A DNA stretch of 64,000 nt. Origin: Intestinibacillus massiliensis. Lineage in GTDB: Bacteria > Bacillota > Clostridia > Oscillospirales > Butyricicoccaceae. The DNA lies in the NCBI GenBank assembly GCA_029267335.1, contig JAJUJC010000001.1:124001-188000 (forward strand). The letters are read 5' to 3'. Under the pieces are notes generated by a model. It did not search any database. It was not told the DNA's origin and saw only the letters and a program-made list of their open reading frames with translations. The translations under genes and the position numbers were made by a program. Positions 1-64,000 of this stretch are shown one piece after another; position 1 is the first letter of the stretch; every line of letters begins with the position of its first letter.

Positions 1-19
1 AATTGAGTAAATGGCGGTC

Positions 20-256
20 TTATTGGCGTTTCTCAAGGTCAAATTGTTTTGCCCATGCTACAAAGGCGATTCTGTTCCGCTCATACCACTGACTGGTCAC
101 AAAATACTTCTCTACGTTAAAGGCAAATAAGTCTCTCCGGCAATGCGGATATTCGCTGATGGTAATCTGTGTAGTAATGTCCAGCTCGGCGTTATATTTT
201 TTGATCAGTGCCTCGTAAAGGCACAGTGTATCCTTGCTCCACTGTGCCGACTGCAT
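20..256 (-). CDS. hypothetical protein (78 aa), last ORF of the RM-proximal block; possibly a fragment
   Basis: ORF track; no family recognised; short intergenic gap after hsdR stop. Confidence 0.35.
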   Translation of the reverse strand: MQSAQWSKDTLCLYEALIKKYNAELDITTQITISEYPHCRRDLFAFNVEKYFVTSQWYERNRIAFVAWAKQFDLEKRQ

Positions 257-312
257 AGCGAGCAGTTCATTGTAATGACTGCTCCTCCCAAATCATCCCA
301 TAGCTACTGAAT

Positions 313-3300
313 CTAATCGCGATTAAAGCGAGTTCCACCAATTCCAAAATACTTCTCAAAGAATGCTTTCAGCTTATCAATGATACTCTGTTTCTTTTTC
401 TCCCTATTCCCGCCCCCAAAGCGGCTCACAGGTGGCATAATTCTATCAATATCCGTACCAACAGTCTTTATCTCGCCTTCTCGGAACGAGTTTTCCAAGA
501 AAATACGAGTTTCTGCCGGCTTCAATTTTTCGTCTTGAATCAGTGCAGCAAGATCCTGCTCGCGCTGCTGGGCAACAAACTCATGCCATTCGCTCATAAC
601 ATCATCCGCATCATTGACACCCGCGATAAAGGTTTCAATTAGCTGTTTTTTACTGCGTAGTTCAGGGCTGGCATCGATTGCCTTTTTAATGGTAACAAGC
701 ACCTCTTTATCCTCGCAGTGCGTGTCGTGGTACTTCTTCACCAGCATGAGGATGTAGTCAATATTAATCTCGATTTGCTTGATCAGTTCAATCTCGAATA
801 CGATATCGTCAATAATATTGGTGCTTTCCCCGTTTTCACGCTTGCGCTTCCATTCATCGCGCAAGTCCTGGTATCTGCCCAGATAATCCTGCAAGTCCCG
901 TTCAGCAATCATCTCTTTCCCCTTAAACTCATCGAAGGAGGCAAGAAGATTACGCATGCGTAGGATAGCACCAAACAACGAAATAAAGTCTTTCTGATTC
1001 TGCTCACCAATAATCTGCGGCTCTGATAGCGGGAACTGGTTTGACAAGTGCTCGATCATATCAATATAACCCGGTTTGGGAGTGCCATCGACAGATTCGT
1101 ACCCGTAATAATAATCTTTGAAGCTTTGCAACAAAACGATACCGCCGGCATTTTTATCTCCGAACAGCGAGATTGCCCCATCCACTCTCTTTTGCAAATT
1201 GCGGAAGCAAACAATATTACCGAAAGTCTTGATCGAATTGAGAATGCGATTGGTGCGGCTGAATGCCTGGATCAAGCCGTGCATCTTGAGGTTTTTATCG
1301 ACCCACAAGGTATTAAGCGTGGTAGCGTCAAAGCCGGTAAGGAACATATTGACCACAATTAAAAGGTCCAGCTCCTTGTTCTTCATCCGCAGAGATACAT
1401 CCTTGTAGTAATTCTGGAACTTGTCAGAAGATGTGTCATAGGTGGTATGGAACATCCCGTTATAATCATCTATTGCGCTCTCTAAAAAATCGCGGGAGCT
1501 CTTGTCCAGTGCGGAAGTATCCTCCGGGTTTTCCTCATCAAGGATGCCGTCGGTCTCTTCTTCATTTTGGGTGTAGCTGTAGATGACTGCGATTTTCAAC
1601 TGCTTGGTCGGATCTGCCTGCATCTGCCTGCGGAATTCCTCATAATACAGCTTCGCCATGTCCACAGAGGCCACCGCAAAGATGGAGTTAAATCCGCTGA
1701 TCCGCTGTTTTTGCTTGATTTCCTCAACCGCACCTCTTTCAGCCGAAGCCACATCTGAAATATTTGTCAGCTGATTAAAGATGTACGACTTATCGCCACG
1801 ATAGGTTTTCTGATCGAAGTGGCCCAGAATGTATTTGGCAACCAATGCAATGCGCTGCGGAGCCATGAACGCCTTTTCTCGGTCGATGTCCCAAACCTGC
1901 TCGTCGTCGATGTCCCGGTCGCTATCCATGGTTTTGATATAGTCCACACGGAAGGGCAGCACGTTTTTATCGTTGATGGCATCCACAATCGTATAGGTGT
2001 GGAGCTGATCGCCGAAGGTCTGCTCTGTGGTAAAGAACTGCGCATTTTTCACGCGACCTGCATTGACTGAGAAAATCGGCGTTCCGGTAAAGCCGAACAT
2101 ATAATATTTTTTGAAGTTCTGCACGATTGCCGTGTGCATATCTCCAAACTGGCTGCGGTGGCACTCATCAAAGATAATAATCACGTTTTTGTTATATACC
2201 GAGTGCTCTTTATTTTTCTTGATAAAGGTCGACAGCTTCTGAATTGTGGTAATGATAATACGTTCTTTTGTTCCAGCAAGTTGTTTTTGCAAAATTGCAG
2301 TTGAGGTGTTGCTGTTCGCAGCACCTTTTTCAAAGCGGTCATATTCCTTCATTGTCTGATAATCGAGGTCTTTGCGGTCTACCACAAACAGAACTTTATC
2401 AATGTACGGTAACTGAGAAGCAAGTCGTGCGGTTTTGAAAGAAGTCAGAGTTTTTCCCGAACCGGTGGTGTGCCAGATATAACCGCCGGCGGCAATGTTG
2501 CCGTATTTTCTATAATTGTGCGCAATCTCGATACGGTTGAGGATGCGCTCGGTTGCGGTAATCTGATAAGGGCGCATGACCATTAGCATATTTTCAGAAG
2601 TGAAGATACAGTACTTCGTCAAAATATTCAGAATGGCGTGGCGAGCAAAAAAGGTCTTTGTAAAGTCAATCAGGTCGGAAATTGCCTTGTTGTTGGCATC
2701 CGCCCAGAACGAGGTGAACTCAAAGCTGTTGCTTGTCTTGCCCTTCTTGGATTTGCCGGATGCCGCATCTTTTATGGCGTTGAACCGGGTGCTGTTGGAA
2801 TAGTACTTGGTGTTCGTGCCGTTGGAGATAACAAAAATCTGCACATACTCAAACAGGCCCGAGCCTGCCCAGAAGCTGTCGCGCTGATAGCGGTTAATCT
2901 GATTGAATGCCTCCCGGATGGCAACGCCCCGGCGTTTTAGCTCGATATGTACGAGCGGCAGGCCATTTACAAGCACCGTAACATCATAGCGGTTATCATA
3001 TGTTGCGCCGTCCTCTTTGCCAAGAACATACTGGTTGATGACCTGCAAACGATTATTGTGGATGTTCTTTTTGTCGATGAGCGTGATGTTTTTGGTCATG
3101 GCATCATCACGCTTTAACACCTGCACATAGTCCTCTTGAATTTTGCGGGTCTTTTCTACGATTCCATCGTTTTTGTTGGCGATGCAGTCGGTAAAAAAGC
3201 GTTCCCATTCGCTATCGGTAAAGGTGTAATCGTTGAGTTCTTCCAGCTTGGCACGCAGATTCGCAATCAGGTCGGCTTCTGTATGAATGGGCAGATAATC

Positions 3301-3444
3301 ATAACCCTGCTCGCACAGCAGACGAATAAACTCTTGCTCCAATGCCGCTTCGCTCTGGTAGCTGTCGGAGCGGGTTCTGACCGGCTCATATTCGGTGACA
3401 ACGGTGTTCTGATTTGTTTCGGCTACTATATTGAAAAAAGGCAC
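313..3444 (-). CDS. hsdR: Type I restriction enzyme R subunit (DEAD/helicase motor + nuclease)
   Basis: 1043 aa; Walker A-like IWHTTGSGKTLTS, DECHRSQFG (DEAD-like), FTGTPIF, and N-terminal nuclease motif LVHIELKRRG. Confidence 0.95.
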   Translation of the reverse strand: MPFFNIVAETNQNTVVTEYEPVRTRSDSYQSEAALEQEFIRLLCEQGYDYLPIHTEADLIANLRAKLEELNDYTFTDSEWERFFTDCIANKNDGIVEKTRKIQEDYVQVLKRDDAMTKNITLIDKKNIHNNRLQVINQYVLGKEDGATYDNRYDVTVLVNGLPLVHIELKRRGVAIREAFNQINRYQRDSFWAGSGLFEYVQIFVISNGTNTKYYSNSTRFNAIKDAASGKSKKGKTSNSFEFTSFWADANNKAISDLIDFTKTFFARHAILNILTKYCIFTSENMLMVMRPYQITATERILNRIEIAHNYRKYGNIAAGGYIWHTTGSGKTLTSFKTARLASQLPYIDKVLFVVDRKDLDYQTMKEYDRFEKGAANSNTSTAILQKQLAGTKERIIITTIQKLSTFIKKNKEHSVYNKNVIIIFDECHRSQFGDMHTAIVQNFKKYYMFGFTGTPIFSVNAGRVKNAQFFTTEQTFGDQLHTYTIVDAINDKNVLPFRVDYIKTMDSDRDIDDEQVWDIDREKAFMAPQRIALVAKYILGHFDQKTYRGDKSYIFNQLTNISDVASAERGAVEEIKQKQRISGFNSIFAVASVDMAKLYYEEFRRQMQADPTKQLKIAVIYSYTQNEEETDGILDEENPEDTSALDKSSRDFLESAIDDYNGMFHTTYDTSSDKFQNYYKDVSLRMKNKELDLLIVVNMFLTGFDATTLNTLWVDKNLKMHGLIQAFSRTNRILNSIKTFGNIVCFRNLQKRVDGAISLFGDKNAGGIVLLQSFKDYYYGYESVDGTPKPGYIDMIEHLSNQFPLSEPQIIGEQNQKDFISLFGAILRMRNLLASFDEFKGKEMIAERDLQDYLGRYQDLRDEWKRKRENGESTNIIDDIVFEIELIKQIEINIDYILMLVKKYHDTHCEDKEVLVTIKKAIDASPELRSKKQLIETFIAGVNDADDVMSEWHEFVAQQREQDLAALIQDEKLKPAETRIFLENSFREGEIKTVGTDIDRIMPPVSRFGGGNREKKKQSIIDKLKAFFEKYFGIGGTRFNRD

Positions 3445-3457
3445 GTTTTACACCTCC

Positions 3458-4591
3458 TTAGGTCAATTCTTTGAATGTCAGCAGCTTGTCCCGATAGTAT
3501 TCGTATTGCTTTTGCCGTGCAGCAATTTCGGCGGGGAGACCGGTGGAAATGTCGTTACACAATGCATAAAATTTATCCAGTACACCTACAACATATTTCT
3601 GCTGTTCTATTGATGGTACAGGTAACGCAATTTCTTTCAATTGCCCTGACGTGACAAGAGGTTGTCCGCCACCTTTTGCATATTGGTGCAAATTCATACT
3701 GGAAAGTTGGTAAAACACATATTCTAAGGATATATCAGATTTCAAATCAACGATTAGTGTATTATCCGAAACATCATAATCTCCATCTGCAATGTGAACA
3801 TACCCTGCATTTGCCCCCACTCTGGCAATAAGAATTTGTTTCTTGTGATATACCGCTGTATTCGTAGATGATATTATTCCGGTCGAGCCGTAAACCGGGA
3901 AATTTCCATTTTCAAGACGTTCTTTGTTTTTCCCAGACAATATACCATGAGATATTTCCTTCAAAGTCATTTTAGGCGAACCATCCAGTGAAAGAAGCAC
4001 ATTTCTATAATACTCATACTGCTTTTTTCTCGCTGTAAGCTCCGCTGTAAGCTCCGCTGTAAGCTCCGTGAAATTGTTCAGAATGCGGACAATTTCCTCT
4101 TGCACAGGAAGAGGGGGGACGGGAAGAATTATCTTTTTAAATTTTTCAAACGGAAGCAACTTCCTTCCTGTTCCTTCAATGCCTTCTCTACTGGTTATAA
4201 TTTGCCATGTGCCATTTCGTGAATTAAAAAAATACAAAAGATAATCGGGAGTAATAACCTTTTCATCTATACTAAATACAACATTTAAAGGACTTACAAT
4301 GACCTCCTCTTTATCTCTAAGATAATTTATTGAACCAACATCGATTCGAGAAGGTGAATAAACAAACCAGTTCTTCTTGACAACTCTATATCCAGATGTA
4401 TCATCACTTGTTACTTTTGCATCTTTAAAATACTCTGTGGTTGGTATCAATCCACCTTGCGTAATGCTATATGGGGAATTGCAAAGTTCTCCTTTGTTTT
4501 TTCCTTTTTCGTTCTTGGCAAATGTACCAACAGCTTTATACTCTACCCCATTTGGGCAGTATTGCGCAATCAATTCATCTAACCTGCTCAT
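3458..4591 (-). CDS. hsdS: Type I restriction-modification specificity subunit S
   Basis: 377 aa with two target-recognition halves separated by conserved repeats (ARKKQYEYYRNVLLSL / ARQKQYEYYRDKLLTF); contains TAEL repeats; overlaps hsdM end. Confidence 0.95.
   Translation of the reverse strand: MSRLDELIAQYCPNGVEYKAVGTFAKNEKGKNKGELCNSPYSITQGGLIPTTEYFKDAKVTSDDTSGYRVVKKNWFVYSPSRIDVGSINYLRDKEEVIVSPLNVVFSIDEKVITPDYLLYFFNSRNGTWQIITSREGIEGTGRKLLPFEKFKKIILPVPPLPVQEEIVRILNNFTELTAELTAELTARKKQYEYYRNVLLSLDGSPKMTLKEISHGILSGKNKERLENGNFPVYGSTGIISSTNTAVYHKKQILIARVGANAGYVHIADGDYDVSDNTLIVDLKSDISLEYVFYQLSSMNLHQYAKGGGQPLVTSGQLKEIALPVPSIEQQKYVVGVLDKFYALCNDISTGLPAEIAARQKQYEYYRDKLLTFKELT
4032..4067 (-). repeat. 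3 perfect tandem copies of a 12-bp unit (gctgtaagctcc on +) encoding TAEL repeats in the HsdS central spacer
   Basis: Read directly: gctgtaagctcc x3; translation NNFTELTAELTAELTARKKQ. Confidence 0.95.
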
Positions 4592-6186
4592 ACGCCCGCC
4601 TCGATTTCTTCCACGATATTGCGAATGGCCTTCCGCAGTTCGTCCTCACGCAGTACGATTTCTTCAATCTCGGCGTTCAGTTTCACAATATCAATTTTTT
4701 CCCGGGTGTCCTCCGCCTCTACATAGGTGGAAACCGAGAGATTATAGTCGTTCTCTGCCACTTCGTCATAACCGGCAAGGTGGGAGAAGTGCGCCACTTC
4801 CGCACGCTTTGCAAAGGTGTCCACAATGCGATCAATATTCTCTGGGGTTAGTTTGTTGTTGTTGGTGACCTTGATGCACTCGTTTGACGCATCAATAAAC
4901 AGGGTCTTGTTGTCACTCTTGTTCTTCTTCATCACCATGATGCAGGTGGCAATGGAGGTGCCGAAAAACAGGTTACTGGGCAGTTGAATAATGCAGTCCA
5001 CAAAGTTGTTGTCAATTAAGTATTTGCGGATTTTTTGTTCTGCGCCGCCACGGTACATAATGCCCGGGAAGCAGACAATCGCAGCCGTTCCGTTACTGGC
5101 AAGCCAAGAAAGGCTGTGCATGATAAAGGCAAGATCCGCCTTGCTCTTAGGAGCCAGCACGCCGGCGGGAGAAAACCGAGGGTCATTGATAAGCAGGGGG
5201 TTTTCATCGCCCGCCCATTTAATGGAATACGGCGGATTGGAAACGATTAGTTCAAAGGGCTCATCGTCCCAATGCTGCGGGTTAATCAGCGTATCTTCGC
5301 ACTCCACATCAAACTTATCAAATCCAATATCGTGCAGAAACATATTGATGCGGCACAGGTTATAGGTGGTGATATTGATCTCCTGACCATAGAACCCACT
5401 GGTAACGGCGTCCTTGCCAAGAATTTTCACTGCTTTCAAAAGCAACGAGCCGGAGCCGCACGCCGGGTCATATACCTTGTTGACCGTTTTCTTGCCCACC
5501 GTGCCAAGGCGGGTCAACAGTTCGGACACGTCCGCCGGCGTAAAAAACTCGCCGCCGGATTTGCCCGCATTGGACGCGTACATCGTCATTAAATATTCAT
5601 AGGCATCGCCAAAAGCATCGATGTCATGGTCTTTCACAGAACCGAGATTCATAGCGGCAACGCCATCCAGCAGCTTTGTAAGGCGTTCGTTTCTCTTTGC
5701 GACGGTACTGCCCAGTTTGTTGCTGTTTACATCAAAGTCATCAAATAACCCTGCAAAGCTGTTTTCAGAAGCACTGCCTTGGGCGGATTCCTCAATGTGG
5801 CTAAATACTTCCTCTAGCTTTTCATTGAGCAGCTTTTCTTTGCCGTTGGGGTAAGTCCAACCTTCTCCGCTAGCGGCCTTAGCTCTCACGTTGCAAAAAA
5901 GCTCACTGGGCAAGATGAAAAAGCCCTTTTCCTGCACCAAACCGGCGCGGGCTTCTTTCGCTTCTGTATCCTTTAGCTTGGCATAGTCGAAGCTGGTATT
6001 TCCAGCCTCTATCTCACCGTCATTAATGTATGCAGTCAGATTTTCAGAAATATAACGATAAAACATTGTTCCAAGCACATAGTTCTTAAAATCCCAACCG
6101 TCTACGGCACCGCGCAGTTCGTCGGCAATCGCCCAAATGGCACGGTGGAGCTCATCGCGCTCCTGCTCTTTTTTCATATCAACCAT
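4588..6186 (-). CDS. hsdM: Type I restriction-modification N6-adenine methyltransferase subunit M
   Basis: 532 aa; VYDPACGSGSLLL and IVSNPPYS (SAM/NPPY) motifs. Confidence 0.95.
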   Translation of the reverse strand: MVDMKKEQERDELHRAIWAIADELRGAVDGWDFKNYVLGTMFYRYISENLTAYINDGEIEAGNTSFDYAKLKDTEAKEARAGLVQEKGFFILPSELFCNVRAKAASGEGWTYPNGKEKLLNEKLEEVFSHIEESAQGSASENSFAGLFDDFDVNSNKLGSTVAKRNERLTKLLDGVAAMNLGSVKDHDIDAFGDAYEYLMTMYASNAGKSGGEFFTPADVSELLTRLGTVGKKTVNKVYDPACGSGSLLLKAVKILGKDAVTSGFYGQEINITTYNLCRINMFLHDIGFDKFDVECEDTLINPQHWDDEPFELIVSNPPYSIKWAGDENPLLINDPRFSPAGVLAPKSKADLAFIMHSLSWLASNGTAAIVCFPGIMYRGGAEQKIRKYLIDNNFVDCIIQLPSNLFFGTSIATCIMVMKKNKSDNKTLFIDASNECIKVTNNNKLTPENIDRIVDTFAKRAEVAHFSHLAGYDEVAENDYNLSVSTYVEAEDTREKIDIVKLNAEIEEIVLREDELRKAIRNIVEEIEAGV

Positions 6187-6412
6187 TGTCCCTTACCTCC
6201 GAATTATTTTTGTGGGCAGCTGCACTTGCGCCCCTTTCGATCCATGCGTCAACTTCAGACACTCTGAATTTATAGAACCTTCCGAATTTTTAGAAGGGAA
6301 TGGTATCCTTTTTGCCCCATGCTCGAATGGTATGCTTACTACAACCAACGTGCTTTGAAATCTCTTCGAGGCTAAGCCGCCGCTCCGCAGTATCCATTTT
6401 ACTTTCTTTCAT
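6179..6412 (-). pseudogene. Small helix-turn-helix (excisionase/MerR-like) gene interrupted by an in-frame TAA at 6290-6292
   Basis: Minus-strand translation MKESKMDTAERRLSLEEISKHVGCSKHTIRAWGKKDTIPF*KFGRFYKFRVSEVDAWIERGASAAAHKNNSEVRDNG*; final TGA lies just past the hsdM start codon, so the frames overlap. Confidence 0.7.
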
Positions 6413-6429
6413 GTCCAATAAAACCCCCT

Positions 6430-6585
6430 GTCTGATGTGCTGCCCCCTGTCAAGTAGACATTTTTTGTGGACACCTGGTACGCAGCAGAGCCAGTACGCA
6501 TTTCCATACGGGTCATTTTCATAGTTAATTGGATTCTTTCGTAGTTATAAAAATGGATATACTCGTCCACCAATTCTGCCGCAAT
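6430..6585 (-). mobile_element. Remnant of IS3-family transposase C-terminus and IS end
   Basis: Minus-strand frame reads AAELVDEYIHFYNYERIQLTMKMTRMEMRTGSAAYQVSTKNVYLTGG, typical of the IS3-type DDE transposase C-terminus; no upstream part present. Confidence 0.6.
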
Positions 6586-7235
6586 ACTATGTCGAAAAAA
6601 GCCATGCTGCCATCATTGAGCCTCTGGAATGGGACATGGTTCAAGCGAAGATTGCACGGCGCAAGTCCCGCAAGGTGATCTGGCGCTGCAACAGCAAGTT
6701 CAAAGGTCAAAGCAAATGCGTCACGCCTCATCTGGACGCGGATACTATTCAGCGAATGTTTCTGAAAGCCTACAATCGGCTGATAGCAGACCGCGAGAGT
6801 GTTATCTCCGACTGCGCTCTGATGCGGCAGGTGCTTTCACACACCACGATGCTGGATGCGGAGCTCGACAGCTTGAACGCGGAAATCACCGAAATCACGA
6901 TTGTGGCGGAATTGGTCAAAGCCTGTGTCAGAGAGAACGCTACCACGGCGCGGGTCGCGGAGCTAGTGACAGAAAAAGAGCGGAAGCATCATCAACACCG
7001 TGCAATCCGATTGCGCACAGAGGCATTAAAGAAACAGCCCCTCGTCCTCGCAGAATCGGACAAAAGGCTGTGGATAGCAATAGTCGACCGGGCGACGGTA
7101 TTCTGCGATGGAAGAATCGTGTTTAAGTTCAAAAGCCTATTCTTTGAGGAAATGAGACCCTCGCAAAAAGTGAAACTATTTCAAGTAATCGAAAGCGCAG
7201 GCGTGGGAACGGCGCTGATTCGGAGGTACACATAA
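6573..7235 (+). pseudogene. C-terminal fragment of a large serine site-specific recombinase
   Basis: Frame QYYVEKSHAAIIEPLEWDMVQAKIARRKSRKVIWRCNSKFKGQSKCVTPHLDADTIQRMFLKAYN (recombinase domain/zinc ribbon/coiled-coil region); catalytic resolvase domain absent, junction with IS3 remnant upstream. Confidence 0.7.
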
Positions 7236-7312
7236 CTTTTCAGCGTCAGACGGGCAGCGTACAGAAACATTAAAAAATGGAAAAAGCCAGTGCTTATAGG
7301 ATTTTCAGGCGT

Positions 7313-7359
7313 AAAATAAAAACGCTAATGTTGACACTGATCGTATCAATATTAGCGTT
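7313..7359 (-). terminator. Rho-independent terminator downstream of tRNA-Pro
   Basis: Inverted repeat AACGCTAATaTTGA...TCAAcATTAGCGTT followed by T-rich tract on minus strand. Confidence 0.75.
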
Positions 7360-7366
7360 CTTAATA

Positions 7367-7443
7367 TGGTCGAGGTGACAGGATTTGAACCTGCGGCCTC
7401 TTCGTCCCGAACGAAGCGCTCTACCAAGCTGAGCCACACCTCG
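7367..7443 (-). tRNA. tRNA-Pro (anticodon CGG), CCA encoded
   Basis: RC CGAGGTGTGGCTCAGCTTGGTAGAGCGCTTCGTTCGGGACGAAGAGGCCGCAGGTTCAAATCCTGTCACCTCGACCA; 7-nt anticodon loop TTCGGGA. Confidence 0.95.
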
Positions 7444-7552
7444 ACATGCGCTATCGCATGAAAGCTTGTTTATTATAGCAAATCGAACAGGGTGTGTCAA
7501 CCGATTTTGACAAAGTTTTGCCAAAAAAATCTCTCTTGGCATGTGGGCTGTT

Positions 7553-8836
7553 TTATGGTTCATCTTCACGAATCGAGGTTTTCACGCGTGTTTGCGTTTC
7601 TCCCTTTTCGTAGCACAGTGTGTGGTCATTTTCAATATGATTTAGACCAAAATATGCATGGGTATCGTCTGTCAAAGCCTTGCGACGCAATGAGCGATTT
7701 ACCAGACCGGATACCAGACTGTAAATGACAGCAAAGAGCGGCACACCGATTACCATACCTGTAAAGCCGAAAAATCCGCCGAATGCTAGAATTGCGAACA
7801 TGACCCAGAAACTTGAAAGACCGGTCGAATCGCCCAATATCTTCGGCCCGAGAATATTACCGTCAAATTGTTGTAATACCAAAATAAAAATTAAAAACTT
7901 AAGTGCGGCGAGCGGATCGCTCAACAAGATCAGCAGCGTGGACGGGATCGCACCGATAAACGGTCCAAAAAACGGAATAATGTTTGTAACGCCGATGATG
8001 ACACTAATCAACATCGCATACGGCAAATGGAACACAGACATGCCAATAAAACAGATAATGCCGATAATAAAGGAATCTAACAGCTTACCGTTGATAAAGC
8101 CGCCGAACACGCGATGCGCAAAGCGGAAATTATCAATAATGAGATTGGCACGCGGCACACTGAAGAGGCTGTAGATCATTTTCTTGGACTGTGCCGCGAA
8201 CAGCTCTTTACTGTTGAGAACATAAATGCACACAAAAAGACCGACCAGAATATCCTTAAAGAACGTAATCGTTTCCCATAAACCGTTCATCACGGAGTTC
8301 AGCTGATTGTTAAGCTGGGGCAGCATGTCGATCTTGACCCATTGTGTCAGTGTCGTAACGGCTTCCTCAGAAAAGTTTACAATAAAATCCTCAAATTTGG
8401 GGTTGTTTGCCAATGTTGTTTGCAGCCACTGGGTCGCCTGCCGGAAGCTGTCAGGCAGCGTATCGACCAGACCAACGATGCTGGTCACAAGCTGCGGAAG
8501 AACCATCCAAATCAAGCCGGTGACAATGAGCAGTAAAAACAGGATAGAAACTGCGGTCGAGCATGCTTTCACAACACGTTTCGCCTTGAGAGGACTTTTC
8601 ATGTGCCGATGGAAGAACGGTTCAATGTGCTGATCCGCGAAGTTAAACACTGGCAGCAATAAATACGCCATTACCAAACCGTAGATAAAGGGTTTGAAGA
8701 TTGTGGTCAATGTGGCGAAAAACTGCCGCACAGACCCCATACGAAAAAGGATAAAAAATAAAATACTGCTGCAGGCGACTACCCCCAATACCGTCAATGC
8801 CCAATAGAGATATTTCTTGTATGCACCGTTTTTCAT
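7553..8836 (-). CDS. AI-2E family transporter (UPF0118)
   Basis: 427 aa multi-TM protein with VIIGVTNIIPFFGPFIGAIPS and GNILGPKILGDSTGLSSFWVMFAILAFGGFFGFTGMVIGVP motifs. Confidence 0.9.
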   Translation of the reverse strand: MKNGAYKKYLYWALTVLGVVACSSILFFILFRMGSVRQFFATLTTIFKPFIYGLVMAYLLLPVFNFADQHIEPFFHRHMKSPLKAKRVVKACSTAVSILFLLLIVTGLIWMVLPQLVTSIVGLVDTLPDSFRQATQWLQTTLANNPKFEDFIVNFSEEAVTTLTQWVKIDMLPQLNNQLNSVMNGLWETITFFKDILVGLFVCIYVLNSKELFAAQSKKMIYSLFSVPRANLIIDNFRFAHRVFGGFINGKLLDSFIIGIICFIGMSVFHLPYAMLISVIIGVTNIIPFFGPFIGAIPSTLLILLSDPLAALKFLIFILVLQQFDGNILGPKILGDSTGLSSFWVMFAILAFGGFFGFTGMVIGVPLFAVIYSLVSGLVNRSLRRKALTDDTHAYFGLNHIENDHTLCYEKGETQTRVKTSIREDEP

Positions 8837-8937
8837 GGCGGCCTCCGTCTATTATCATTCTTTTTAGTATAGCACAAATGGACCAGACGAGAAAAGCTCT
8901 ATTCATTAAATTCACAGTAAGTTTTCAAATGTAGCGT

Positions 8938-8968
8938 AAAAGGCTGTCAACCATAGTTGACAGCCTTT
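8938..8968 (-). terminator. Terminator hairpin after the leu operon
   Basis: AAAGGCTGTCAAC-tatg-GTTGACAGCCTTTT. Confidence 0.75.
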
Positions 8969-8980
8969 GTTGTGAATTTC

Positions 8981-10051
8981 TTACAGGGCTTCGCGAATCA
9001 GTCTTCCCATTTCGCTGGTAGAAAGCGCGTTTTCGTCCTTTGCAGCAATGTCAGCGGTGCGATAACCACTATCAAGTACCTTTTCCACCGCGGTTTCGAT
9101 CGCATCCGCTTCCCTTTGCAGAGAAAACGAATACCGCAGCATCATCGCGCACGACAGGATCGTCGCAATCGGGTTCGCAATTCCCTTGCCTGCAATATCC
9201 GGCGCAGAGCCGTGGATCGGTTCGTACATACCCTTGCCGCTTTCGTTCATTGAAGCGGACGGCAGCATACCGATCGAGCCCGTGATCATGGACGCTTCAT
9301 CCGACAGAATATCCCCGAACAGGTTGCCGGTCACGATCACGTCAAACTGACCGGGATTGCGCACGAGCTGCATCGCGCAGTTATCGACGTACATATCCGA
9401 ATACTCGACCTCGGGATATTCAGCCTTGATGCGGTGCATCGTTTCTCGCCATACACGGCTGGTCTCGAGCACGTTCGCCTTATCCACGGAGCAAACCTTT
9501 TTGCGGCGCTTCATCGCCATTTCAAAAGCGCGGCGGCCGATGCGCTCGACCTCTGCAACCGAATAGTTCATATCGTCGTAGCCGGTTTCCCCGCCCTCGG
9601 ACTGTCGACGACCATGCGTGCCGAAGTAGACGTCGCCGATTAACTCGCGGCAGACGAGAATGTCAAAACCGTCACCAATGATCTCCTGCTTTATGGGGCA
9701 GGCATCCGCAAGTGCCTTATGCATCTGTGCCGGACGCAGATTGACAAACAGACCGAGTGCGGCACGCAGACCGAGCAGCGCCTTTTCGGGGCGTCTTTCG
9801 CTCGGCACATCGTCCCACTTGGGGCCACCCACCGCACCGAGCAGCACGCTGTCTGCCGCCTTGCAGAGGTCAATGGTCTCCTGCGTCAACGGGATGCCGT
9901 TTGCGTCGATGGAGCAGCCGCCTGCGAGCACCTCTTGGAAAGAAAACGTGTGTCCGAACTTCTGCCCGACCACCTCAAGGGTTTTCATCGCCTCAGTGAC
10001 GATTTCCGGTCCGATTCCGTCGCCCTTGACGACCGCAATGTTGTACTGCAT
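8981..10051 (-). CDS. leuB: 3-isopropylmalate dehydrogenase
   Basis: VVKGDGIGPEIV; DNLFGDILSDEASMITGSIGMLPSAS family signature. Confidence 0.97.
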   Translation of the reverse strand: MQYNIAVVKGDGIGPEIVTEAMKTLEVVGQKFGHTFSFQEVLAGGCSIDANGIPLTQETIDLCKAADSVLLGAVGGPKWDDVPSERRPEKALLGLRAALGLFVNLRPAQMHKALADACPIKQEIIGDGFDILVCRELIGDVYFGTHGRRQSEGGETGYDDMNYSVAEVERIGRRAFEMAMKRRKKVCSVDKANVLETSRVWRETMHRIKAEYPEVEYSDMYVDNCAMQLVRNPGQFDVIVTGNLFGDILSDEASMITGSIGMLPSASMNESGKGMYEPIHGSAPDIAGKGIANPIATILSCAMMLRYSFSLQREADAIETAVEKVLDSGYRTADIAAKDENALSTSEMGRLIREAL

Positions 10052-10054
10052 GCG

Positions 10055-10546
10055 TTATTCCCCTCTTTCCTTGAGCGACTTGAGCAGACCGCCCGCGCGG
10101 ATAATGTTCTGGATAAACGGCGGGAACGCAGCTGCCTGATAGGACTCCCCCTTGGTTACATTCGTAATCACGCCGGTATCAAAGTCGATGGTAACCTCAT
10201 TGCCCGCGTCAATGCCGTTTGCCGCCGCTTCGCACTCGAGAATCGGCAGACCAATATTGATCGCATTACGATAGAAGATGCGCGCAAACGAGCTTGCAAT
10301 GACGCAGGATACGCCGTTTTCCTTGATGACGAGCGGTGCGTGTTCGCGGGAGGAGCCGCAGCCAAAATTGCGGGTCGCGACAATGATGTCTCCTAACTGT
10401 ACTTTTTTGACGAATTCGGTGTCTATATCCTCCATTGCGTGCGAAGACAGTTCCTTCGTGTCCGCAATGTTCAGATAACGCGCGGGAATGATGACATCCG
10501 TGTCGACGTTGTCGCCGTACTTAAAAACCTTACCTTGTGCTTTCAT
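10055..10546 (-). CDS. leuD: 3-isopropylmalate dehydratase small subunit
   Basis: [28 protein letters not shown] motif. Confidence 0.97.
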
Positions 10547-10559
10547 CGTGCTGTTCTCC

Positions 10560-11822
10560 TTACTTCAGGTCTTGTGGCGCGCAGATATAGCCTGCGACAG
10601 CCGAAGCGGCGGCGACCGCCGGACTTGCTAGATAAATTTCCGAGGTGATATGCCCCATGCGGCCAACAAAGTTGCGGTTGGTCGTTGCAACGGTCTTTTC
10701 ACCGTGTGCAAGGATGCCCATGTGACCACCGAGGCACGGACCGCAGGTCGGTGTCGATAAGATCGCGCCTGCTTCCACAAAGATTTCCGCCAGACCCTCG
10801 CGGATGCACTGGAGATAGACTGCCTGCGTGGCAGGGATGACGATGGTGCGCACGCCCTGCGCCACATGGCGTCCCTTGAGAATTTCTGCCGCGGTGCGCA
10901 TATCCTCGATACGACCGTTGGTGCATGAACCGATGACCGACTGCTGGATCTCAATGTGTTCCAGTTCGTCGATGGTCTTGGTGTTTTCCGGCAGATGCGG
11001 GCATGCGACCGTCGGACGCAGTGCGGACAGGTTGATTTCGTAGGTCTTTTCATATACCGCATCCTCGTCTGCGGTGAACTCCCGCACGGGACGCTGTACG
11101 CGCTCCTGCATATAGGCGCGGGTGCGGTCATCGACCGGGAAAATGCCGTTCTTTGCACCCGCTTCGATCGCCATGTTGCAAATCGTGAAACGGTCATCCA
11201 TCGACAGTGACGCAACGCCCTCACCGGTAAATTCCATGGACTGATAGAGCGCACCGTCTACACCGATCATGCCGATGATGTGCAGGATGACATCCTTACC
11301 GGAAACATAGGGGCTGAGCTTGCCCTTGAGCACGAAGCGGATCGCACTGGGTACCTTAAACCATGCTTTGCCTGTCGCCATGCCTGCTGCAAGGTCGGTC
11401 GAGCCGACACCGGTCGAGAACGCGCCGAGCGCGCCATAGGTGCAGGTGTGACTGTCCGCGCCGATGATCAGCTCACCTGCCGCGACCAGCCCTTTTTCCG
11501 GGAGCAGCGCGTGCTCGATGCCCATTTCACCGACATCGAAGAAATTGACGATAGCATGCTTCTTGGCGAACTCGCGGCACTCCAGACACTGTTCTGCGGA
11601 TTTGATGTCCTTATTGGGCGCGAAATGATCCATTACCAGCGCGATATGCTCCCGATTCCACACTTTTGTGAAACCGGCCTTCTCCATTTCGCGAATCGCG
11701 ACCGGACCGGTGATGTCATTGGCAAGCGTCAGGTCAATATTCGCCTCGATCAGCTGCCCTACTGTGACTTCGTCCAAGCCCGCATGCGCGGCGAGGATTT
11801 TTTGCGTCATTGTCATTGCCAT
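10560..11822 (-). CDS. leuC: 3-isopropylmalate dehydratase large subunit
   Basis: aconitase-family motifs [48 protein letters not shown]. Confidence 0.97.
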
Positions 11823-11840
11823 GATTGTCTATCCCCCGTT

Positions 11841-13352
11841 TTAGTCGTTGAAATATCGATTGATGCCATTAATGTAGGACTTGATGGATGCTTCGACGAT
11901 GTCCGTCGATACACCGCGTCCGGTGACAAACTCCTTGCCGCCGTCGATCGTGAGCTTGACGACCGCTTCGCACTGTGCGTCCTCACCTTCGGTGAGTGCC
12001 TTCAGCGAATAGTCCTCGAGCACGATGTCGTGACCGACGATCTTGTTGACGGCACGGTATGCCGCATTGATCGGGCCTGCATCCGCTGCAACACGTTCGA
12101 ACACCTCGTCGCCCTTTTGCAGCGCGATGACTGCGGTCGAAGTAATGGTGTTGCCGCTGTTGATGACAAAGCTCTTGAGCGTGTAGCGCTCTGCGCCGGA
12201 TACCGGCGCAACGCCGATCAGCGCTTCAAGGTCACGATCCTTGATGGTCTTTTTCTTGTCTGCCAGAGCCTTAAACTTATCAAACACCTTGTCGAGTTTC
12301 GCCTGATCGAGCGTGTAGCCCAGATCCTTCAGGCGCTCTTCAAAGGCGTGACGACCGGAGTGCTTGCCGAGCACGATTTCGTTCTGCGGGATACCGACCG
12401 ACTCAGGCGTCATGATTTCGTAGGTTTCCTTATTGGCGAGCACGCCGTGCTGATGGATACCCGATTCATGCGCAAAGGCATTTGCGCCGACGATGGGCTT
12501 GGTCGGTGCGACCGGTACACCGGTAATGGTTTGGATCATGCGGCTTGCGCGATAGATCTGCTTGGTCTGGATGTTGCAGCCGACCTCAAAATAAGGCTTG
12601 CGGGTATTGAGCGCCATCACGCACTCTTCCATCGACGCATTGCCTGCGCGCTCACCGATGCCGTTGATCGTACACTCGATCTGATCCGCACCCGCCTGCA
12701 CCGCTGCGAGCGAGTTTGCGACAGCCATACCCAGATCATTGTGACAATGGCAGGAAATCGTGCAATTTTCGATGCCCTCGGTGTGCTCACGCACATATTT
12801 AATGCGAGAGAAAATCTCCTCGGGAATCATGTAGCCGACTGTATCCGGAATGTTGAGCGTCGTTGCACCTGCTTTGATTGCGGTCTCAAGCGCACGGCAC
12901 AGAAAATCCAGATCGGAACGGCACGCATCCTCCGCAGAGAACTCGATATCCGAGCAATACTGCTTGGCATACGCCACATGGTGCGCAATACGCTCAATAA
13001 CCTGGTCAGGTGTCATCTGCAACTTATACTGCATGTGCAGTGGGCTGGTTGCCAAAAAAACATGGATACGCGCGGAGTTTGCCTTGCGGATAGCGTTCCA
13101 TGCAGCATCAATGTCCTTTTCCACGCAGCGCGCGAGCGAGCAGATGGTCGAGCTCTTGACAATGTCCGCAATGGACGCGATCGCTGCCGCGTCGCCGGGG
13201 GATGCAATTGCAAAGCCTGCTTCGATGATGTCGACACCCATCGCTTCGAGTTCCTTGGCGACCTCTAGCTTTTCACCAAGGTTCATGCTGCAGCCGGGAG
13301 ATTGCTCGCCATCGCGCAGGGTCGTGTCAAAAATCTTTACGGTTCTTTCCAT
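11841..13352 (-). CDS. leuA: 2-isopropylmalate synthase (start at MERTVKIFDTT; upstream ORF extension runs into the T-box leader)
   Basis: KIFDTTLRDGEQSPGCSM; GERAGNASMEECVMAL; GLVNTR-like signature; RBS before 13352. Confidence 0.95.
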   Translation of the reverse strand: MERTVKIFDTTLRDGEQSPGCSMNLGEKLEVAKELEAMGVDIIEAGFAIASPGDAAAIASIADIVKSSTICSLARCVEKDIDAAWNAIRKANSARIHVFLATSPLHMQYKLQMTPDQVIERIAHHVAYAKQYCSDIEFSAEDACRSDLDFLCRALETAIKAGATTLNIPDTVGYMIPEEIFSRIKYVREHTEGIENCTISCHCHNDLGMAVANSLAAVQAGADQIECTINGIGERAGNASMEECVMALNTRKPYFEVGCNIQTKQIYRASRMIQTITGVPVAPTKPIVGANAFAHESGIHQHGVLANKETYEIMTPESVGIPQNEIVLGKHSGRHAFEERLKDLGYTLDQAKLDKVFDKFKALADKKKTIKDRDLEALIGVAPVSGAERYTLKSFVINSGNTITSTAVIALQKGDEVFERVAADAGPINAAYRAVNKIVGHDIVLEDYSLKALTEGEDAQCEAVVKLTIDGGKEFVTGRGVSTDIVEASIKSYINGINRYFND

Positions 13353-13394
13353 ATTTTGTCCTCTCTTTCTTGCCTGACGGATGAATTTCGGGAC

Positions 13395-13660
13395 AAAAAA
13401 AGCTTCGTCCCTTAACAAAATTAAGAGACGAAGCTTGAATACTCCGCGGTACCACTCTCGTTGTCATACAGATATGACCACTCGGTGCACATCAAACAAT
13501 GTGCCGCCCCGATAACGGCGGGCTTCCGGTGCGACCTACAGGAAAATCTTTCAGCCGACTGCTCCCAGGCGAGTTTCATCCCGCTACGCTATTGCCTTAC
13601 ACCAACCGGCAACTCTCTGTAAGCTACACGCGATTACTTTACCCGTTCATCACATTTGAT
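13395..13660 (-). promoter_or_regulatory. T-box leader (likely Leu-responsive) upstream of leuA
   Basis: Antiterminator core GAGAGTGGTACCGCGG, then terminator AAGCTTCGTCTCTTAATTTTGTTAAGGGACGAAGCTTTTTTT; candidate CTC (Leu) specifier in GAAACTCGCCTGGGAG. Confidence 0.92.
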
Positions 13661-13719
13661 ATTTAATATGGTTTTATCATACTCGCATTGACACATGATG
13701 TCAAGCACTTTTTGTGATT

Positions 13720-14604
13720 TTATCGTGCGCTTGCCTGCTGCAAAATCTCACGCAGCTCTTCAGCGGTAAAATCATAAACGAGATCGCAGAATTGGCAGGT
13801 GATCTCAGAGTGCTCCTGCTCCTCGGTAAGCTGTGTCAGCTCCTCGCGTCCCATGCTGATGAGTGCGCGGGTCACCTTGTCACGGCTGCATGCACAGCGG
13901 TACTCGATCGGCTCCGCATCAAAAAATTCCACCTCAAAACCGTCCAGAACCGCGCGGATCATGTCTCGCACATCCATAGCGCGCTCAAACATACCGGTGA
14001 CAGAGCCCGCAGCCGCGATATTTTGCTCGAGCCGCGTGATTTGCTCGTCCGTTACGCCGGGCATAAGCTGTACCAGATAGCCGCCCGCCTGCTTAACGCT
14101 GTAATCGACATCGATCAGCACGCCGAGTGCGCATGCAGAGGGGATTTGCTCGCTCTCAACGAAATAGCGTGTGACGTCTTCTGCAATTTCGCCCGTGACA
14201 AGTGCAACCGTGCCCGTGACAGGCTCCTTCATGCCGATGTCCTTGATGACCATGAGGTAGCCGCGACCGACTGCGCCGCCGACATCGAGTTTGCCGTCTG
14301 CGCGCAGCGGCAGCTCAACCGCAGGATTTTGCAGATAACCGCGTGCATTACCCGCCGCGTCCGAAACCGCGACGATTGTACCCGCTTCCCCATTGCCCTT
14401 GACCTGCACCGTGACCGAACCGTCCGGATTTTTGAGCTGACTGCCCATCATCGATACTGCGGTCAGTGTGCGTCCGAGTGCCGCAGTCGCAAGCGGCGTG
14501 GTGTGGTGAATGCGGCGTGCATGTTCCACCATATCATGAGAGTTGATCGCGGTGATCTGAATACCGGCGTCCTTGGTGATCGCGCGGATCAGCATATCGT
14601 TCAT
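13720..14604 (-). CDS. hslO: Hsp33 redox-regulated chaperone
   Basis: 294 aa; CxC...CxxC zinc motif YRCACSRDK / CQFCDLVYDF; GQLKNPDG-like N-terminus. Confidence 0.95.
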   Translation of the reverse strand: MNDMLIRAITKDAGIQITAINSHDMVEHARRIHHTTPLATAALGRTLTAVSMMGSQLKNPDGSVTVQVKGNGEAGTIVAVSDAAGNARGYLQNPAVELPLRADGKLDVGGAVGRGYLMVIKDIGMKEPVTGTVALVTGEIAEDVTRYFVESEQIPSACALGVLIDVDYSVKQAGGYLVQLMPGVTDEQITRLEQNIAAAGSVTGMFERAMDVRDMIRAVLDGFEVEFFDAEPIEYRCACSRDKVTRALISMGREELTQLTEEQEHSEITCQFCDLVYDFTAEELREILQQASAR

Positions 14605-15350
14605 AGTGTTTCCTTTCCTTTTCGTGCAGTGAAAAACAGGCGGTGTTCCTGTCCGGTGACCGGCGCAAAGCCCAGTTCGGGATACACCCGACAGTTGGTA
14701 AAGCCCGTGGTGCTTAGCAGCGAAAGCAGCTCTTCGGGCATATAAATGCGCTCGCGATGTGTCTCTTGCGCACGTTCCCAGCAGTTTTTCCCGCGGTTTT
14801 CAAAAATATCAAATTCGTAGGTGCAGATTGCACCGTCCACGAGGCACTGCCAGACGCAATACACATCTTCGTCTTCGCGCACATAGCTTTGTCCGGCGAT
14901 GTCGTAAAACTTTTTTGGTGTATTAATGTCGAAGATAAACACACCACCGGGTTCCAGTGCTTCGTACACACGAGCAAATGCGGTCCGCAGCACGGCGGGA
15001 TCGGTAATGTAGTTAATGCTGTCCAGACAGCAAACGCAGGCATCCACTGTCCCATAAAGCTCGAGCGCTTCCATACGCTGATGCAGCAGCAGCGGACGCG
15101 GCGTCAGATCGACAGTGTGCATCATTGCCTGCGACAGCATTTCAACCGATGCATCTACTCCAATCATATCATAGCCGCGTGCGGCAAGCAACGCTGTGAT
15201 CGTGCCCGTGCCGCATGCCAGATCCAGAATAAGCTTGGGCGTTACACCTTCTCTGCGGAAGATTTCCTCAAAATAATCCGCCCATGCGTCGTATCCGACA
15301 TCATCCGTGAAACGATCGTAGTAGGCGGATAAAATTTCATAGCTATCCAT
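14601..15350 (-). CDS. Class I SAM-dependent methyltransferase
   Basis: LDLACGTGTITALLAARGYDMIGVDASVEML motif I. Confidence 0.9.
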   Translation of the reverse strand: MDSYEILSAYYDRFTDDVGYDAWADYFEEIFRREGVTPKLILDLACGTGTITALLAARGYDMIGVDASVEMLSQAMMHTVDLTPRPLLLHQRMEALELYGTVDACVCCLDSINYITDPAVLRTAFARVYEALEPGGVFIFDINTPKKFYDIAGQSYVREDEDVYCVWQCLVDGAICTYEFDIFENRGKNCWERAQETHRERIYMPEELLSLLSTTGFTNCRVYPELGFAPVTGQEHRLFFTARKGKETL

Positions 15351-15639
15351 TTTTCTTTTTTAGTTGTTCGAGCACAGTGCGGTATCCGTCTGTACCATAG
15401 GTTAAACATTTATTGACACGGCTGATCGTTGCGGTGCTTGCGCCTGTCTCACGGACGATGTCACTATAGATCTGGCCCTGATCAAGCATCTTTGCGACCT
15501 GAAAGCGCTGCTCCATCGCGTGCAGTTCGGTGATCGTGCATAAATCCTCAAAGAAGTTATAGCACTCATCAATGCTCTGCAGTGTTAAGATCGCCTCAAA
15601 CAGCTCGTCCATATGCTGGTCTCGCAGCTTATCGTTCAT
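15343..15639 (-). CDS. YerC/YecD family TrpR-related protein
   Basis: 98 aa; DLCTITELHAMEQRFQVAKMLDQGQIYSDIVRETGASTATISRVNKCL. Confidence 0.88.
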   Translation of the reverse strand: MNDKLRDQHMDELFEAILTLQSIDECYNFFEDLCTITELHAMEQRFQVAKMLDQGQIYSDIVRETGASTATISRVNKCLTYGTDGYRTVLEQLKKKNG

Positions 15640-15815
15640 TTTGGCGTCCTCCTTCGTTTATATTGTTTAAATATTAACATATTAGCGAACGAAAGTAAAT
15701 GCCCCGCAAAAATTATTTTGCTTCGCACGGACAAATGTCCACGGCTAGACTTGTTTTTGATGTCTCATTCTGCTAAAATGTTAATTAGTTTGTCGAAAGA
15801 GAAGGAGTTATTTCA

Positions 15816-17003
15816 GTGAAACATTTTGCACTACTCATCAAATTGATCACAGGTATTGTGATCGGTACGCTCATTGGATTGCTGGGCGGTTGGTTTGGCA
15901 TTTCGAAGAGCATTGGCTATATCGGCGTTGTCCGGTTGTTTGCGACCTTTAATTCGCTCTTCAGCGCATTTCTGTCCTTTATGATACCGCTGATCATTGT
16001 ATCCTTTATTACGGTCGGTCTTGCAGAACTGGGAAAAAAGGCAAACCGTCTGTTTGGCATTACGGTGCTTATGGCATATGGTACAACGGTCGTTTCCGGC
16101 TTTCTGGCGTTTTTCGTGGGCAAGGCGCTGCTGCCGTCGCTGATTGAGCCCATTACCGGTAACGTCATTGAGGCCGCAGGCTTTGATCCACTGTTCACGA
16201 TCGAGATTGCGCCAATTTTCGGTGTTATGAGTGCGCTCGTGTTGTCTTTTGTACTTGGTATCGGCATGGCAAACAGCAAAAGCACTGCACTGCTTGATGT
16301 CTGCCGCAACCTGCAGAATATCATCGCGATGGTACTGAGCAAAATCATCATTCCGCTGATTCCCATCCATATTGCGGGTTTATTCTGCAATATCGCGGCA
16401 GAGGGTCGCCTGTTCGGCACCGTGAAAATGTTTGCATCGCTGTACGTTATCATTCTGATCCTGCAGGTGCTCTATATTTTCTCGCAGTTTGTGCTCGCCA
16501 GCGTGTTGACGCGCAAAAACTGTCTGCCCAAGATCAAGAATATCATGCCTGCCTACTTTACGGCACTCGGCACGCAGTCCTCTGCATCGACGATTCCGGT
16601 CGCTCTTGAATGTGCTTACAGCAATGACATCAGCGAGGATGTGGCGGACTTTGTCGTTCCGCTGTGTGCGACCATTAACCTCAACGGTGATACGATTACC
16701 CTCGTGCTCGGTACGATGGGCATCATGCTTGCAAGCGGCCTGAATCCGACCCTGCTCGTTTTTGCACCGTATATTATGATGCTCGGCGTGACCATGGTGG
16801 CAGCACCTGGTGTACCTGGCGGCGGTGTTATGGCAGCACTTGGTCTCATTGCTTCCATGCTCGGTTTCACCGATCCGATGCAGCAACTCATCATTGCACT
16901 GCATTTCTCGCAGGATAGCTTCGGCACTGCGACCAACGTCTCGGGTGATCAGGCGATTGCACTGATCGTCAATGAATGGGATCGCAATACACAAAATTCC
17001 TGA
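15816..17003 (+). CDS. Dicarboxylate/amino acid:cation symporter (DAACS family)
   Basis: TALGTQSSASTIPVALECA and VPLCATINLNGDTITLVLGTMGIML motifs. Confidence 0.92.
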   Translation: MKHFALLIKLITGIVIGTLIGLLGGWFGISKSIGYIGVVRLFATFNSLFSAFLSFMIPLIIVSFITVGLAELGKKANRLFGITVLMAYGTTVVSGFLAFFVGKALLPSLIEPITGNVIEAAGFDPLFTIEIAPIFGVMSALVLSFVLGIGMANSKSTALLDVCRNLQNIIAMVLSKIIIPLIPIHIAGLFCNIAAEGRLFGTVKMFASLYVIILILQVLYIFSQFVLASVLTRKNCLPKIKNIMPAYFTALGTQSSASTIPVALECAYSNDISEDVADFVVPLCATINLNGDTITLVLGTMGIMLASGLNPTLLVFAPYIMMLGVTMVAAPGVPGGGVMAALGLIASMLGFTDPMQQLIIALHFSQDSFGTATNVSGDQAIALIVNEWDRNTQNS

Positions 17004-17157
17004 TCCATAGCTATTTTGCAGGCGGTGAAGATGATTCACCGCCTGTTTTCCGTCTGTGATTGTAATAAGTTGCCTAAGAATTATAAAATATTCCATTTCC
17101 TATTTGTGTTTTCCGATTCTCATGTGATATAATTAGCCACATAGGGAGGCATAAAAT

Positions 17158-17742
17158 ATGTTAGCAACAATCGTCGGGCACAATATCAAAAGCAGACGCT
17201 TACAGAGTCAGTGGACGATCGAATGCCTCGCAGGACAATGTGGTCTGGACCCTGCGCACGTTGGTCGAATCGAGCGCGGTCAACATAATGCGACGCTGAC
17301 AACGATTTCACGCATTGCACGCGTGCTGTGCTGCCGCCCACATCAGCTGTTTGCGGATGACAACGGGACGGATTATGGTATTGTTTGCCTATTCATGATG
17401 AATAATTTTTTTCAGCCTATTGCGCAGAACGCAATATATTACTTTGATGAACTGAGTTTTATCGTGCGTAGTAAGCTCACCATTCAGGATGTGGAGCAGG
17501 GCGCATATGCTGCCAATGTGGAATTCTATGTGACGGAAAGGGAAAGTCCGATTTGCCCGAATGTGGTTACCTATGGACTAATGGCGGCTTATGTACAAAC
17601 GCATGGACGAAACTACAGCATGTTCCCCGATATTTCATTGCATAGGGAAGTTGTTGTGCATCTTTTCAATCAGCTCAATCGGCTGCGTCCCTCCGTTCTA
17701 CATCTGGAGGATGTCGTTGCAGACTATATACAAACGTTGTAA
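17158..17742 (+). CDS. XRE-family helix-turn-helix regulator with C-terminal sensor-like region
   Basis: N-term HTH GHNIKSRRLQSQWTIECLAGQCGLDPAHVGRIERGQHNATLTTISRIARVL. Confidence 0.85.
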   Translation: MLATIVGHNIKSRRLQSQWTIECLAGQCGLDPAHVGRIERGQHNATLTTISRIARVLCCRPHQLFADDNGTDYGIVCLFMMNNFFQPIAQNAIYYFDELSFIVRSKLTIQDVEQGAYAANVEFYVTERESPICPNVVTYGLMAAYVQTHGRNYSMFPDISLHREVVVHLFNQLNRLRPSVLHLEDVVADYIQTL

Positions 17743-17746
17743 ACCA

Positions 17747-17869
17747 CTATGCGGCGCGCAGATCCAATTCCTCCAGCGCCTCCTGCATCGTATCGGCAGA
17801 GAAGCAAAAGTGCCCTCCGCGATCGAATGCTTCGATATGGCCGTTTATCGTTCTCAGTTCCAGCTCCAT
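17747..17869 (-). CDS. Small hypothetical protein (40 aa)
   Basis: MELELRTINGHIEAFDRGGHFCFSADTMQEALEELDLRAA* with AGGGAG RBS; below the ORF-track length cutoff. Confidence 0.45.
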   Translation of the reverse strand: MELELRTINGHIEAFDRGGHFCFSADTMQEALEELDLRAA

Positions 17870-18092
17870 TTGACTTCTCTCCCTTCTATACTGTAACTGC
17901 GTTGAATGAAAAAGTGAAAGTCATGTAAAATATCATCCTTCTCACTTAACACCTCTCTGAGCGCCGTCGAAGGGCTAATTCCGGTTCTGAACAGGCCTTT
18001 TTCGTGGCATTCTCATGTATTTTAAACTTAGCAAAGCAGACAGGACGGCGGATTTGCAATCAACGTATCCTGTAACTACAGTATAAAAGAAT

Positions 18093-18635
18093 TCATGTCC
18101 TATAAAACGGACTCGTCAGAGTGAGTATCGCGTAATATCCGCTGGCAGTCTGTGCAATATGGCATGCGACAGCGACACATGCGAGCGGGAACTGTTTACC
18201 CGCTGCAAAGGGACAGGAGAGCTGTAAACCGGCAGGCGTTTCTCGTACCGTGATCACATGATCTTCAATCAGGCGGTCTAGGAGCGGCTCCCCGGTCCAA
18301 AGCTGTGGCGTGCGCTTTCCCTGCGACAGCGAAACCGCAGATGTATCGGCAGGAGCGCGTTCCGTGTGCCCGCCGGACGATAAATAATATTGCTGCGGGA
18401 TACCGGTGCCCCGGTCATGCAGACTCTGCTTGGAGAGCGTTTTATGACAGATGAGCCTGCGTTCCAATGGTTCGACAACGCCGATGAGCAACGGGCCTTG
18501 TTCGGTTTCTGCATAGCAACGAAGCAGTTCTTCACTGACACAGGCGCAATCCACTGAAAATGCGACAGCATGCGGCATTTCCCTAACGGTCACCTCTCCG
18601 ATTTTTTCTCCGCGCCACAGCACCGGAAATTCCAT
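18093..18635 (-). CDS. Hypothetical protein (180 aa)
   Basis: ORF track; no family recognised. Confidence 0.6.
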   Translation of the reverse strand: MEFPVLWRGEKIGEVTVREMPHAVAFSVDCACVSEELLRCYAETEQGPLLIGVVEPLERRLICHKTLSKQSLHDRGTGIPQQYYLSSGGHTERAPADTSAVSLSQGKRTPQLWTGEPLLDRLIEDHVITVRETPAGLQLSCPFAAGKQFPLACVAVACHIAQTASGYYAILTLTSPFYRT

Positions 18636-18660
18636 ATCGCCGCCTCCCGCAAGTCAATTA

Positions 18661-18699
18661 AAAAAAGCGTATCCTTCTGTATAGAAAGATACGCTTTTC
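18661..18699 (-). terminator. Rho-independent terminator
   Basis: AAAAGCGTATC-tttctatacagaag-GATACGCTTTTTTT on minus. Confidence 0.75.
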
Positions 18700-18715
18700 C
18701 TCTGTCATTTATGCC

Positions 18716-18874
18716 TTAATCGGCGCAGGGGCGCAGCACGGCAGCCGCATACCCATTGGGAAACTGCGGTTGGGTCTTGGTGTGATACACCGTGTCGATT
18801 GCAGCGTAGCAGGTGGCGAGCATGCCTAAAAGCAGCATAGCCCCTACCCACAAATTGAACTTGCCCTGTTTCAC
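18716..18874 (-). CDS. Small single-TM hypothetical protein (52 aa, GTG start)
   Basis: (M)KQGKFNLWVGAMLLLGMLATCYAAIDTVYHTKTQPQFPNGYAAAVLRPCAD*; AAAGGA upstream; followed by terminator. Confidence 0.45.
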   Translation of the reverse strand: MKQGKFNLWVGAMLLLGMLATCYAAIDTVYHTKTQPQFPNGYAAAVLRPCAD

Positions 18875-18896
18875 TGCATTTCGTCCTTTATCCCAT

Positions 18897-19265
18897 TCAT
18901 TCGACCGACGGCGGCGGTTCTAAACCAAAGCTAACAGCAAGCGCCTCATCAACGCGGCTCATGTACGCTTCGTCCAGACAACCCATTTTCTCGCGCAGTC
19001 TTCGTTTGTCCAGTGTCCGGATCTGTTCAGTCAATACGATGGAATCCTTCGTCAGACCAAAACTACGCGCGCCCAGTTCGATATGCGTCGGCATTTTTGC
19101 CTTATTTATCTGTGAAGTGATCGCCGCCGCAATCACCGTAGGGCTATGGCGATTCCCGACATTATTCTGTACGATAAGTACGGGACGTACGCCGCCCTGT
19201 TCACTGCCGACCACCGGGCTGAGGTCGGCATAGTAGATGTCTCCCCGTTTAACATTGTTATCCAC
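18897..19265 (-). CDS. mazF: MazF/PemK (EndoA-type) endoribonuclease toxin
   Basis: [47 protein letters not shown]. Confidence 0.95.
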
Positions 19266-19403
19266 GATTTACACGCTCCGATGGAAAAGTATTTACAGGG
19301 GCTTGTGCCCTGCAAGATTATTTTTCCCACAAAGTCAGCGATTATAACCAAGGCGGCAGGAAAATCCTACCGCTTCATTCTATGCTGAGGAGCGTGTCCG
19401 GTC

Positions 19404-20528
19404 TCAATCAATGTAAATGCGAGGGACGCGGCTGGATACGGCGCACAATACTTCATAGGTGATCGTCTGGTCGGCTCGTGCCGCGGTCTCCGCGGTCACA
19501 ACATCGGGACCGTACACGATCACCTCGTCGCCACGCGACACGGACAGATCGTCCGGCAGCTCTGCCATGCACATGTCCATACAGATCCGTCCGACGACCG
19601 ATACTTCACGTCCCCCGATGAGTACGCTCGCCCGACCGCTGCCTGCACGCAGATAACCGTCGGCATAACCGATGGATAATACAGCAAGACGGGTCTTATG
19701 CATGGTCTGGTAGATGCCACCATAGCTGACGCGGCTACCTGCGTCCACCTCATGCACCTGCACTACACGCGCTTTGAGTGTCATTGCGGGCTTGAGATTG
19801 ACGTTGTGCGCCATTGCGGGATCGGGATAAAAGCCGTACAGGATAATGCCTGCACGCACCATGTTCATATAGCTGTCGGGATATTGCAGCACAGCGCCGC
19901 TATTCGCGCAGTGGCGCATGGCAAGGTGCAGACCGGCATCCTCGAGGCCGTCACATACCGCGCGGAAACGCAAAAACTGCTCCATCGTATAGGCTTTCCC
20001 CGTGACCTCATCCGCAACGGCGAAATGCGTGAAAATGCCGTTGGGTGTCAGACCGGGCAGCGCAGCGCACGCAAGAATGTCCTGTATCGTCTGCTCCGGA
20101 TGCTTCGACGGGAAGCCCAGACGGGTCATACCGGTATCCAGCTTAAAATGGACGGTGATGTTACGTCCCTCTGCCTGCGCGGCGGCAGACAGCATTTGCG
20201 CCGTATCCAGATCATACACTGCGGCGGTGATGCCGTAGCGGGCGACAAGCGGCGCGTCCGCCTCGTCCACATAGCCCAGAATCAGAATCGGAAGCGTGAT
20301 GCCCTGCTCGCGCAGCTCGACTGCTTCGGGCACGGTCGCAACGCCAAAATAGGATGCGCCTGCCTGCTGTAAGCGGCGGGCGACCGGCACACTGCCGTGT
20401 CCGTACGCATTTGCCTTGATGACGCACAGCACATCTTTTCCACCGACATGCTGCTTAATGTTGTGAAAATTTTGCTCGATGATGTTTAAATCGACCTCCG
20501 CCCAGGTGCGGTGGGTACTCTTTTCCAT
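19404..20528 (-). CDS. alr: Alanine racemase
   Basis: VIKANAYGHG PLP-lysine motif; RICMDMCM. Confidence 0.97.
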   Translation of the reverse strand: MEKSTHRTWAEVDLNIIEQNFHNIKQHVGGKDVLCVIKANAYGHGSVPVARRLQQAGASYFGVATVPEAVELREQGITLPILILGYVDEADAPLVARYGITAAVYDLDTAQMLSAAAQAEGRNITVHFKLDTGMTRLGFPSKHPEQTIQDILACAALPGLTPNGIFTHFAVADEVTGKAYTMEQFLRFRAVCDGLEDAGLHLAMRHCANSGAVLQYPDSYMNMVRAGIILYGFYPDPAMAHNVNLKPAMTLKARVVQVHEVDAGSRVSYGGIYQTMHKTRLAVLSIGYADGYLRAGSGRASVLIGGREVSVVGRICMDMCMAELPDDLSVSRGDEVIVYGPDVVTAETAARADQTITYEVLCAVSSRVPRIYID

Positions 20529-20534
20529 GCTTTG

Positions 20535-21119
20535 TCACTCCGAACTTGTTGTGGTATCGTTCCAGCTGTCAAACGTGCAGGTCAAAACGAGTGCATCGTT
20601 CCAGTAACATTCCGCGCGCTGCGGCGCGCCGCCGTTCAGCCAGACTTGCCGTGTGATCGTTCCGTCATCATCCTCACGTACATACTTGAGCACATCGAGG
20701 GTCACACCGTCTGCTCGCTCGGTCCATGTCTCGGTTGGGCTGCCGTTCCGCAACTCCGCAAAAAGATAGGGGATCACATCCGCCGGAGTCAGACCGGCTT
20801 TGGAAGGACCGGGCGCGTCAAGCGCCGTCCCCTCATATTGCAGCGTGAGCGCGGGCGCTTCCTCGCCTGCAATCGTCGCCGTGATGCCTGCAAGCGCTTC
20901 GGGCGCAGTCAGCGTGAGCGTATCGTTACCTTTACTATTATACGCATAATCATACTGATACGCCAGTGTCGATTTTCCTAAATCCGAAAGAATTTCGACA
21001 TGAAAACTTGCTCCGGGCAAGGCGGCAAAATGCTTTTGTGCTTGTGCACCGCCTGCATTTTCGCCCTTACCTGCGCTGCATGCGCCTAGTACCAGCAAAG
21101 CGCCGCACAGCAGCGCCAC
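20535..21119 (-). CDS. Putative lipoprotein (lipobox LVLGAC)
   Basis: Signal peptide + lipobox; conserved position after nnrD. Confidence 0.65.
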   Translation of the reverse strand: MALLCGALLVLGACSAGKGENAGGAQAQKHFAALPGASFHVEILSDLGKSTLAYQYDYAYNSKGNDTLTLTAPEALAGITATIAGEEAPALTLQYEGTALDAPGPSKAGLTPADVIPYLFAELRNGSPTETWTERADGVTLDVLKYVREDDDGTITRQVWLNGGAPQRAECYWNDALVLTCTFDSWNDTTTSSE

Positions 21120-21140
21120 AAATCCGGTCTTTTTCAGGGA

Positions 21141-22013
21141 CTACCACTCCCTCGTGTTATAGCGTCGCAATACGATCGGCAGCGTGTGCAGCAGATCGGT
21201 CGGCGTCATGCCGTACTCTCCGAGCGTGTTTGCACAGCGATCACCCGCTGCACCGTGCAGATACATGCCCGCACATGCCGCATCCGCCGCACGCAATCCC
21301 TGTCCGCAAAGCGACAGCAGGATCCCCGCGAGCACATCGCCGCTGCCGCCCTTCGCCATACCGGGATTGCCGGTCGTGTTGCGAAAGCGCTTGCCGTCCG
21401 GTGTACATACGACCGAGCGATGTCCTTTGAGCAGCACGATGGCGCCGGTTTCGCTTGCAAACGCAGCGGCATCGTCCTCACCTGCGGTGGAGGAACCAAC
21501 GAGCCGACGAAATTCTCCCGCATGCGGGGTAAGAATCACGGGTGCCGTAGTATTACGCAGTACATCTATATGCCCGCTGAGTGCGTTTATGCCGTCGGCA
21601 TCCACGATCACCGGGCAGCGCACCTGCCGCAGCACCTCCTGCACCGCTTCGCGCACCCCATCCGACAGACCCAGTCCGCAGCCGATGAGCACGGCATCCA
21701 ACTTGCGGCAGTGCGTAAGCGCCTGTGCCGCGCCCTGTGCGGTCAGTCTGCCATGCACATCGCACGCGACGGGATAAACGACCGGCTCGTTGAGCTTGTC
21801 CGCCAAAATAGGATACACCGCTTCGGGTGTGCACAGCGTTACAACGCCGCTTCCGGTGCGTACCGCTGCCTGGGCCGCAAAATATGCCGCGCCCGTATAC
21901 CCGCGGCTACCGCAAAGCGCGAGCACGCGACCATAGTCGTCCTTATGGCTGTCCGGCTTGCGTGCAGGAATGACGCGGTCGACAAAATTCTGTTCGATCT
22001 CCTGATAGTTCAT
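21141..22013 (-). CDS. nnrD: ADP-dependent (S)-NAD(P)H-hydrate dehydratase (start MNYQEIEQN)
   Basis: LCGSRGYTGAAYFAAQAAVRTGSGVVTL; NPGMAKGGSGDVLAGI motif; upstream ORF extension overlaps acpS. Confidence 0.93.
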   Translation of the reverse strand: MNYQEIEQNFVDRVIPARKPDSHKDDYGRVLALCGSRGYTGAAYFAAQAAVRTGSGVVTLCTPEAVYPILADKLNEPVVYPVACDVHGRLTAQGAAQALTHCRKLDAVLIGCGLGLSDGVREAVQEVLRQVRCPVIVDADGINALSGHIDVLRNTTAPVILTPHAGEFRRLVGSSTAGEDDAAAFASETGAIVLLKGHRSVVCTPDGKRFRNTTGNPGMAKGGSGDVLAGILLSLCGQGLRAADAACAGMYLHGAAGDRCANTLGEYGMTPTDLLHTLPIVLRRYNTREW

Positions 22014-22372
22014 GTGTCTTGCCCCCATAAAATCGCGGTCGCGGTCGCATAGCTGCGGCAATGCGAAATGCTCAGTGACCACGACAAGTCCTCATGACCC
22101 CGCACCATGACACAGGGCGCGCCCGCTTCGGTATGTCGGATCTCGATGTCGCGCAGCGCGATCTGTGTTCCAAAACCCGTACCGAGCGCCTTGGATACCG
22201 CTTCCTTTGCACAGAACAGTCCTGCGGCGGTTTCTGCGGGCAGCGGCGCATGCGCAACATAAGCGCGCTCCCCCTCGGTGAATACGCGGCGCAAAAAGAT
22301 CTCACGGTGCAGCAATGCGCCGATCCGTTCGATTTCCAGAATGTCGGTGCCGATTCCGCGCATGCTATGCAC
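22010..22372 (-). CDS. acpS: Holo-[acyl-carrier-protein] synthase
   Basis: GIGTDILEIERI; FCAKEAVSKALGTGFG. Confidence 0.95.
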   Translation of the reverse strand: MHSMRGIGTDILEIERIGALLHREIFLRRVFTEGERAYVAHAPLPAETAAGLFCAKEAVSKALGTGFGTQIALRDIEIRHTEAGAPCVMVRGHEDLSWSLSISHCRSYATATAILWGQDT

Positions 22373-22380
22373 CTCCCTTC

Positions 22381-23583
22381 TCAGAGCAGATCATCATCGG
22401 TTAGGAAAAAGCTGTTATCCAGATCCGCGCAGCGGCGATCAAGCTCCGAAGTGGTGCCGAGCGCGCGGCGAACTGCGTCATATTCCTCCCGTGCACGCGG
22501 GTTGTCACGATCGGTGCGCACCGCGCGAATGAGGAGATTTTTCGGCGTGTCGAGCGGCGAAATATACTCAACGACCGAGACCTTATATCCCTCCGCCTCG
22601 AGCTTGAGCGCGCGCATGCTGTCCGTCAGCACATCGTTGAAGCGTGCGCGGAACACGCCGTATTTGGTAAGCGGCTCGAGCGACGGCAGCGTATACTGGT
22701 CGAGCAGCTCTTTGTGGCAGCACGGGACACACGCGATATATTTCGCGCACGCTTTGATTGCAGTGCCTAGCGCGAGATCGGTGGCAATATCGCACGCATG
22801 CAGCGAAATGACCGCGGTCACACGCTTCGGCGGCGTATAAGTGCGCAGATCGGCTTGCAAAAACTGCATGTTGTGATACCCCAGACGCTGCGCCATCTTG
22901 CGGCTCTCCTCGACGACATGCTCATTGATGTCGATGCCGATGATGCGGCAGCGACGACCGAGCACTTCGCACAGATAGTAGTTCATGACAAAGCTGAGAT
23001 ACGATTTACCGCATGCGCAGTCGAGCAGTACCAGTTCCTCACTGTCATCTTTTTCAAACATGGGCGCGACCAGTTCGACATAGTGATCGATCTGGTTGTA
23101 CTTGCGGATCATATCGTTTTTGAGCTTGCCGCTTTCGGTCAGGATGCCGATCTCACGCAGCAGCGCCGCCGCCTTATCTACGCGGATGAGATACTGTCTG
23201 CCGCTGTCAAGCAGCGGATTCGCAGCGGCAGCGGTTTGCTCTGCCGCAATCGGTGTTTCCGCCTGCTTCATCTGTACGCCGCGCGGCGTGCACGAGATCA
23301 CGGTCTCCTTGCCGCGTTCCGCATAGCGCAGCGTCGCTTCTTCGTATGCGCCCGCGTGCTCCGCGAAAAAATCCACGACCTGCTGCGCGTTCATCACGCG
23401 GTCTGCGCCCTGAAAGCGCAGCAGCCAACTTTCATCGTCGCTGTGCATCACGGTCGCCTGAAAACGCTTGCTGCCTGCACGAAATTTCATATCCAGTGCG
23501 ACAAAATAGTCGCGATTCTGCGTCATGCGCGCACGAATCCCCGTGAGCAGCAGAGAAAGTTTATTTTGTTCACCTTTTTGCAT
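22381..23583 (-). CDS. Class I SAM-dependent methyltransferase-like protein (400 aa)
   Basis: LVLLDCACGKSYLSFVMNYYLCEVLGRRCRIIGIDIN; SLHACDIATDLAL. Confidence 0.85.
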   Translation of the reverse strand: MQKGEQNKLSLLLTGIRARMTQNRDYFVALDMKFRAGSKRFQATVMHSDDESWLLRFQGADRVMNAQQVVDFFAEHAGAYEEATLRYAERGKETVISCTPRGVQMKQAETPIAAEQTAAAANPLLDSGRQYLIRVDKAAALLREIGILTESGKLKNDMIRKYNQIDHYVELVAPMFEKDDSEELVLLDCACGKSYLSFVMNYYLCEVLGRRCRIIGIDINEHVVEESRKMAQRLGYHNMQFLQADLRTYTPPKRVTAVISLHACDIATDLALGTAIKACAKYIACVPCCHKELLDQYTLPSLEPLTKYGVFRARFNDVLTDSMRALKLEAEGYKVSVVEYISPLDTPKNLLIRAVRTDRDNPRAREEYDAVRRALGTTSELDRRCADLDNSFFLTDDDLL

Positions 23584-23665
23584 GTGTGGTTTCCCCTTTT
23601 GTCAAATCTCTATTTAGTATACCAATTTCACGCACAAATGAACAGTATAATCTGATACGCGACAG

Positions 23666-23698
23666 AAAAAACGCGCGAACCATCGTTCACGCGCAAAA
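23666..23698 (-). terminator. Rho-independent terminator
   Basis: GCGCGTGAACgatgGTTCGCGCGTTTTTT. Confidence 0.75.
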
Positions 23699-23702
23699 GC
23701 AG

Positions 23703-23951
23703 TTACTGCTCCTTTGTGTACATCGTTTTGACCTGTACGCCGGCAATGCGGCCTAGTTTTCCAGATAATGCGCTGATGGCATCATTCGGCGCGTCGATGA
23801 TAATGCTGATGATGGACAGTCCGCGCTCACGATACGGTACGCCCAGCCGACCCACGATATAGGATCCGTATTCGTGTAGCAATTCATTGACCTGTTGGCT
23901 TTGCTCCAGATTTTCCACAATAATACCGATCAGTGCGATACGCTTTTCCAT
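23703..23951 (-). CDS. TM1266-type iron-only hydrogenase system regulator (ACT-like)
   Basis: MEKRIALIGIIVENLEQSQQVNELLHEYGSYIVGRLGVPYRERGLSIISIIIDAPND. Confidence 0.85.
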   Translation of the reverse strand: MEKRIALIGIIVENLEQSQQVNELLHEYGSYIVGRLGVPYRERGLSIISIIIDAPNDAISALSGKLGRIAGVQVKTMYTKEQ

Positions 23952-23975
23952 ACTTGCAACCCCTTTTTTATTTGA

Positions 23976-24021
23976 GAAAAAACACGCCTTGCACCATCAA
24001 CGGATGCAAGGCGCGTTTTTT
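23976..24021. terminator. Bidirectional terminator
   Basis: GCCTTGCACCatcaacGGATGCAAGGC flanked by A- and T-runs. Confidence 0.7.
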
Positions 24022-24053
24022 ATGATGCAGTGTCAATCAGAATCAGGAAGGGA

Positions 24054-24593
24054 TCAATAGTTGTCTGCCTTAATCTCAAAGTATGCCTGCGGATGCGAGC
24101 ATACCGGGCACAGATCCGGTGCTTCCTTACCAACGTAGATATGGCCACAGTTAGAGCACTTCCAGATCTTATCGCCGTCGCGGGAGAATACCAGACCGCC
24201 CTCTACATTTGCGAGCAGGGTGCGATAGCGCTCCTCGTGCTCCTTTTCGATCTTCGCGACCTCAGAGAACAGGAAGGCAATGTGATCGAAGCCCTCTTCC
24301 GCGGCTTCCTTGGCGAAAGTAGCGTACATGTCGGTCCACTCGTAGTTCTCGCCGGCAGCAGCGTCAGCAAGGTTTGCAGCGGTGTCACCGATGCCGTCGT
24401 GCAGCAGCTTAAACCAGATCTTTGCATGCTCCTTCTCGTTGTCCGCGGTCTCCTCGAACAGCTTTGCGATCTGGACATAGCCGTCCTTCTTCGCCTTGCT
24501 TGCATAATAGGTATACTTGTTGCGCGCCTGGGATTCACCGGCGAACGCAGTCATCAGGTTAGCCTCTGTCTTTGTGCCCTTTAAGTTTGCCAT
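24054..24593 (-). CDS. rbr: Rubrerythrin
   Basis: Ferritin-like ExxH motifs plus rubredoxin-like [20 protein letters not shown]. Confidence 0.96.
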
Positions 24594-24705
24594 AATAATT
24601 GTCTCCTCTCATTTTGAAATAAAAAATCAGTAATAATTCCTGAAATCATCATACAACAGGAATGCCCTATTGTCAAGTATTATTTCCCAATGTTGATCAA
24701 TTTAT

Positions 24706-26451
24706 TTATGTTTCCAACAGACAACCGCAGTACGGCGGTAAAATCACGCTTTTACCGTCCGAAGACAGGCACAATGCGGTATTTCCGCCATAAACGGCAT
24801 CGTCGCTTGAAAGCACGCTGCGCCACGTCCCGGTTGGCAACACTACATATTGGGTATATGCGCTGAAATTCAGTGCGATCAGCAGACATTGCTTCCGCAG
24901 GTCGCTGCGTTCATACACGAAAACGCCGTGATCCGCCCGTTTCCAGCAAAAACCCGCCGGATGCACATCGGTCGCAAAAAGTGCGGAACGTGTCGTATAG
25001 AGCGCGCTCAGCGCGGCAAAATAACGCTGAAAAGCCGCATGCTCGTTTTGCTTCAGCAATGTCCAGTCCAGTTCGGCGGCTTCGTTCCATTCGTGATCGA
25101 CGGCAAACTCATTTCCCATAAAATTCAATTTTTTACCCGGGTGGGTGAAAAAATAGAGAAAAAGAGTGCGCAGCTGCGCGAATTGTTCTGCGCAGGAGCC
25201 GGGCATCTTTTCGAGCAGCGTGCGCTTGCAGTGCACAACTTCGTCATGCGAGAACGGCAGGATGTACTTTTCCTGATAAAAATACTCGGTAGATGCGGAG
25301 ATGCGGTCGCTTTCGCGATGACCGCTGCTGAGATACCGAAAAGTGTCGTTCATAAATCCAAGATCCCATTTATAATCAAATCCCAACCCGCCATACGGTA
25401 CAGGCGCAGTCACCTTAGGATAGATCGAAGAATCTTCCGCGATGAGCATGACGTCCGGCCATGCCTGTGACAGCGTGAAATTTGCATTTTTGAGGAACCA
25501 CACGCCTGCATCGTTCACGCCGCGCGACGGATCTCCTCCGCGATAGATCAGACCGGATACGGCATCGAAGCGGATACCGTCCATGTGATACCGCCGAATC
25601 CAAAAATCGAGTGCAGATTTCATGAAGCTTAAAACGTGCGGCTTCGTATAGTCGAACAGCAGCGTGCCCCATTCCGTGTAGCGCGCACTTTCGTCAGCGC
25701 TCTCGTAAAGATAGCTGCCGTCAAAAGTTTGCAGCGCGTGCATATTGGTCACAAAATGCAGCGGAACAAAATCAAGAATGACGCCGATACCCGCCTGATG
25801 GCAGTGATCCACAAATCCCATCAGTTCATCCGGTGTGCCGTAGCGGCTGGTAGCGGCAAAATAACCGCTTGTCTGATATCCCCACGAGCCGTCAAACGGA
25901 TGCTCGGTCAGCGGCATGCATTCGATGTGGGTATACCCCATTTCACGGATATAGGGGATCAGTTCCTCCGCAAGCTCTGCATAGCGGTAAAACGATCCGT
26001 CCGCATGCCGCTTCCAAGAGCCGACATGCAGTTCATAAATGCTCATCGGGCGGTCAAAATGCTTGGTGCGCCGGTGAAGATACGTTTCATCCTGCCACGC
26101 ATACCGCGTGATATCCCACACGACGGATGCCGTATCCGGTCGTTCCTCTGCGTAAAAGGCAAAAGGATCGGCACGGTCAATGATGCCGTCCGCCGTATGG
26201 ATACGGTATTTATAGAGCATGCCCTGTGTAAGCGCACGCGCGAAAATGCTCCAGACACCGTTATCGCCCCGCTCCATACGCCAGCTCGTCCAGTCGTTAA
26301 AATCGCCGATCAGCTCCACGCAATGCGCATACGGCGCATAGACGGTGAAGCGCACGCCGGACTCTCCATACTCGTGCGCAAAATGTGCGCCAAATACGGT
26401 ATAACCGTCATATGATGCACCTTGTAAATAGGTGTCGAGGCGATCTCTCAT
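24706..26451 (-). CDS. glgB: 1,4-alpha-glucan branching enzyme (start MRDRLDTYL)
   Basis: GH13: DGIRFDAVSGLIY, MLIAEDSS, LPFSHDEVVH. Confidence 0.95.
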   Translation of the reverse strand: MRDRLDTYLQGASYDGYTVFGAHFAHEYGESGVRFTVYAPYAHCVELIGDFNDWTSWRMERGDNGVWSIFARALTQGMLYKYRIHTADGIIDRADPFAFYAEERPDTASVVWDITRYAWQDETYLHRRTKHFDRPMSIYELHVGSWKRHADGSFYRYAELAEELIPYIREMGYTHIECMPLTEHPFDGSWGYQTSGYFAATSRYGTPDELMGFVDHCHQAGIGVILDFVPLHFVTNMHALQTFDGSYLYESADESARYTEWGTLLFDYTKPHVLSFMKSALDFWIRRYHMDGIRFDAVSGLIYRGGDPSRGVNDAGVWFLKNANFTLSQAWPDVMLIAEDSSIYPKVTAPVPYGGLGFDYKWDLGFMNDTFRYLSSGHRESDRISASTEYFYQEKYILPFSHDEVVHCKRTLLEKMPGSCAEQFAQLRTLFLYFFTHPGKKLNFMGNEFAVDHEWNEAAELDWTLLKQNEHAAFQRYFAALSALYTTRSALFATDVHPAGFCWKRADHGVFVYERSDLRKQCLLIALNFSAYTQYVVLPTGTWRSVLSSDDAVYGGNTALCLSSDGKSVILPPYCGCLLET

Positions 26452-26583
26452 AGACTCGTCCCCTCTCAAAAATAGTATAACACAAATCGGTTGCGCGACA
26501 CACATTTTTTGTTTGCGGCATGGTGCATAGTTTGTGCAGACAGCGGCATACTAAGTCTGCAATCACAAAGGAGGTTATGAACC

Positions 26584-26745
26584 ATGGATAAGGTAAACAA
26601 AAGCATTCGCTGCACTGTTTCGCAGTGCACCAATCACTGCACGGCCGACGACTACTGTTCGCTCGACTGCATCACGGTAGGTACGCACGAGAACAATCCG
26701 TCGATGGATCAGTGCACCGACTGCAAGTCCTTCCGCTGCAAGTAA
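26584..26745 (+). CDS. DUF1540-type cysteine-rich small protein (53 aa)
   Basis: MDKVNKSIRCTVSQCTNHCTADDYCSLDCITVGTHENNPSMDQCTDCKSFRCK*; AAAGGAGG RBS; below ORF-track cutoff. Confidence 0.85.
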   Translation: MDKVNKSIRCTVSQCTNHCTADDYCSLDCITVGTHENNPSMDQCTDCKSFRCK

Positions 26746-26760
26746 GCTCTCGCAAAACCG

Positions 26761-26802
26761 AAAAAGAGGAGAACCGAAGAAAGCTTCGGTTCTCCTCTTT
26801 TA
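26761..26802 (+). terminator. Rho-independent terminator
   Basis: AGAGGAGAACCGAAGaaagCTTCGGTTCTCCTCTTTT. Confidence 0.8.
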
Positions 26803-26822
26803 CATGCAGGGAACCGGTGCAA

Positions 26823-27122
26823 TTATTCTTCCGTGCGGAAGAAAATACGCCAAATCAGGTAAACGTAGGATGCAATGAAGCCGGCAAAAATAAAGTGCTT
26901 GAATTTGCCGAAAAAGCGGGAAAAATGTGCGCCCAACCACAAGCCGAAGCTGAGCAGACAGAGCTTGAACACCGCAAAATCAAACAGGCTGAAACCGCGT
27001 GCCTGCTCGATAGAATACGCAAGGACTTCCTGCGCACGATCTTTGACGTCGCAAGCACAATTTACGACATCGTCGCGGTCGATACTGCGGACATAATCCA
27101 GATACTTTTTACAATTTTTCAT
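26823..27122 (-). CDS. Small hypothetical membrane-associated protein (99 aa; start MKNCKKYLD)
   Basis: Hydrophobic C-terminal half; ORF-track start extends into upstream exonuclease gene. Confidence 0.65.
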   Translation of the reverse strand: MKNCKKYLDYVRSIDRDDVVNCACDVKDRAQEVLAYSIEQARGFSLFDFAVFKLCLLSFGLWLGAHFSRFFGKFKHFIFAGFIASYVYLIWRIFFRTEE

Positions 27123-27819
27123 GGGGCACACTCCTTTGTATGATTTCTTCATAATATGCGGCTGCGGTAGCCGGTCGGCGGCGACGTACCGTGCGGACGG
27201 ACGATCGCGATTTTTGGCGAGCGATCTCCTGGGCGGTGCTGCAGGAAACGTTGCCCTGCGGTGAAATGGAACCCAGCCGCATGCCGATCTTGTCTGCGAG
27301 TTCATCCGCGTCCGTACACGCGAGCGTGCGCAGCGCTGCCTGTAAAATCATACCGCAGGCAAGCGCATCCGAGCCGGCTTCGTGGTGATTGAGCGCAATG
27401 CCGAGCGCTGCGGATACCGTATCGAGCTTGTGGTTTTCCATGTTCGGCCATACCTTTTGCGAAACCTTGACCGTGCAGATATAGCGGCAGTTTGGCAGCG
27501 GCAGACCGTAATGTGTCAGTGTTTTGCAAAGCACAGCGGTGTCAAACATCGCGTTATGGCAAACCAGTACACTGCCCTCGACATCGTGACACAGCACCGG
27601 CCACAGCTCATCAAAAGTCGGCGCATCGGTCACCATAGAGCGGCGGATGCCATGCACCTTGGTGTTGTACCAATGAAAGGTGTCGTGCTCCTTGGGAGGA
27701 CGGATCAGGTACGCGCCCGATCGCAGCAGTACATCATCCTCAAAGACGGATACGCCGATCGCACAGGCGCTGACGGGAGATGCGTTGGCGGTTTCGAAAT
27801 CCATTGCGACGTACTTCAT
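27109..27819 (-). CDS. 3'-5' exonuclease, DNA polymerase III epsilon-like (DEDDh)
   Basis: YVAMDFETANASP, HNAMFDTAVL, HHEAGSDALACG. Confidence 0.9.
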   Translation of the reverse strand: MKYVAMDFETANASPVSACAIGVSVFEDDVLLRSGAYLIRPPKEHDTFHWYNTKVHGIRRSMVTDAPTFDELWPVLCHDVEGSVLVCHNAMFDTAVLCKTLTHYGLPLPNCRYICTVKVSQKVWPNMENHKLDTVSAALGIALNHHEAGSDALACGMILQAALRTLACTDADELADKIGMRLGSISPQGNVSCSTAQEIARQKSRSSVRTVRRRRPATAAAYYEEIIQRSVPHEKL

Positions 27820-28511
27820 CGTACCTCCTCCGTTCCCTGCGTACGCTCTTTCAGCGTACAGAAAAAGCGATACAGCGGCGCGAGTGCGCGCAGATCGGAC
27901 AGCATACCGTCCACGAAGCCATCGTGCCACAGGGGCGTATGATCCGTGAACTCACAGCTGACACCAAGGTTTTTGCGGCTGAGCCACGGCTGATAAGCCG
28001 TGGGTGCAGACGGGAATTTGGGCCGCTTGTACTGTTCCCCATAGAGCGAAAATTGCGGGTGGGTCTCGACTGCGTGAAACGCATCCAGAAAGAGTTTATC
28101 CTCCGCGAGCATCATTTCGCGTGCCAGACACATTTCCGCAGGAGGCGCGTGGTAGTAGCCGCAGCCATACCCCCAAAATTCGGGGGAAATTTCAAAATAA
28201 AAGCACGGCCGCTCGGCAAATAGTCCTTTCTTACGCCCGAATGTGATCCATGCATGGTCACGGTAGAGCGATTTGTCATGGGTGTACCGCGTGTCGCGCC
28301 GCACACGGGAAACCATACGTTTCGGCTCGATGACGAGCAGTGGATCGATCTCACACATGGTGGACGCCATGCGCTCAATCAAGGCGTAAAACGGCTCTTG
28401 CACCAACTCCCGGATACGGGGCTTGCAGGTCTCATAAAAGTCTTTACTGTTCATCAAACGATTTTCAATCAAAAGATCCAGTCCCTCGGGACGGAAGCCT
28501 GAAAATTCCAT
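27816..28511 (-). CDS. DUF2461 domain protein
   Basis: MEFSGFRPEGLDLLIENRLMNSKDFYE; KSLYRDHAWITFGRKK; FYFEISPEFWGYGCGYY. Confidence 0.88.
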   Translation of the reverse strand: MEFSGFRPEGLDLLIENRLMNSKDFYETCKPRIRELVQEPFYALIERMASTMCEIDPLLVIEPKRMVSRVRRDTRYTHDKSLYRDHAWITFGRKKGLFAERPCFYFEISPEFWGYGCGYYHAPPAEMCLAREMMLAEDKLFLDAFHAVETHPQFSLYGEQYKRPKFPSAPTAYQPWLSRKNLGVSCEFTDHTPLWHDGFVDGMLSDLRALAPLYRFFCTLKERTQGTEEVR

Positions 28512-28654
28512 CGGGGTGCTCCTAACATCTAAAGCTATTTCTATTTTATCCCGATTTGCCCACAAACGCAATAGAATTTCTCGCGGAAAAGCTATGCACA
28601 GGTCGACTGGTGGTGTATAATGGTGCTATCCGTTAACCGTTTGGAGGGAACATC

Positions 28655-29146
28655 ATGAATCACGACGATAAAATTTTAGCATTGCTCGATCAGGACGCAC
28701 GTCTGACCCCCGCACAGCTTGCCAATATGCTGGAGCTGCCGGAGAACGAGGTGCGCGACCGCATCTATGCACTCGAAAAAAACAATACGATCATCGGCTA
28801 TAAAACACTCATCGACTGGGAAAAGACCGATAAGGAGTTTGTGACCGCGCTCATCGAAGTGAAGATCACGCCGCAAAAAGGCATGGGGTTTGACGAGATC
28901 GCACGGCAGATCTATCGTCAGCCGCAGGTCGAAAGCGTCTATTTGATGTCCGGCGGTTTTGATCTGACGGTCATTATTTCCGGCAAATCCATGAAGGACG
29001 TCGCGCGCTTTGTCTCCGAGCAGCTTGCGCCGATGGAAAACGTTCTGTCTACCGGCACGCACTTTGTCCTGAAGAAGTACAAGGAGCAGGGTGTGGAATT
29101 CGACCCATCTACGCGGGACGAAAGAGAGGTATCCATGGCATGGTAG
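28655..29146 (+). CDS. Lrp/AsnC-family transcriptional regulator
   Basis: HTH + RAM domain: ILALLDQDARLTPAQLANMLELPENEVRDRIYALEKNNTIIGYKTLID. Confidence 0.93.
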   Translation: MNHDDKILALLDQDARLTPAQLANMLELPENEVRDRIYALEKNNTIIGYKTLIDWEKTDKEFVTALIEVKITPQKGMGFDEIARQIYRQPQVESVYLMSGGFDLTVIISGKSMKDVARFVSEQLAPMENVLSTGTHFVLKKYKEQGVEFDPSTRDEREVSMAW

Positions 29147-30318
29147 ACTACGACCAGCTGCTGTCCGAGCGGGTCAAGGTCGTAAAACCCTCGGGCATCC
29201 GAAAATTTTTCGACATCGTAGCGACGATGGACGACGCGATTTCTCTCGGCGTCGGTGAACCCGACTTTGAGACCCCGTGGCAGGTGCGGCGTGCCGGTAT
29301 CGCTTCTCTCGAAAAGGGACGCACCTTTTATACCTCTAACTGGGGCCTTGCGGAGCTTCGTCAGGAGATCACGAATCTTTATCGCCGGAAGTTTCACCTT
29401 GACTACGACTCCGCAAATGAAGTGCTCGTCACGGTTGGCGGTTCGGAAGCGATCGACAATGCGCTGCGTTCCTTCATCTCGTTTGGGGATGAGGTGCTCG
29501 TCGTCGAGCCGTCTTTCGTGTGCTACACCCCGCTGACGATCATGGCGGGCGGTACGCCCGTATCGCTGCCAACTGTTGCGGAGGATCGCTTCAAGCTGAC
29601 CGCAGAGCGTTTGCGCGCCGCAATCACGCCGAGAACGAAAATGCTCGTGCTCCCCTTCCCGAACAATCCGACCGGCGCGATCATGACGCACGACGATCTG
29701 GAAGCGATCGCCCAGGTGCTTCGCGACACGAATATTCTGGTGCTTTCCGATGAGATCTACTGCGACCTCACCTATCGCGGCGAGCATGTCTGCTTTGCGG
29801 AACTGCCTGGCATGCGGGAGCGCACGATCGTAGTCGGCGGCTTTTCCAAATCCTACGCGATGACCGGTTGGCGTCTTGGTTGGGCGGTCGGACCGAAAGA
29901 GCTCATTGCACCGATCTGCAAAATCCATCAGTTTGGCATCATGTCTGCGCCGACGACTGCGCAGTTTGCAGGTATCGAAGCGCTGCGCACCGGCGACGAT
30001 GATATTTTGCACATGCGCGGACAATATGACATTCGCCGCCGCTTTCTGCTCGGCGAGCTGCGCAGTATGGGCCTGGAATGTTTTGAGCCGGAGGGCGCAT
30101 TCTACATGTTCCCCTCAATCCGGAGCACCGGATTAAGTTCGGAAGAGTTCTGCGAGCGCCTGCTCATGGAGCAAAAGGTCGCGGTCGTTCCGGGTACTGC
30201 GTTCGGAGAAAGCGGCGAGGGACATATCCGTATTTCGTATTCTTATTCCATGAATCATCTGCGCGAAGCGACCGCGCGTATGAAGGCCTTTTTGGAAGGG
30301 CTTTCTGCTCACAGCTAA
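29140..30318 (+). CDS. Class I/II PLP-dependent aminotransferase
   Basis: LPFPNNPTGAI; GGFSKSYAMTGWRLGW; overlaps upstream Lrp gene. Confidence 0.95.
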   Translation: MVDYDQLLSERVKVVKPSGIRKFFDIVATMDDAISLGVGEPDFETPWQVRRAGIASLEKGRTFYTSNWGLAELRQEITNLYRRKFHLDYDSANEVLVTVGGSEAIDNALRSFISFGDEVLVVEPSFVCYTPLTIMAGGTPVSLPTVAEDRFKLTAERLRAAITPRTKMLVLPFPNNPTGAIMTHDDLEAIAQVLRDTNILVLSDEIYCDLTYRGEHVCFAELPGMRERTIVVGGFSKSYAMTGWRLGWAVGPKELIAPICKIHQFGIMSAPTTAQFAGIEALRTGDDDILHMRGQYDIRRRFLLGELRSMGLECFEPEGAFYMFPSIRSTGLSSEEFCERLLMEQKVAVVPGTAFGESGEGHIRISYSYSMNHLREATARMKAFLEGLSAHS

Positions 30319-30319
30319 T

Positions 30320-30362
30320 AAAACCCGCCCTCGCCGATTTCGGTGAGGGCGGGTTTGTGTTT
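30320..30362. terminator. Bidirectional terminator
   Basis: AAACCCGCCCTCGCCgatttcGGTGAGGGCGGGTTT. Confidence 0.8.
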
Positions 30363-30387
30363 TGTCTGCAATGCGGCGCGGAAAGGG

Positions 30388-31164
30388 TTACTCGCCGCGT
30401 AATGCTGCTTTCATAGAACGCACATATGCGCCGATGAACGCGGGCGCATCGGCACCATGTTCCTCAAGCAGCTTGATGATGGCGGAACCGACGATCGCAC
30501 CGTCGGAGAGGGCTGCCATTTGTTTTGCCTGTTCTGGCGTGGAAATGCCAAACCCAATCGCACAGGGGATCTTCGTATTTTGCCGGACGACGGAAACGAT
30601 CGACGCAAGGTCGGTCTTGATCTCGCTGCGTGTGCCCGTCACGCCGAGGCTTGAAACGAGGTACAAAAACCCCTCTGCTTCTTTGGCGATCATAGCAATA
30701 CGGTTTTCCGATGTGGGCGCAATGAGCGAGATGAGATCGACCCCATACTGCCGACAAAGCGGCAGAAATTCATTTTTTTCTTCAAAGGGCAGGTCGGGTA
30801 GAATCAGACCATCCATACCGATTTCCCGACAGGTGGAGAGAAATTGTTCCGCGCCGTAGGAAAAAATGACGTTGGCGTAGGTCATAAACACCATAGGCGT
30901 TTCCAGATCGCGCCGCAGCTCCCGCACAAGCTCGAAAATACGGTCTGTGGTCGCGCCGCCGCGCAGTGCGCGTAGGTTTGCTGCTTGGATAACAGGCCCC
31001 TCTGCCGTCGGATCGGAAAATGGGATTCCAAGCTCAATGAGATCGGCGCCGTTTTTCGCCGCGGCGCGCACCGCGGCTGCGGTGGTAGTCAGATCCGGAT
31101 CGCCGCAAGTGATGAATGCAATGAAAGCCTTGCCGTTTTCAAACGCAGATTTGATTTTACTCAT
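30388..31164 (-). CDS. trpA: Tryptophan synthase alpha chain
   Basis: [22 protein letters not shown]. Confidence 0.96.
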
Positions 31165-32347
31165 AGAGATCCTCCCCTCTGTATCGTGCCATCGCCGCAC
31201 AGTCCTTGTCGCCTCTGCCCGATATGGTGATGACAAGCAGTTGATCTCTCGTCATTTGCGGCGCGATTTTCATTGCATATGCGACCGCATGCGCCGATTC
31301 GATCGCCGGGATGATACCCTCAGTGCGTGCCAGATACTCAAAGGCATCCACTGCTTCGTCATCGGTCACCGGCACATATTCCGCGCGTCCGATGTCATGC
31401 AGATGCGCATGCTCCGGTCCGATGCCAGGATAGTCGAGTCCTGCGGAGATCGAGTATACCGGCGCGATCTGCCCGTACTCATCCTGACAAAAATAGGATT
31501 TCATGCCGTGGAAAATGCCCAAACGACCGGTATTGACCGTTGCTGCGGTTTCCACGGTGTCGATTCCCCGCCCTGCCGCTTCGCAGCCGATGAGTCTGAC
31601 CGCAGCATCGGGAATGAAGTGATAAAAGCTGCCGATCGCGTTAGAGCCGCCGCCGACACAGGCGATGACCGCATCAGGAAGCCGCCCCTCCTTTTCCAGT
31701 ATCTGCTGTTTGATCTCCTGCGAGATGACCGCTTGAAAATCGCGCACGATCGTCGGGAACGGGTGCGGGCCCATGACCGACCCCAAACAGTAATGGGTAT
31801 CGTCGATGCGGCTCGTCCACTCGCGCATTGCTTCGGAAACGGCATCCTTCAGGGTCGCGGTGCCGCTTTTGACCGGCACGACCTGCGCGCCGAGCAGCTT
31901 CATGCGATATACATTGAGCGCCTGACGAATGGTGTCTTCCTCGCCCATGAATACAACACATTCCATGCCCATCAGCGCGGCAGCAGTCGCGGTCGCAACC
32001 CCGTGCTGCCCTGCACCGGTTTCTGCGATCAGTCGCGTTTTACCCATTTTTTTGGCAAGCAACGCTTGTCCGAGTACATTATTGATTTTGTGTGCGCCTG
32101 TATGATTGAGATCCTCTCGCTTGAGGTAAATTTTCGCGCCGCCCAGATCCTTTGTCATCTTGTCGGCATAATACAGCCGCGACGGTCTGCCTGCGTATTC
32201 GTTGAGCAGTTCGGTAAGCTCCTGCCGGAACGCAGGGTCATTTTGATACTGCCGGTATGCATGCTCCAGTTCGATGACTGCATTCATCAGCGTTTCCGGA
32301 ATGTATTGTCCGCCGTGGATACCAAAGCGTCCTCTTTCGTTTGTCAT
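31157..32347 (-). CDS. trpB: Tryptophan synthase beta chain
   Basis: [30 protein letters not shown]. Confidence 0.97.
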
Positions 32348-32353
32348 GGAGGT

Positions 32354-32965
32354 TCATCCTTCCCTATCATTTCTCACGGCTTTGACAAAAGCCCGTATTT
32401 TCGTTTCCTCTTTCAGACCGCCGCACTCCACACCGGAGCTGACATCGACCGCATAGGGCCGCAGCAGCGCACACGCCGTCTCCACGTTATCTGGAGACAG
32501 CCCCCCTGCGAGGAAAAAAGGTCTATGCAGCTCTGCTGCCAGCGCCCAGTGAAAGGTGGTACCGGTGCCGCCTCTGCCGGAGTCGAGCAGCACATAGTCC
32601 GCCGTGCTTGCCGCCGCAGCATGAATATCATACGCGCACTCGATGCGAAACGCCTTAATGATCGGCCGATCGGTCAGTGTGCGCAGCCTTGCAAGGTATA
32701 CTTCATCCTCCGCACCGTGTAGCTGTACCGCGTCAATGATACCGCGTCGCAGTAGATCGTCAATGACCGCGCAGTCTTCATCTACAAATACACCTACGAC
32801 CGAGATGCCGGATGCGAGTTTCTGTTTCAGCTCCGCGGCGTGATCGGGCGAAAGATACCGCCTGCTGTGCGGCGCGAACACAAAACCAATGTAGTCGGGC
32901 ATACAGGCATTGGCGATCTCAATATCGCACGGTCGTGTCAATCCGCACAATTTGATTTTTGTCAT
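32354..32965 (-). CDS. trpF: Phosphoribosylanthranilate isomerase
   Basis: TKIKLCGLTRPCDIEIAN; DVSSGVECGGLKEETKIRAFV. Confidence 0.96.
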   Translation of the reverse strand: MTKIKLCGLTRPCDIEIANACMPDYIGFVFAPHSRRYLSPDHAAELKQKLASGISVVGVFVDEDCAVIDDLLRRGIIDAVQLHGAEDEVYLARLRTLTDRPIIKAFRIECAYDIHAAAASTADYVLLDSGRGGTGTTFHWALAAELHRPFFLAGGLSPDNVETACALLRPYAVDVSSGVECGGLKEETKIRAFVKAVRNDREG

Positions 32966-33744
32966 TATTCACCTCGCAATGCGGCGAGTTTCGCGCGTTT
33001 GTCCGGTGCGCGCATTAACGTTTCACCGATCAAAACCGCATCAGCACCGATCTCTCTCAGCCGCTGCACATCTTGCGCACAGGTCACGCCGCTTTCCGCC
33101 ACAAACAGAATATCGGGTGGAACGAGGGCGCGCAGCTTGCGGCTGGTTTCGGAATCGACCGTAAAGTCCTTGAGGTTGCGGTTGTTTACGCCGATGACTC
33201 GTGCGCCTGCATGCAGCGCAGTCTGTATTTCCGCCGCATCATGCGCTTCCACCAGTGCGGACAGCCCAAGACGGTCACAAAGATTGAGCGATTCTTTGAG
33301 CTGCTCCTGTGACAGGATCGCGCAGATGAGAAGCACGGCAGACGCCCCGAGCAGCTTGGCTTCGTAGATCATATACGGGTCTACGGTGAAATCCTTGCGC
33401 AGACAGGGCACGGAAACCGCCGCTGCAATTTGCGCAAGATAGTCGTCTTTCCCGAGAAACCACCGTGGTTCTGTGAGTACGGAGATGCAATCCGTACCGG
33501 CGGCTTCATAGTCTTTGGCGATTTCCAGATACGGAAAGTCCGGCGCGATCACACCCTTCGAGGGAGACGCTTTTTTACACTCACAGATGAAAGCGATGTC
33601 CGGTACGGCCAACGCGCGCTCAAAGGCGAAGGTACCTATCGGCAGCGCGAATGCCCGCGCCGCAAGCTCCTCAAGAGAACAATGCGTTTTTGCCCGTTCC
33701 GTCCGTGCGCGCGCCTCGTTTGCAAGCTCATCGAGTATCGTCAT
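32965..33744 (-). CDS. trpC: Indole-3-glycerol phosphate synthase
   Basis: [27 protein letters not shown]. Confidence 0.97.
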
Positions 33745-34772
33745 GGACGTTCCTCCTCTCGATTGCTCGCCGCGATGAAATGTTCAAGCGTGCGAAGCGC
33801 CTTGCCGGAGTCAATCAGCTCCGCCGCAAACGCAACGCCCGCTTTCATGGTTTCTACTTTACCCCCGAGATAGAGTGCCGCGCCCGCATTGAGCAGCACC
33901 GCATTGCGCTTGTGTCCCTTTGCGCCGCACAGAATGTCACGGGTGATTGCGGCGTTCTCTTGGGGTGTGCCGCCTGCGAGATCGGCTTTTGTACAGCGTG
34001 CAAAGCCAAAATCCTCCGGTAGCAGCGTATCCGTCTTGAACCATTGATCGCGAAACTCACAGACCGTGGTCGGCGCACTCAGGGAAATTTCATCGAGTTT
34101 GTCCTGACCATATACGACCATGCCGCGCTTTACACCGAGGCTCATGAGGACCTGCGCAAGCGGTTCGACTAAATATTCATCATATACCCCTAAAAGCTGC
34201 ATTTTCGGGCTGCCGGGATTGGTCAGCGGACCAAGAATGTTGAATACTGTGCGAAAGCCAAGCTCCTTGCGGATCGCGCCGACATACTTCATGGAAGTGT
34301 GATATTCCTGCGCGAAAAAGAAGCAGATCCCCACTTCTTCAAGCAGTTTCGCACACTGTGCGGGGCTTTGTCGGATGTTCACGCCCAACGCTTCCAGACA
34401 GTCCGCAGTGCCGCATTGCGAAGATGCCGCACGATTGCCGTGCTTTGCGACTTTTACGCCGCCTGACGCCGCGACCAATGCGGAAGTGGTCGAAATATTA
34501 AAGCTATGCGCATTGTCTCCACCGGTCCCGACAATTTCAAACAGGTCGAATCCGGTCTCGACCTTTGTAGCGTGCGCGCGCATCGCCGCAGCGCAGCCGG
34601 CGATCTCGTCGGTCGTTTCCGCGCGGGCGCTCTTGGTCGAAAGCGCTGCAAGGAACGCTGCATTTTGCGTGGACGTGGTTTTCCCGCTCATAATCTCGTT
34701 CATCACGGTGTAAGCCTCGTCAAAAGTGAGGTCTTGTTTGTTTACGATTTTTACGATTGCGTCTCGAATCAT
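33741..34772 (-). CDS. trpD: Anthranilate phosphoribosyltransferase (start MIRDAIVKI)
   Basis: [26 protein letters not shown] overlap with trpG end supports the internal start. Confidence 0.95.
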
Positions 34773-35344
34773 TTTTCGCACTCCTTTATAAAATTGTTCA
34801 GCATGGTTTTTCCGTCTGGCGTCAGGATCGACTCCGGATGAAACTGTACACCGAAAATCGGATATTCTCGATGCTGCACCGCCATCACTTCCCCATCGTC
34901 TGTCATCGCCGTGGGCTTCAGGCAGTCCGGAAGGGTTTGTCCATCGGCTGCAAGCGAGTGATAACGGGCAACCGGCGCATGCTCCGGACAACCGGTAAAC
35001 AGCGGACAGGTATGGTCGAGCCGAACATTCGACTGTTTGCCGTGCATCAGGGCTTTGGCATAGGTGATCGAAGCGCCGTATGCTGCGCAAATTGCCTGAT
35101 GCCCCAGACAAACGCCTAAAACAGGGATTTCCTGTCCGAGCGTTCGGGCGACCTCCACGATGACTCCCGCGTCCTCCGGTCTGCCCGGTCCGGGCGAGAG
35201 AATGATCCCGTCGGGCTGCAGCGCGCGAATTTGCGCTACGGTCAGTTCGTCGTTGCGGATCACGCGAATGGCAGGCTCGAGTTCCCCAATCAGTTGGTAT
35301 AGATTATAGGAGAAGCTGTCATAGCTATCAATCAGTAAAATCAC
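34769..35344 (-). CDS. trpG: Anthranilate synthase glutamine amidotransferase component
   Basis: [30 protein letters not shown]. Confidence 0.97.
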
Positions 35345-36804
35345 AGGTTTTCCTCCTCCGCCAGTCGCAGCGCGTGGACGACCGCTTTTGCTTTGTTAAT
35401 GCATTCTTCAAATTCCTTTTCCGGCACCGAATCCGCGACGATGCCCGCGCCGCTACGCACAAACACCTTACCGTTTTTCCGATACGCGATGCGAATCGCA
35501 ATGCAGGTATCCATGTTGCCCGTAAAGTCGATATAGCCGATCGCACCGCCATAAATGCCGCGTTTGTTTTGTTCCAGTTCCCCGATGAGCTGACAGGCGC
35601 GGATCTTCGGCGCGCCCGACAGTGTTCCCGCGGGCAGTACCGCACCGATGGCATCCAGTGCATCAAATTCCTGACGGATTTGTCCGCTGACCGTAGAGCC
35701 GATATGCATCACATGCGAATATCGCTCGATGCTGTGCAGTTTTTCCACCTGCACGCTGCCGAACTTGCTGATTTTCCCCAAATCATTGCGTCCCAGATCC
35801 ACAAGCATGTTATGCTCGGCAAGCTCTTTTTCATCGGCAAGCAGCTCCGCCTCCAGTGCCTGATCCTCCTGCAGCGTGTTGCCGCGCGGCCGTGTGCCCG
35901 CCAAAGGAAAGGTATGCAGAATGCCATTTTCCAACTTGACCAGTGTTTCCGGCGACGCACCCGCGACCTCTATATCGCTCCCCGAAAAATAGAACATATA
36001 GGGCGAGGGATTTACCGTGCGAAGGACACGATAGGCATTGAGCAGACTGCCTTCAAACGGCGCACTCAAACGGTTTGACAGAACAATTTGAAAAATATCA
36101 CCCTCACGAATGAAGCGCTTTGCGTTTTCTACCATACCATAATAGGTATCCCGGTCGAATAACGGTGTGACTTCCCCGCGCAGATGACCGGTTTCGTACT
36201 TTTTCTCTCCGTTTTTCAGCAGTTCGTAAAGTTGTTTCAGCTCCAAGATCGCTTTGTGATATCCTGTCCGCGGATCTTCTAACGACATGTTGACCATCAA
36301 GATCATTTTTTGCCGAAAATGATCGAAAGCGATCACCTTATCGAAGAGCATGAGATCTAAATCCTGAAAGGCTTCGCTGTCCGGCACATCCGTTCCCGCG
36401 GCGGGTTCAATATACCGAATATAATCATAAGAAAAATATCCTACGAGACCACCGGTAAACGGAGGCAGATACGAAAAGCGCGGACTTTTATAGTCTGCAA
36501 GCAACTGGCGCAGACGCCCGGCAGGATCGTTGGTTTGCAGGCGCACGGAGCCGATGGTCATTTGACCGTTTACGCAGGTGACTGCAAGCTTGGGATCAAA
36601 ACCGAGAAAGGTGTATCGTCCCCAGGTCTCCTTTTCCGCCACGGACTCCAGCATGTAGCAGTGGGTCGATACGTTTTTTAAAATACGCATGACCTCGATC
36701 GGCGTACAGCTGTCCGATAGTATTTCGCAGCTTACCGGCAGCACTTTATAAGTGCCGCGTGCTGCGATCGTTTGGATTTCTTCCAATGTCGGTAAAAATT
36801 TCAT
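35341..36804 (-). CDS. trpE: Anthranilate synthase component I
   Basis: FPLAGTRPRGNT; LSGAPKIRACQLI. Confidence 0.97.
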   Translation of the reverse strand: MKFLPTLEEIQTIAARGTYKVLPVSCEILSDSCTPIEVMRILKNVSTHCYMLESVAEKETWGRYTFLGFDPKLAVTCVNGQMTIGSVRLQTNDPAGRLRQLLADYKSPRFSYLPPFTGGLVGYFSYDYIRYIEPAAGTDVPDSEAFQDLDLMLFDKVIAFDHFRQKMILMVNMSLEDPRTGYHKAILELKQLYELLKNGEKKYETGHLRGEVTPLFDRDTYYGMVENAKRFIREGDIFQIVLSNRLSAPFEGSLLNAYRVLRTVNPSPYMFYFSGSDIEVAGASPETLVKLENGILHTFPLAGTRPRGNTLQEDQALEAELLADEKELAEHNMLVDLGRNDLGKISKFGSVQVEKLHSIERYSHVMHIGSTVSGQIRQEFDALDAIGAVLPAGTLSGAPKIRACQLIGELEQNKRGIYGGAIGYIDFTGNMDTCIAIRIAYRKNGKVFVRSGAGIVADSVPEKEFEECINKAKAVVHALRLAEEENL

Positions 36805-36834
36805 AGCAGCTTTCTCCTAAAACAAAATGCCCCT

Positions 36835-37150
36835 CTGACAATTCTGTCAAAGGAGCATGAAAACAAAAAACGTCCTTGACAGAAATATCTTAATTTCTGT
36901 CAAGGACGAACAAAGCAAATTATCCGCGGTACCACCTTGGTTCACGGCATGTCAAATGCCGCGCGCTCGGCAGGATACAATCATATCCTCGGCAACTGAC
37001 GTATGCCCACACGTTGCAGAATACTTTGCGCAAAATACGCATTTGACTGCACCCTCAGCGGTCCATTTGACAACTTGTTTCTTACCCGACTCTCAGCATC
37101 ACGGGCTCTCTGTAAAGGCATCATTGCCGTTATCTCCGCTTCAACGGTTT
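36835..37150 (-). promoter_or_regulatory. T-box leader (Trp-responsive) upstream of trpE
   Basis: AAGGTGGTACCGCGG antiterminator core; terminator GTCCTTGACAGAAATTaagatATTTCTGTCAAGGACGTTTTTT; candidate TGG specifier in CAAATGGACCGCTG. Confidence 0.93.
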
Positions 37151-37249
37151 ATTCTATTAAATTAGGTTTATCATACCGCAAGGATATGACTTTGTCAAGT
37201 GTTATTTCAAAAAAACAAAGTGTAAAAATCATATCCCATGGGAAAGCGA

Positions 37250-39091
37250 TCAGTCCAGCTCCAGTTTTCCGGTATAGAGCTGATAATATCTGCCGCCGAG
37301 CGCGAGCAGATCGTCATGCGTGCCGCGTTCTTCGATACGGCCCTGCTCCATGACCAAAATCGCGTTCGATTCGCGCACAGTCGACAGGCGATGCGCGATG
37401 ATAAATGTCGTGCGGTTTTGCATTAAACGGTCAAGACCGTACTCGATATGGCGCTCGGTACGCGTATCGACAGAGCTGGTCGCTTCGTCAAGGATCAAAA
37501 TAGGCGCATTGGCGAGGGCGGCGCGCGCAATGTTCAGCAGCTGGCGCTGCCCCTGGCTCAGATTCGCGCCATCGCCTTCGATTACGGTCTGGTACCCTTG
37601 CGGTAAGCGCATGATGAAGGAATGCGCACTTGCCAGCTTTGCTGCGGCAATCACCTCATCCTCGCTGGCATCCAGTCGTCCGTAGCGGATATTGTCGAGG
37701 ATCGTACCGGTAAACAGGTGTGTATCTTGCAGCACCACGGAAATGGCGCGCCGCAGACTTTCTCGTGCGATTTTTTGCAGTGGGATGCCGTCGATGCTGA
37801 TCGTGCCCTCATTCACATCGTAAAAATGTGTCAACAGATTGGTCACGGTGGTTTTGCCCGCACCGGTGGAACCGACGAAGGCGATTTTCTGTCCCGGCTT
37901 CGCGTAGAGTGAAATATCGTGCAAAACGACCTTCTCCGGTGTGTAACCGAATGTTACATGGTCGAATTTTACATCTCCGCGCACAGGGATCGCGTGCTGT
38001 GCGTTCTGCCAGTACCACGCGCCGTCGCGCTCTACGAGCGTATAGTCCGGTGCATCGTTCGTGTGCTCTGGTGTTTCTGCAATGACTTCAAAAATGCGCT
38101 CTGCACCTGCGATGGCGGTCACGACCGCATTATATTGGTTGGACGCCTCGGTCAACGGACGGCTGAACTGCTGCACAAGCTGCAAAAAGACGACCAGTCC
38201 GCCGACGCTCAGGTAGCCGAACGCCGAAAGCACGCCGCCGACCGCTGCAATGAGTGCAAAATTGATGCTGTTGATGTTACGGCTAAGCGGCATCATCATA
38301 CCCGCATATCGCTGGGCGGCGGTCGCGGATTCTTGCAATGCACGGTTGCGCACGCCAAATTCCGCGGAGGAACGCTCTTCGTAACCAAACACCTTGACGA
38401 CCTTGGCGCCCGTCATCATTTCCTCGATATAACCGTTGACCGCGCCGAGATTCTTTTGCTGTGCCGCAAAATATTTGCTGCTGCGCTTCATGACCGTCGT
38501 GACAGCAAAGATCAAAATCGGCGTAAAACACAGCGTGAGCAGCGTCAACGGGATGCTGCGATACAGCATGAGTGCCAAAATACCGACGATCGTGATGACG
38601 CTCGAAAACAGGGTTGTCAGCCCGTTTTGCAGCGCTTCGTTGAGCGTATCCACGTCATTTGTGAAGCGGCTCATCATTTCGCCGTGCGTGCGGGTATCGA
38701 AGTAGCGCACGGGCAGCGACTGCAAATGCTGAAAAAGATCACGGCGCACATCGTGGATCGTATGCTGCGCAATATAGACCATCAGACGGGACTGCGCATA
38801 CGCCGCCGCGCAGGACAGGATATAGATGCCGAGCAGCACTGCCGCACCGCGCGCAAGACCGCTCAAACGCTCTGCAACCGTAGGGTTTCCCTTGACTGGC
38901 GCGAGAAAATTGTCGATGATGGGCTGCAAATAACTGGTGCCCGCAAGAGATGCCGCAATATTGGCAAATACCATCAAAAAAGCGACAATGAGCAGCACGC
39001 GATAACGGCGCAGATACCCGCCGAGCTTTGCCAGCGTTTCACGCAGGTGTTTGGGCTTTTGCAGCCGCATGGGTTTTACAGGGCCGGGCAT
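37250..39091 (-). CDS. ABC transporter, fused permease/ATP-binding (exporter half)
   Basis: Walker A GSTGAGKTT; LSQGQRQLL; ILDEATSSVD. Confidence 0.95.
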   Translation of the reverse strand: MPGPVKPMRLQKPKHLRETLAKLGGYLRRYRVLLIVAFLMVFANIAASLAGTSYLQPIIDNFLAPVKGNPTVAERLSGLARGAAVLLGIYILSCAAAYAQSRLMVYIAQHTIHDVRRDLFQHLQSLPVRYFDTRTHGEMMSRFTNDVDTLNEALQNGLTTLFSSVITIVGILALMLYRSIPLTLLTLCFTPILIFAVTTVMKRSSKYFAAQQKNLGAVNGYIEEMMTGAKVVKVFGYEERSSAEFGVRNRALQESATAAQRYAGMMMPLSRNINSINFALIAAVGGVLSAFGYLSVGGLVVFLQLVQQFSRPLTEASNQYNAVVTAIAGAERIFEVIAETPEHTNDAPDYTLVERDGAWYWQNAQHAIPVRGDVKFDHVTFGYTPEKVVLHDISLYAKPGQKIAFVGSTGAGKTTVTNLLTHFYDVNEGTISIDGIPLQKIARESLRRAISVVLQDTHLFTGTILDNIRYGRLDASEDEVIAAAKLASAHSFIMRLPQGYQTVIEGDGANLSQGQRQLLNIARAALANAPILILDEATSSVDTRTERHIEYGLDRLMQNRTTFIIAHRLSTVRESNAILVMEQGRIEERGTHDDLLALGGRYYQLYTGKLELD

Positions 39092-40824
39092 GCTGTTGCC
39101 CCCTCTCTCTGCTGAGACTGATAGATTTCATGATACGCTGTGCACGATGCAAGCAGTTCTTCATGTGTGCCCTTGCCCACGATTTGCCCGTCGTCCATGA
39201 CGACGATCTGATCGGCATCGCGCACCGAGCTGATGCGCTGCGCGATGAGCAGGATTGTGGTGTCCGCAAGTTGTTCACGAAATGCAGCGCGCAGGCGCTG
39301 CTCGGTTGCGGTATCGACCGCACTGGTGGAATCGTCGAGAATCAGTATTTTCGGATGGCGCAGCAGCGCGCGTGCGATACATAGACGCTGCTTTTGTCCG
39401 CCGGATACGTTCACGCCTCCCTGCTCGATCCAGGTGTCGTAGCCTTTGGGGAAGGAACGGATGAACTCGTGTGCCTGTGCCGCCTTGGCTGCGCGCACGA
39501 GATCGTCCTCGGTGGCCTCGGGATCGCCCCAACGCAGGTTATCCGCGATCGTGCCAGAGAACAGCGTATTGTTTTGCAGCACAACGCTGATTTCTTCGTG
39601 AAGCGTTTGCAGCCGATAGTCGCGCACATCTCGCCCGTCGAGCAGAATCGCGCCCTCGGTCACATCGTACAGACGCGGAATGAGGGAAATGAGCGAGGTT
39701 TTGCCTGCACCCGTGCCACCGATGATCGCAGTCATCTGTCCCGGCTCAATCGTCAGATTGATATGAGAGAGCACAGGTTCGCCGCGATCCTCCGTGTTAT
39801 AGCGAAACGATACGTCCCGAAAAGCGATCTGTCCGCGCAGATTGTCTGCGGAAACCGCATCCGGCGCATCCGCCAAGTCGGGCTGCGTATCAAGCACTTC
39901 ACAGATACGCTGATACGATGCGCTCGCGCGTGAAAGCACCATGAACATCATAGCGAGCATCATCAGAGAGAACAGAATTTGCAGGATATAGTTGATGAAT
40001 TTGCTCATTTCCGCAACTGTCAGTGTGCCAAAGACGATTTGTCGTCCGCCGAAAAAGACGACTGCGACGATTGTTGCGTTCATGACGAACATCATCAGCG
40101 GCATGTTGAGCACGATGGCGTACATTGCGTCCATCGAGGCTTTCATCTGCCGCTTACTCGCCTGCTCGAACTTTTCCTTTTCACGCGTTTCGCGCACAAA
40201 GGACTTGACGACGCGCATATTTGTGACGTTTTCCTGCACGGTGCGATTGAGATGATCGACGCTTTGTTGCATCTTACGAAACAGCGGCAGCGCACGCCAT
40301 ACGAGGAGCACGAGCAGCACAAGCAGCGCCGGGATCGACACCCCAAGGATGAGCGCAAGCTGTGCATTGATGCCGATTGCCATAATGAGTGCAAACGGCA
40401 GCATGAGCGGCGCGCGTATCATCATACGCATGCCCATCGTGACTACATTTTGCAGTTGCGTGATGTCATTGGTCAGACGGGTGCTCAGAGATGCGGTAGA
40501 AAAACTGTCGATGTTGCGAAAAGAAAAGCTTTGCACCTTGGCAAACAATTTCTCGCGCAGATTGGCGGAAAAGCCCACGCCGGCTTTTGCGGAAACACCT
40601 GCGTTGCTGCATCCGGCAATGAGGCCAACGATCGCAACCGCGATCATAAGCACGCCAATCTTGAGGATATAAGGAATGTTTCCGGCGCCGATGCCGCGCT
40701 CGCCAATGATGTTTGCCATCAGGGTCGGCTGAATGACTTCACAAAAGACATCCAACATCATGAGCAACACAGCTGCAAACACCTGTTTTCGATACGGTTT
40801 GAGACAGCTTAGGATCTCTTTCAA
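39076..40824 (-). CDS. ABC transporter, fused permease/ATP-binding (partner half; probable TTG start)
   Basis: GGTGAGKTS; VSGGQKQRL; ILDDSTSAVD; AAAAGGAGCG RBS before TTG at 40824. Confidence 0.92.
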   Translation of the reverse strand: MKEILSCLKPYRKQVFAAVLLMMLDVFCEVIQPTLMANIIGERGIGAGNIPYILKIGVLMIAVAIVGLIAGCSNAGVSAKAGVGFSANLREKLFAKVQSFSFRNIDSFSTASLSTRLTNDITQLQNVVTMGMRMMIRAPLMLPFALIMAIGINAQLALILGVSIPALLVLLVLLVWRALPLFRKMQQSVDHLNRTVQENVTNMRVVKSFVRETREKEKFEQASKRQMKASMDAMYAIVLNMPLMMFVMNATIVAVVFFGGRQIVFGTLTVAEMSKFINYILQILFSLMMLAMMFMVLSRASASYQRICEVLDTQPDLADAPDAVSADNLRGQIAFRDVSFRYNTEDRGEPVLSHINLTIEPGQMTAIIGGTGAGKTSLISLIPRLYDVTEGAILLDGRDVRDYRLQTLHEEISVVLQNNTLFSGTIADNLRWGDPEATEDDLVRAAKAAQAHEFIRSFPKGYDTWIEQGGVNVSGGQKQRLCIARALLRHPKILILDDSTSAVDTATEQRLRAAFREQLADTTILLIAQRISSVRDADQIVVMDDGQIVGKGTHEELLASCTAYHEIYQSQQREGATACPAL

Positions 40825-40907
40825 ATTGCATGCGCTCCTTTTCCGGAAGTTAATACGATCATCGCGAAAAAATTGGGCTGCCGAAGATCGTTTCGGCAGC
40901 CAGTGCA

Positions 40908-41810
40908 TTAGGTTTCTGCTTCGCCCGCTTCCGTGAACAGGCGCAACGCTTGTTTGCAGTTTTCAATCCACACACTTGGCGGCGCACCGCCGAATTCTCC
41001 ATCGAGCGTCCACGGCATACCCAAGGTGTTTTCAAAGCAGACACGTGCCGTCTTGAAGTGGCAAATTTGCTCAGAACGCATGTCCTGGGCAAGCAGCATA
41101 TTGATGATGCCCTGTAGCTGCACAGGATTTTCAGGCTGCCGCACAAGCAATACCTCGAACAATCCATCATCCATCTCAACATCCGCGCCCGGCATCTCCA
41201 TGATGCCGCCGATGGTGCGGGCATTGGTCACCATGCCGTAGATAAAGTCGCCCTCAAGCTGCACCTCGGCACTGTCGACCTTGAGGTGGTATGCTTTGAT
41301 GCTCGGCAGTGTTTTGATGCCCTCCAGCACATAGGCGGCATGCCCTAAGAGATTCTTTGTGGGCTGCGGCGTGGTATAGGAAACGCCGGTGAATGCACCA
41401 AAAGCAGCAATATAGGTGAAAAACCGATCATTGAATCGCCCAACATCGATGTTGACGGTGTGCTCCCCTGCCGCGATGCGAGTCGCATCCTCGGGGTATT
41501 TCGGGATGCAGAGGCTGCTTGCAAAGTCGTTTGTCGTGCCCGCGGGAATATAGCCGAGCGGTGGGCAGTGCGCAAGCGACATCAGACCATTCACGACCTC
41601 GTCCAACGTGCCGTCACCGCCTGCGCACAGGATACGATCATATGCCATCGCGTGTTCGCGGACAATACGTTCCGCATCCTGCGGCCCCTGTGTCAAACGC
41701 ACGGTGGGTTCAAACCCGGCTGCGCACAAAATATCCAGACAATCGAGCAGATCTTCACGCATTACCTGCTGACCCGAATGCGGATTGATGATGAAAAGGA
41801 CTTTCTTCAT
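40908..41810 (-). CDS. Diacylglycerol/YegS-like lipid kinase
   Basis: VLFIINPHSGQ; LCAGGDGTLDEVVNGL; IPAGTTNDFASSL. Confidence 0.95.
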   Translation of the reverse strand: MKKVLFIINPHSGQQVMREDLLDCLDILCAAGFEPTVRLTQGPQDAERIVREHAMAYDRILCAGGDGTLDEVVNGLMSLAHCPPLGYIPAGTTNDFASSLCIPKYPEDATRIAAGEHTVNIDVGRFNDRFFTYIAAFGAFTGVSYTTPQPTKNLLGHAAYVLEGIKTLPSIKAYHLKVDSAEVQLEGDFIYGMVTNARTIGGIMEMPGADVEMDDGLFEVLLVRQPENPVQLQGIINMLLAQDMRSEQICHFKTARVCFENTLGMPWTLDGEFGGAPPSVWIENCKQALRLFTEAGEAET

Positions 41811-41883
41811 ATAATCGCCTCCTTTTCCCATGGTTCAGTATCGCATCGGTTTGTGTACTTTATGTGTCAATAAGAGATTTTAT

Positions 41884-43797
41884 TTATACAAGCAGGCTGC
41901 ATACCGCGTTGGCATAAGCGCCCGGATCGTCGATCGGCATGCCCTCGATGAGCAGCGCCTGATCGTACAGAATGGTCGCGTACGTCGCGATCGTAGCAGT
42001 GTCGCCGCTTTCCTGCAAGGATTTGAGCTTCGCGAAGATTGCATGCTCCGGATTGAGCTCCAGCACACGCTCGGCCCGCATCTGCGCGTCACCGCCATTT
42101 TGCGCACGCAGCACCTTTTCCATTTCGAGCGACAAGCCGCCCTCGGTGGTCATGCAGCACGCATGGCTCTTGAGCTGACCGGTGAGCTGTACCTTCTTGA
42201 CCTTGTCACCCAGCGCATCCTTGACCGCTTTAAGCACCGACTCATTTTCTTCGCCGAGCTTGCGGAGCTGCTCTTTCTCTTCCTCGGTTTCAAGGTCGAG
42301 ATCGCTCTCCGTGATGGATTTAAAGGTTTTTCCCTGATAGCTTGCCATCATTTTGACGCAGAACTCGTCAATGTCATCGGTCAGGCACAGCACTTCGTAA
42401 CCCTTGTCACGCAGCTGCTCAAACCGCGGCAGCGCCTCGATCTTAGCAACATTCTCGCCGCAGGCATAGTAAATATCGGTTTGGCCTTCCTGCATACGGG
42501 AGACATACTCTTCGAGGGTGACAAGCTTGCCCTCGGTCGACGAATAGTACAGCAGCAGGTCCATGAGCATATCCTTGTGCGCACCATAGTTTACATATGC
42601 ACCGTACTTGAGTTGGCGACCGAATGCGCGAAAGAAGGTTTCATACTTTTCGCGTTCATTCTTTTGCAGATGGAGCAGTTCGCTCTTGATCTTTTTTTCC
42701 AAACTGCTTGCGATGACCTTGAGATGACGGTCGTGCTGGAGCAGTTCACGCGAGATGTTGAGGGAAAGATCTGCACTATCCACTAGTCCACGCACAAAGC
42801 TGAAGTGATCGGGCAGCAGATCGGCGCATTTGTCCATGATGAGTACGCCATTGGAATAAAGCTGAAGCCCCTTTTCGTAGTCCTTGGTATAGTAATCAAA
42901 CGGTGCGCGTGCCGGTACAAAGAGCAGCGCGTGATAGGTCGCCGCGCCCTCGGTGCTCGTGTGGATATGCAGCAGCGCGTCTTCGTAATCGAAGAACTTC
43001 GACTTGTAGAAATGGTTGTAGTCGTCGTCCGTCAGTTCCTTTTTCGACTTCTTCCAGATCGGAATCATCGAGTTCAGGGTGTCCAGCGTGGTGTAATCCT
43101 CATATTCGGCGGGTTTGTCGTCGGTGCCTGTGCCTTCCTTCACACGGCTATGTGTCATTTCCATGCGAATTGGGTAACGAATATAGTCGGAATACTTTTT
43201 CACGATGCTTTGCAGACGGAACTGCTCGAGATATTCATCGTACTGCTCGGTATCGGTATTGTCCTTGATGGTCAGAATAATATCGGTACCACGTTCCGCA
43301 CGGTCAGCATCCGAAATTGTATAGCCGTCGTCACCGCTCGATTCCCAGCAGGCGCATGCGCCGTCTGCGGTGCGGGTGACGACCTTGACATCTTTCGCCA
43401 CCATGAACGCCGCATAAAAGCCCACGCCGAACTGACCGATGATGTCAATATCCTCGGCGGATTCGCCCTCCTGCGACTTCATTTCCTGCTTGAACGCAAG
43501 TGAGCCGCTGCGCGCGATCGTGCCGAGGTTGCTCTCAAGCTCCTCCGCCGTCATGCCGCAGCCGCAGTCGGAAATCGTTAGGCGACGGTTTTCGCGGTCG
43601 ATGGTCAGCGTGATCGGCAACTGCTCGCGTGTGAGACCGCTATCGCCGCTTCGCATTGCATTAAAATAAAACTTATCCGTTGCGTCCGACGCGTTGGAGA
43701 TCAGCTCGCGCAAAAAAATCTCTTTGTGCGTGTAGATGGAGTTGATCATCAGATCAAGCAATCGTTTGGATTCGGTTTTGAATTGCTTCTTTGCCAT
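41884..43797 (-). CDS. htpG: HSP90 chaperone HtpG
   Basis: FLRELISNASDATDKF; IGQFGVGFYAAFMVA. Confidence 0.97.
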   Translation of the reverse strand: MAKKQFKTESKRLLDLMINSIYTHKEIFLRELISNASDATDKFYFNAMRSGDSGLTREQLPITLTIDRENRRLTISDCGCGMTAEELESNLGTIARSGSLAFKQEMKSQEGESAEDIDIIGQFGVGFYAAFMVAKDVKVVTRTADGACACWESSGDDGYTISDADRAERGTDIILTIKDNTDTEQYDEYLEQFRLQSIVKKYSDYIRYPIRMEMTHSRVKEGTGTDDKPAEYEDYTTLDTLNSMIPIWKKSKKELTDDDYNHFYKSKFFDYEDALLHIHTSTEGAATYHALLFVPARAPFDYYTKDYEKGLQLYSNGVLIMDKCADLLPDHFSFVRGLVDSADLSLNISRELLQHDRHLKVIASSLEKKIKSELLHLQKNEREKYETFFRAFGRQLKYGAYVNYGAHKDMLMDLLLYYSSTEGKLVTLEEYVSRMQEGQTDIYYACGENVAKIEALPRFEQLRDKGYEVLCLTDDIDEFCVKMMASYQGKTFKSITESDLDLETEEEKEQLRKLGEENESVLKAVKDALGDKVKKVQLTGQLKSHACCMTTEGGLSLEMEKVLRAQNGGDAQMRAERVLELNPEHAIFAKLKSLQESGDTATIATYATILYDQALLIEGMPIDDPGAYANAVCSLLV

Positions 43798-43888
43798 GGA
43801 AAACACCTCTTGATGATTTTATGGTTGTATACAGTTTCCATCATGGTTCAAATGCATTGCATTTTACTATAATGATGGAAAAACCTTT

Positions 43889-43915
43889 TTGGCACTCATG
43901 CGTTGTGAGTGCTAA
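43889..43915. promoter_or_regulatory. CIRCE-like (HrcA) operator upstream of htpG
   Basis: TTGGCACTC-N9-GAGTGCTAA versus CIRCE TTAGCACTC-N9-GAGTGCTAA (one mismatch). Confidence 0.85.
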
Positions 43916-44096
43916 CGCTATTATACTAGACCTTTTTTCGGTAAAAATCAAGAGTGTCATATAAAATTAACAAATTCACCCTGCATAGGGCGCGCATAAT
44001 ATCGCATGAAAATTTGCTTTTCTCTTGCACGCACGCGGGATATTCTGTATAATTGAGGGTATATAAGGAATGGAAACTTAAAGGAGGTCATTTATC

Positions 44097-45299
44097 ATGG
44101 GAAAGGCGCTCATTATCGGCGCGGGCGGTGTTGCCGGCGTTGCCATCCATAAATGCTGTCAGTATTCCGAGGTGTTCGACGAGATCATGATCGCGAGCCG
44201 CACCAAGGCGAAGTGCGATGCATTCGCGCAGGAGCTTGCGGGCAAGACCCGCACGCGCATCCGCACCGCAAAGGTCGACGCGAACAACGTACAGGAGCTG
44301 ATTGCGCTCATCGAGGAGTTCAAGCCCGACGTCGTGCTCAACCTCGCGCTCCCCTATCAGGATCTGACGATCATGGACGCATGCCTTGCGACCAAGACGC
44401 ACTATGTCGATACCGCAAACTACGAGCCGGAGGACACGGCGAAGTTCGAGTACAGCTGGCAGTGGGCATATCGCGAACGCTTTAAGGAAGCGGGTATCTG
44501 CGCGGTGCTTGGTTCGGGCTTTGATCCGGGCGTGACAGGTGTGTTCTCTGCATATGCGCTCAAGCATCAGTTCGATGAGATCAACTATATTGATATTCTC
44601 GACTGCAACGGCGGCGACCACGGCTATCCGTTTGCCACCAACTTCAACCCCGAGATCAACATCCGCGAGGTCACAGCAAACGGTTCCTACTGGGAGGATG
44701 GTCACTGGGTCGAGACCGCGCCGATGGAAATCAAGCGTGAGTATGACTTTAAGGGCGTGGGCAAGAAGGATATGTATCTGCTGCACCATGAGGAGCTGGA
44801 GTCCCTCGGTATCAATATTCCGGGTATCAAGCGCATTCGCTTCTTCATGACCTTCGGTCAGAGCTATCTGACCCATCTGCAGTGCCTGCAAAATGTCGGC
44901 ATGACCTCGATCGAACCGATCGACTTTGAGGGCAAGCAGATCGTACCGCTGCAATTCCTCAAGGCGGTCCTGCCCGACCCGGCAAGCCTCGGCCCGCGCA
45001 CGGTCGGCAAGACCAATATCGGTTGCATCTTCCAGGGCAAGAAGGATGGTAAGGACAAGACCTACTATCTCTACAATATTTGCGATCATCAGGAGTGCTA
45101 TCGCGAGGTCGGCTCCCAGGCGATCTCCTACACGACCGGTGTGCCCGCAATGATCGGCGCGGCACTCGTAATGACCGGCAAGTGGTGCAAGCCCGGCGTT
45201 TACAACGTGGAAGAGTTCGATCCGGATCCGTTCATGGATCTGCTCAACCGCTTCGGTCTGCCGTGGGAAGAGGATTTCAACCCCACGCTGGTCGACTGA
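44097..45299 (+). CDS. Saccharopine dehydrogenase-family protein, probable carboxynorspermidine dehydrogenase
   Basis: ALIIGAGGVAGVAIHKCCQ; adjacent to nspC-like gene. Confidence 0.93.
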   Translation: MGKALIIGAGGVAGVAIHKCCQYSEVFDEIMIASRTKAKCDAFAQELAGKTRTRIRTAKVDANNVQELIALIEEFKPDVVLNLALPYQDLTIMDACLATKTHYVDTANYEPEDTAKFEYSWQWAYRERFKEAGICAVLGSGFDPGVTGVFSAYALKHQFDEINYIDILDCNGGDHGYPFATNFNPEINIREVTANGSYWEDGHWVETAPMEIKREYDFKGVGKKDMYLLHHEELESLGINIPGIKRIRFFMTFGQSYLTHLQCLQNVGMTSIEPIDFEGKQIVPLQFLKAVLPDPASLGPRTVGKTNIGCIFQGKKDGKDKTYYLYNICDHQECYREVGSQAISYTTGVPAMIGAALVMTGKWCKPGVYNVEEFDPDPFMDLLNRFGLPWEEDFNPTLVD

Positions 45300-45365
45300 G
45301 TGTGACCAAAAAGGGTCAGCCGTTTTGGCTGACCCTTGATTTTCGTATCAGAAAGGACTCATTTC

Positions 45366-46496
45366 ATGGATTTTTTGCAGTTCCCCACCCCGTGTTTTGT
45401 GGTTGATGAAACGCTGCTGCGGCACAATCTGGAGCTGCTGCGTGATGTCGCAGACCGTTCGGGTGCAAAAATTTTACTTGCGCAGAAGGCGTTCTCTATG
45501 TTTTCGCTTTATCCGCTGATCGCACAATATCTGAGCGGCACGACCGCAAGCGGGCTGCATGAAGCACGGCTCGGACACGAATATTTCCCAGGTCAAACGC
45601 ATGTGTTCTCTCCTGCGTATCTGCCGCAGGAGTTCGATGAATTGCTCGGCATCGCAGATCACTTTGTGTTCAATTCGTTTGCACAATGGGAGAAATACGG
45701 TGCGCGCGCCAAGGCGGTGGGCAAGTCGTGCGGCATCCGCATCAATCCGGAGTGTTCCACGCAAGAGAGCGAGCACGCAATCTACGACCCGTGCGCGCCC
45801 GGCTCGCGTCTGGGCACGACGCGGGCAAACTTCCGTCCGGAACTGCTGGACGGCGTAGACGGATTGCACATCCACACATTGTGCGAGCAGGGCTTTGATG
45901 CACTGGAAACCACGCTGCGCGCATTTGAGCGCGATTTTGGCAGCTATCTCCACGGGATGAAGTGGATCAATCTGGGCGGCGGACATCATATCACGCGCGA
46001 GGACTACGACCGCGAAGGGCTGATCGCCTGCGTACGCCGTCTGCGCGAGACCTACGGTGTCGAAGTCTATCTCGAACCGGGGGAAGCCGTCGTGCTCAAT
46101 ACCGGATTTTTGGTCTCTTCCGTGTTGGAAACCATGCACAATCATGTGGATATTGCGATCCTCGACACCTCGGCCGCCTGCCACATGCCGGATGTGATCG
46201 AAATGCCCTATCGGCCGCCGGTACTCAATGCCGACGAGCCGCAGGTCAAAGCGCATACCTACCGTTTGGCGGGACCGACCTGCCTCGCAGGCGATGTGAT
46301 CGGAGATTATTCGTTCGATGCCCCGCTTGCGGAGGGAGACCGTGTTGTATTCGGTGATATGGCGCTCTATACGATGGTTAAGACCAACACATTCAACGGC
46401 ATGAACCTGCCCTCGATTGCAATTCGGCACGAGGACGGTTCGGCAGAGATCGTCAAGACCTTTGGATATGAGGATTTTAAGAACCGTCTGTCTTAA
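45366..46496 (+). CDS. nspC: Carboxynorspermidine decarboxylase (start MDFLQFPTP)
   Basis: LAQKAFSMFSLYPLIAQYLSGTTASGLHEARLG; INLGGGHHITREDYD. Confidence 0.93.
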   Translation: MDFLQFPTPCFVVDETLLRHNLELLRDVADRSGAKILLAQKAFSMFSLYPLIAQYLSGTTASGLHEARLGHEYFPGQTHVFSPAYLPQEFDELLGIADHFVFNSFAQWEKYGARAKAVGKSCGIRINPECSTQESEHAIYDPCAPGSRLGTTRANFRPELLDGVDGLHIHTLCEQGFDALETTLRAFERDFGSYLHGMKWINLGGGHHITREDYDREGLIACVRRLRETYGVEVYLEPGEAVVLNTGFLVSSVLETMHNHVDIAILDTSAACHMPDVIEMPYRPPVLNADEPQVKAHTYRLAGPTCLAGDVIGDYSFDAPLAEGDRVVFGDMALYTMVKTNTFNGMNLPSIAIRHEDGSAEIVKTFGYEDFKNRLS

Positions 46497-46502
46497 AAAA
46501 GC

Positions 46503-46547
46503 AAAAAAAGGACGCGCAGAGCATAAAGCCTGCGCGTCCTTTTTTAT
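46503..46547. terminator. Bidirectional terminator
   Basis: AAAAAAAGGACGCGCAgagcataaagccTGCGCGTCCTTTTTT. Confidence 0.8.
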
Positions 46548-47068
46548 TCGTCATCAAAGTCACGATACATCAGACTGGGCTGAATGCCCTCGTTATTCTG
46601 GTATTTTCCGCTGCTGTAGCGGTCGTAATCTCCCAAAATATCGTGGTAATAAATCTGGCATACTTCTGCGTTCGGATAGATGCGAATGGGCTGTACGCAA
46701 AAGATTTCCAGTGTCCAGTAGCCTTCAAAGCCGACATCGCCAAAGCCTGCAGTCACATGGATGAACAGTCCCAGACGCCCCGTCGAGGAACGTCCCTCGA
46801 GCATTGGTACGAAGCGGTCGGTTTTGGTGTACTCGTTCGTACGACCAAGGTAGAGGCGGCGCGGCTGCAGCACCAACCCCTTTTCGGGAATGATCAGGTG
46901 CTCGGTCTCGTTGGGGGTTTTCATATCGAGCACATCATTTTTATAAACGAGCAGCTCGTTTGCAAGCGATAGATTATAGCTGTTGGGATTGATCCGCTTT
47001 TCGTCAAACGGCTCAATCACGATTTCCTTGCCGATGTGCCGCTTGATTTCGCGTCCAGATAAGATCAT
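46544..47068 (-). CDS. dcd: dCTP deaminase
   Basis: NPNSYNLSLANELLVY; MLEGRSSTGRLGLFIHVTAGFGDVGFEGYWTLEI. Confidence 0.93.
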   Translation of the reverse strand: MILSGREIKRHIGKEIVIEPFDEKRINPNSYNLSLANELLVYKNDVLDMKTPNETEHLIIPEKGLVLQPRRLYLGRTNEYTKTDRFVPMLEGRSSTGRLGLFIHVTAGFGDVGFEGYWTLEIFCVQPIRIYPNAEVCQIYYHDILGDYDRYSSGKYQNNEGIQPSLMYRDFDDE

Positions 47069-48273
47069 GATGCATCTCCCTTCGGGTGGATGGGCTTGCC
47101 CTCGATAAAACGAACAAGCTCGGGGCTAAAATTGTTTTGGTGATAGAGGAACAGCACCAGATCAGGCTTGCCGCCGCGCAGCAAGTCAGCAAAGGTCGCC
47201 TGTTCCTGATAATAGCGCGGGTCGATGATTTCAACCTCGGAAAAAAGTGCGGTGAAGTAATCGGTGGTCGGATCCTGAAAGGAATCCTTCAGCAGAAGCA
47301 CATGCTGCTGCACGCGCGCATGGGGATTGACGACACGGTAATAACCAAGATTTTCCGTATACACATCGGAGTAGGTGACGGTATCCTTCCCCCGCCCCGC
47401 CCCGATGATTTTCTCACGCGGCACCGGTTCGGTGTCGTCCACACTGGTGTAGTAGCGCACATCCTGCGTATTTCGCAGCACACATACCGGAACCTGCGTT
47501 TCACGCGGCAGCGCATAGGAAAGCTGACGGTTGAGATCGCCATCATAAGTGCGGGGCAGCCACTCCAGAGAGACATCCTGCCTCACTGCGTTGGAAGCGG
47601 AATCAAGTGTGCCACTGCTTTCGAGTTGCGCGCGGATGTATTCCATAGCATCGAGCGCACCTGCGGCATTCCAGTGAAAATCGGTGGGAAAATACAGATT
47701 TTTCAGCTCTTCCGGTGTATATACCTGTTCGAAATAGCTGACGAGATCGATGAGCTGTAAATTATCCACGCCTTGCATCGCCTGCAGCGTTTGCGCGCGG
47801 TTGTCCTCGCCGACCCGGTTGCTGATATAATCGGGAGCGAGCCGATAAAGCGCACCGGTTTTAAACGGCACCATCGCATAGGCAAAGTGCGTTTCCGGAT
47901 GCGTTCGCGCCAAATTCGTCAGCGCACCGGTATAGCGCGGCAACTGCCAGTCTACGCGCTCGTATTCCTGCGACATCAGCCAGCGATCATCGGCAATATA
48001 GAGACCGCGCACACGGTTTTTTCCCATCGCAAGCTGCATACGGGAATAGAACGCAAGCAGTTTTTCGCGAAACGGAAACTGATCGACCACATAATCGCGC
48101 AGCGCGGGTGCCAAATACGATAGCGTGGGATGTTCCATGTCCGGTATCTGGCGCAGGCTGCGGTTTTCTGTTTTTGTGACAACGGCATCCGGCTGTACCA
48201 CACCCAGAATGGGGACGGTGAACAAAACAGCCAGAAATCCGATCATCAGCAGCCAGTTTGTAAGTTTTTTCAT
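47065..48273 (-). CDS. DHHW/AlgX-like acyltransferase accessory protein (start MKKLTNWLL)
   Basis: Signal anchor; FPTDFHWNAAGALDAMEYI; VLLLKDSFQDPTTDYFTALFSEVEIIDPRYY; next to MBOAT. Confidence 0.85.
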   Translation of the reverse strand: MKKLTNWLLMIGFLAVLFTVPILGVVQPDAVVTKTENRSLRQIPDMEHPTLSYLAPALRDYVVDQFPFREKLLAFYSRMQLAMGKNRVRGLYIADDRWLMSQEYERVDWQLPRYTGALTNLARTHPETHFAYAMVPFKTGALYRLAPDYISNRVGEDNRAQTLQAMQGVDNLQLIDLVSYFEQVYTPEELKNLYFPTDFHWNAAGALDAMEYIRAQLESSGTLDSASNAVRQDVSLEWLPRTYDGDLNRQLSYALPRETQVPVCVLRNTQDVRYYTSVDDTEPVPREKIIGAGRGKDTVTYSDVYTENLGYYRVVNPHARVQQHVLLLKDSFQDPTTDYFTALFSEVEIIDPRYYQEQATFADLLRGGKPDLVLFLYHQNNFSPELVRFIEGKPIHPKGDAS

Positions 48274-48283
48274 TGTGACCACC

Positions 48284-49684
48284 TCAGAATCGGAAATAGA
48301 TAAACGGGTTATAGGTAGAGTTGGCAAGATACAGCACGCACAGCGCAAGCGCGCCCAATCCGCCGATCACCTTGACGGGAAGCTCGACCGCTCCGCCGCA
48401 TCGCGCGCGCATGCGTTGATACAGACCGGTCATGAACGGCGTGCTTGCAAGCACAGCGAGCGCGATCACAAGCAGATTGTCATGCAGCAACAGCCGAGCG
48501 GTTGCATCTACTGCGCCTGCATGCGAAAAACCGAACATCGCGCGTAAAAAACTTGCCGCGCTATGCATGGAGTCTGCACGGAAAAAGACCCAACCGATCG
48601 TCACAGCGAGCATCGCATAGCCGTGGCGGAGCACACGCGGCAGCCTGTCCAGTAGCGCGCCAAACCGTCGTTCCACAAGCAACAGCAAGCCGTAATAAAG
48701 TCCCCAAAAGAGAAAGGTCCACGCTGCGCCATGCCACATCCCCGTGAGCAGCCAGACGATCAGCAGATTGCATACCTGCCGTCCTGCGGCGCAGCGGTTA
48801 CCGCCGAGCGGAATATAGACGTAGTCGCGAAACCAAGTGGAGAGCGACATGTGCCAGCGCCGCCAGAAATCCTTAACGCTTTGGCAGATGTAAGGATAAT
48901 TGAAGTTCTCAAGGAATTCAAAGCCGAACATGCGCCCCAGACCGATGGCCATGTCGGAATAGCCGCCGAAATCAAAATAAATCTGCAAGGTGTAGCAGAT
49001 CGCACCGATCCATGCCGATGCGGTCGACAGGTGCGCGGCGGGCAGCTTGAACAGTTCATCTGCGACCGCGCCGAGCGCATTGGCAAGCAGCACTTTTTTC
49101 GACAGTCCGACAAGAAACCGGCTGATGCCTGATGCAAACTTGTCCACGGTGTGCGTGCGGTGCTCGATCTGATCCATGACCGTTGTATAGCGCACGATCG
49201 GCCCCGCGACAAGCTGCGGAAACGCTGCAATATACAGCGCCACACGGTCGATCCTGCGCTGCGGCGCCGCATCCTGCCGATAGACGTCGATGACATAGCT
49301 CATTGCCTGAAAGGTGTAGAAGGAGATGCCCATCGGCAGCGCGATCGTGGGCACGGACAGCGTACGATGCAGTATAATCTCTAAATTATCCACCGCAAAA
49401 TTGGTGTATTTGAATACACCGAGCAGCGCGAGATTGCAGATGACGGACAGCACAAGCCATGCTTTGCGTCCCCTGCGCTGCGGATCTGCGACCAGCAGAC
49501 CAAATACATAGTTCATTGCGATCGAGCCGAGCATGAGCGCAATATAATGCGGCTCACCCCAAGCGTAGAATAGCAGGCTGACCAGTAAAAATACCGTATT
49601 CCGGCAGATTTTGGGCAGCGCATAATATGCGATAAGCACAATGGGTAAGAAATAAAAGAGAAATAGAATACTGCTGAATACCAT
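48284..49684 (-). CDS. MBOAT-family O-acyltransferase
   Basis: multi-TM; FWRRWHMSLSTWFRDYVYIPLGGN; LLTGMWHGAAWTFLFWGLYYG. Confidence 0.95.
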   Translation of the reverse strand: MVFSSILFLFYFLPIVLIAYYALPKICRNTVFLLVSLLFYAWGEPHYIALMLGSIAMNYVFGLLVADPQRRGRKAWLVLSVICNLALLGVFKYTNFAVDNLEIILHRTLSVPTIALPMGISFYTFQAMSYVIDVYRQDAAPQRRIDRVALYIAAFPQLVAGPIVRYTTVMDQIEHRTHTVDKFASGISRFLVGLSKKVLLANALGAVADELFKLPAAHLSTASAWIGAICYTLQIYFDFGGYSDMAIGLGRMFGFEFLENFNYPYICQSVKDFWRRWHMSLSTWFRDYVYIPLGGNRCAAGRQVCNLLIVWLLTGMWHGAAWTFLFWGLYYGLLLLVERRFGALLDRLPRVLRHGYAMLAVTIGWVFFRADSMHSAASFLRAMFGFSHAGAVDATARLLLHDNLLVIALAVLASTPFMTGLYQRMRARCGGAVELPVKVIGGLGALALCVLYLANSTYNPFIYFRF

Positions 49685-49831
49685 AGGTCCTGTTCCCCGT
49701 CCCCCATGTCTGCGCGTCGGTGGCAGACCGGTTCAAAATACAATAAGTGTATCACAAAAACGCGCTTATCGCAAGACGACAGTGCCTGCCGCAGACACGA
49801 AAAAGCGGACGTAAAAACGTCCGCTTTGTGC

Positions 49832-50845
49832 TTATTGTGCAAATAGATGGTCAAGAAGCTGTTCGATCGCAAGCGCTGTGCGTGTCGTGGAAAGACGTTC
49901 CTCCAGTTCCTCGTCCAAGGCGGATACAAGTGTGCGGGCTTGTTGCAGATACTCGGTCGCACGACCCTTCAGCACGGTATAGCGCTCTGCGATCATGCGC
50001 AGTTGCGCCACATGCCGCTCATCCGTCCCACCCTGTACCGCCGCTGTGTACAAATCAATGATCTCATCTCCGGTGCGTGTCGGAAAATACTCGTGGGGTG
50101 CGGTGCTGTCAAAGACGCACACTCCCCTTTCTCGAATAACAACCATATCAAGGCTATCGGTATCAAATGAGCAATGATAGACCTCAACAGCCCATCCCGC
50201 GCGCTGCGCCGCTTGCGCGATTTTGCGCAAAAAAGTTGATTTTCCGGTTCCCGGTCGTCCTTTTAGGAAATAACGATGCGGAATATCCACGGTCAGACAT
50301 GCGATGTAATCGACTGCACCATCCGGTGTGCCTGCGCCGAAAAAGGCATCGGTGCGCACGCCTGTGGTCCCATCCGCATCCGCGCCCTCGGTCAGGCGGT
50401 CACAAAATGCGGCGGCGAGCGCATCGAGCTGCGCGTGATCGGTCTCATGCATGTAGATTGCTTCCCACGCATCGTGCACCCGCAGCGCCGCTGCTGACTG
50501 TGTATAAGCGCTGTCGAGCGCTTCCTGAATGCCGTCACGCGCGTCGTTTTGCAGCAGACCGTCGACATGACGGCTACGGTCGAGCCAAAGTGGCGTATCG
50601 AGTACGGCACGACCGCTTTCGGGCAGAATAAAGCCGGTCACCGCGCCGTCGAGCGGGCGATGGAGAATGTCAAGACGACGACTGCGCTCCTGCGCCAGCG
50701 TAATGGCGGCGCCTTCGATCGCGCGTAAGACACGGGTGGGATACCCCGTGGTGTGGACAACATGCGGCAGTGTGGACAAGCGCGCAGGCGCAAGGTCTAT
50801 GTAGCCTTGCGCGCTGTTGGCGCTGAGAAAATAATGATAGATCAA
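49832..50845 (-). CDS. PRK06851-like P-loop ATPase
   Basis: KGRPGTGKSTFLRKIA; YHCSFDTDSLDMVVI; FDSTAPHEYFPTR. Confidence 0.8.
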   Translation of the reverse strand: MIYHYFLSANSAQGYIDLAPARLSTLPHVVHTTGYPTRVLRAIEGAAITLAQERSRRLDILHRPLDGAVTGFILPESGRAVLDTPLWLDRSRHVDGLLQNDARDGIQEALDSAYTQSAAALRVHDAWEAIYMHETDHAQLDALAAAFCDRLTEGADADGTTGVRTDAFFGAGTPDGAVDYIACLTVDIPHRYFLKGRPGTGKSTFLRKIAQAAQRAGWAVEVYHCSFDTDSLDMVVIRERGVCVFDSTAPHEYFPTRTGDEIIDLYTAAVQGGTDERHVAQLRMIAERYTVLKGRATEYLQQARTLVSALDEELEERLSTTRTALAIEQLLDHLFAQ

Positions 50846-50896
50846 AGTATATCAGCCCCTTCCGGAGAACGATATGCGCAGCACGTCGCGTTTATG

Positions 50897-52375
50897 TCAC
50901 AAAATGATGCAAATAAGCCCACCGCTGCCCTCATTGATGATTTTTGCGAGTGTCTCCTGAATCTTGCCGCGTGCCGCCTCCGGCATACGGCTGAGCTTAT
51001 TGTTCAGCCCCTCGCCCACCAGCTCACTGAGTGATTTGCCGAAAATATTGCTTTCCCAAATTTTTTCCGGCTGCTCGTCAAAGCCACTGAGCAGATAGTG
51101 CACCAGATCCTCAGACTGCTTTTCGCTGCCCACAATCGGTGAGACCTCGGTTTGAATATCCGCACGAATCAGATGTATTGACGGTGCGCTTGCACGCAGC
51201 TTGACGCCGTAGCGTCCACCCTGCCGCACGATCTCCGGCTCTTCCAGTGTAAGCTCGTCGAGCGAGGGCATCACAATGCCATATCCCGTCGCGCGCGCCT
51301 GCTCGAGCGCACCGCTGATGCGTTCATATTGCTTTTTGGCGGAGGACAGCTCCGCCAGGACCGGAATAAGATCGGCTTCGTCCCGGATGTCTACGCCGGT
51401 CTGCTCGCCCACGATGCCGTAGAACACCTCGCTCGGTACATCAACACGCAGACGGGCATTGCCGCTGCCCAGATTCATATCGCTGACCGCAGATGCGGAG
51501 ATATATTCGTTCTGTGCGATCGCGGTAGCTGCGGCGGACAGATCGCGCATTTTGCCGATGCGCGCAGCGGCGTCGCGGATTGTACTGTAGATGGCGGTTT
51601 GCACCGCATGCCCCTGCGGCAGCGAGCCGATAAAGCGCGGCAGCTCCACGCCGATCTCACGCACCGGAAATTCATACAGCACGCTTGTCAGAATCTCTGC
51701 AATGCCCCGCGTATCGAGCGCCATGCAGTCGACTGCCATCGGTTCGATGCCGTGCTTTTCACGCAGTTCCTCGCAGACCGCGTGCGCGGCAGGGCCGTTG
51801 GGGTCGCGCGAATTGACAAGTGTCAGAAAGGGCTTTCCCAGTGTTTGCAGTTCGGAAATCACGCGATCCTCGGCGGCGATATAGCTGTCGCGCGGGATTT
51901 CCGTGATCGTGCCGTCTGTTGTGACCACAAGCGCAATGGTCGAGTGCTCCGCTACGACCTTGCGGGTGCCGATCTCCGCGGCAACGCTCATCGCGATGGG
52001 CTCGTCACTCCACGGCGTCGATACCATACGCGGTTCATCATCTTCGGTCGCGCCGAGCGCGCCCTCGACCAGATAGCCTACGCAGTCGACCAGACGCACG
52101 CGGCAGCTTCCGCCGCCCGCAGTCTTGATCTCCGCCGCTTCCTCCGGTACGAATTTCGGCTCTGCGGTCATGATCGTGCGTCCCGAACCCGACTGCGGCA
52201 GTTCATCCTTGGCGCGTTCACGCTTATAGACATTTTCGATGCCGGGAATGACCATGGTTTCCATGAAGCGCTTGATAAAAGTCGATTTACCGGTGCGCAC
52301 CGGCCCTACGACACCGATGTAGATGTCGCCGCCTGTGCGCCGTCCGATGTCCTCATACAGACTGTTCTGTTCCAT
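50897..52375 (-). CDS. spoIVA: Stage IV sporulation protein A (spore coat ATPase)
   Basis: MEQNSLYEDIGRRTGGDIYIGVVGPVRTGKSTFIKRFMETMVIPGI. Confidence 0.97.
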   Translation of the reverse strand: MEQNSLYEDIGRRTGGDIYIGVVGPVRTGKSTFIKRFMETMVIPGIENVYKRERAKDELPQSGSGRTIMTAEPKFVPEEAAEIKTAGGGSCRVRLVDCVGYLVEGALGATEDDEPRMVSTPWSDEPIAMSVAAEIGTRKVVAEHSTIALVVTTDGTITEIPRDSYIAAEDRVISELQTLGKPFLTLVNSRDPNGPAAHAVCEELREKHGIEPMAVDCMALDTRGIAEILTSVLYEFPVREIGVELPRFIGSLPQGHAVQTAIYSTIRDAAARIGKMRDLSAAATAIAQNEYISASAVSDMNLGSGNARLRVDVPSEVFYGIVGEQTGVDIRDEADLIPVLAELSSAKKQYERISGALEQARATGYGIVMPSLDELTLEEPEIVRQGGRYGVKLRASAPSIHLIRADIQTEVSPIVGSEKQSEDLVHYLLSGFDEQPEKIWESNIFGKSLSELVGEGLNNKLSRMPEAARGKIQETLAKIINEGSGGLICIIL

Positions 52376-52388
52376 TTTTCGCCCTCCC

Positions 52389-53882
52389 CTATTTTTCACA
52401 GATCGGTATCAGCAGCATGCGGCTCGATACCTCTGCTGCGTCCGACGGCATATCGTTCGCGCTGCGGATCGCCCGTGCGGTCGTGTGATAATGCTTGGCA
52501 ATATCCCAGAGCGCTTCCGCCCCGTCGACATAGCGCAGTACCAGCGTCACTGCGTCGCGCGTGTCCTGCTCCGGCGCACCGACTTCAAGCTGCGTGATGT
52601 CATTGAGCGCGTAATCCGTGCGGTGATAGAGCTTGCCATCGACATGGACGCGAAGGTTGAGACTGTCGTCACTCGAGGGCGTGGCGCTGACCGACAGCGT
52701 CAGTCCCTGTGCGGTTCCTCCCTCCATGGGCTGCGGCAGCGATACGGGCAGCGATACAGTGCGGCTGACACCGTAGGCACGACCATCCTCCTGCTGTACC
52801 AGCATATTTGCCGCCGCGGTCATACGCAGTGTGCGCGGATCTTCCTGTGCAATGGCATAGCAGGTCGCATAGGAATCAATGACGCGCACAGGGTGCATTC
52901 CGATCTGGACGGTATCGCCGGTGTCCGCATGCAGTTCTCCGAGCGGTTCCATGGCGATGAGATGCGCGGTGCGGGACTGCACCTCGAGCGGATGCGTGGT
53001 TTGATACAGATCAGCGATCGTGCGCACGGTCTGCTCCTGCGTGACGGTCAGCAGCGCACACGATCCCACGCCGATCGACAAAATACCGCCTTCGTGCAGC
53101 TCACTGTCAATGTTGCGCACCGCGAATCGCACCGTGACCGCCTGATCCTCGGATAATCCCTCACAATCCAGAATCTGCGTAAACGGAACGGTATGCTCCG
53201 TCGTGCGCAGTCCGTCGCCTTCGAGCAGCAGCGTGTGCAAGCGCGCGTCACCCTTAATCACCGCTTTGCCGCGCATGGCGCGTACTTCGTTTGCGTTCAA
53301 GTCGCAGCGCGTGTGAATGAGTCGGGTATCGCCCGTGACCGGCGTTTCCAGATCCTCAAGCACCGTGAAATCCCGCACGGCTGCCGTGCGCAGGAGCGGC
53401 ACGGAGACCTCTTCATAGCGCAGTTCAAGAGGAAGTTCGCTGCTGTCGACATCCTGTGTGATCTCCAGTTCACGCGGCGCATAGGCATTGGCTTCGCAGC
53501 ACATCCGTGCAGTGACGCTGATTTTACGGGAATTGACCGCGCGGGCATCGACGCCCACGACACGGCAGGATACGAAGCACGGACTGTCCGCCGTGATACC
53601 CTTGCCCTCTTCGATGTGTGCAAAGCTGAGCGGAACATTCAGTTCGCGCAGCGCGTCTTCCCCCTCCGGCTGATACAAGATCGTGGTACGAACCGTGCCG
53701 GAAACAAGTATCCGATCGGTCTGCGGTGACTCGTCTTTGATTACCGTGTTACCGGCGGCATATACGATGTGCGCGATATCCGGAAAGGAATCGGGCACGA
53801 TCGCGTCTGTGCTTTCCTCATAGACCGTTGTACGATCCAGAATACGGTCGCAGAACTGTATCTGATTTTTGATGAGTTCCAT
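52389..53882 (-). CDS. SPOCS (DUF3794) + C-terminal LysM protein, SipL-like (start MELIKNQIQFCD)
   Basis: Repeated SPOCS-type segments and C-terminal LysM-like ALWDIAKHYHTTARAIRSANDMPSDAAEVSSRMLLIPICEK; 13 bp upstream of spoIVA. Confidence 0.9.
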   Translation of the reverse strand: MELIKNQIQFCDRILDRTTVYEESTDAIVPDSFPDIAHIVYAAGNTVIKDESPQTDRILVSGTVRTTILYQPEGEDALRELNVPLSFAHIEEGKGITADSPCFVSCRVVGVDARAVNSRKISVTARMCCEANAYAPRELEITQDVDSSELPLELRYEEVSVPLLRTAAVRDFTVLEDLETPVTGDTRLIHTRCDLNANEVRAMRGKAVIKGDARLHTLLLEGDGLRTTEHTVPFTQILDCEGLSEDQAVTVRFAVRNIDSELHEGGILSIGVGSCALLTVTQEQTVRTIADLYQTTHPLEVQSRTAHLIAMEPLGELHADTGDTVQIGMHPVRVIDSYATCYAIAQEDPRTLRMTAAANMLVQQEDGRAYGVSRTVSLPVSLPQPMEGGTAQGLTLSVSATPSSDDSLNLRVHVDGKLYHRTDYALNDITQLEVGAPEQDTRDAVTLVLRYVDGAEALWDIAKHYHTTARAIRSANDMPSDAAEVSSRMLLIPICEK

Positions 53883-53946
53883 GGCGATACGCTCCTCCTT
53901 TGTTCCTGCTTCTATCCCATGTATATTGCTGACAAGCATGGGATAT

Positions 53947-53979
53947 GAAAAAAAGCAGGGAAATCTCCCCGCTTTTTTC
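53947..53979 (-). terminator. Rho-independent terminator between spoVM-like ORF and sipL-like gene
   Basis: AAAAAAGCGGGGAgatTTCCCTGCTTTTTTTT on minus. Confidence 0.7.
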
Positions 53980-53987
53980 ATGGCACA

Positions 53988-54071
53988 TCAGTCTTCGGTT
54001 TTTGAGATGCCGAACAGACGGCGTAAAATCCCGCACAAACATTTCGGGCTTTTCCAGATGACAACCTTCAT
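53988..54071 (-). CDS. spoVM: SpoVM-like amphipathic peptide (27 aa)
   Basis: MKVVIWKSPKCLCGILRRLFGISKTED*; aligns gaplessly with B. subtilis SpoVM MKFYTIKLPKFLGGIVRAMLGSFRKD including Pro9; GAGGAGGTG RBS; below ORF-track cutoff. Confidence 0.85.
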   Translation of the reverse strand: MKVVIWKSPKCLCGILRRLFGISKTED

Positions 54072-54106
54072 GCAAACCCACCTCCTCTACACGATCCCGC
54101 CGCGTC

Positions 54107-54250
54107 TCACCGCATCAGCATGCAGCCGAGTACGATCAGCAGCGCGCCGAGCAGCCAAACCACAAGCCACGAAGGCATCAGACCTCCAATCAGGATGCCT
54201 GCGCCGAGCGCGGCAAGTGCCAACCCCAACACCCATTGACGGCATCCCAT
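54107..54250 (-). CDS. Small hydrophobic membrane protein (47 aa)
   Basis: MGCRQWVLGLALAALGAGILIGGLMPSWLVVWLLGALLIVLGCMLMR*; AGGAG RBS; 35 bp upstream of spoVM-like ORF. Confidence 0.6.
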   Translation of the reverse strand: MGCRQWVLGLALAALGAGILIGGLMPSWLVVWLLGALLIVLGCMLMR

Positions 54251-54385
54251 ATGGCGATCACGCTCCTAATGCAGTATAAGTAAGAGTCCTCTCAAATGTG
54301 AATCAAAAATGAAAATTTACAAAATTGTTACCCGCAATGCGGCGAAAATGCGCTATACTAAAAGACAGAAAAGGGGTGATATCCT

Positions 54386-54910
54386 ATGCAGTATGATACC
54401 GATGCGGATTTCCATGCCTGCATCGCGGAGCTGATCGACACACCGGAGGTACAGCGCATGTGTCATATTCCGCAGCATGGACAAATCAGCTGCTTTGGAC
54501 ATAGCGTCCTCGTAGCGTATCTGAGCTATCGCATCTGCCGCAAATGGCGACTGGATTGGCGTGCCGCCGCACGCGGCGGCCTACTGCACGATCTCTTTCT
54601 ATATGATTGGCGCGTACATGGCACGCACGAGGGTCTGCATGCGTTTTCCCATCCGCAGGCGGCATGCGAGAATGCCAGTCGGCTCTGCGCGCTGACAGAC
54701 CGGGAGCAGGACATTATTTTATCGCACATGTGGCCTGTGACATTTCGGCGCTTTTACCGCTATCCGGAGTCCGCGGTCGTGAGCTGTGTTGATAAGCTGT
54801 GCGCGGTGGCGGAAGCGTTCCATGTGTTCCATCATATGCGTCTGGCGCAGCGGTTGGGACTGTCCCGCCGTGTGTTTTTACAGCGCGGGCATGCCCTGCC
54901 GGAGCAATAA
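54386..54910 (+). CDS. HD-domain protein (phosphohydrolase-like)
   Basis: FGHSVLVAYLSYRI...ARGGLLHDLFLYDW...AFSHPQAACENA; LSHMWP. Confidence 0.88.
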   Translation: MQYDTDADFHACIAELIDTPEVQRMCHIPQHGQISCFGHSVLVAYLSYRICRKWRLDWRAAARGGLLHDLFLYDWRVHGTHEGLHAFSHPQAACENASRLCALTDREQDIILSHMWPVTFRRFYRYPESAVVSCVDKLCAVAEAFHVFHHMRLAQRLGLSRRVFLQRGHALPEQ

Positions 54911-54943
54911 AAAAGGTCGGGAGGTATTCCCGACCTTTTTTCT
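54908..54943. terminator. Bidirectional terminator
   Basis: AAAAAAGGTCGGGaggtatTCCCGACCTTTTTT. Confidence 0.8.
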
Positions 54944-55442
54944 AGTTTGTGCTTCCCAGTCCCCCGTGACGTTCCTTTTCCGCTGCATCGTCCTCAGTCA
55001 GTCCGAACGGCAGGAACACGCCCTGTGCAAACGCCTCCCCGGCAGCGATGGATACCGTGCGACCGGTGCGCGAATCGTTTGTGATCTTCACAAAGATATG
55101 TCCTTCATTATCCGCGTGATAATAATCGCTGTCGATGATGCCCACGGTATTGTCCATTTGCAGCCGATAGCGGAATCCCAGACCCGAACGCGGAAACAGC
55201 ATCAGCACCCAACCATCCTCCATACGCACACGCATACCGGTCGGGATTTGAATGGTTTCGCCGGGCGCCAGGGTGCAATCCATCGGAGCATAGAAATCAT
55301 AGCCTGCCGATCCGCGCGTCGCTCTTTGGGGCAGGTGCAGCCGGTCATACGTTTCCAGTGCAGGTGCGGCATGAAAGGTGTTCAGCCAGTCCGCATTGAA
55401 TTGGGCAGGACTGACTTTTTGAAATTGTGCGATTCTCAGCAT
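54942..55442 (-). CDS. dut: dUTP diphosphatase
   Basis: LPQRATRGSAGYDFYAP; MLFPRSGLGFRYRLQMDNTVGIIDSDY; motif V-like HGGLGSTN. Confidence 0.95.
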   Translation of the reverse strand: MLRIAQFQKVSPAQFNADWLNTFHAAPALETYDRLHLPQRATRGSAGYDFYAPMDCTLAPGETIQIPTGMRVRMEDGWVLMLFPRSGLGFRYRLQMDNTVGIIDSDYYHADNEGHIFVKITNDSRTGRTVSIAAGEAFAQGVFLPFGLTEDDAAEKERHGGLGSTN

Positions 55443-55611
55443 GTGTAGGGTACTCCTTCTAAATCAAAGCAAACCGCTGAAACCAAGCCGGATTTTGACG
55501 ATTTCATGGCTGCTATTTTATCTATTATATAGGATACAGTACTAACTTTTTCCGTTTTGCTTGTTCTCTCGTTCTTTCAGTTGGATAGGTGGCATGGTGC
55601 TCTCATCGTGT

Positions 55612-56075
55612 CTAATCCTCAACGTTTCTCAACGGAATAGAATCCTTATCTGTCATGATCAATACGTCGCCGGACATGATTCTGGTCGTACCCGCAGGTA
55701 TAATGCCTTGATCGGAACGTTTGATGACCAGAATAAAACCGGATTGCAACAAGATGTCGGTGATTCATTGACCTTCCCACAGATCACTTTTCCGGCTACC
55801 GATCTTGCGGTGGACCAATTTGTTCCAAATCCACCGTAAAGCATGATAAATACAAGTGCAACCGAGCATATTTGCTCGGCAAATATGTAGTTATCAAATG
55901 AAATTTTTACAGCCCCATCAGATCCCAAAAACATTCCTAATACGATAAAAGCCAGCAACGTGGGAATCCCGATTTTAGCAGATTTCTTGTTAAAGATAAC
56001 GCATGTGATAATGACTGTTGCTGCAACCAATAGGTATGTAGCGATACCAGTCCCTCCGTTCTCTGTTACATACAC
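55612..56075 (-). pseudogene. Potassium/proton antiporter (CPA1-like) remnant: N-terminus joined to TrkA-C end by internal deletion/frameshift
   Basis: N-term TYLLVAATVIITCVIFNKKSAKIGIPTLLAFIVLGMFLGSDG...LYGGFGTNWSTAR; another frame gives C-term ITDILLQSGFILVIKRSDQGIIPAGTTRIMSGDVLIMTDKDSIPLRNVED*; transmembrane core missing. Confidence 0.75.
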
Positions 56076-56238
56076 TTTATGATGCTTACTTAAAGATTAA
56101 CATAGATAAAACCAAAAGTCATGCGTAAGTTTGCGATCTATACACAACTTTGGCGTTGTGCGCAGTTTAAAATTGGAATCCGTGATACTAAGTAGCAAGA
56201 AAATAAAAAAAGAAGCTCGATTTCTCGAACTTCTTTTC

Positions 56239-56329
56239 TGGCGGAGAGTCAGGGATTTGAACCCTGGGTACGGGATTACCGCACACACGATTTCCAATCG
56301 TGCGCCTTCGACCACTCAGCCAACTCTCC
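56239..56329 (-). tRNA. tRNA-Ser (anticodon GGA), CCA encoded
   Basis: RC GGAGAGTTGGCTGAGTGGTCGAAGGCGCACGATTGGAAATCGTGTGTGCGGTAATCCCGTACCCAGGGTTCAAATCCCTGACTCTCCGCCA; long variable arm. Confidence 0.95.
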
Positions 56330-56598
56330 AAGTATTTTGTTTTCGTTTACTTGACTGGTCAAGCAACGAAATTTATTATATATCATATTCCCCCTTTCGT
56401 CAAGCGATTTTTGCAAAAAAATCTAAAAAATTTTATACGCAAATAATGATGCGAAAAAACGGTATTTTTCGTCGAAAAACGAAGGAACAGAAGAAAATAT
56501 AAGCTATTCACAATATCGTAACATTTATCTGTTATACTATAAGTCTCACATCCATCCATGGCAGCAATGCTGCACTGACAGAAAGGAGCCATCCGACC

Positions 56599-57963
56599 AT
56601 GGCAAGCAATCCGAATTACAGCAACGTCACACCCGCGATTGAGGCGCTCGCGGAACGCAGCCGTCACAATAGCCGGATTGATCCCGAGGATTATACGAGA
56701 TATGATGTCAAACGCGGCTTGCGCGATCTGAACGGACGCGGTGTCGTGGCGGGTTTGACTGAGATTTCGGAAATCGTGGCGACGCGCGAGGAAAACGGTC
56801 ATGCCGTCCCGTGTGAGGGCGAGTTGTTTTATCGCGGGTATCGCATTGATGATCTGGTCAATCGTCCGCTGCATGAAAAACGGTTTGGCTTTGAGGAGAC
56901 CGCTTACCTGCTGATGTTCGGTGAACTGCCGACGCGTGAGCAGCTTCAGGAATTTCAAACGCAGTTATCCTATTATCGCACCTTACCGAATAATTTCGTG
57001 CGGGATGTGATCCTGAAAGCGCCGAGTGATGATATGATGAACTCCCTTGCAAAATGCGTGCTGACAATGGCATCTTATGATACGAATACCGATGACATTT
57101 CCTTGCCGAATGTTGTGCGGCAGTGCATGCAAATGATTGCAACGTTCCCGCTTTTTGCAGTATATAGCTATCAGGCATATCGCTACATGGAAGGCAACAG
57201 CCTGTGCATCCATGCGCCGAATCCTGCCCTGTCGACGGCCGAAAATATTCTGGCACTCTTGCGGGCGGATTCCTCGTACTCTTATTGGGAGGCACATGTG
57301 CTTGACATCTGCCTCATGCTGCATGCAGAGCATGGCGGGGGCAACAACTCGACCTTTACCACGCATGTGGTCACCTCCTCCGGCACGGACACATATTCCT
57401 GCATGGCGGCAGCACTGGCTTCCCTCAAGGGTCCGCGGCATGGCGGTGCGAACATCAAAGTTGTGCGCATGTTCGAGGATATGAAGAAGAATATTCAGAA
57501 CTGGTCAGATGAGGAAGAGATCAAGCGGTATTTGCGCGCCCTTCTGCATGGCGAAGCGTTTGACAAGGCAGGGCTTATTTATGGTATGGGACACGCCATC
57601 TACTCGGTGTCCGATCCGCGCGCGAATATCCTGCGGTCCTTTGTGGAAAAGCTTTCTCAGGAAAAGGGGCGTACGGATGAATATGCGTTGTATTCCCGTG
57701 TTGAACGGCTTGCGCCCGAGGTCATCACGCAAGAGCGCAAGATGTATAAGGGTGTCAGCGCAAATGTCGACTTCTACTCCGGTTTTGTGTATCTGATGCT
57801 CGATCTTCCGCTCGAGCTCTATACACCCATCTTTGCGATCGCGCGAGTCGCCGGTTGGAGCGCACACCGCATCGAGGAACTGATCAATATGGGAAAGATC
57901 ATTCGTCCGGCATATACCTATGTCGGAAAACGTCGTGAATATCGTGCGTTGGAAGAGCGCTAA
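56599..57963 (+). CDS. Citrate synthase family protein
   Basis: GELFYRGYRIDDLV; HAEHGGGNNSTFTTHVVTSSGTDTYS; LKGPRHGGANIKV; GMGHAIYSVSDPRA. Confidence 0.95.
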   Translation: MASNPNYSNVTPAIEALAERSRHNSRIDPEDYTRYDVKRGLRDLNGRGVVAGLTEISEIVATREENGHAVPCEGELFYRGYRIDDLVNRPLHEKRFGFEETAYLLMFGELPTREQLQEFQTQLSYYRTLPNNFVRDVILKAPSDDMMNSLAKCVLTMASYDTNTDDISLPNVVRQCMQMIATFPLFAVYSYQAYRYMEGNSLCIHAPNPALSTAENILALLRADSSYSYWEAHVLDICLMLHAEHGGGNNSTFTTHVVTSSGTDTYSCMAAALASLKGPRHGGANIKVVRMFEDMKKNIQNWSDEEEIKRYLRALLHGEAFDKAGLIYGMGHAIYSVSDPRANILRSFVEKLSQEKGRTDEYALYSRVERLAPEVITQERKMYKGVSANVDFYSGFVYLMLDLPLELYTPIFAIARVAGWSAHRIEELINMGKIIRPAYTYVGKRREYRALEER

Positions 57964-57965
57964 TG

Positions 57966-57999
57966 AAAACGAGGGCATGTAATATGCCCTCGTTTTTTT
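57966..57999. terminator. Terminator hairpin
   Basis: AAAACGAGGGCATgtaATATGCCCTCGTTTTTTT. Confidence 0.8.
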
Positions 58000-58003
58000 G
58001 CCC

Positions 58004-58126
58004 TCAGGACCGATTTGTCAAACGCCCCAAGGCATATACGATCAAAGCGATCACACCGATGACGGCGAAAATACCCGCCATTCCCTGCCACAGGATCGTA
58101 ATGGCTTGCTGTACTGCTTCAGACAT
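58004..58126 (-). CDS. Small single-TM protein (40 aa), OadG-like partner of oadB
   Basis: MSEAVQQAITILWQGMAGIFAVIGVIALIVYALGRLTNRS*; directly downstream of oadB; below ORF-track cutoff. Confidence 0.65.
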   Translation of the reverse strand: MSEAVQQAITILWQGMAGIFAVIGVIALIVYALGRLTNRS

Positions 58127-58141
58127 GAGAGATGTGCCTCC

Positions 58142-59269
58142 TTACATAAAGAACCCTAAGATGATACCGCCTGCGACGACACTGGCGATTTGACCGGATA
58201 CATTTGCACCCACCGCATGCATGAGCAGATGATTTTGATTGTTTGCCTGTACGCCCATCTTTTCTACAACACGGGCGGACATCGGGAACGCGGAGATGCC
58301 AGCGGCACCGATCATCGGGTTCACCTTTTCCTTGCAGAACAGATTGAGCACCTTGGCAAACAGCACACCGCCGATCGTATCGAAAACGAACGCGAACAGT
58401 CCCAAGCCGAGAATGAGCAGCGTTTCCGGACGGACAAACTGATCGGCCCGCATGGAAAACGAGATAGACAGGCCGAGCAGCAGCGTAATGAGGTTCGCAA
58501 GCTCATTCTGCGCGGTTTCGGACAGGCGGCTCAGAACGCCGCACTCACGAATGAGATTGCCAAACATCAGGCAGCCGACCAGCGCGACAGAAGCGGGTGC
58601 TACCAAGCCTGCGATCACAGAGACCAGAATCGGGAACAGGATACGCATGCCGCGTGATACCTTTTCCGGATGATATGGCATCTCTATCGCCCGTTCTTTT
58701 TCCGTTGTGACAAGTTTGATTGCAAACGGCTGAATAATGGGCACAAGCGCCATGTAGGAGTACGCAGCGACAGCGATCGCGCCCACATAATTGGAGCGCA
58801 GTACCTGTGACACCAAAATGGCGGTCGGGCCGTCGGCAGCGCCGATAATACCCGCGGAGGCCGCGTCGCGAATGTCAAAGCCGATCGTTGCCGCAAGCAG
58901 GATCGTCAGGAAAATACCAAACTGCGCCGCTGCACCAAAGAGAAACATTTTGGGGTTGGACAGCAGCGGACCAAAGTCGATCATCGCGCCGATGCCGATA
59001 AACAGCAGCAGCGGAAAAGCTTCCGAGATCTCGATTCCGTTTTCAAACAGCCATTGAATAATGCCGTGTGTCTGCCCCACGCCCTGTGTCATTTGATCGA
59101 TCACGCCTGATGCGGGAAGATTGACTAAGATCGCACCAAATCCCATTGGAAGCAGCAGCGCAGGCTCATATTCCTTTTGAATCGCGAGCCAGATCAAAAT
59201 CCCGCCGACCACATACATGACGACCTGCTGCCAAGTGATCGACAGCAGACCCTCCCATAAAAATTCCAT
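58142..59269 (-). CDS. oadB: Sodium ion-translocating decarboxylase beta subunit
   Basis: GIGAMIDFGPLLSNPKMFLFGAAAQFGIF; GAADGPTAILVSQ; NPMIGAAGISAFPMSARVV. Confidence 0.95.
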   Translation of the reverse strand: MEFLWEGLLSITWQQVVMYVVGGILIWLAIQKEYEPALLLPMGFGAILVNLPASGVIDQMTQGVGQTHGIIQWLFENGIEISEAFPLLLFIGIGAMIDFGPLLSNPKMFLFGAAAQFGIFLTILLAATIGFDIRDAASAGIIGAADGPTAILVSQVLRSNYVGAIAVAAYSYMALVPIIQPFAIKLVTTEKERAIEMPYHPEKVSRGMRILFPILVSVIAGLVAPASVALVGCLMFGNLIRECGVLSRLSETAQNELANLITLLLGLSISFSMRADQFVRPETLLILGLGLFAFVFDTIGGVLFAKVLNLFCKEKVNPMIGAAGISAFPMSARVVEKMGVQANNQNHLLMHAVGANVSGQIASVVAGGIILGFFM

Positions 59270-59315
59270 AGAACTTCCTCCCGCAAATAGTATTCTCTTT
59301 TTTTAGGCGGAGTAT

Positions 59316-59364
59316 GAAAAAAGACCTGTGTTTTCCGCACTTAGCATACGAAAAACACAGGTCT
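59316..59364 (-). terminator. Intrinsic terminator in the oadB 5' leader
   Basis: AGACCTGTGTTTTTcgtatgctaagtgcgGAAAACACAGGTCTTTTTT. Confidence 0.8.
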
Positions 59365-59460
59365 GGTCATTTCAGGTGAAGCCAGAATGTCCGTTGCCGG
59401 ACAAACACGCTTGTTGACTTCATCACGCGAAAAATACGCGCTGACTACTCCCCTTTGTTT
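59353..59460 (-). promoter_or_regulatory. Candidate metal-ion (yybP-ykoY-like) riboswitch aptamer in the oadB leader
   Basis: AAACAAAGGGGAGTAGTCAGCGCG...AAGTCAACAAGCG...GTCCGGCAACGGACATTCTGGCTT...GACCAGACCTGTGTTT; outer stem AAACAAAGG/CCTGTGTTT would compete with the terminator. Confidence 0.55.
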
Positions 59461-59520
59461 GCTTTTATCCTATCAGGTCACAGCATGAAAGTCAAGAAAA
59501 TTATTCTGGCTGCATCGAAA

Positions 59521-59557
59521 AACATGCCTCTGCCGTGTGTGCGGCAGAGGCATGTTT
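59521..59557. terminator. Terminator hairpin downstream of the ProC-like gene
   Basis: AACATGCCTCTGCCgtgtgtgCGGCAGAGGCATGTT. Confidence 0.75.
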
Positions 59558-60024
59558 CACTTGCAAACGCTGCCTACAATATCGCGGCATGCGGCCTTCA
59601 TGTATTCGGGAAACCCAGCAGAGTATTCGATGTTGGCAATGCGGCAGCCGTTATCTCCGACGGTAGGCATTGCGGTAGCCACAAGCGTACCGTGGGCAAC
59701 GCGCTCGAGCACATAATTGCAGTCGATCCCCTCTGTCATAGAGACGATGATCTTACCGCGTGTCAATGCGTTAATCGGTGCGAGAACCGTGCCAAATTCA
59801 CGCTTTGGTGCCGCGATTACAACAATTTCGGACTTCATTAACACGGAAGCATCATCCCGCAGCACGTTGACACCATGCTTTTTGTATTCTGTAATATGCT
59901 CGGGGTTGGTATCGGAAATAAAGAGATTCTTTTGTGAGATGATGTCTTTTTCGAGAATCGCGTCGATCATCCGAGCCGCATAATCGTTCACGCTTAAAAA
60001 ACCGACATGGATGCTATGCGCCAT
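59557..60024 (-). CDS. Pyrroline-5-carboxylate reductase/ComER-like NAD(P)-binding protein (155 aa, Rossmann domain only)
   Basis: HVGFLSVNDYAARMIDAIL...ISDTNPEHI...VVIAAPKREFGTVL...IIVSMTEGIDCNYVLE. Confidence 0.7.
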   Translation of the reverse strand: MAHSIHVGFLSVNDYAARMIDAILEKDIISQKNLFISDTNPEHITEYKKHGVNVLRDDASVLMKSEIVVIAAPKREFGTVLAPINALTRGKIIVSMTEGIDCNYVLERVAHGTLVATAMPTVGDNGCRIANIEYSAGFPEYMKAACRDIVGSVCK

Positions 60025-60125
60025 GATCTTTCACCCTTTCTGCTAAAATGCAAATTTCAAATTCATTTTAGTATACAGCAATATATACAGAAGTTTCAAT
60101 AATTTTTCGTGCAAAAAGCCAAAAA

Positions 60126-61508
60126 TCAGCGACACGACGAATCCGCACTGCACTTTTCTGCCGCTTTCAGGTAAATTGCACACTCCAAACGCTTACGTTC
60201 TAACTCGCAGCCCATCGCATACGGCTCATTCAGGTCGTGGTTCATCGAGTCGTTTGCCGCGGAGCAGCCGCCGGAGCAATAGAACTTTGCCCAACAATCC
60301 TTGCACTTATTGCGCGTGTAGATATTCATGCCGGCGAACTTCTTGGCGATCTCCATATCGAAGGTGCCGTCGAGTACGCTGCCCTGCCGATAATCCGGTC
60401 TGCCGACGAACTGATGGCACGGATAGATGTCGCCCTCCGGCGTGACCGCTACATACTCATAGCCCGCGCCACAGCCGCGCAGACGCTTGACCACGCACGG
60501 ACCCTGTTCGAGATCAACCATGAAGTGGAAGAACGAGAACGGTTTGCCCTCCGCACAGCGCTGCTGCATAATATCCGCCAGGCGCTCATACTCTGCAAAG
60601 ATCTTGGGCAAATCTGCCTCGGTCAAGTCGTAGCCGCTGCCCTCTTCACTCGTGACCGGCTCGACCGACAGACGGTCAAATCCGGCGTCCGCGATGTGTA
60701 GAACGTCCTCGGCAAAGTCCAGATTCTTCGAGGTAAACGTACCGCGTGCATAATAATCGCGTGCGGGATCACGCTCTTTCACCAGTTCGCGGAACTTGGG
60801 CACGATCACATCGTAGCTGCCCTGTCCGTTCACGGTTTTGCGCATCTCATCATTGACGGACGGTCTGCCGTCGATCGAAAGCACCACGTTGTCCATGTTT
60901 TCGTTAATGTAGCGGCGCGCTTCCTCATCGAGCAGCACACCGTTGGTCGTGATCGTAAACCGGAACTTCTTACCGTGTTCCGCCTCGATAGAGCGTGCGT
61001 AATCGACGGTTTTCTTCACCGTATCAAACGCCATCAGTGGTTCGCCACCAAAGAAATCTACCTCGATGTTACGGCGCTTGCCGGAGCGTGCAATGACGAA
61101 GTCGATCGCGCTTTTGGCGACCTCGAACGGCATGATCTTACGCCCTGTACCGAAATCGCCCGTGGAAGCGAAGCAATATTTGCAGCGCAGGTTGCAGTCG
61201 TGCGCAACATGCAGGCACAACGCCTTGACCGGGGCGCCGACCGGAATATACTTGCTGACGTCGATGTAATCGTCATCTGCAAACAACTGACCGGCATTCT
61301 TCAGCTCGAGCAGTTCATTGTATGCATCCCGAATCTCATCCGCACTGTACTGCGGCAGCTTGTCCGACAGCTCTGCCGGACAGACGCCGGGCATATCGGG
61401 GGTCAAAAATTCCGATATGGCATAGGAAACGTCGTCGAGCACATGGACCGCGCCGCTGTTGACATCCAGCAGGAAATTAAGCCCCTTCATAGAGTATCTG
61501 TGTATCAT
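60126..61508 (-). CDS. scfB: SCIFF peptide radical SAM maturase
   Basis: CNLRCKYCFASTGDFG radical SAM; EVDFFGGEPLM; SPASM region CGAGYEYVAVTPEGDIYPCHQFVG...CKDCWAKFYCSGGC; adjacent SCIFF peptide. Confidence 0.93.
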   Translation of the reverse strand: MIHRYSMKGLNFLLDVNSGAVHVLDDVSYAISEFLTPDMPGVCPAELSDKLPQYSADEIRDAYNELLELKNAGQLFADDDYIDVSKYIPVGAPVKALCLHVAHDCNLRCKYCFASTGDFGTGRKIMPFEVAKSAIDFVIARSGKRRNIEVDFFGGEPLMAFDTVKKTVDYARSIEAEHGKKFRFTITTNGVLLDEEARRYINENMDNVVLSIDGRPSVNDEMRKTVNGQGSYDVIVPKFRELVKERDPARDYYARGTFTSKNLDFAEDVLHIADAGFDRLSVEPVTSEEGSGYDLTEADLPKIFAEYERLADIMQQRCAEGKPFSFFHFMVDLEQGPCVVKRLRGCGAGYEYVAVTPEGDIYPCHQFVGRPDYRQGSVLDGTFDMEIAKKFAGMNIYTRNKCKDCWAKFYCSGGCSAANDSMNHDLNEPYAMGCELERKRLECAIYLKAAEKCSADSSCR

Positions 61509-61604
61509 ATGTATTTGATTCTCCGTCTTTTTAATTGAAACAGAAAACCGCGAGGCGCACCGATTCCACCGGCACGCCCCGCAGCTTCAAGCATCTGGTT
61601 TATC

Positions 61605-61748
61605 TTACTTGCTGTGCTCGCACTTCTGGTTAGCAACCGTGCAGGAGGTCTTGCAAGCGGACTGGCAAGAGGTCTGGCACTCGCCGCAGCCGCCATGTGC
61701 CGCCGTCTGCTTGAGCGTAGCGGAAGTCAAAGTCTGAATGTGTTTCAT
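61605..61748 (-). CDS. scfA: SCIFF (six cysteines in forty-five) ribosomal peptide precursor, 47 aa
   Basis: MKHIQTLTSATLKQTAAHGGCGECQTSCQSACKTSCTVANQKCEHSK*; exactly six Cys; AAAGGAG RBS; below ORF-track cutoff. Confidence 0.95.
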   Translation of the reverse strand: MKHIQTLTSATLKQTAAHGGCGECQTSCQSACKTSCTVANQKCEHSK

Positions 61749-61769
61749 GTTGTTTTGTCTCCTTTGAAA

Positions 61770-62189
61770 TTATTTTCTACGATGTTTGCCGCGACGACAG
61801 CTTGCACCTGCGAGCGATCCTACACAGGAGAACGCCAATGCAATACCGCCACACAGCAGTACTCGACCCAAACGGATCGGTTCGCCGACCCAAAGAAAAC
61901 TTGTGAGCAACAGCAGTGCAAACAGCACCGCTCCCCCCAACAGCCCCCAAAGGAAACGGCTGCGCCCCGCGCGGCAAGCCGCGAGGAACGCGCAGAAAAA
62001 TGCCCCGGCGGCAACCGATGCAAGTGCCGCATGCGGAATCCATCCCGCGTTCAGCTTTCCTGCATTGACGGCTAACGCGCCGACCATCATGAAAAGCAGC
62101 GTCAGCACCAGTGCGATCAGAACCGGCGGTACGAGAACCTGCCCCGCCGACGCTGTACTTTCTGCCTTTTTCATAAGCGCCTCCTTCAA
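61770..62189 (-). CDS. TIGR04086-type membrane protein
   Basis: multi-TM; position between yajC and the SCIFF locus. Confidence 0.75.
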   Translation of the reverse strand: MKEALMKKAESTASAGQVLVPPVLIALVLTLLFMMVGALAVNAGKLNAGWIPHAALASVAAGAFFCAFLAACRAGRSRFLWGLLGGAVLFALLLLTSFLWVGEPIRLGRVLLCGGIALAFSCVGSLAGASCRRGKHRRK

Positions 62190-62246
62190 ACTCCGAACGA
62201 CCTTGTTAATGCAAGTCTATTCGGAAAATCAGGAAAACAGAACCGC

Positions 62247-62627
62247 TTACTTTACGTCCTTGGAGGACTTTTCCGCCTTGTCAGCAAGCTCGGTCGTGCT
62301 CTCAGCCGCCGTCTGCTCCTTGCCGCGGATCGCCCAGCGATACATCTTGATCTTGGTGCGGTCGCCGCTGGTCTCAATCACAAAGGTGTCGTCCTTGATG
62401 GAAACGACGCGGCCGATGAGACCGCCGATGGTCGAGATCTCGTCACCGACTGCGATGGAGTTGCGCATTTCCTTTTCCGCCTTATCGCGCTTTTTCTGCG
62501 GACGAATCAGGAAGAAATAGAAAACGACGACCAGAAGCACGATTGGCAAAAAGTTGACGATATACGTCAGATAAGTGCTTGCCGTGGGCATTGCACCGGT
62601 CGCAGTAGCAGCCAAAGAGTTAAACAC
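62247..62627 (-). CDS. yajC: Preprotein translocase subunit YajC
   Basis: FYFFLIRPQKKRDKAEKEMRNSIAVGDEISTIGGLIGRVVSI. Confidence 0.96.
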   Translation of the reverse strand: MFNSLAATATGAMPTASTYLTYIVNFLPIVLLVVVFYFFLIRPQKKRDKAEKEMRNSIAVGDEISTIGGLIGRVVSIKDDTFVIETSGDRTKIKMYRWAIRGKEQTAAESTTELADKAEKSSKDVK

Positions 62628-62718
62628 AGTTAATTACCTCCTAAAATTGCGCTTTATAGAATATCGTTACTATTATACCGGAATCACGCAGGAAACACAA
62701 GTCCTTTCTGTGATTTAT

Positions 62719-63780
62719 TTACCCCTTTAACCGGCGCTGCATTTGTTCTGCATTGGAGGCAAAGCAGAGCGCGGTCTGTTCCGTGATGCGCCCCGCGCGA
62801 TATTCTGCGAGCAGCGATGCGTCCATCGTGCGCATGCCCTCCTGCGCGCCGGTTGCGATCATGCTGTCGATCTGATGGATCTTTTCATCACGGATCATGT
62901 TACGAATCGCGGGATTGAGATGCATAATTTCAAAAACAGGAAGTTGTTCACCATTCATACCGGGAACAAGACGCTGCGTGACGACGGATTCAAGCACCAT
63001 GGATAACTGGATCCGAATTTGCTGCTGCTGATCGGGCGGAAAAACATCAATGATGCGGTCGATAGAATTGACCGCGCCGATCGTGTGCAGCGTAGAGATC
63101 ACAAGATGACCGGTTTCCGCCGCCGTCATCGCGGTCTTGATGGTCTCCAAATCGCGCATTTCACCCAGTAGGATGACGTTTGGCGCTTGGCGAAGCGAGG
63201 CACGCAGCGCCGCGACATAGCTTTCCGTATCCGAGCCTACTTCACGCTGGGTGATGACGCTATATTCATTGCGGTGCAGATATTCGATGGGATCTTCGAT
63301 CGTAATAATATGTGCATTGCGCGTGCGGTTGATACGATCCACGATGCACGCCTGTGTCGTGGACTTACCGCTGCCCGCAGGACCGGTAATGAGTGCCAAT
63401 CCTTGCGTTTTATCCGCAATTCGCATCACTTCTTCCGGAATGCCGAGTTGCTCGTAATTGGGGATGCCGAAGGCGATCGTCCGAATGACTGCAGCCAGAG
63501 AACCGCGTTGGCGATATGCACATACACGAAAACGGGATAAATCCTTGATGGATACGGAAAAATCATCGTCGCCAGTCTCGTACAAGCGATCCATATCCCG
63601 CCCCGCAAGTGCGTAAAGCGCGCTGATAAGCTCGTTGGAACGGTCAGGCATGATGCGCTCGGTGCCGATCGGCAGGATCTCACCTTCTATTTTATAAGAG
63701 ACCGGCAGACCGGCAATGATAAAGGTATCGCTCGCTTGACGCTGCACGCCGGCAGCCAGTAAGTCGGTGATTTCTGACAT
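62719..63780 (-). CDS. pilT: Type IV pilus twitching-motility ATPase PilT
   Basis: LITGPAGSGKSTT; ITIEDPIEYLH; LRQAPNVILLGEMRDLETI. Confidence 0.96.
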   Translation of the reverse strand: MSEITDLLAAGVQRQASDTFIIAGLPVSYKIEGEILPIGTERIMPDRSNELISALYALAGRDMDRLYETGDDDFSVSIKDLSRFRVCAYRQRGSLAAVIRTIAFGIPNYEQLGIPEEVMRIADKTQGLALITGPAGSGKSTTQACIVDRINRTRNAHIITIEDPIEYLHRNEYSVITQREVGSDTESYVAALRASLRQAPNVILLGEMRDLETIKTAMTAAETGHLVISTLHTIGAVNSIDRIIDVFPPDQQQQIRIQLSMVLESVVTQRLVPGMNGEQLPVFEIMHLNPAIRNMIRDEKIHQIDSMIATGAQEGMRTMDASLLAEYRAGRITEQTALCFASNAEQMQRRLKG

Positions 63781-63795
63781 GTTGTGCCCCTCTCC

Positions 63796-64000
63796 TTATG
63801 TGCCGTCCCACACGGCAATGGTGTTCTGCGCAGACCAGTCTCCCTGCGGGATCGTTCGCCACTGTTCGACGGTACTGGCCGTGCCGTTCATATGCAGCAC
63901 GACTTCCAGTTGCAGCGCGCCATCGACAGGGCAGACATAGTGTGCACGTTCCCCCGCCCATGCGATAGGAATGCCGCCTACGGTTGCGGCGCGGCTCTGC
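63796..64000 (-). CDS. Partial hypothetical protein (runs off the window edge)
   Basis: C-terminal frame ...RAATVGGIPIAWAGERAHYVCPVDGALQLEVVLHMNGTASTVEQWRTIPQGDWSAQNTIAVWDGT*. Confidence 0.5.
   Translation of the reverse strand, partial: QSRAATVGGIPIAWAGERAHYVCPVDGALQLEVVLHMNGTASTVEQWRTIPQGDWSAQNTIAVWDGT

Follow-up and report, generated by a model that had tools for sequence, protein, structure and literature searches.

A predicted yybP-ykoY-type ON switch upstream of a stand-alone OAD_beta gene in Intestinibacillus massiliensis

The locus and its leader RNA

The DNA analysed here (the window) is a stretch of 64,000 nucleotides from Intestinibacillus massiliensis. A check of its sequence confirmed the leader of an oadB gene on the minus strand at 59316-59460, with a transcript start that the predicted promoter places at about 59460 (Table 1). 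The leader segments GGGGAGTAG and AGACCTGTGTTT lie on the minus strand at 59453-59445 and 59364-59353, respectively, and AAACAAAGG and CCTGTGTTT pair at eight of nine positions. Folding of the 156-nucleotide leader gives a z-score of -5.4 relative to shuffled sequences, none of 200 of which equalled it. The terminator stem extends from 59364 to 59322 and is followed by a T tail, AGACCTGTGTTT being re-used as one of its arms. An earlier note on this DNA had described a structured, terminator-containing oadB leader with exactly this pairing, and both points are borne out.

Table 1. Features of the leader and of the gene downstream, in window coordinates.
Feature	Position	Strand	Basis
Predicted promoter, extended -10 (TGnTAGGAT type)	59467..59495	-	Consensus scan: TTGACT-17-TAGGAT
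Predicted yybP-ykoY-type aptamer	59353..59462	-	RF00080 match; CM R1, 88 bits; covariation
L1 core GGGGAGUAG, first two G paired in P1.1	59445..59453	-	Invariant in 45 oadB leaders
L3 core GUCAACA	59412..59418	-	Sequence; leader alignment; comparison with published A48/A41
ACATTC, 3′ side of P3.2	59385..59390	-	Sequence; leader alignment; fold
Switch helix P1.1, 5′ strand	59452..59459	-	Complementary to 59354-59361; compensatory base changes among leaders
P1.1, 3′ strand, common to terminator	59354..59361	-	Covariation; terminator overlap
Intrinsic terminator, 19-bp stem and T tail	59316..59364	-	Equivalent hairpin in 60/64 oadB leaders
Ribosome-binding site GGGAGGAAG	59272..59284	-	Sequence
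Stand-alone OAD_beta paralogue (orphan OadB), 375 aa	58142..59269	-	Pfam OAD_beta; separate clade; oadA operon elsewhere

Assignment to the yybP-ykoY class

The earlier note had assigned the leader to the yybP-ykoY type and proposed a cmscan search as a check. In a search of 801 nucleotides the best-supported match was indeed RF00080 (Manganese), at 24.9 bits and E 9e-5, a score below the gathering score of 45 bits. SSRC10 (RF02617) also matched, at 25.7 bits, and there was nothing else of note. The RF00080 gathering score was reached in none of the 61 genomes of the window's family, mntP leaders included, and the low score is therefore a limit of the model. In this family the cut-off does not discriminate; it is a threshold set for the database and not a trait of the RNA itself. 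The mntP leader of the window's own genome, which is canonical, was missed by RF00080 at E <= 10, and the Mn2+ riboswitches of clostridia are probably under-annotated by this model. At Rfam gathering thresholds the whole window contains only one T-box and two tRNAs; the T-box leader, at 13421-13659 (-), is a clear one (129.7 bits).

Comparative evidence was drawn from 80 relatives collected by their oadB protein, independently of the RNA. The leader model matched in 66 of these 80 orphan-oadB loci, upstream of oadB in all except L079. Across an alignment of 45 oadB leaders, with P1.1 positioned according to the Lactococcus lactis structure, 88% of cells pair, as against 78% in shuffles, and 18 pairs change on both sides. 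None of 500 shuffles scored as high, and sliding the alignment by one column abolishes the helices. The covariation that the earlier note had asked for in related leaders is thus strong, and it becomes stronger still in a set of 99 leaders from several gene classes, between which P1.1 undergoes compensatory exchange of A-U and G-C pairs. The four-helix fold of P1.1, P1.2, P2 and P3.1 covaries in both sets. The L1 feature of the class, GGGGAGUAG/GGGAGUAG, is present in the window leader at 59453-59445. Among the 45 oadB leaders this motif shows no variation or hardly any, and the same is true of the C and two A residues in the L3 core and of most AGACC positions. Three loci upstream of orphan oadB (L026, L027 and L028) carry shortened leaders of the form GGGAGTAGTTGAAATG...GTCAACA..., in which hairpin P2 is seemingly absent and the switch arm is a different one, GAGACTTTTTGCAG; these were not recovered by R1.

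In 60 of 64 orphan-oadB leaders, the AGAC arm that closes P1.1 can alternatively pair within a hairpin followed by a T tail, so that the ON-switch layout is conserved, and the competition between P1.1 and the terminator put forward in the earlier note holds at the level of overlapping segments. The element could in principle be a constitutive terminator behind a structured 5′ UTR that senses no ligand. An invariant L1/L3 core and a covarying four-helix architecture, kept across families, make this explanation highly improbable. Covariation, core motifs and architecture together place the leader in the yybP-ykoY (Mn2+) class, with a predicted role as a transcriptional ON switch.

The closest described counterpart is the L. 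lactis yoaB leader (RF00080). It shares with the window leader the L1 motif, the layout of P1.1, P1.2, P2 and P3.1, the 3′ AGACC and a P1.1 3′ strand common to an intrinsic terminator in an ON switch. In L. lactis, P1.1 is stabilised by Mn2+ and blocks the terminator (PMC11087558). The window leader differs in its target, a stand-alone OAD_beta gene, in its L3 tail, which beyond the discriminator A is longer and of another sequence, and in its score below the Rfam gathering cut-off. The Streptococcus element SSRC10, which Rfam lists as an sRNA, has the same GGGAGUAG...GAGACC plan as the oadB leaders, and Oscillospirales oadB leaders match its model at 25.7-42.9 bits. In S. pyogenes it lies upstream of a putative calcium transporter gene (SPyM3_0440); judged by its position and form, SSRC10 probably represents the leader transcript of a yybP-ykoY Mn2+ riboswitch after termination.

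The metal site and the ligand

The base that discriminates Mn2+ is A48 in Xanthomonas oryzae (...CA48UACU) and A41 in L. lactis (PMC6754395). Its equivalent in the window leader is the A at 59412, the last base of GUCAACA (59418-59412). This L3 core is the family consensus, and [U/C]CAACA is present in 29 of 32 oadB leaders. The earlier note had described a variant core, with ACATTC as the L3 metal site and hence a possibly different ligand specificity. That placement is ruled out, the segment at 59390-59385 being the 3′ side of P3.2, and a variant core is not supported.

If the ligand were nonetheless another ion, Na+ would be the foremost candidate, since it would match a Na+ pump subunit. 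Genes for oxaloacetate decarboxylase are sometimes controlled by another cation riboswitch, Na+-I (DUF1646) (PMC9337991), and the L3 tails do differ in part: many oadB leaders continue after CAACA with AGCAU, UCAU or UCUU, and many mntP leaders with UACU. However, the L1 core and [U/C]CAACA are identical in the leaders of mntP and P-type ATPase genes, and the tails UACAU, AUCAU and UCAUG also occur in some exporter leaders. The tails thus vary as much before mntP and P-type ATPase genes as before oadB and give no ground for a changed ligand; an altered specificity read from them was rejected. The Na+-I riboswitch is a different RNA, and identity with it was rejected, as its model had no match up to E = 5 in the 801-nucleotide cmscan search. 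Moreover, the controlled gene does not appear to be a pump subunit (see below). It is accordingly very unlikely that the leader is a yybP-ykoY variant with another ion as its ligand. We infer Mn2+ as the ligand, and induction by Mn2+, from the riboswitch class.

Genes under the same leader class

Genes of known function under the yybP-ykoY riboswitch nearly all encode Mn2+ exporters. R1 was built from orphan-oadB leaders and its scores therefore favour oadB leaders; among 247 genomes from the window's order, 93 contained a match. Outside the oadB set, 68 R1 leaders were followed by genes for MntP (34), P-type cation ATPases (25), CaxA-like exchangers (5), orphan OadB (1) or other proteins (3), with the target genes of example leaders assigned by Pfam. 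Behind these leaders of the same build, MntP, the P-type ATPases and the CaxA-like exchangers are established or probable exporters of Mn2+. In the window's own genome, a second leader precedes mntP (G000:C3:121850-121945(-)). With leaders of the same build preceding Mn2+ export genes, one of them in this very genome, an altered ligand is without support. The riboswitch-controlled mntP also rules out that orphan OadB replaces MntP.

Some yybP-ykoY-type leaders lie before genes of other kinds. Two precede genes for TetR-like regulators, which are not transporters (L126 in genome G169 and L153 in genome G255), and one (L125, genome G191) precedes a PhoU-like (DUF47) gene together with a PiT-type phosphate/metal transporter gene.

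The target gene belongs to a stand-alone OAD_beta clade

The gene downstream had been taken for the beta subunit of a Na+ pump. A complete oadA-oadG-carrier-oadB operon lies on another contig of the same genome (G000:C3, about 204.5-208 kb), and the OadB that it encodes is 48% identical to the window protein; the R1 search gave no match in this operon region. In a tree of 130 OAD_beta proteins, operon-type proteins and orphans form separate clades (SH-aLRT 100 on both sides). The operon-type clade has 38 members, of which 28 adjoin oadA or a biotin carrier and none has the leader motif, whereas the leader motif accompanies 75 of the 92 members of the orphan clade and only one adjoins oadA. Likewise, oadA lies nearby in just 1 of the 80 orphan loci. 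In the window's family R1 was found just upstream of 11 of 24 orphans versus 0 of 56 operon-type matches (Fisher 2e-7, a value that ignores relatedness and is only indicative). About half of the orphans in this family lack the leader, as do those of Spirochaetales and Sedimentibacter, so orphan OadB is not always under riboswitch control.

A pump subunit under Na+ control was rejected in view of the separate operon and clade, and a phage origin for lack of any match in phage records. The window gene is best described as a stand-alone OAD_beta paralogue and not as the gene for the beta subunit in the oxaloacetate decarboxylase pump. Judged jointly from sequence comparisons, the yybP-ykoY-type identity of the riboswitch and the stand-alone status of its target are highly probable.

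Residues of the orphan proteins

The Salmonella structure places sodium at Asp203, Ser382 and Asn412; residues of importance to carboxybiotin decarboxylation are Glu40, Arg304 and Asn311 (PMC7274780). The orphans share with the decarboxylase beta subunit the OAD_beta fold family, and D203, S382, N412, Y229, N373, G377 and E40 are present in all 92 of them. They differ from it, besides their position outside the oadA operon and the Mn-type riboswitch upstream, in two groups of residues. R304 and N311, within a stretch aligned without gaps, occur in 19/92 and 56/92 orphans, and each in 38/38 operon-type proteins. The substitutions T148I and V416Q are fixed in the clade (92/92), and A386S and P411A nearly so. 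Gln416 and Asn412 are separated by a single turn of the helix, so the glutamine possibly points towards the second cation site. The window's own copy retains both R304 and N311, and their loss is therefore a trend of the clade rather than a feature of this copy. The simplest reading of these residues is that the orphans are cation transporters that have become independent of the decarboxylase.

A different account would have the orphan serve as a spare beta subunit in a complex with the OadA, OadG and biotin carrier of the operon, so that Mn2+ would raise decarboxylation-driven Na+ pumping. The other subunits are encoded in the same genome, the window copy has kept R304 and N311, and every Na+-site residue is conserved in 92/92 orphans along with Glu40, which decarboxylation requires; Glu40, as well as R304 and N311 of the window copy, also tells against a stand-alone transporter. 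Yet many orphans lack R304 and N311, and the OadB of the operon comes with partners of its own and lacks the leader. In addition, no PYC_OADA domain was found in two genomes with an orphan, G031 (97% complete; orphan with leader) and G015 (92% complete). We therefore regard a spare subunit as unlikely. In genus g6, the sole OAD_beta protein of G019 and of G031 is of the orphan type, and G019 retains an oadA-like gene.

Proposed mechanism and function

At low free Mn2+, the 3′ strand of P1.1, CCUGUGUU, would fold into the terminator and transcription would stop. At high Mn2+, the ion would bridge L1 and L3 and P1.1 would close; the terminator could then not form, and the orphan OAD_beta gene would be transcribed. 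Its product retains both cation sites of the decarboxylase beta subunit but would be uncoupled from the carboxylase, for which reason it is most likely a secondary cation transporter that acts in the response to excess Mn2+, either as a Mn2+ exporter or as a Na+/H+-coupled partner of export.

Export of Mn2+ by the orphan protein itself is a tentative hypothesis, somewhat more probable than the spare subunit but still short of an even chance. In its broader form, put forward with the same reserve, the stand-alone OAD_beta clade might be a Mn2+ efflux family (CPA/AT superfamily) derived from the decarboxylase-driven Na+ pump subunit, a reading that possibly unites the kept cation sites, the Gln gained beside the second site and induction through a Mn2+ riboswitch. 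The presence of MntP in the same genome, where no exporter is 'missing', is a counterpoint to it. Alternatively, the orphan could move Na+/H+ in support of Mn2+ export.

Implications

The RNA class is already known; the new part is the target gene. A literature search returned nothing relevant linking yybP-ykoY or manganese with oadB, although the gene lists of the 2015 primary papers may include it, and as far as this search showed the protein family had not previously been tied to manganese. The low Rfam scores suggest that the current model overlooks many clostridial Mn2+ riboswitches. The link to the riboswitch offers a direct, testable function for a protein that is widespread in gut Clostridia and mis-annotated there as a 'Na+ pump beta subunit'. 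If this function is true, the orphan proteins would be an example of a part of a primary Na+ pump that has turned into a free-standing transporter.
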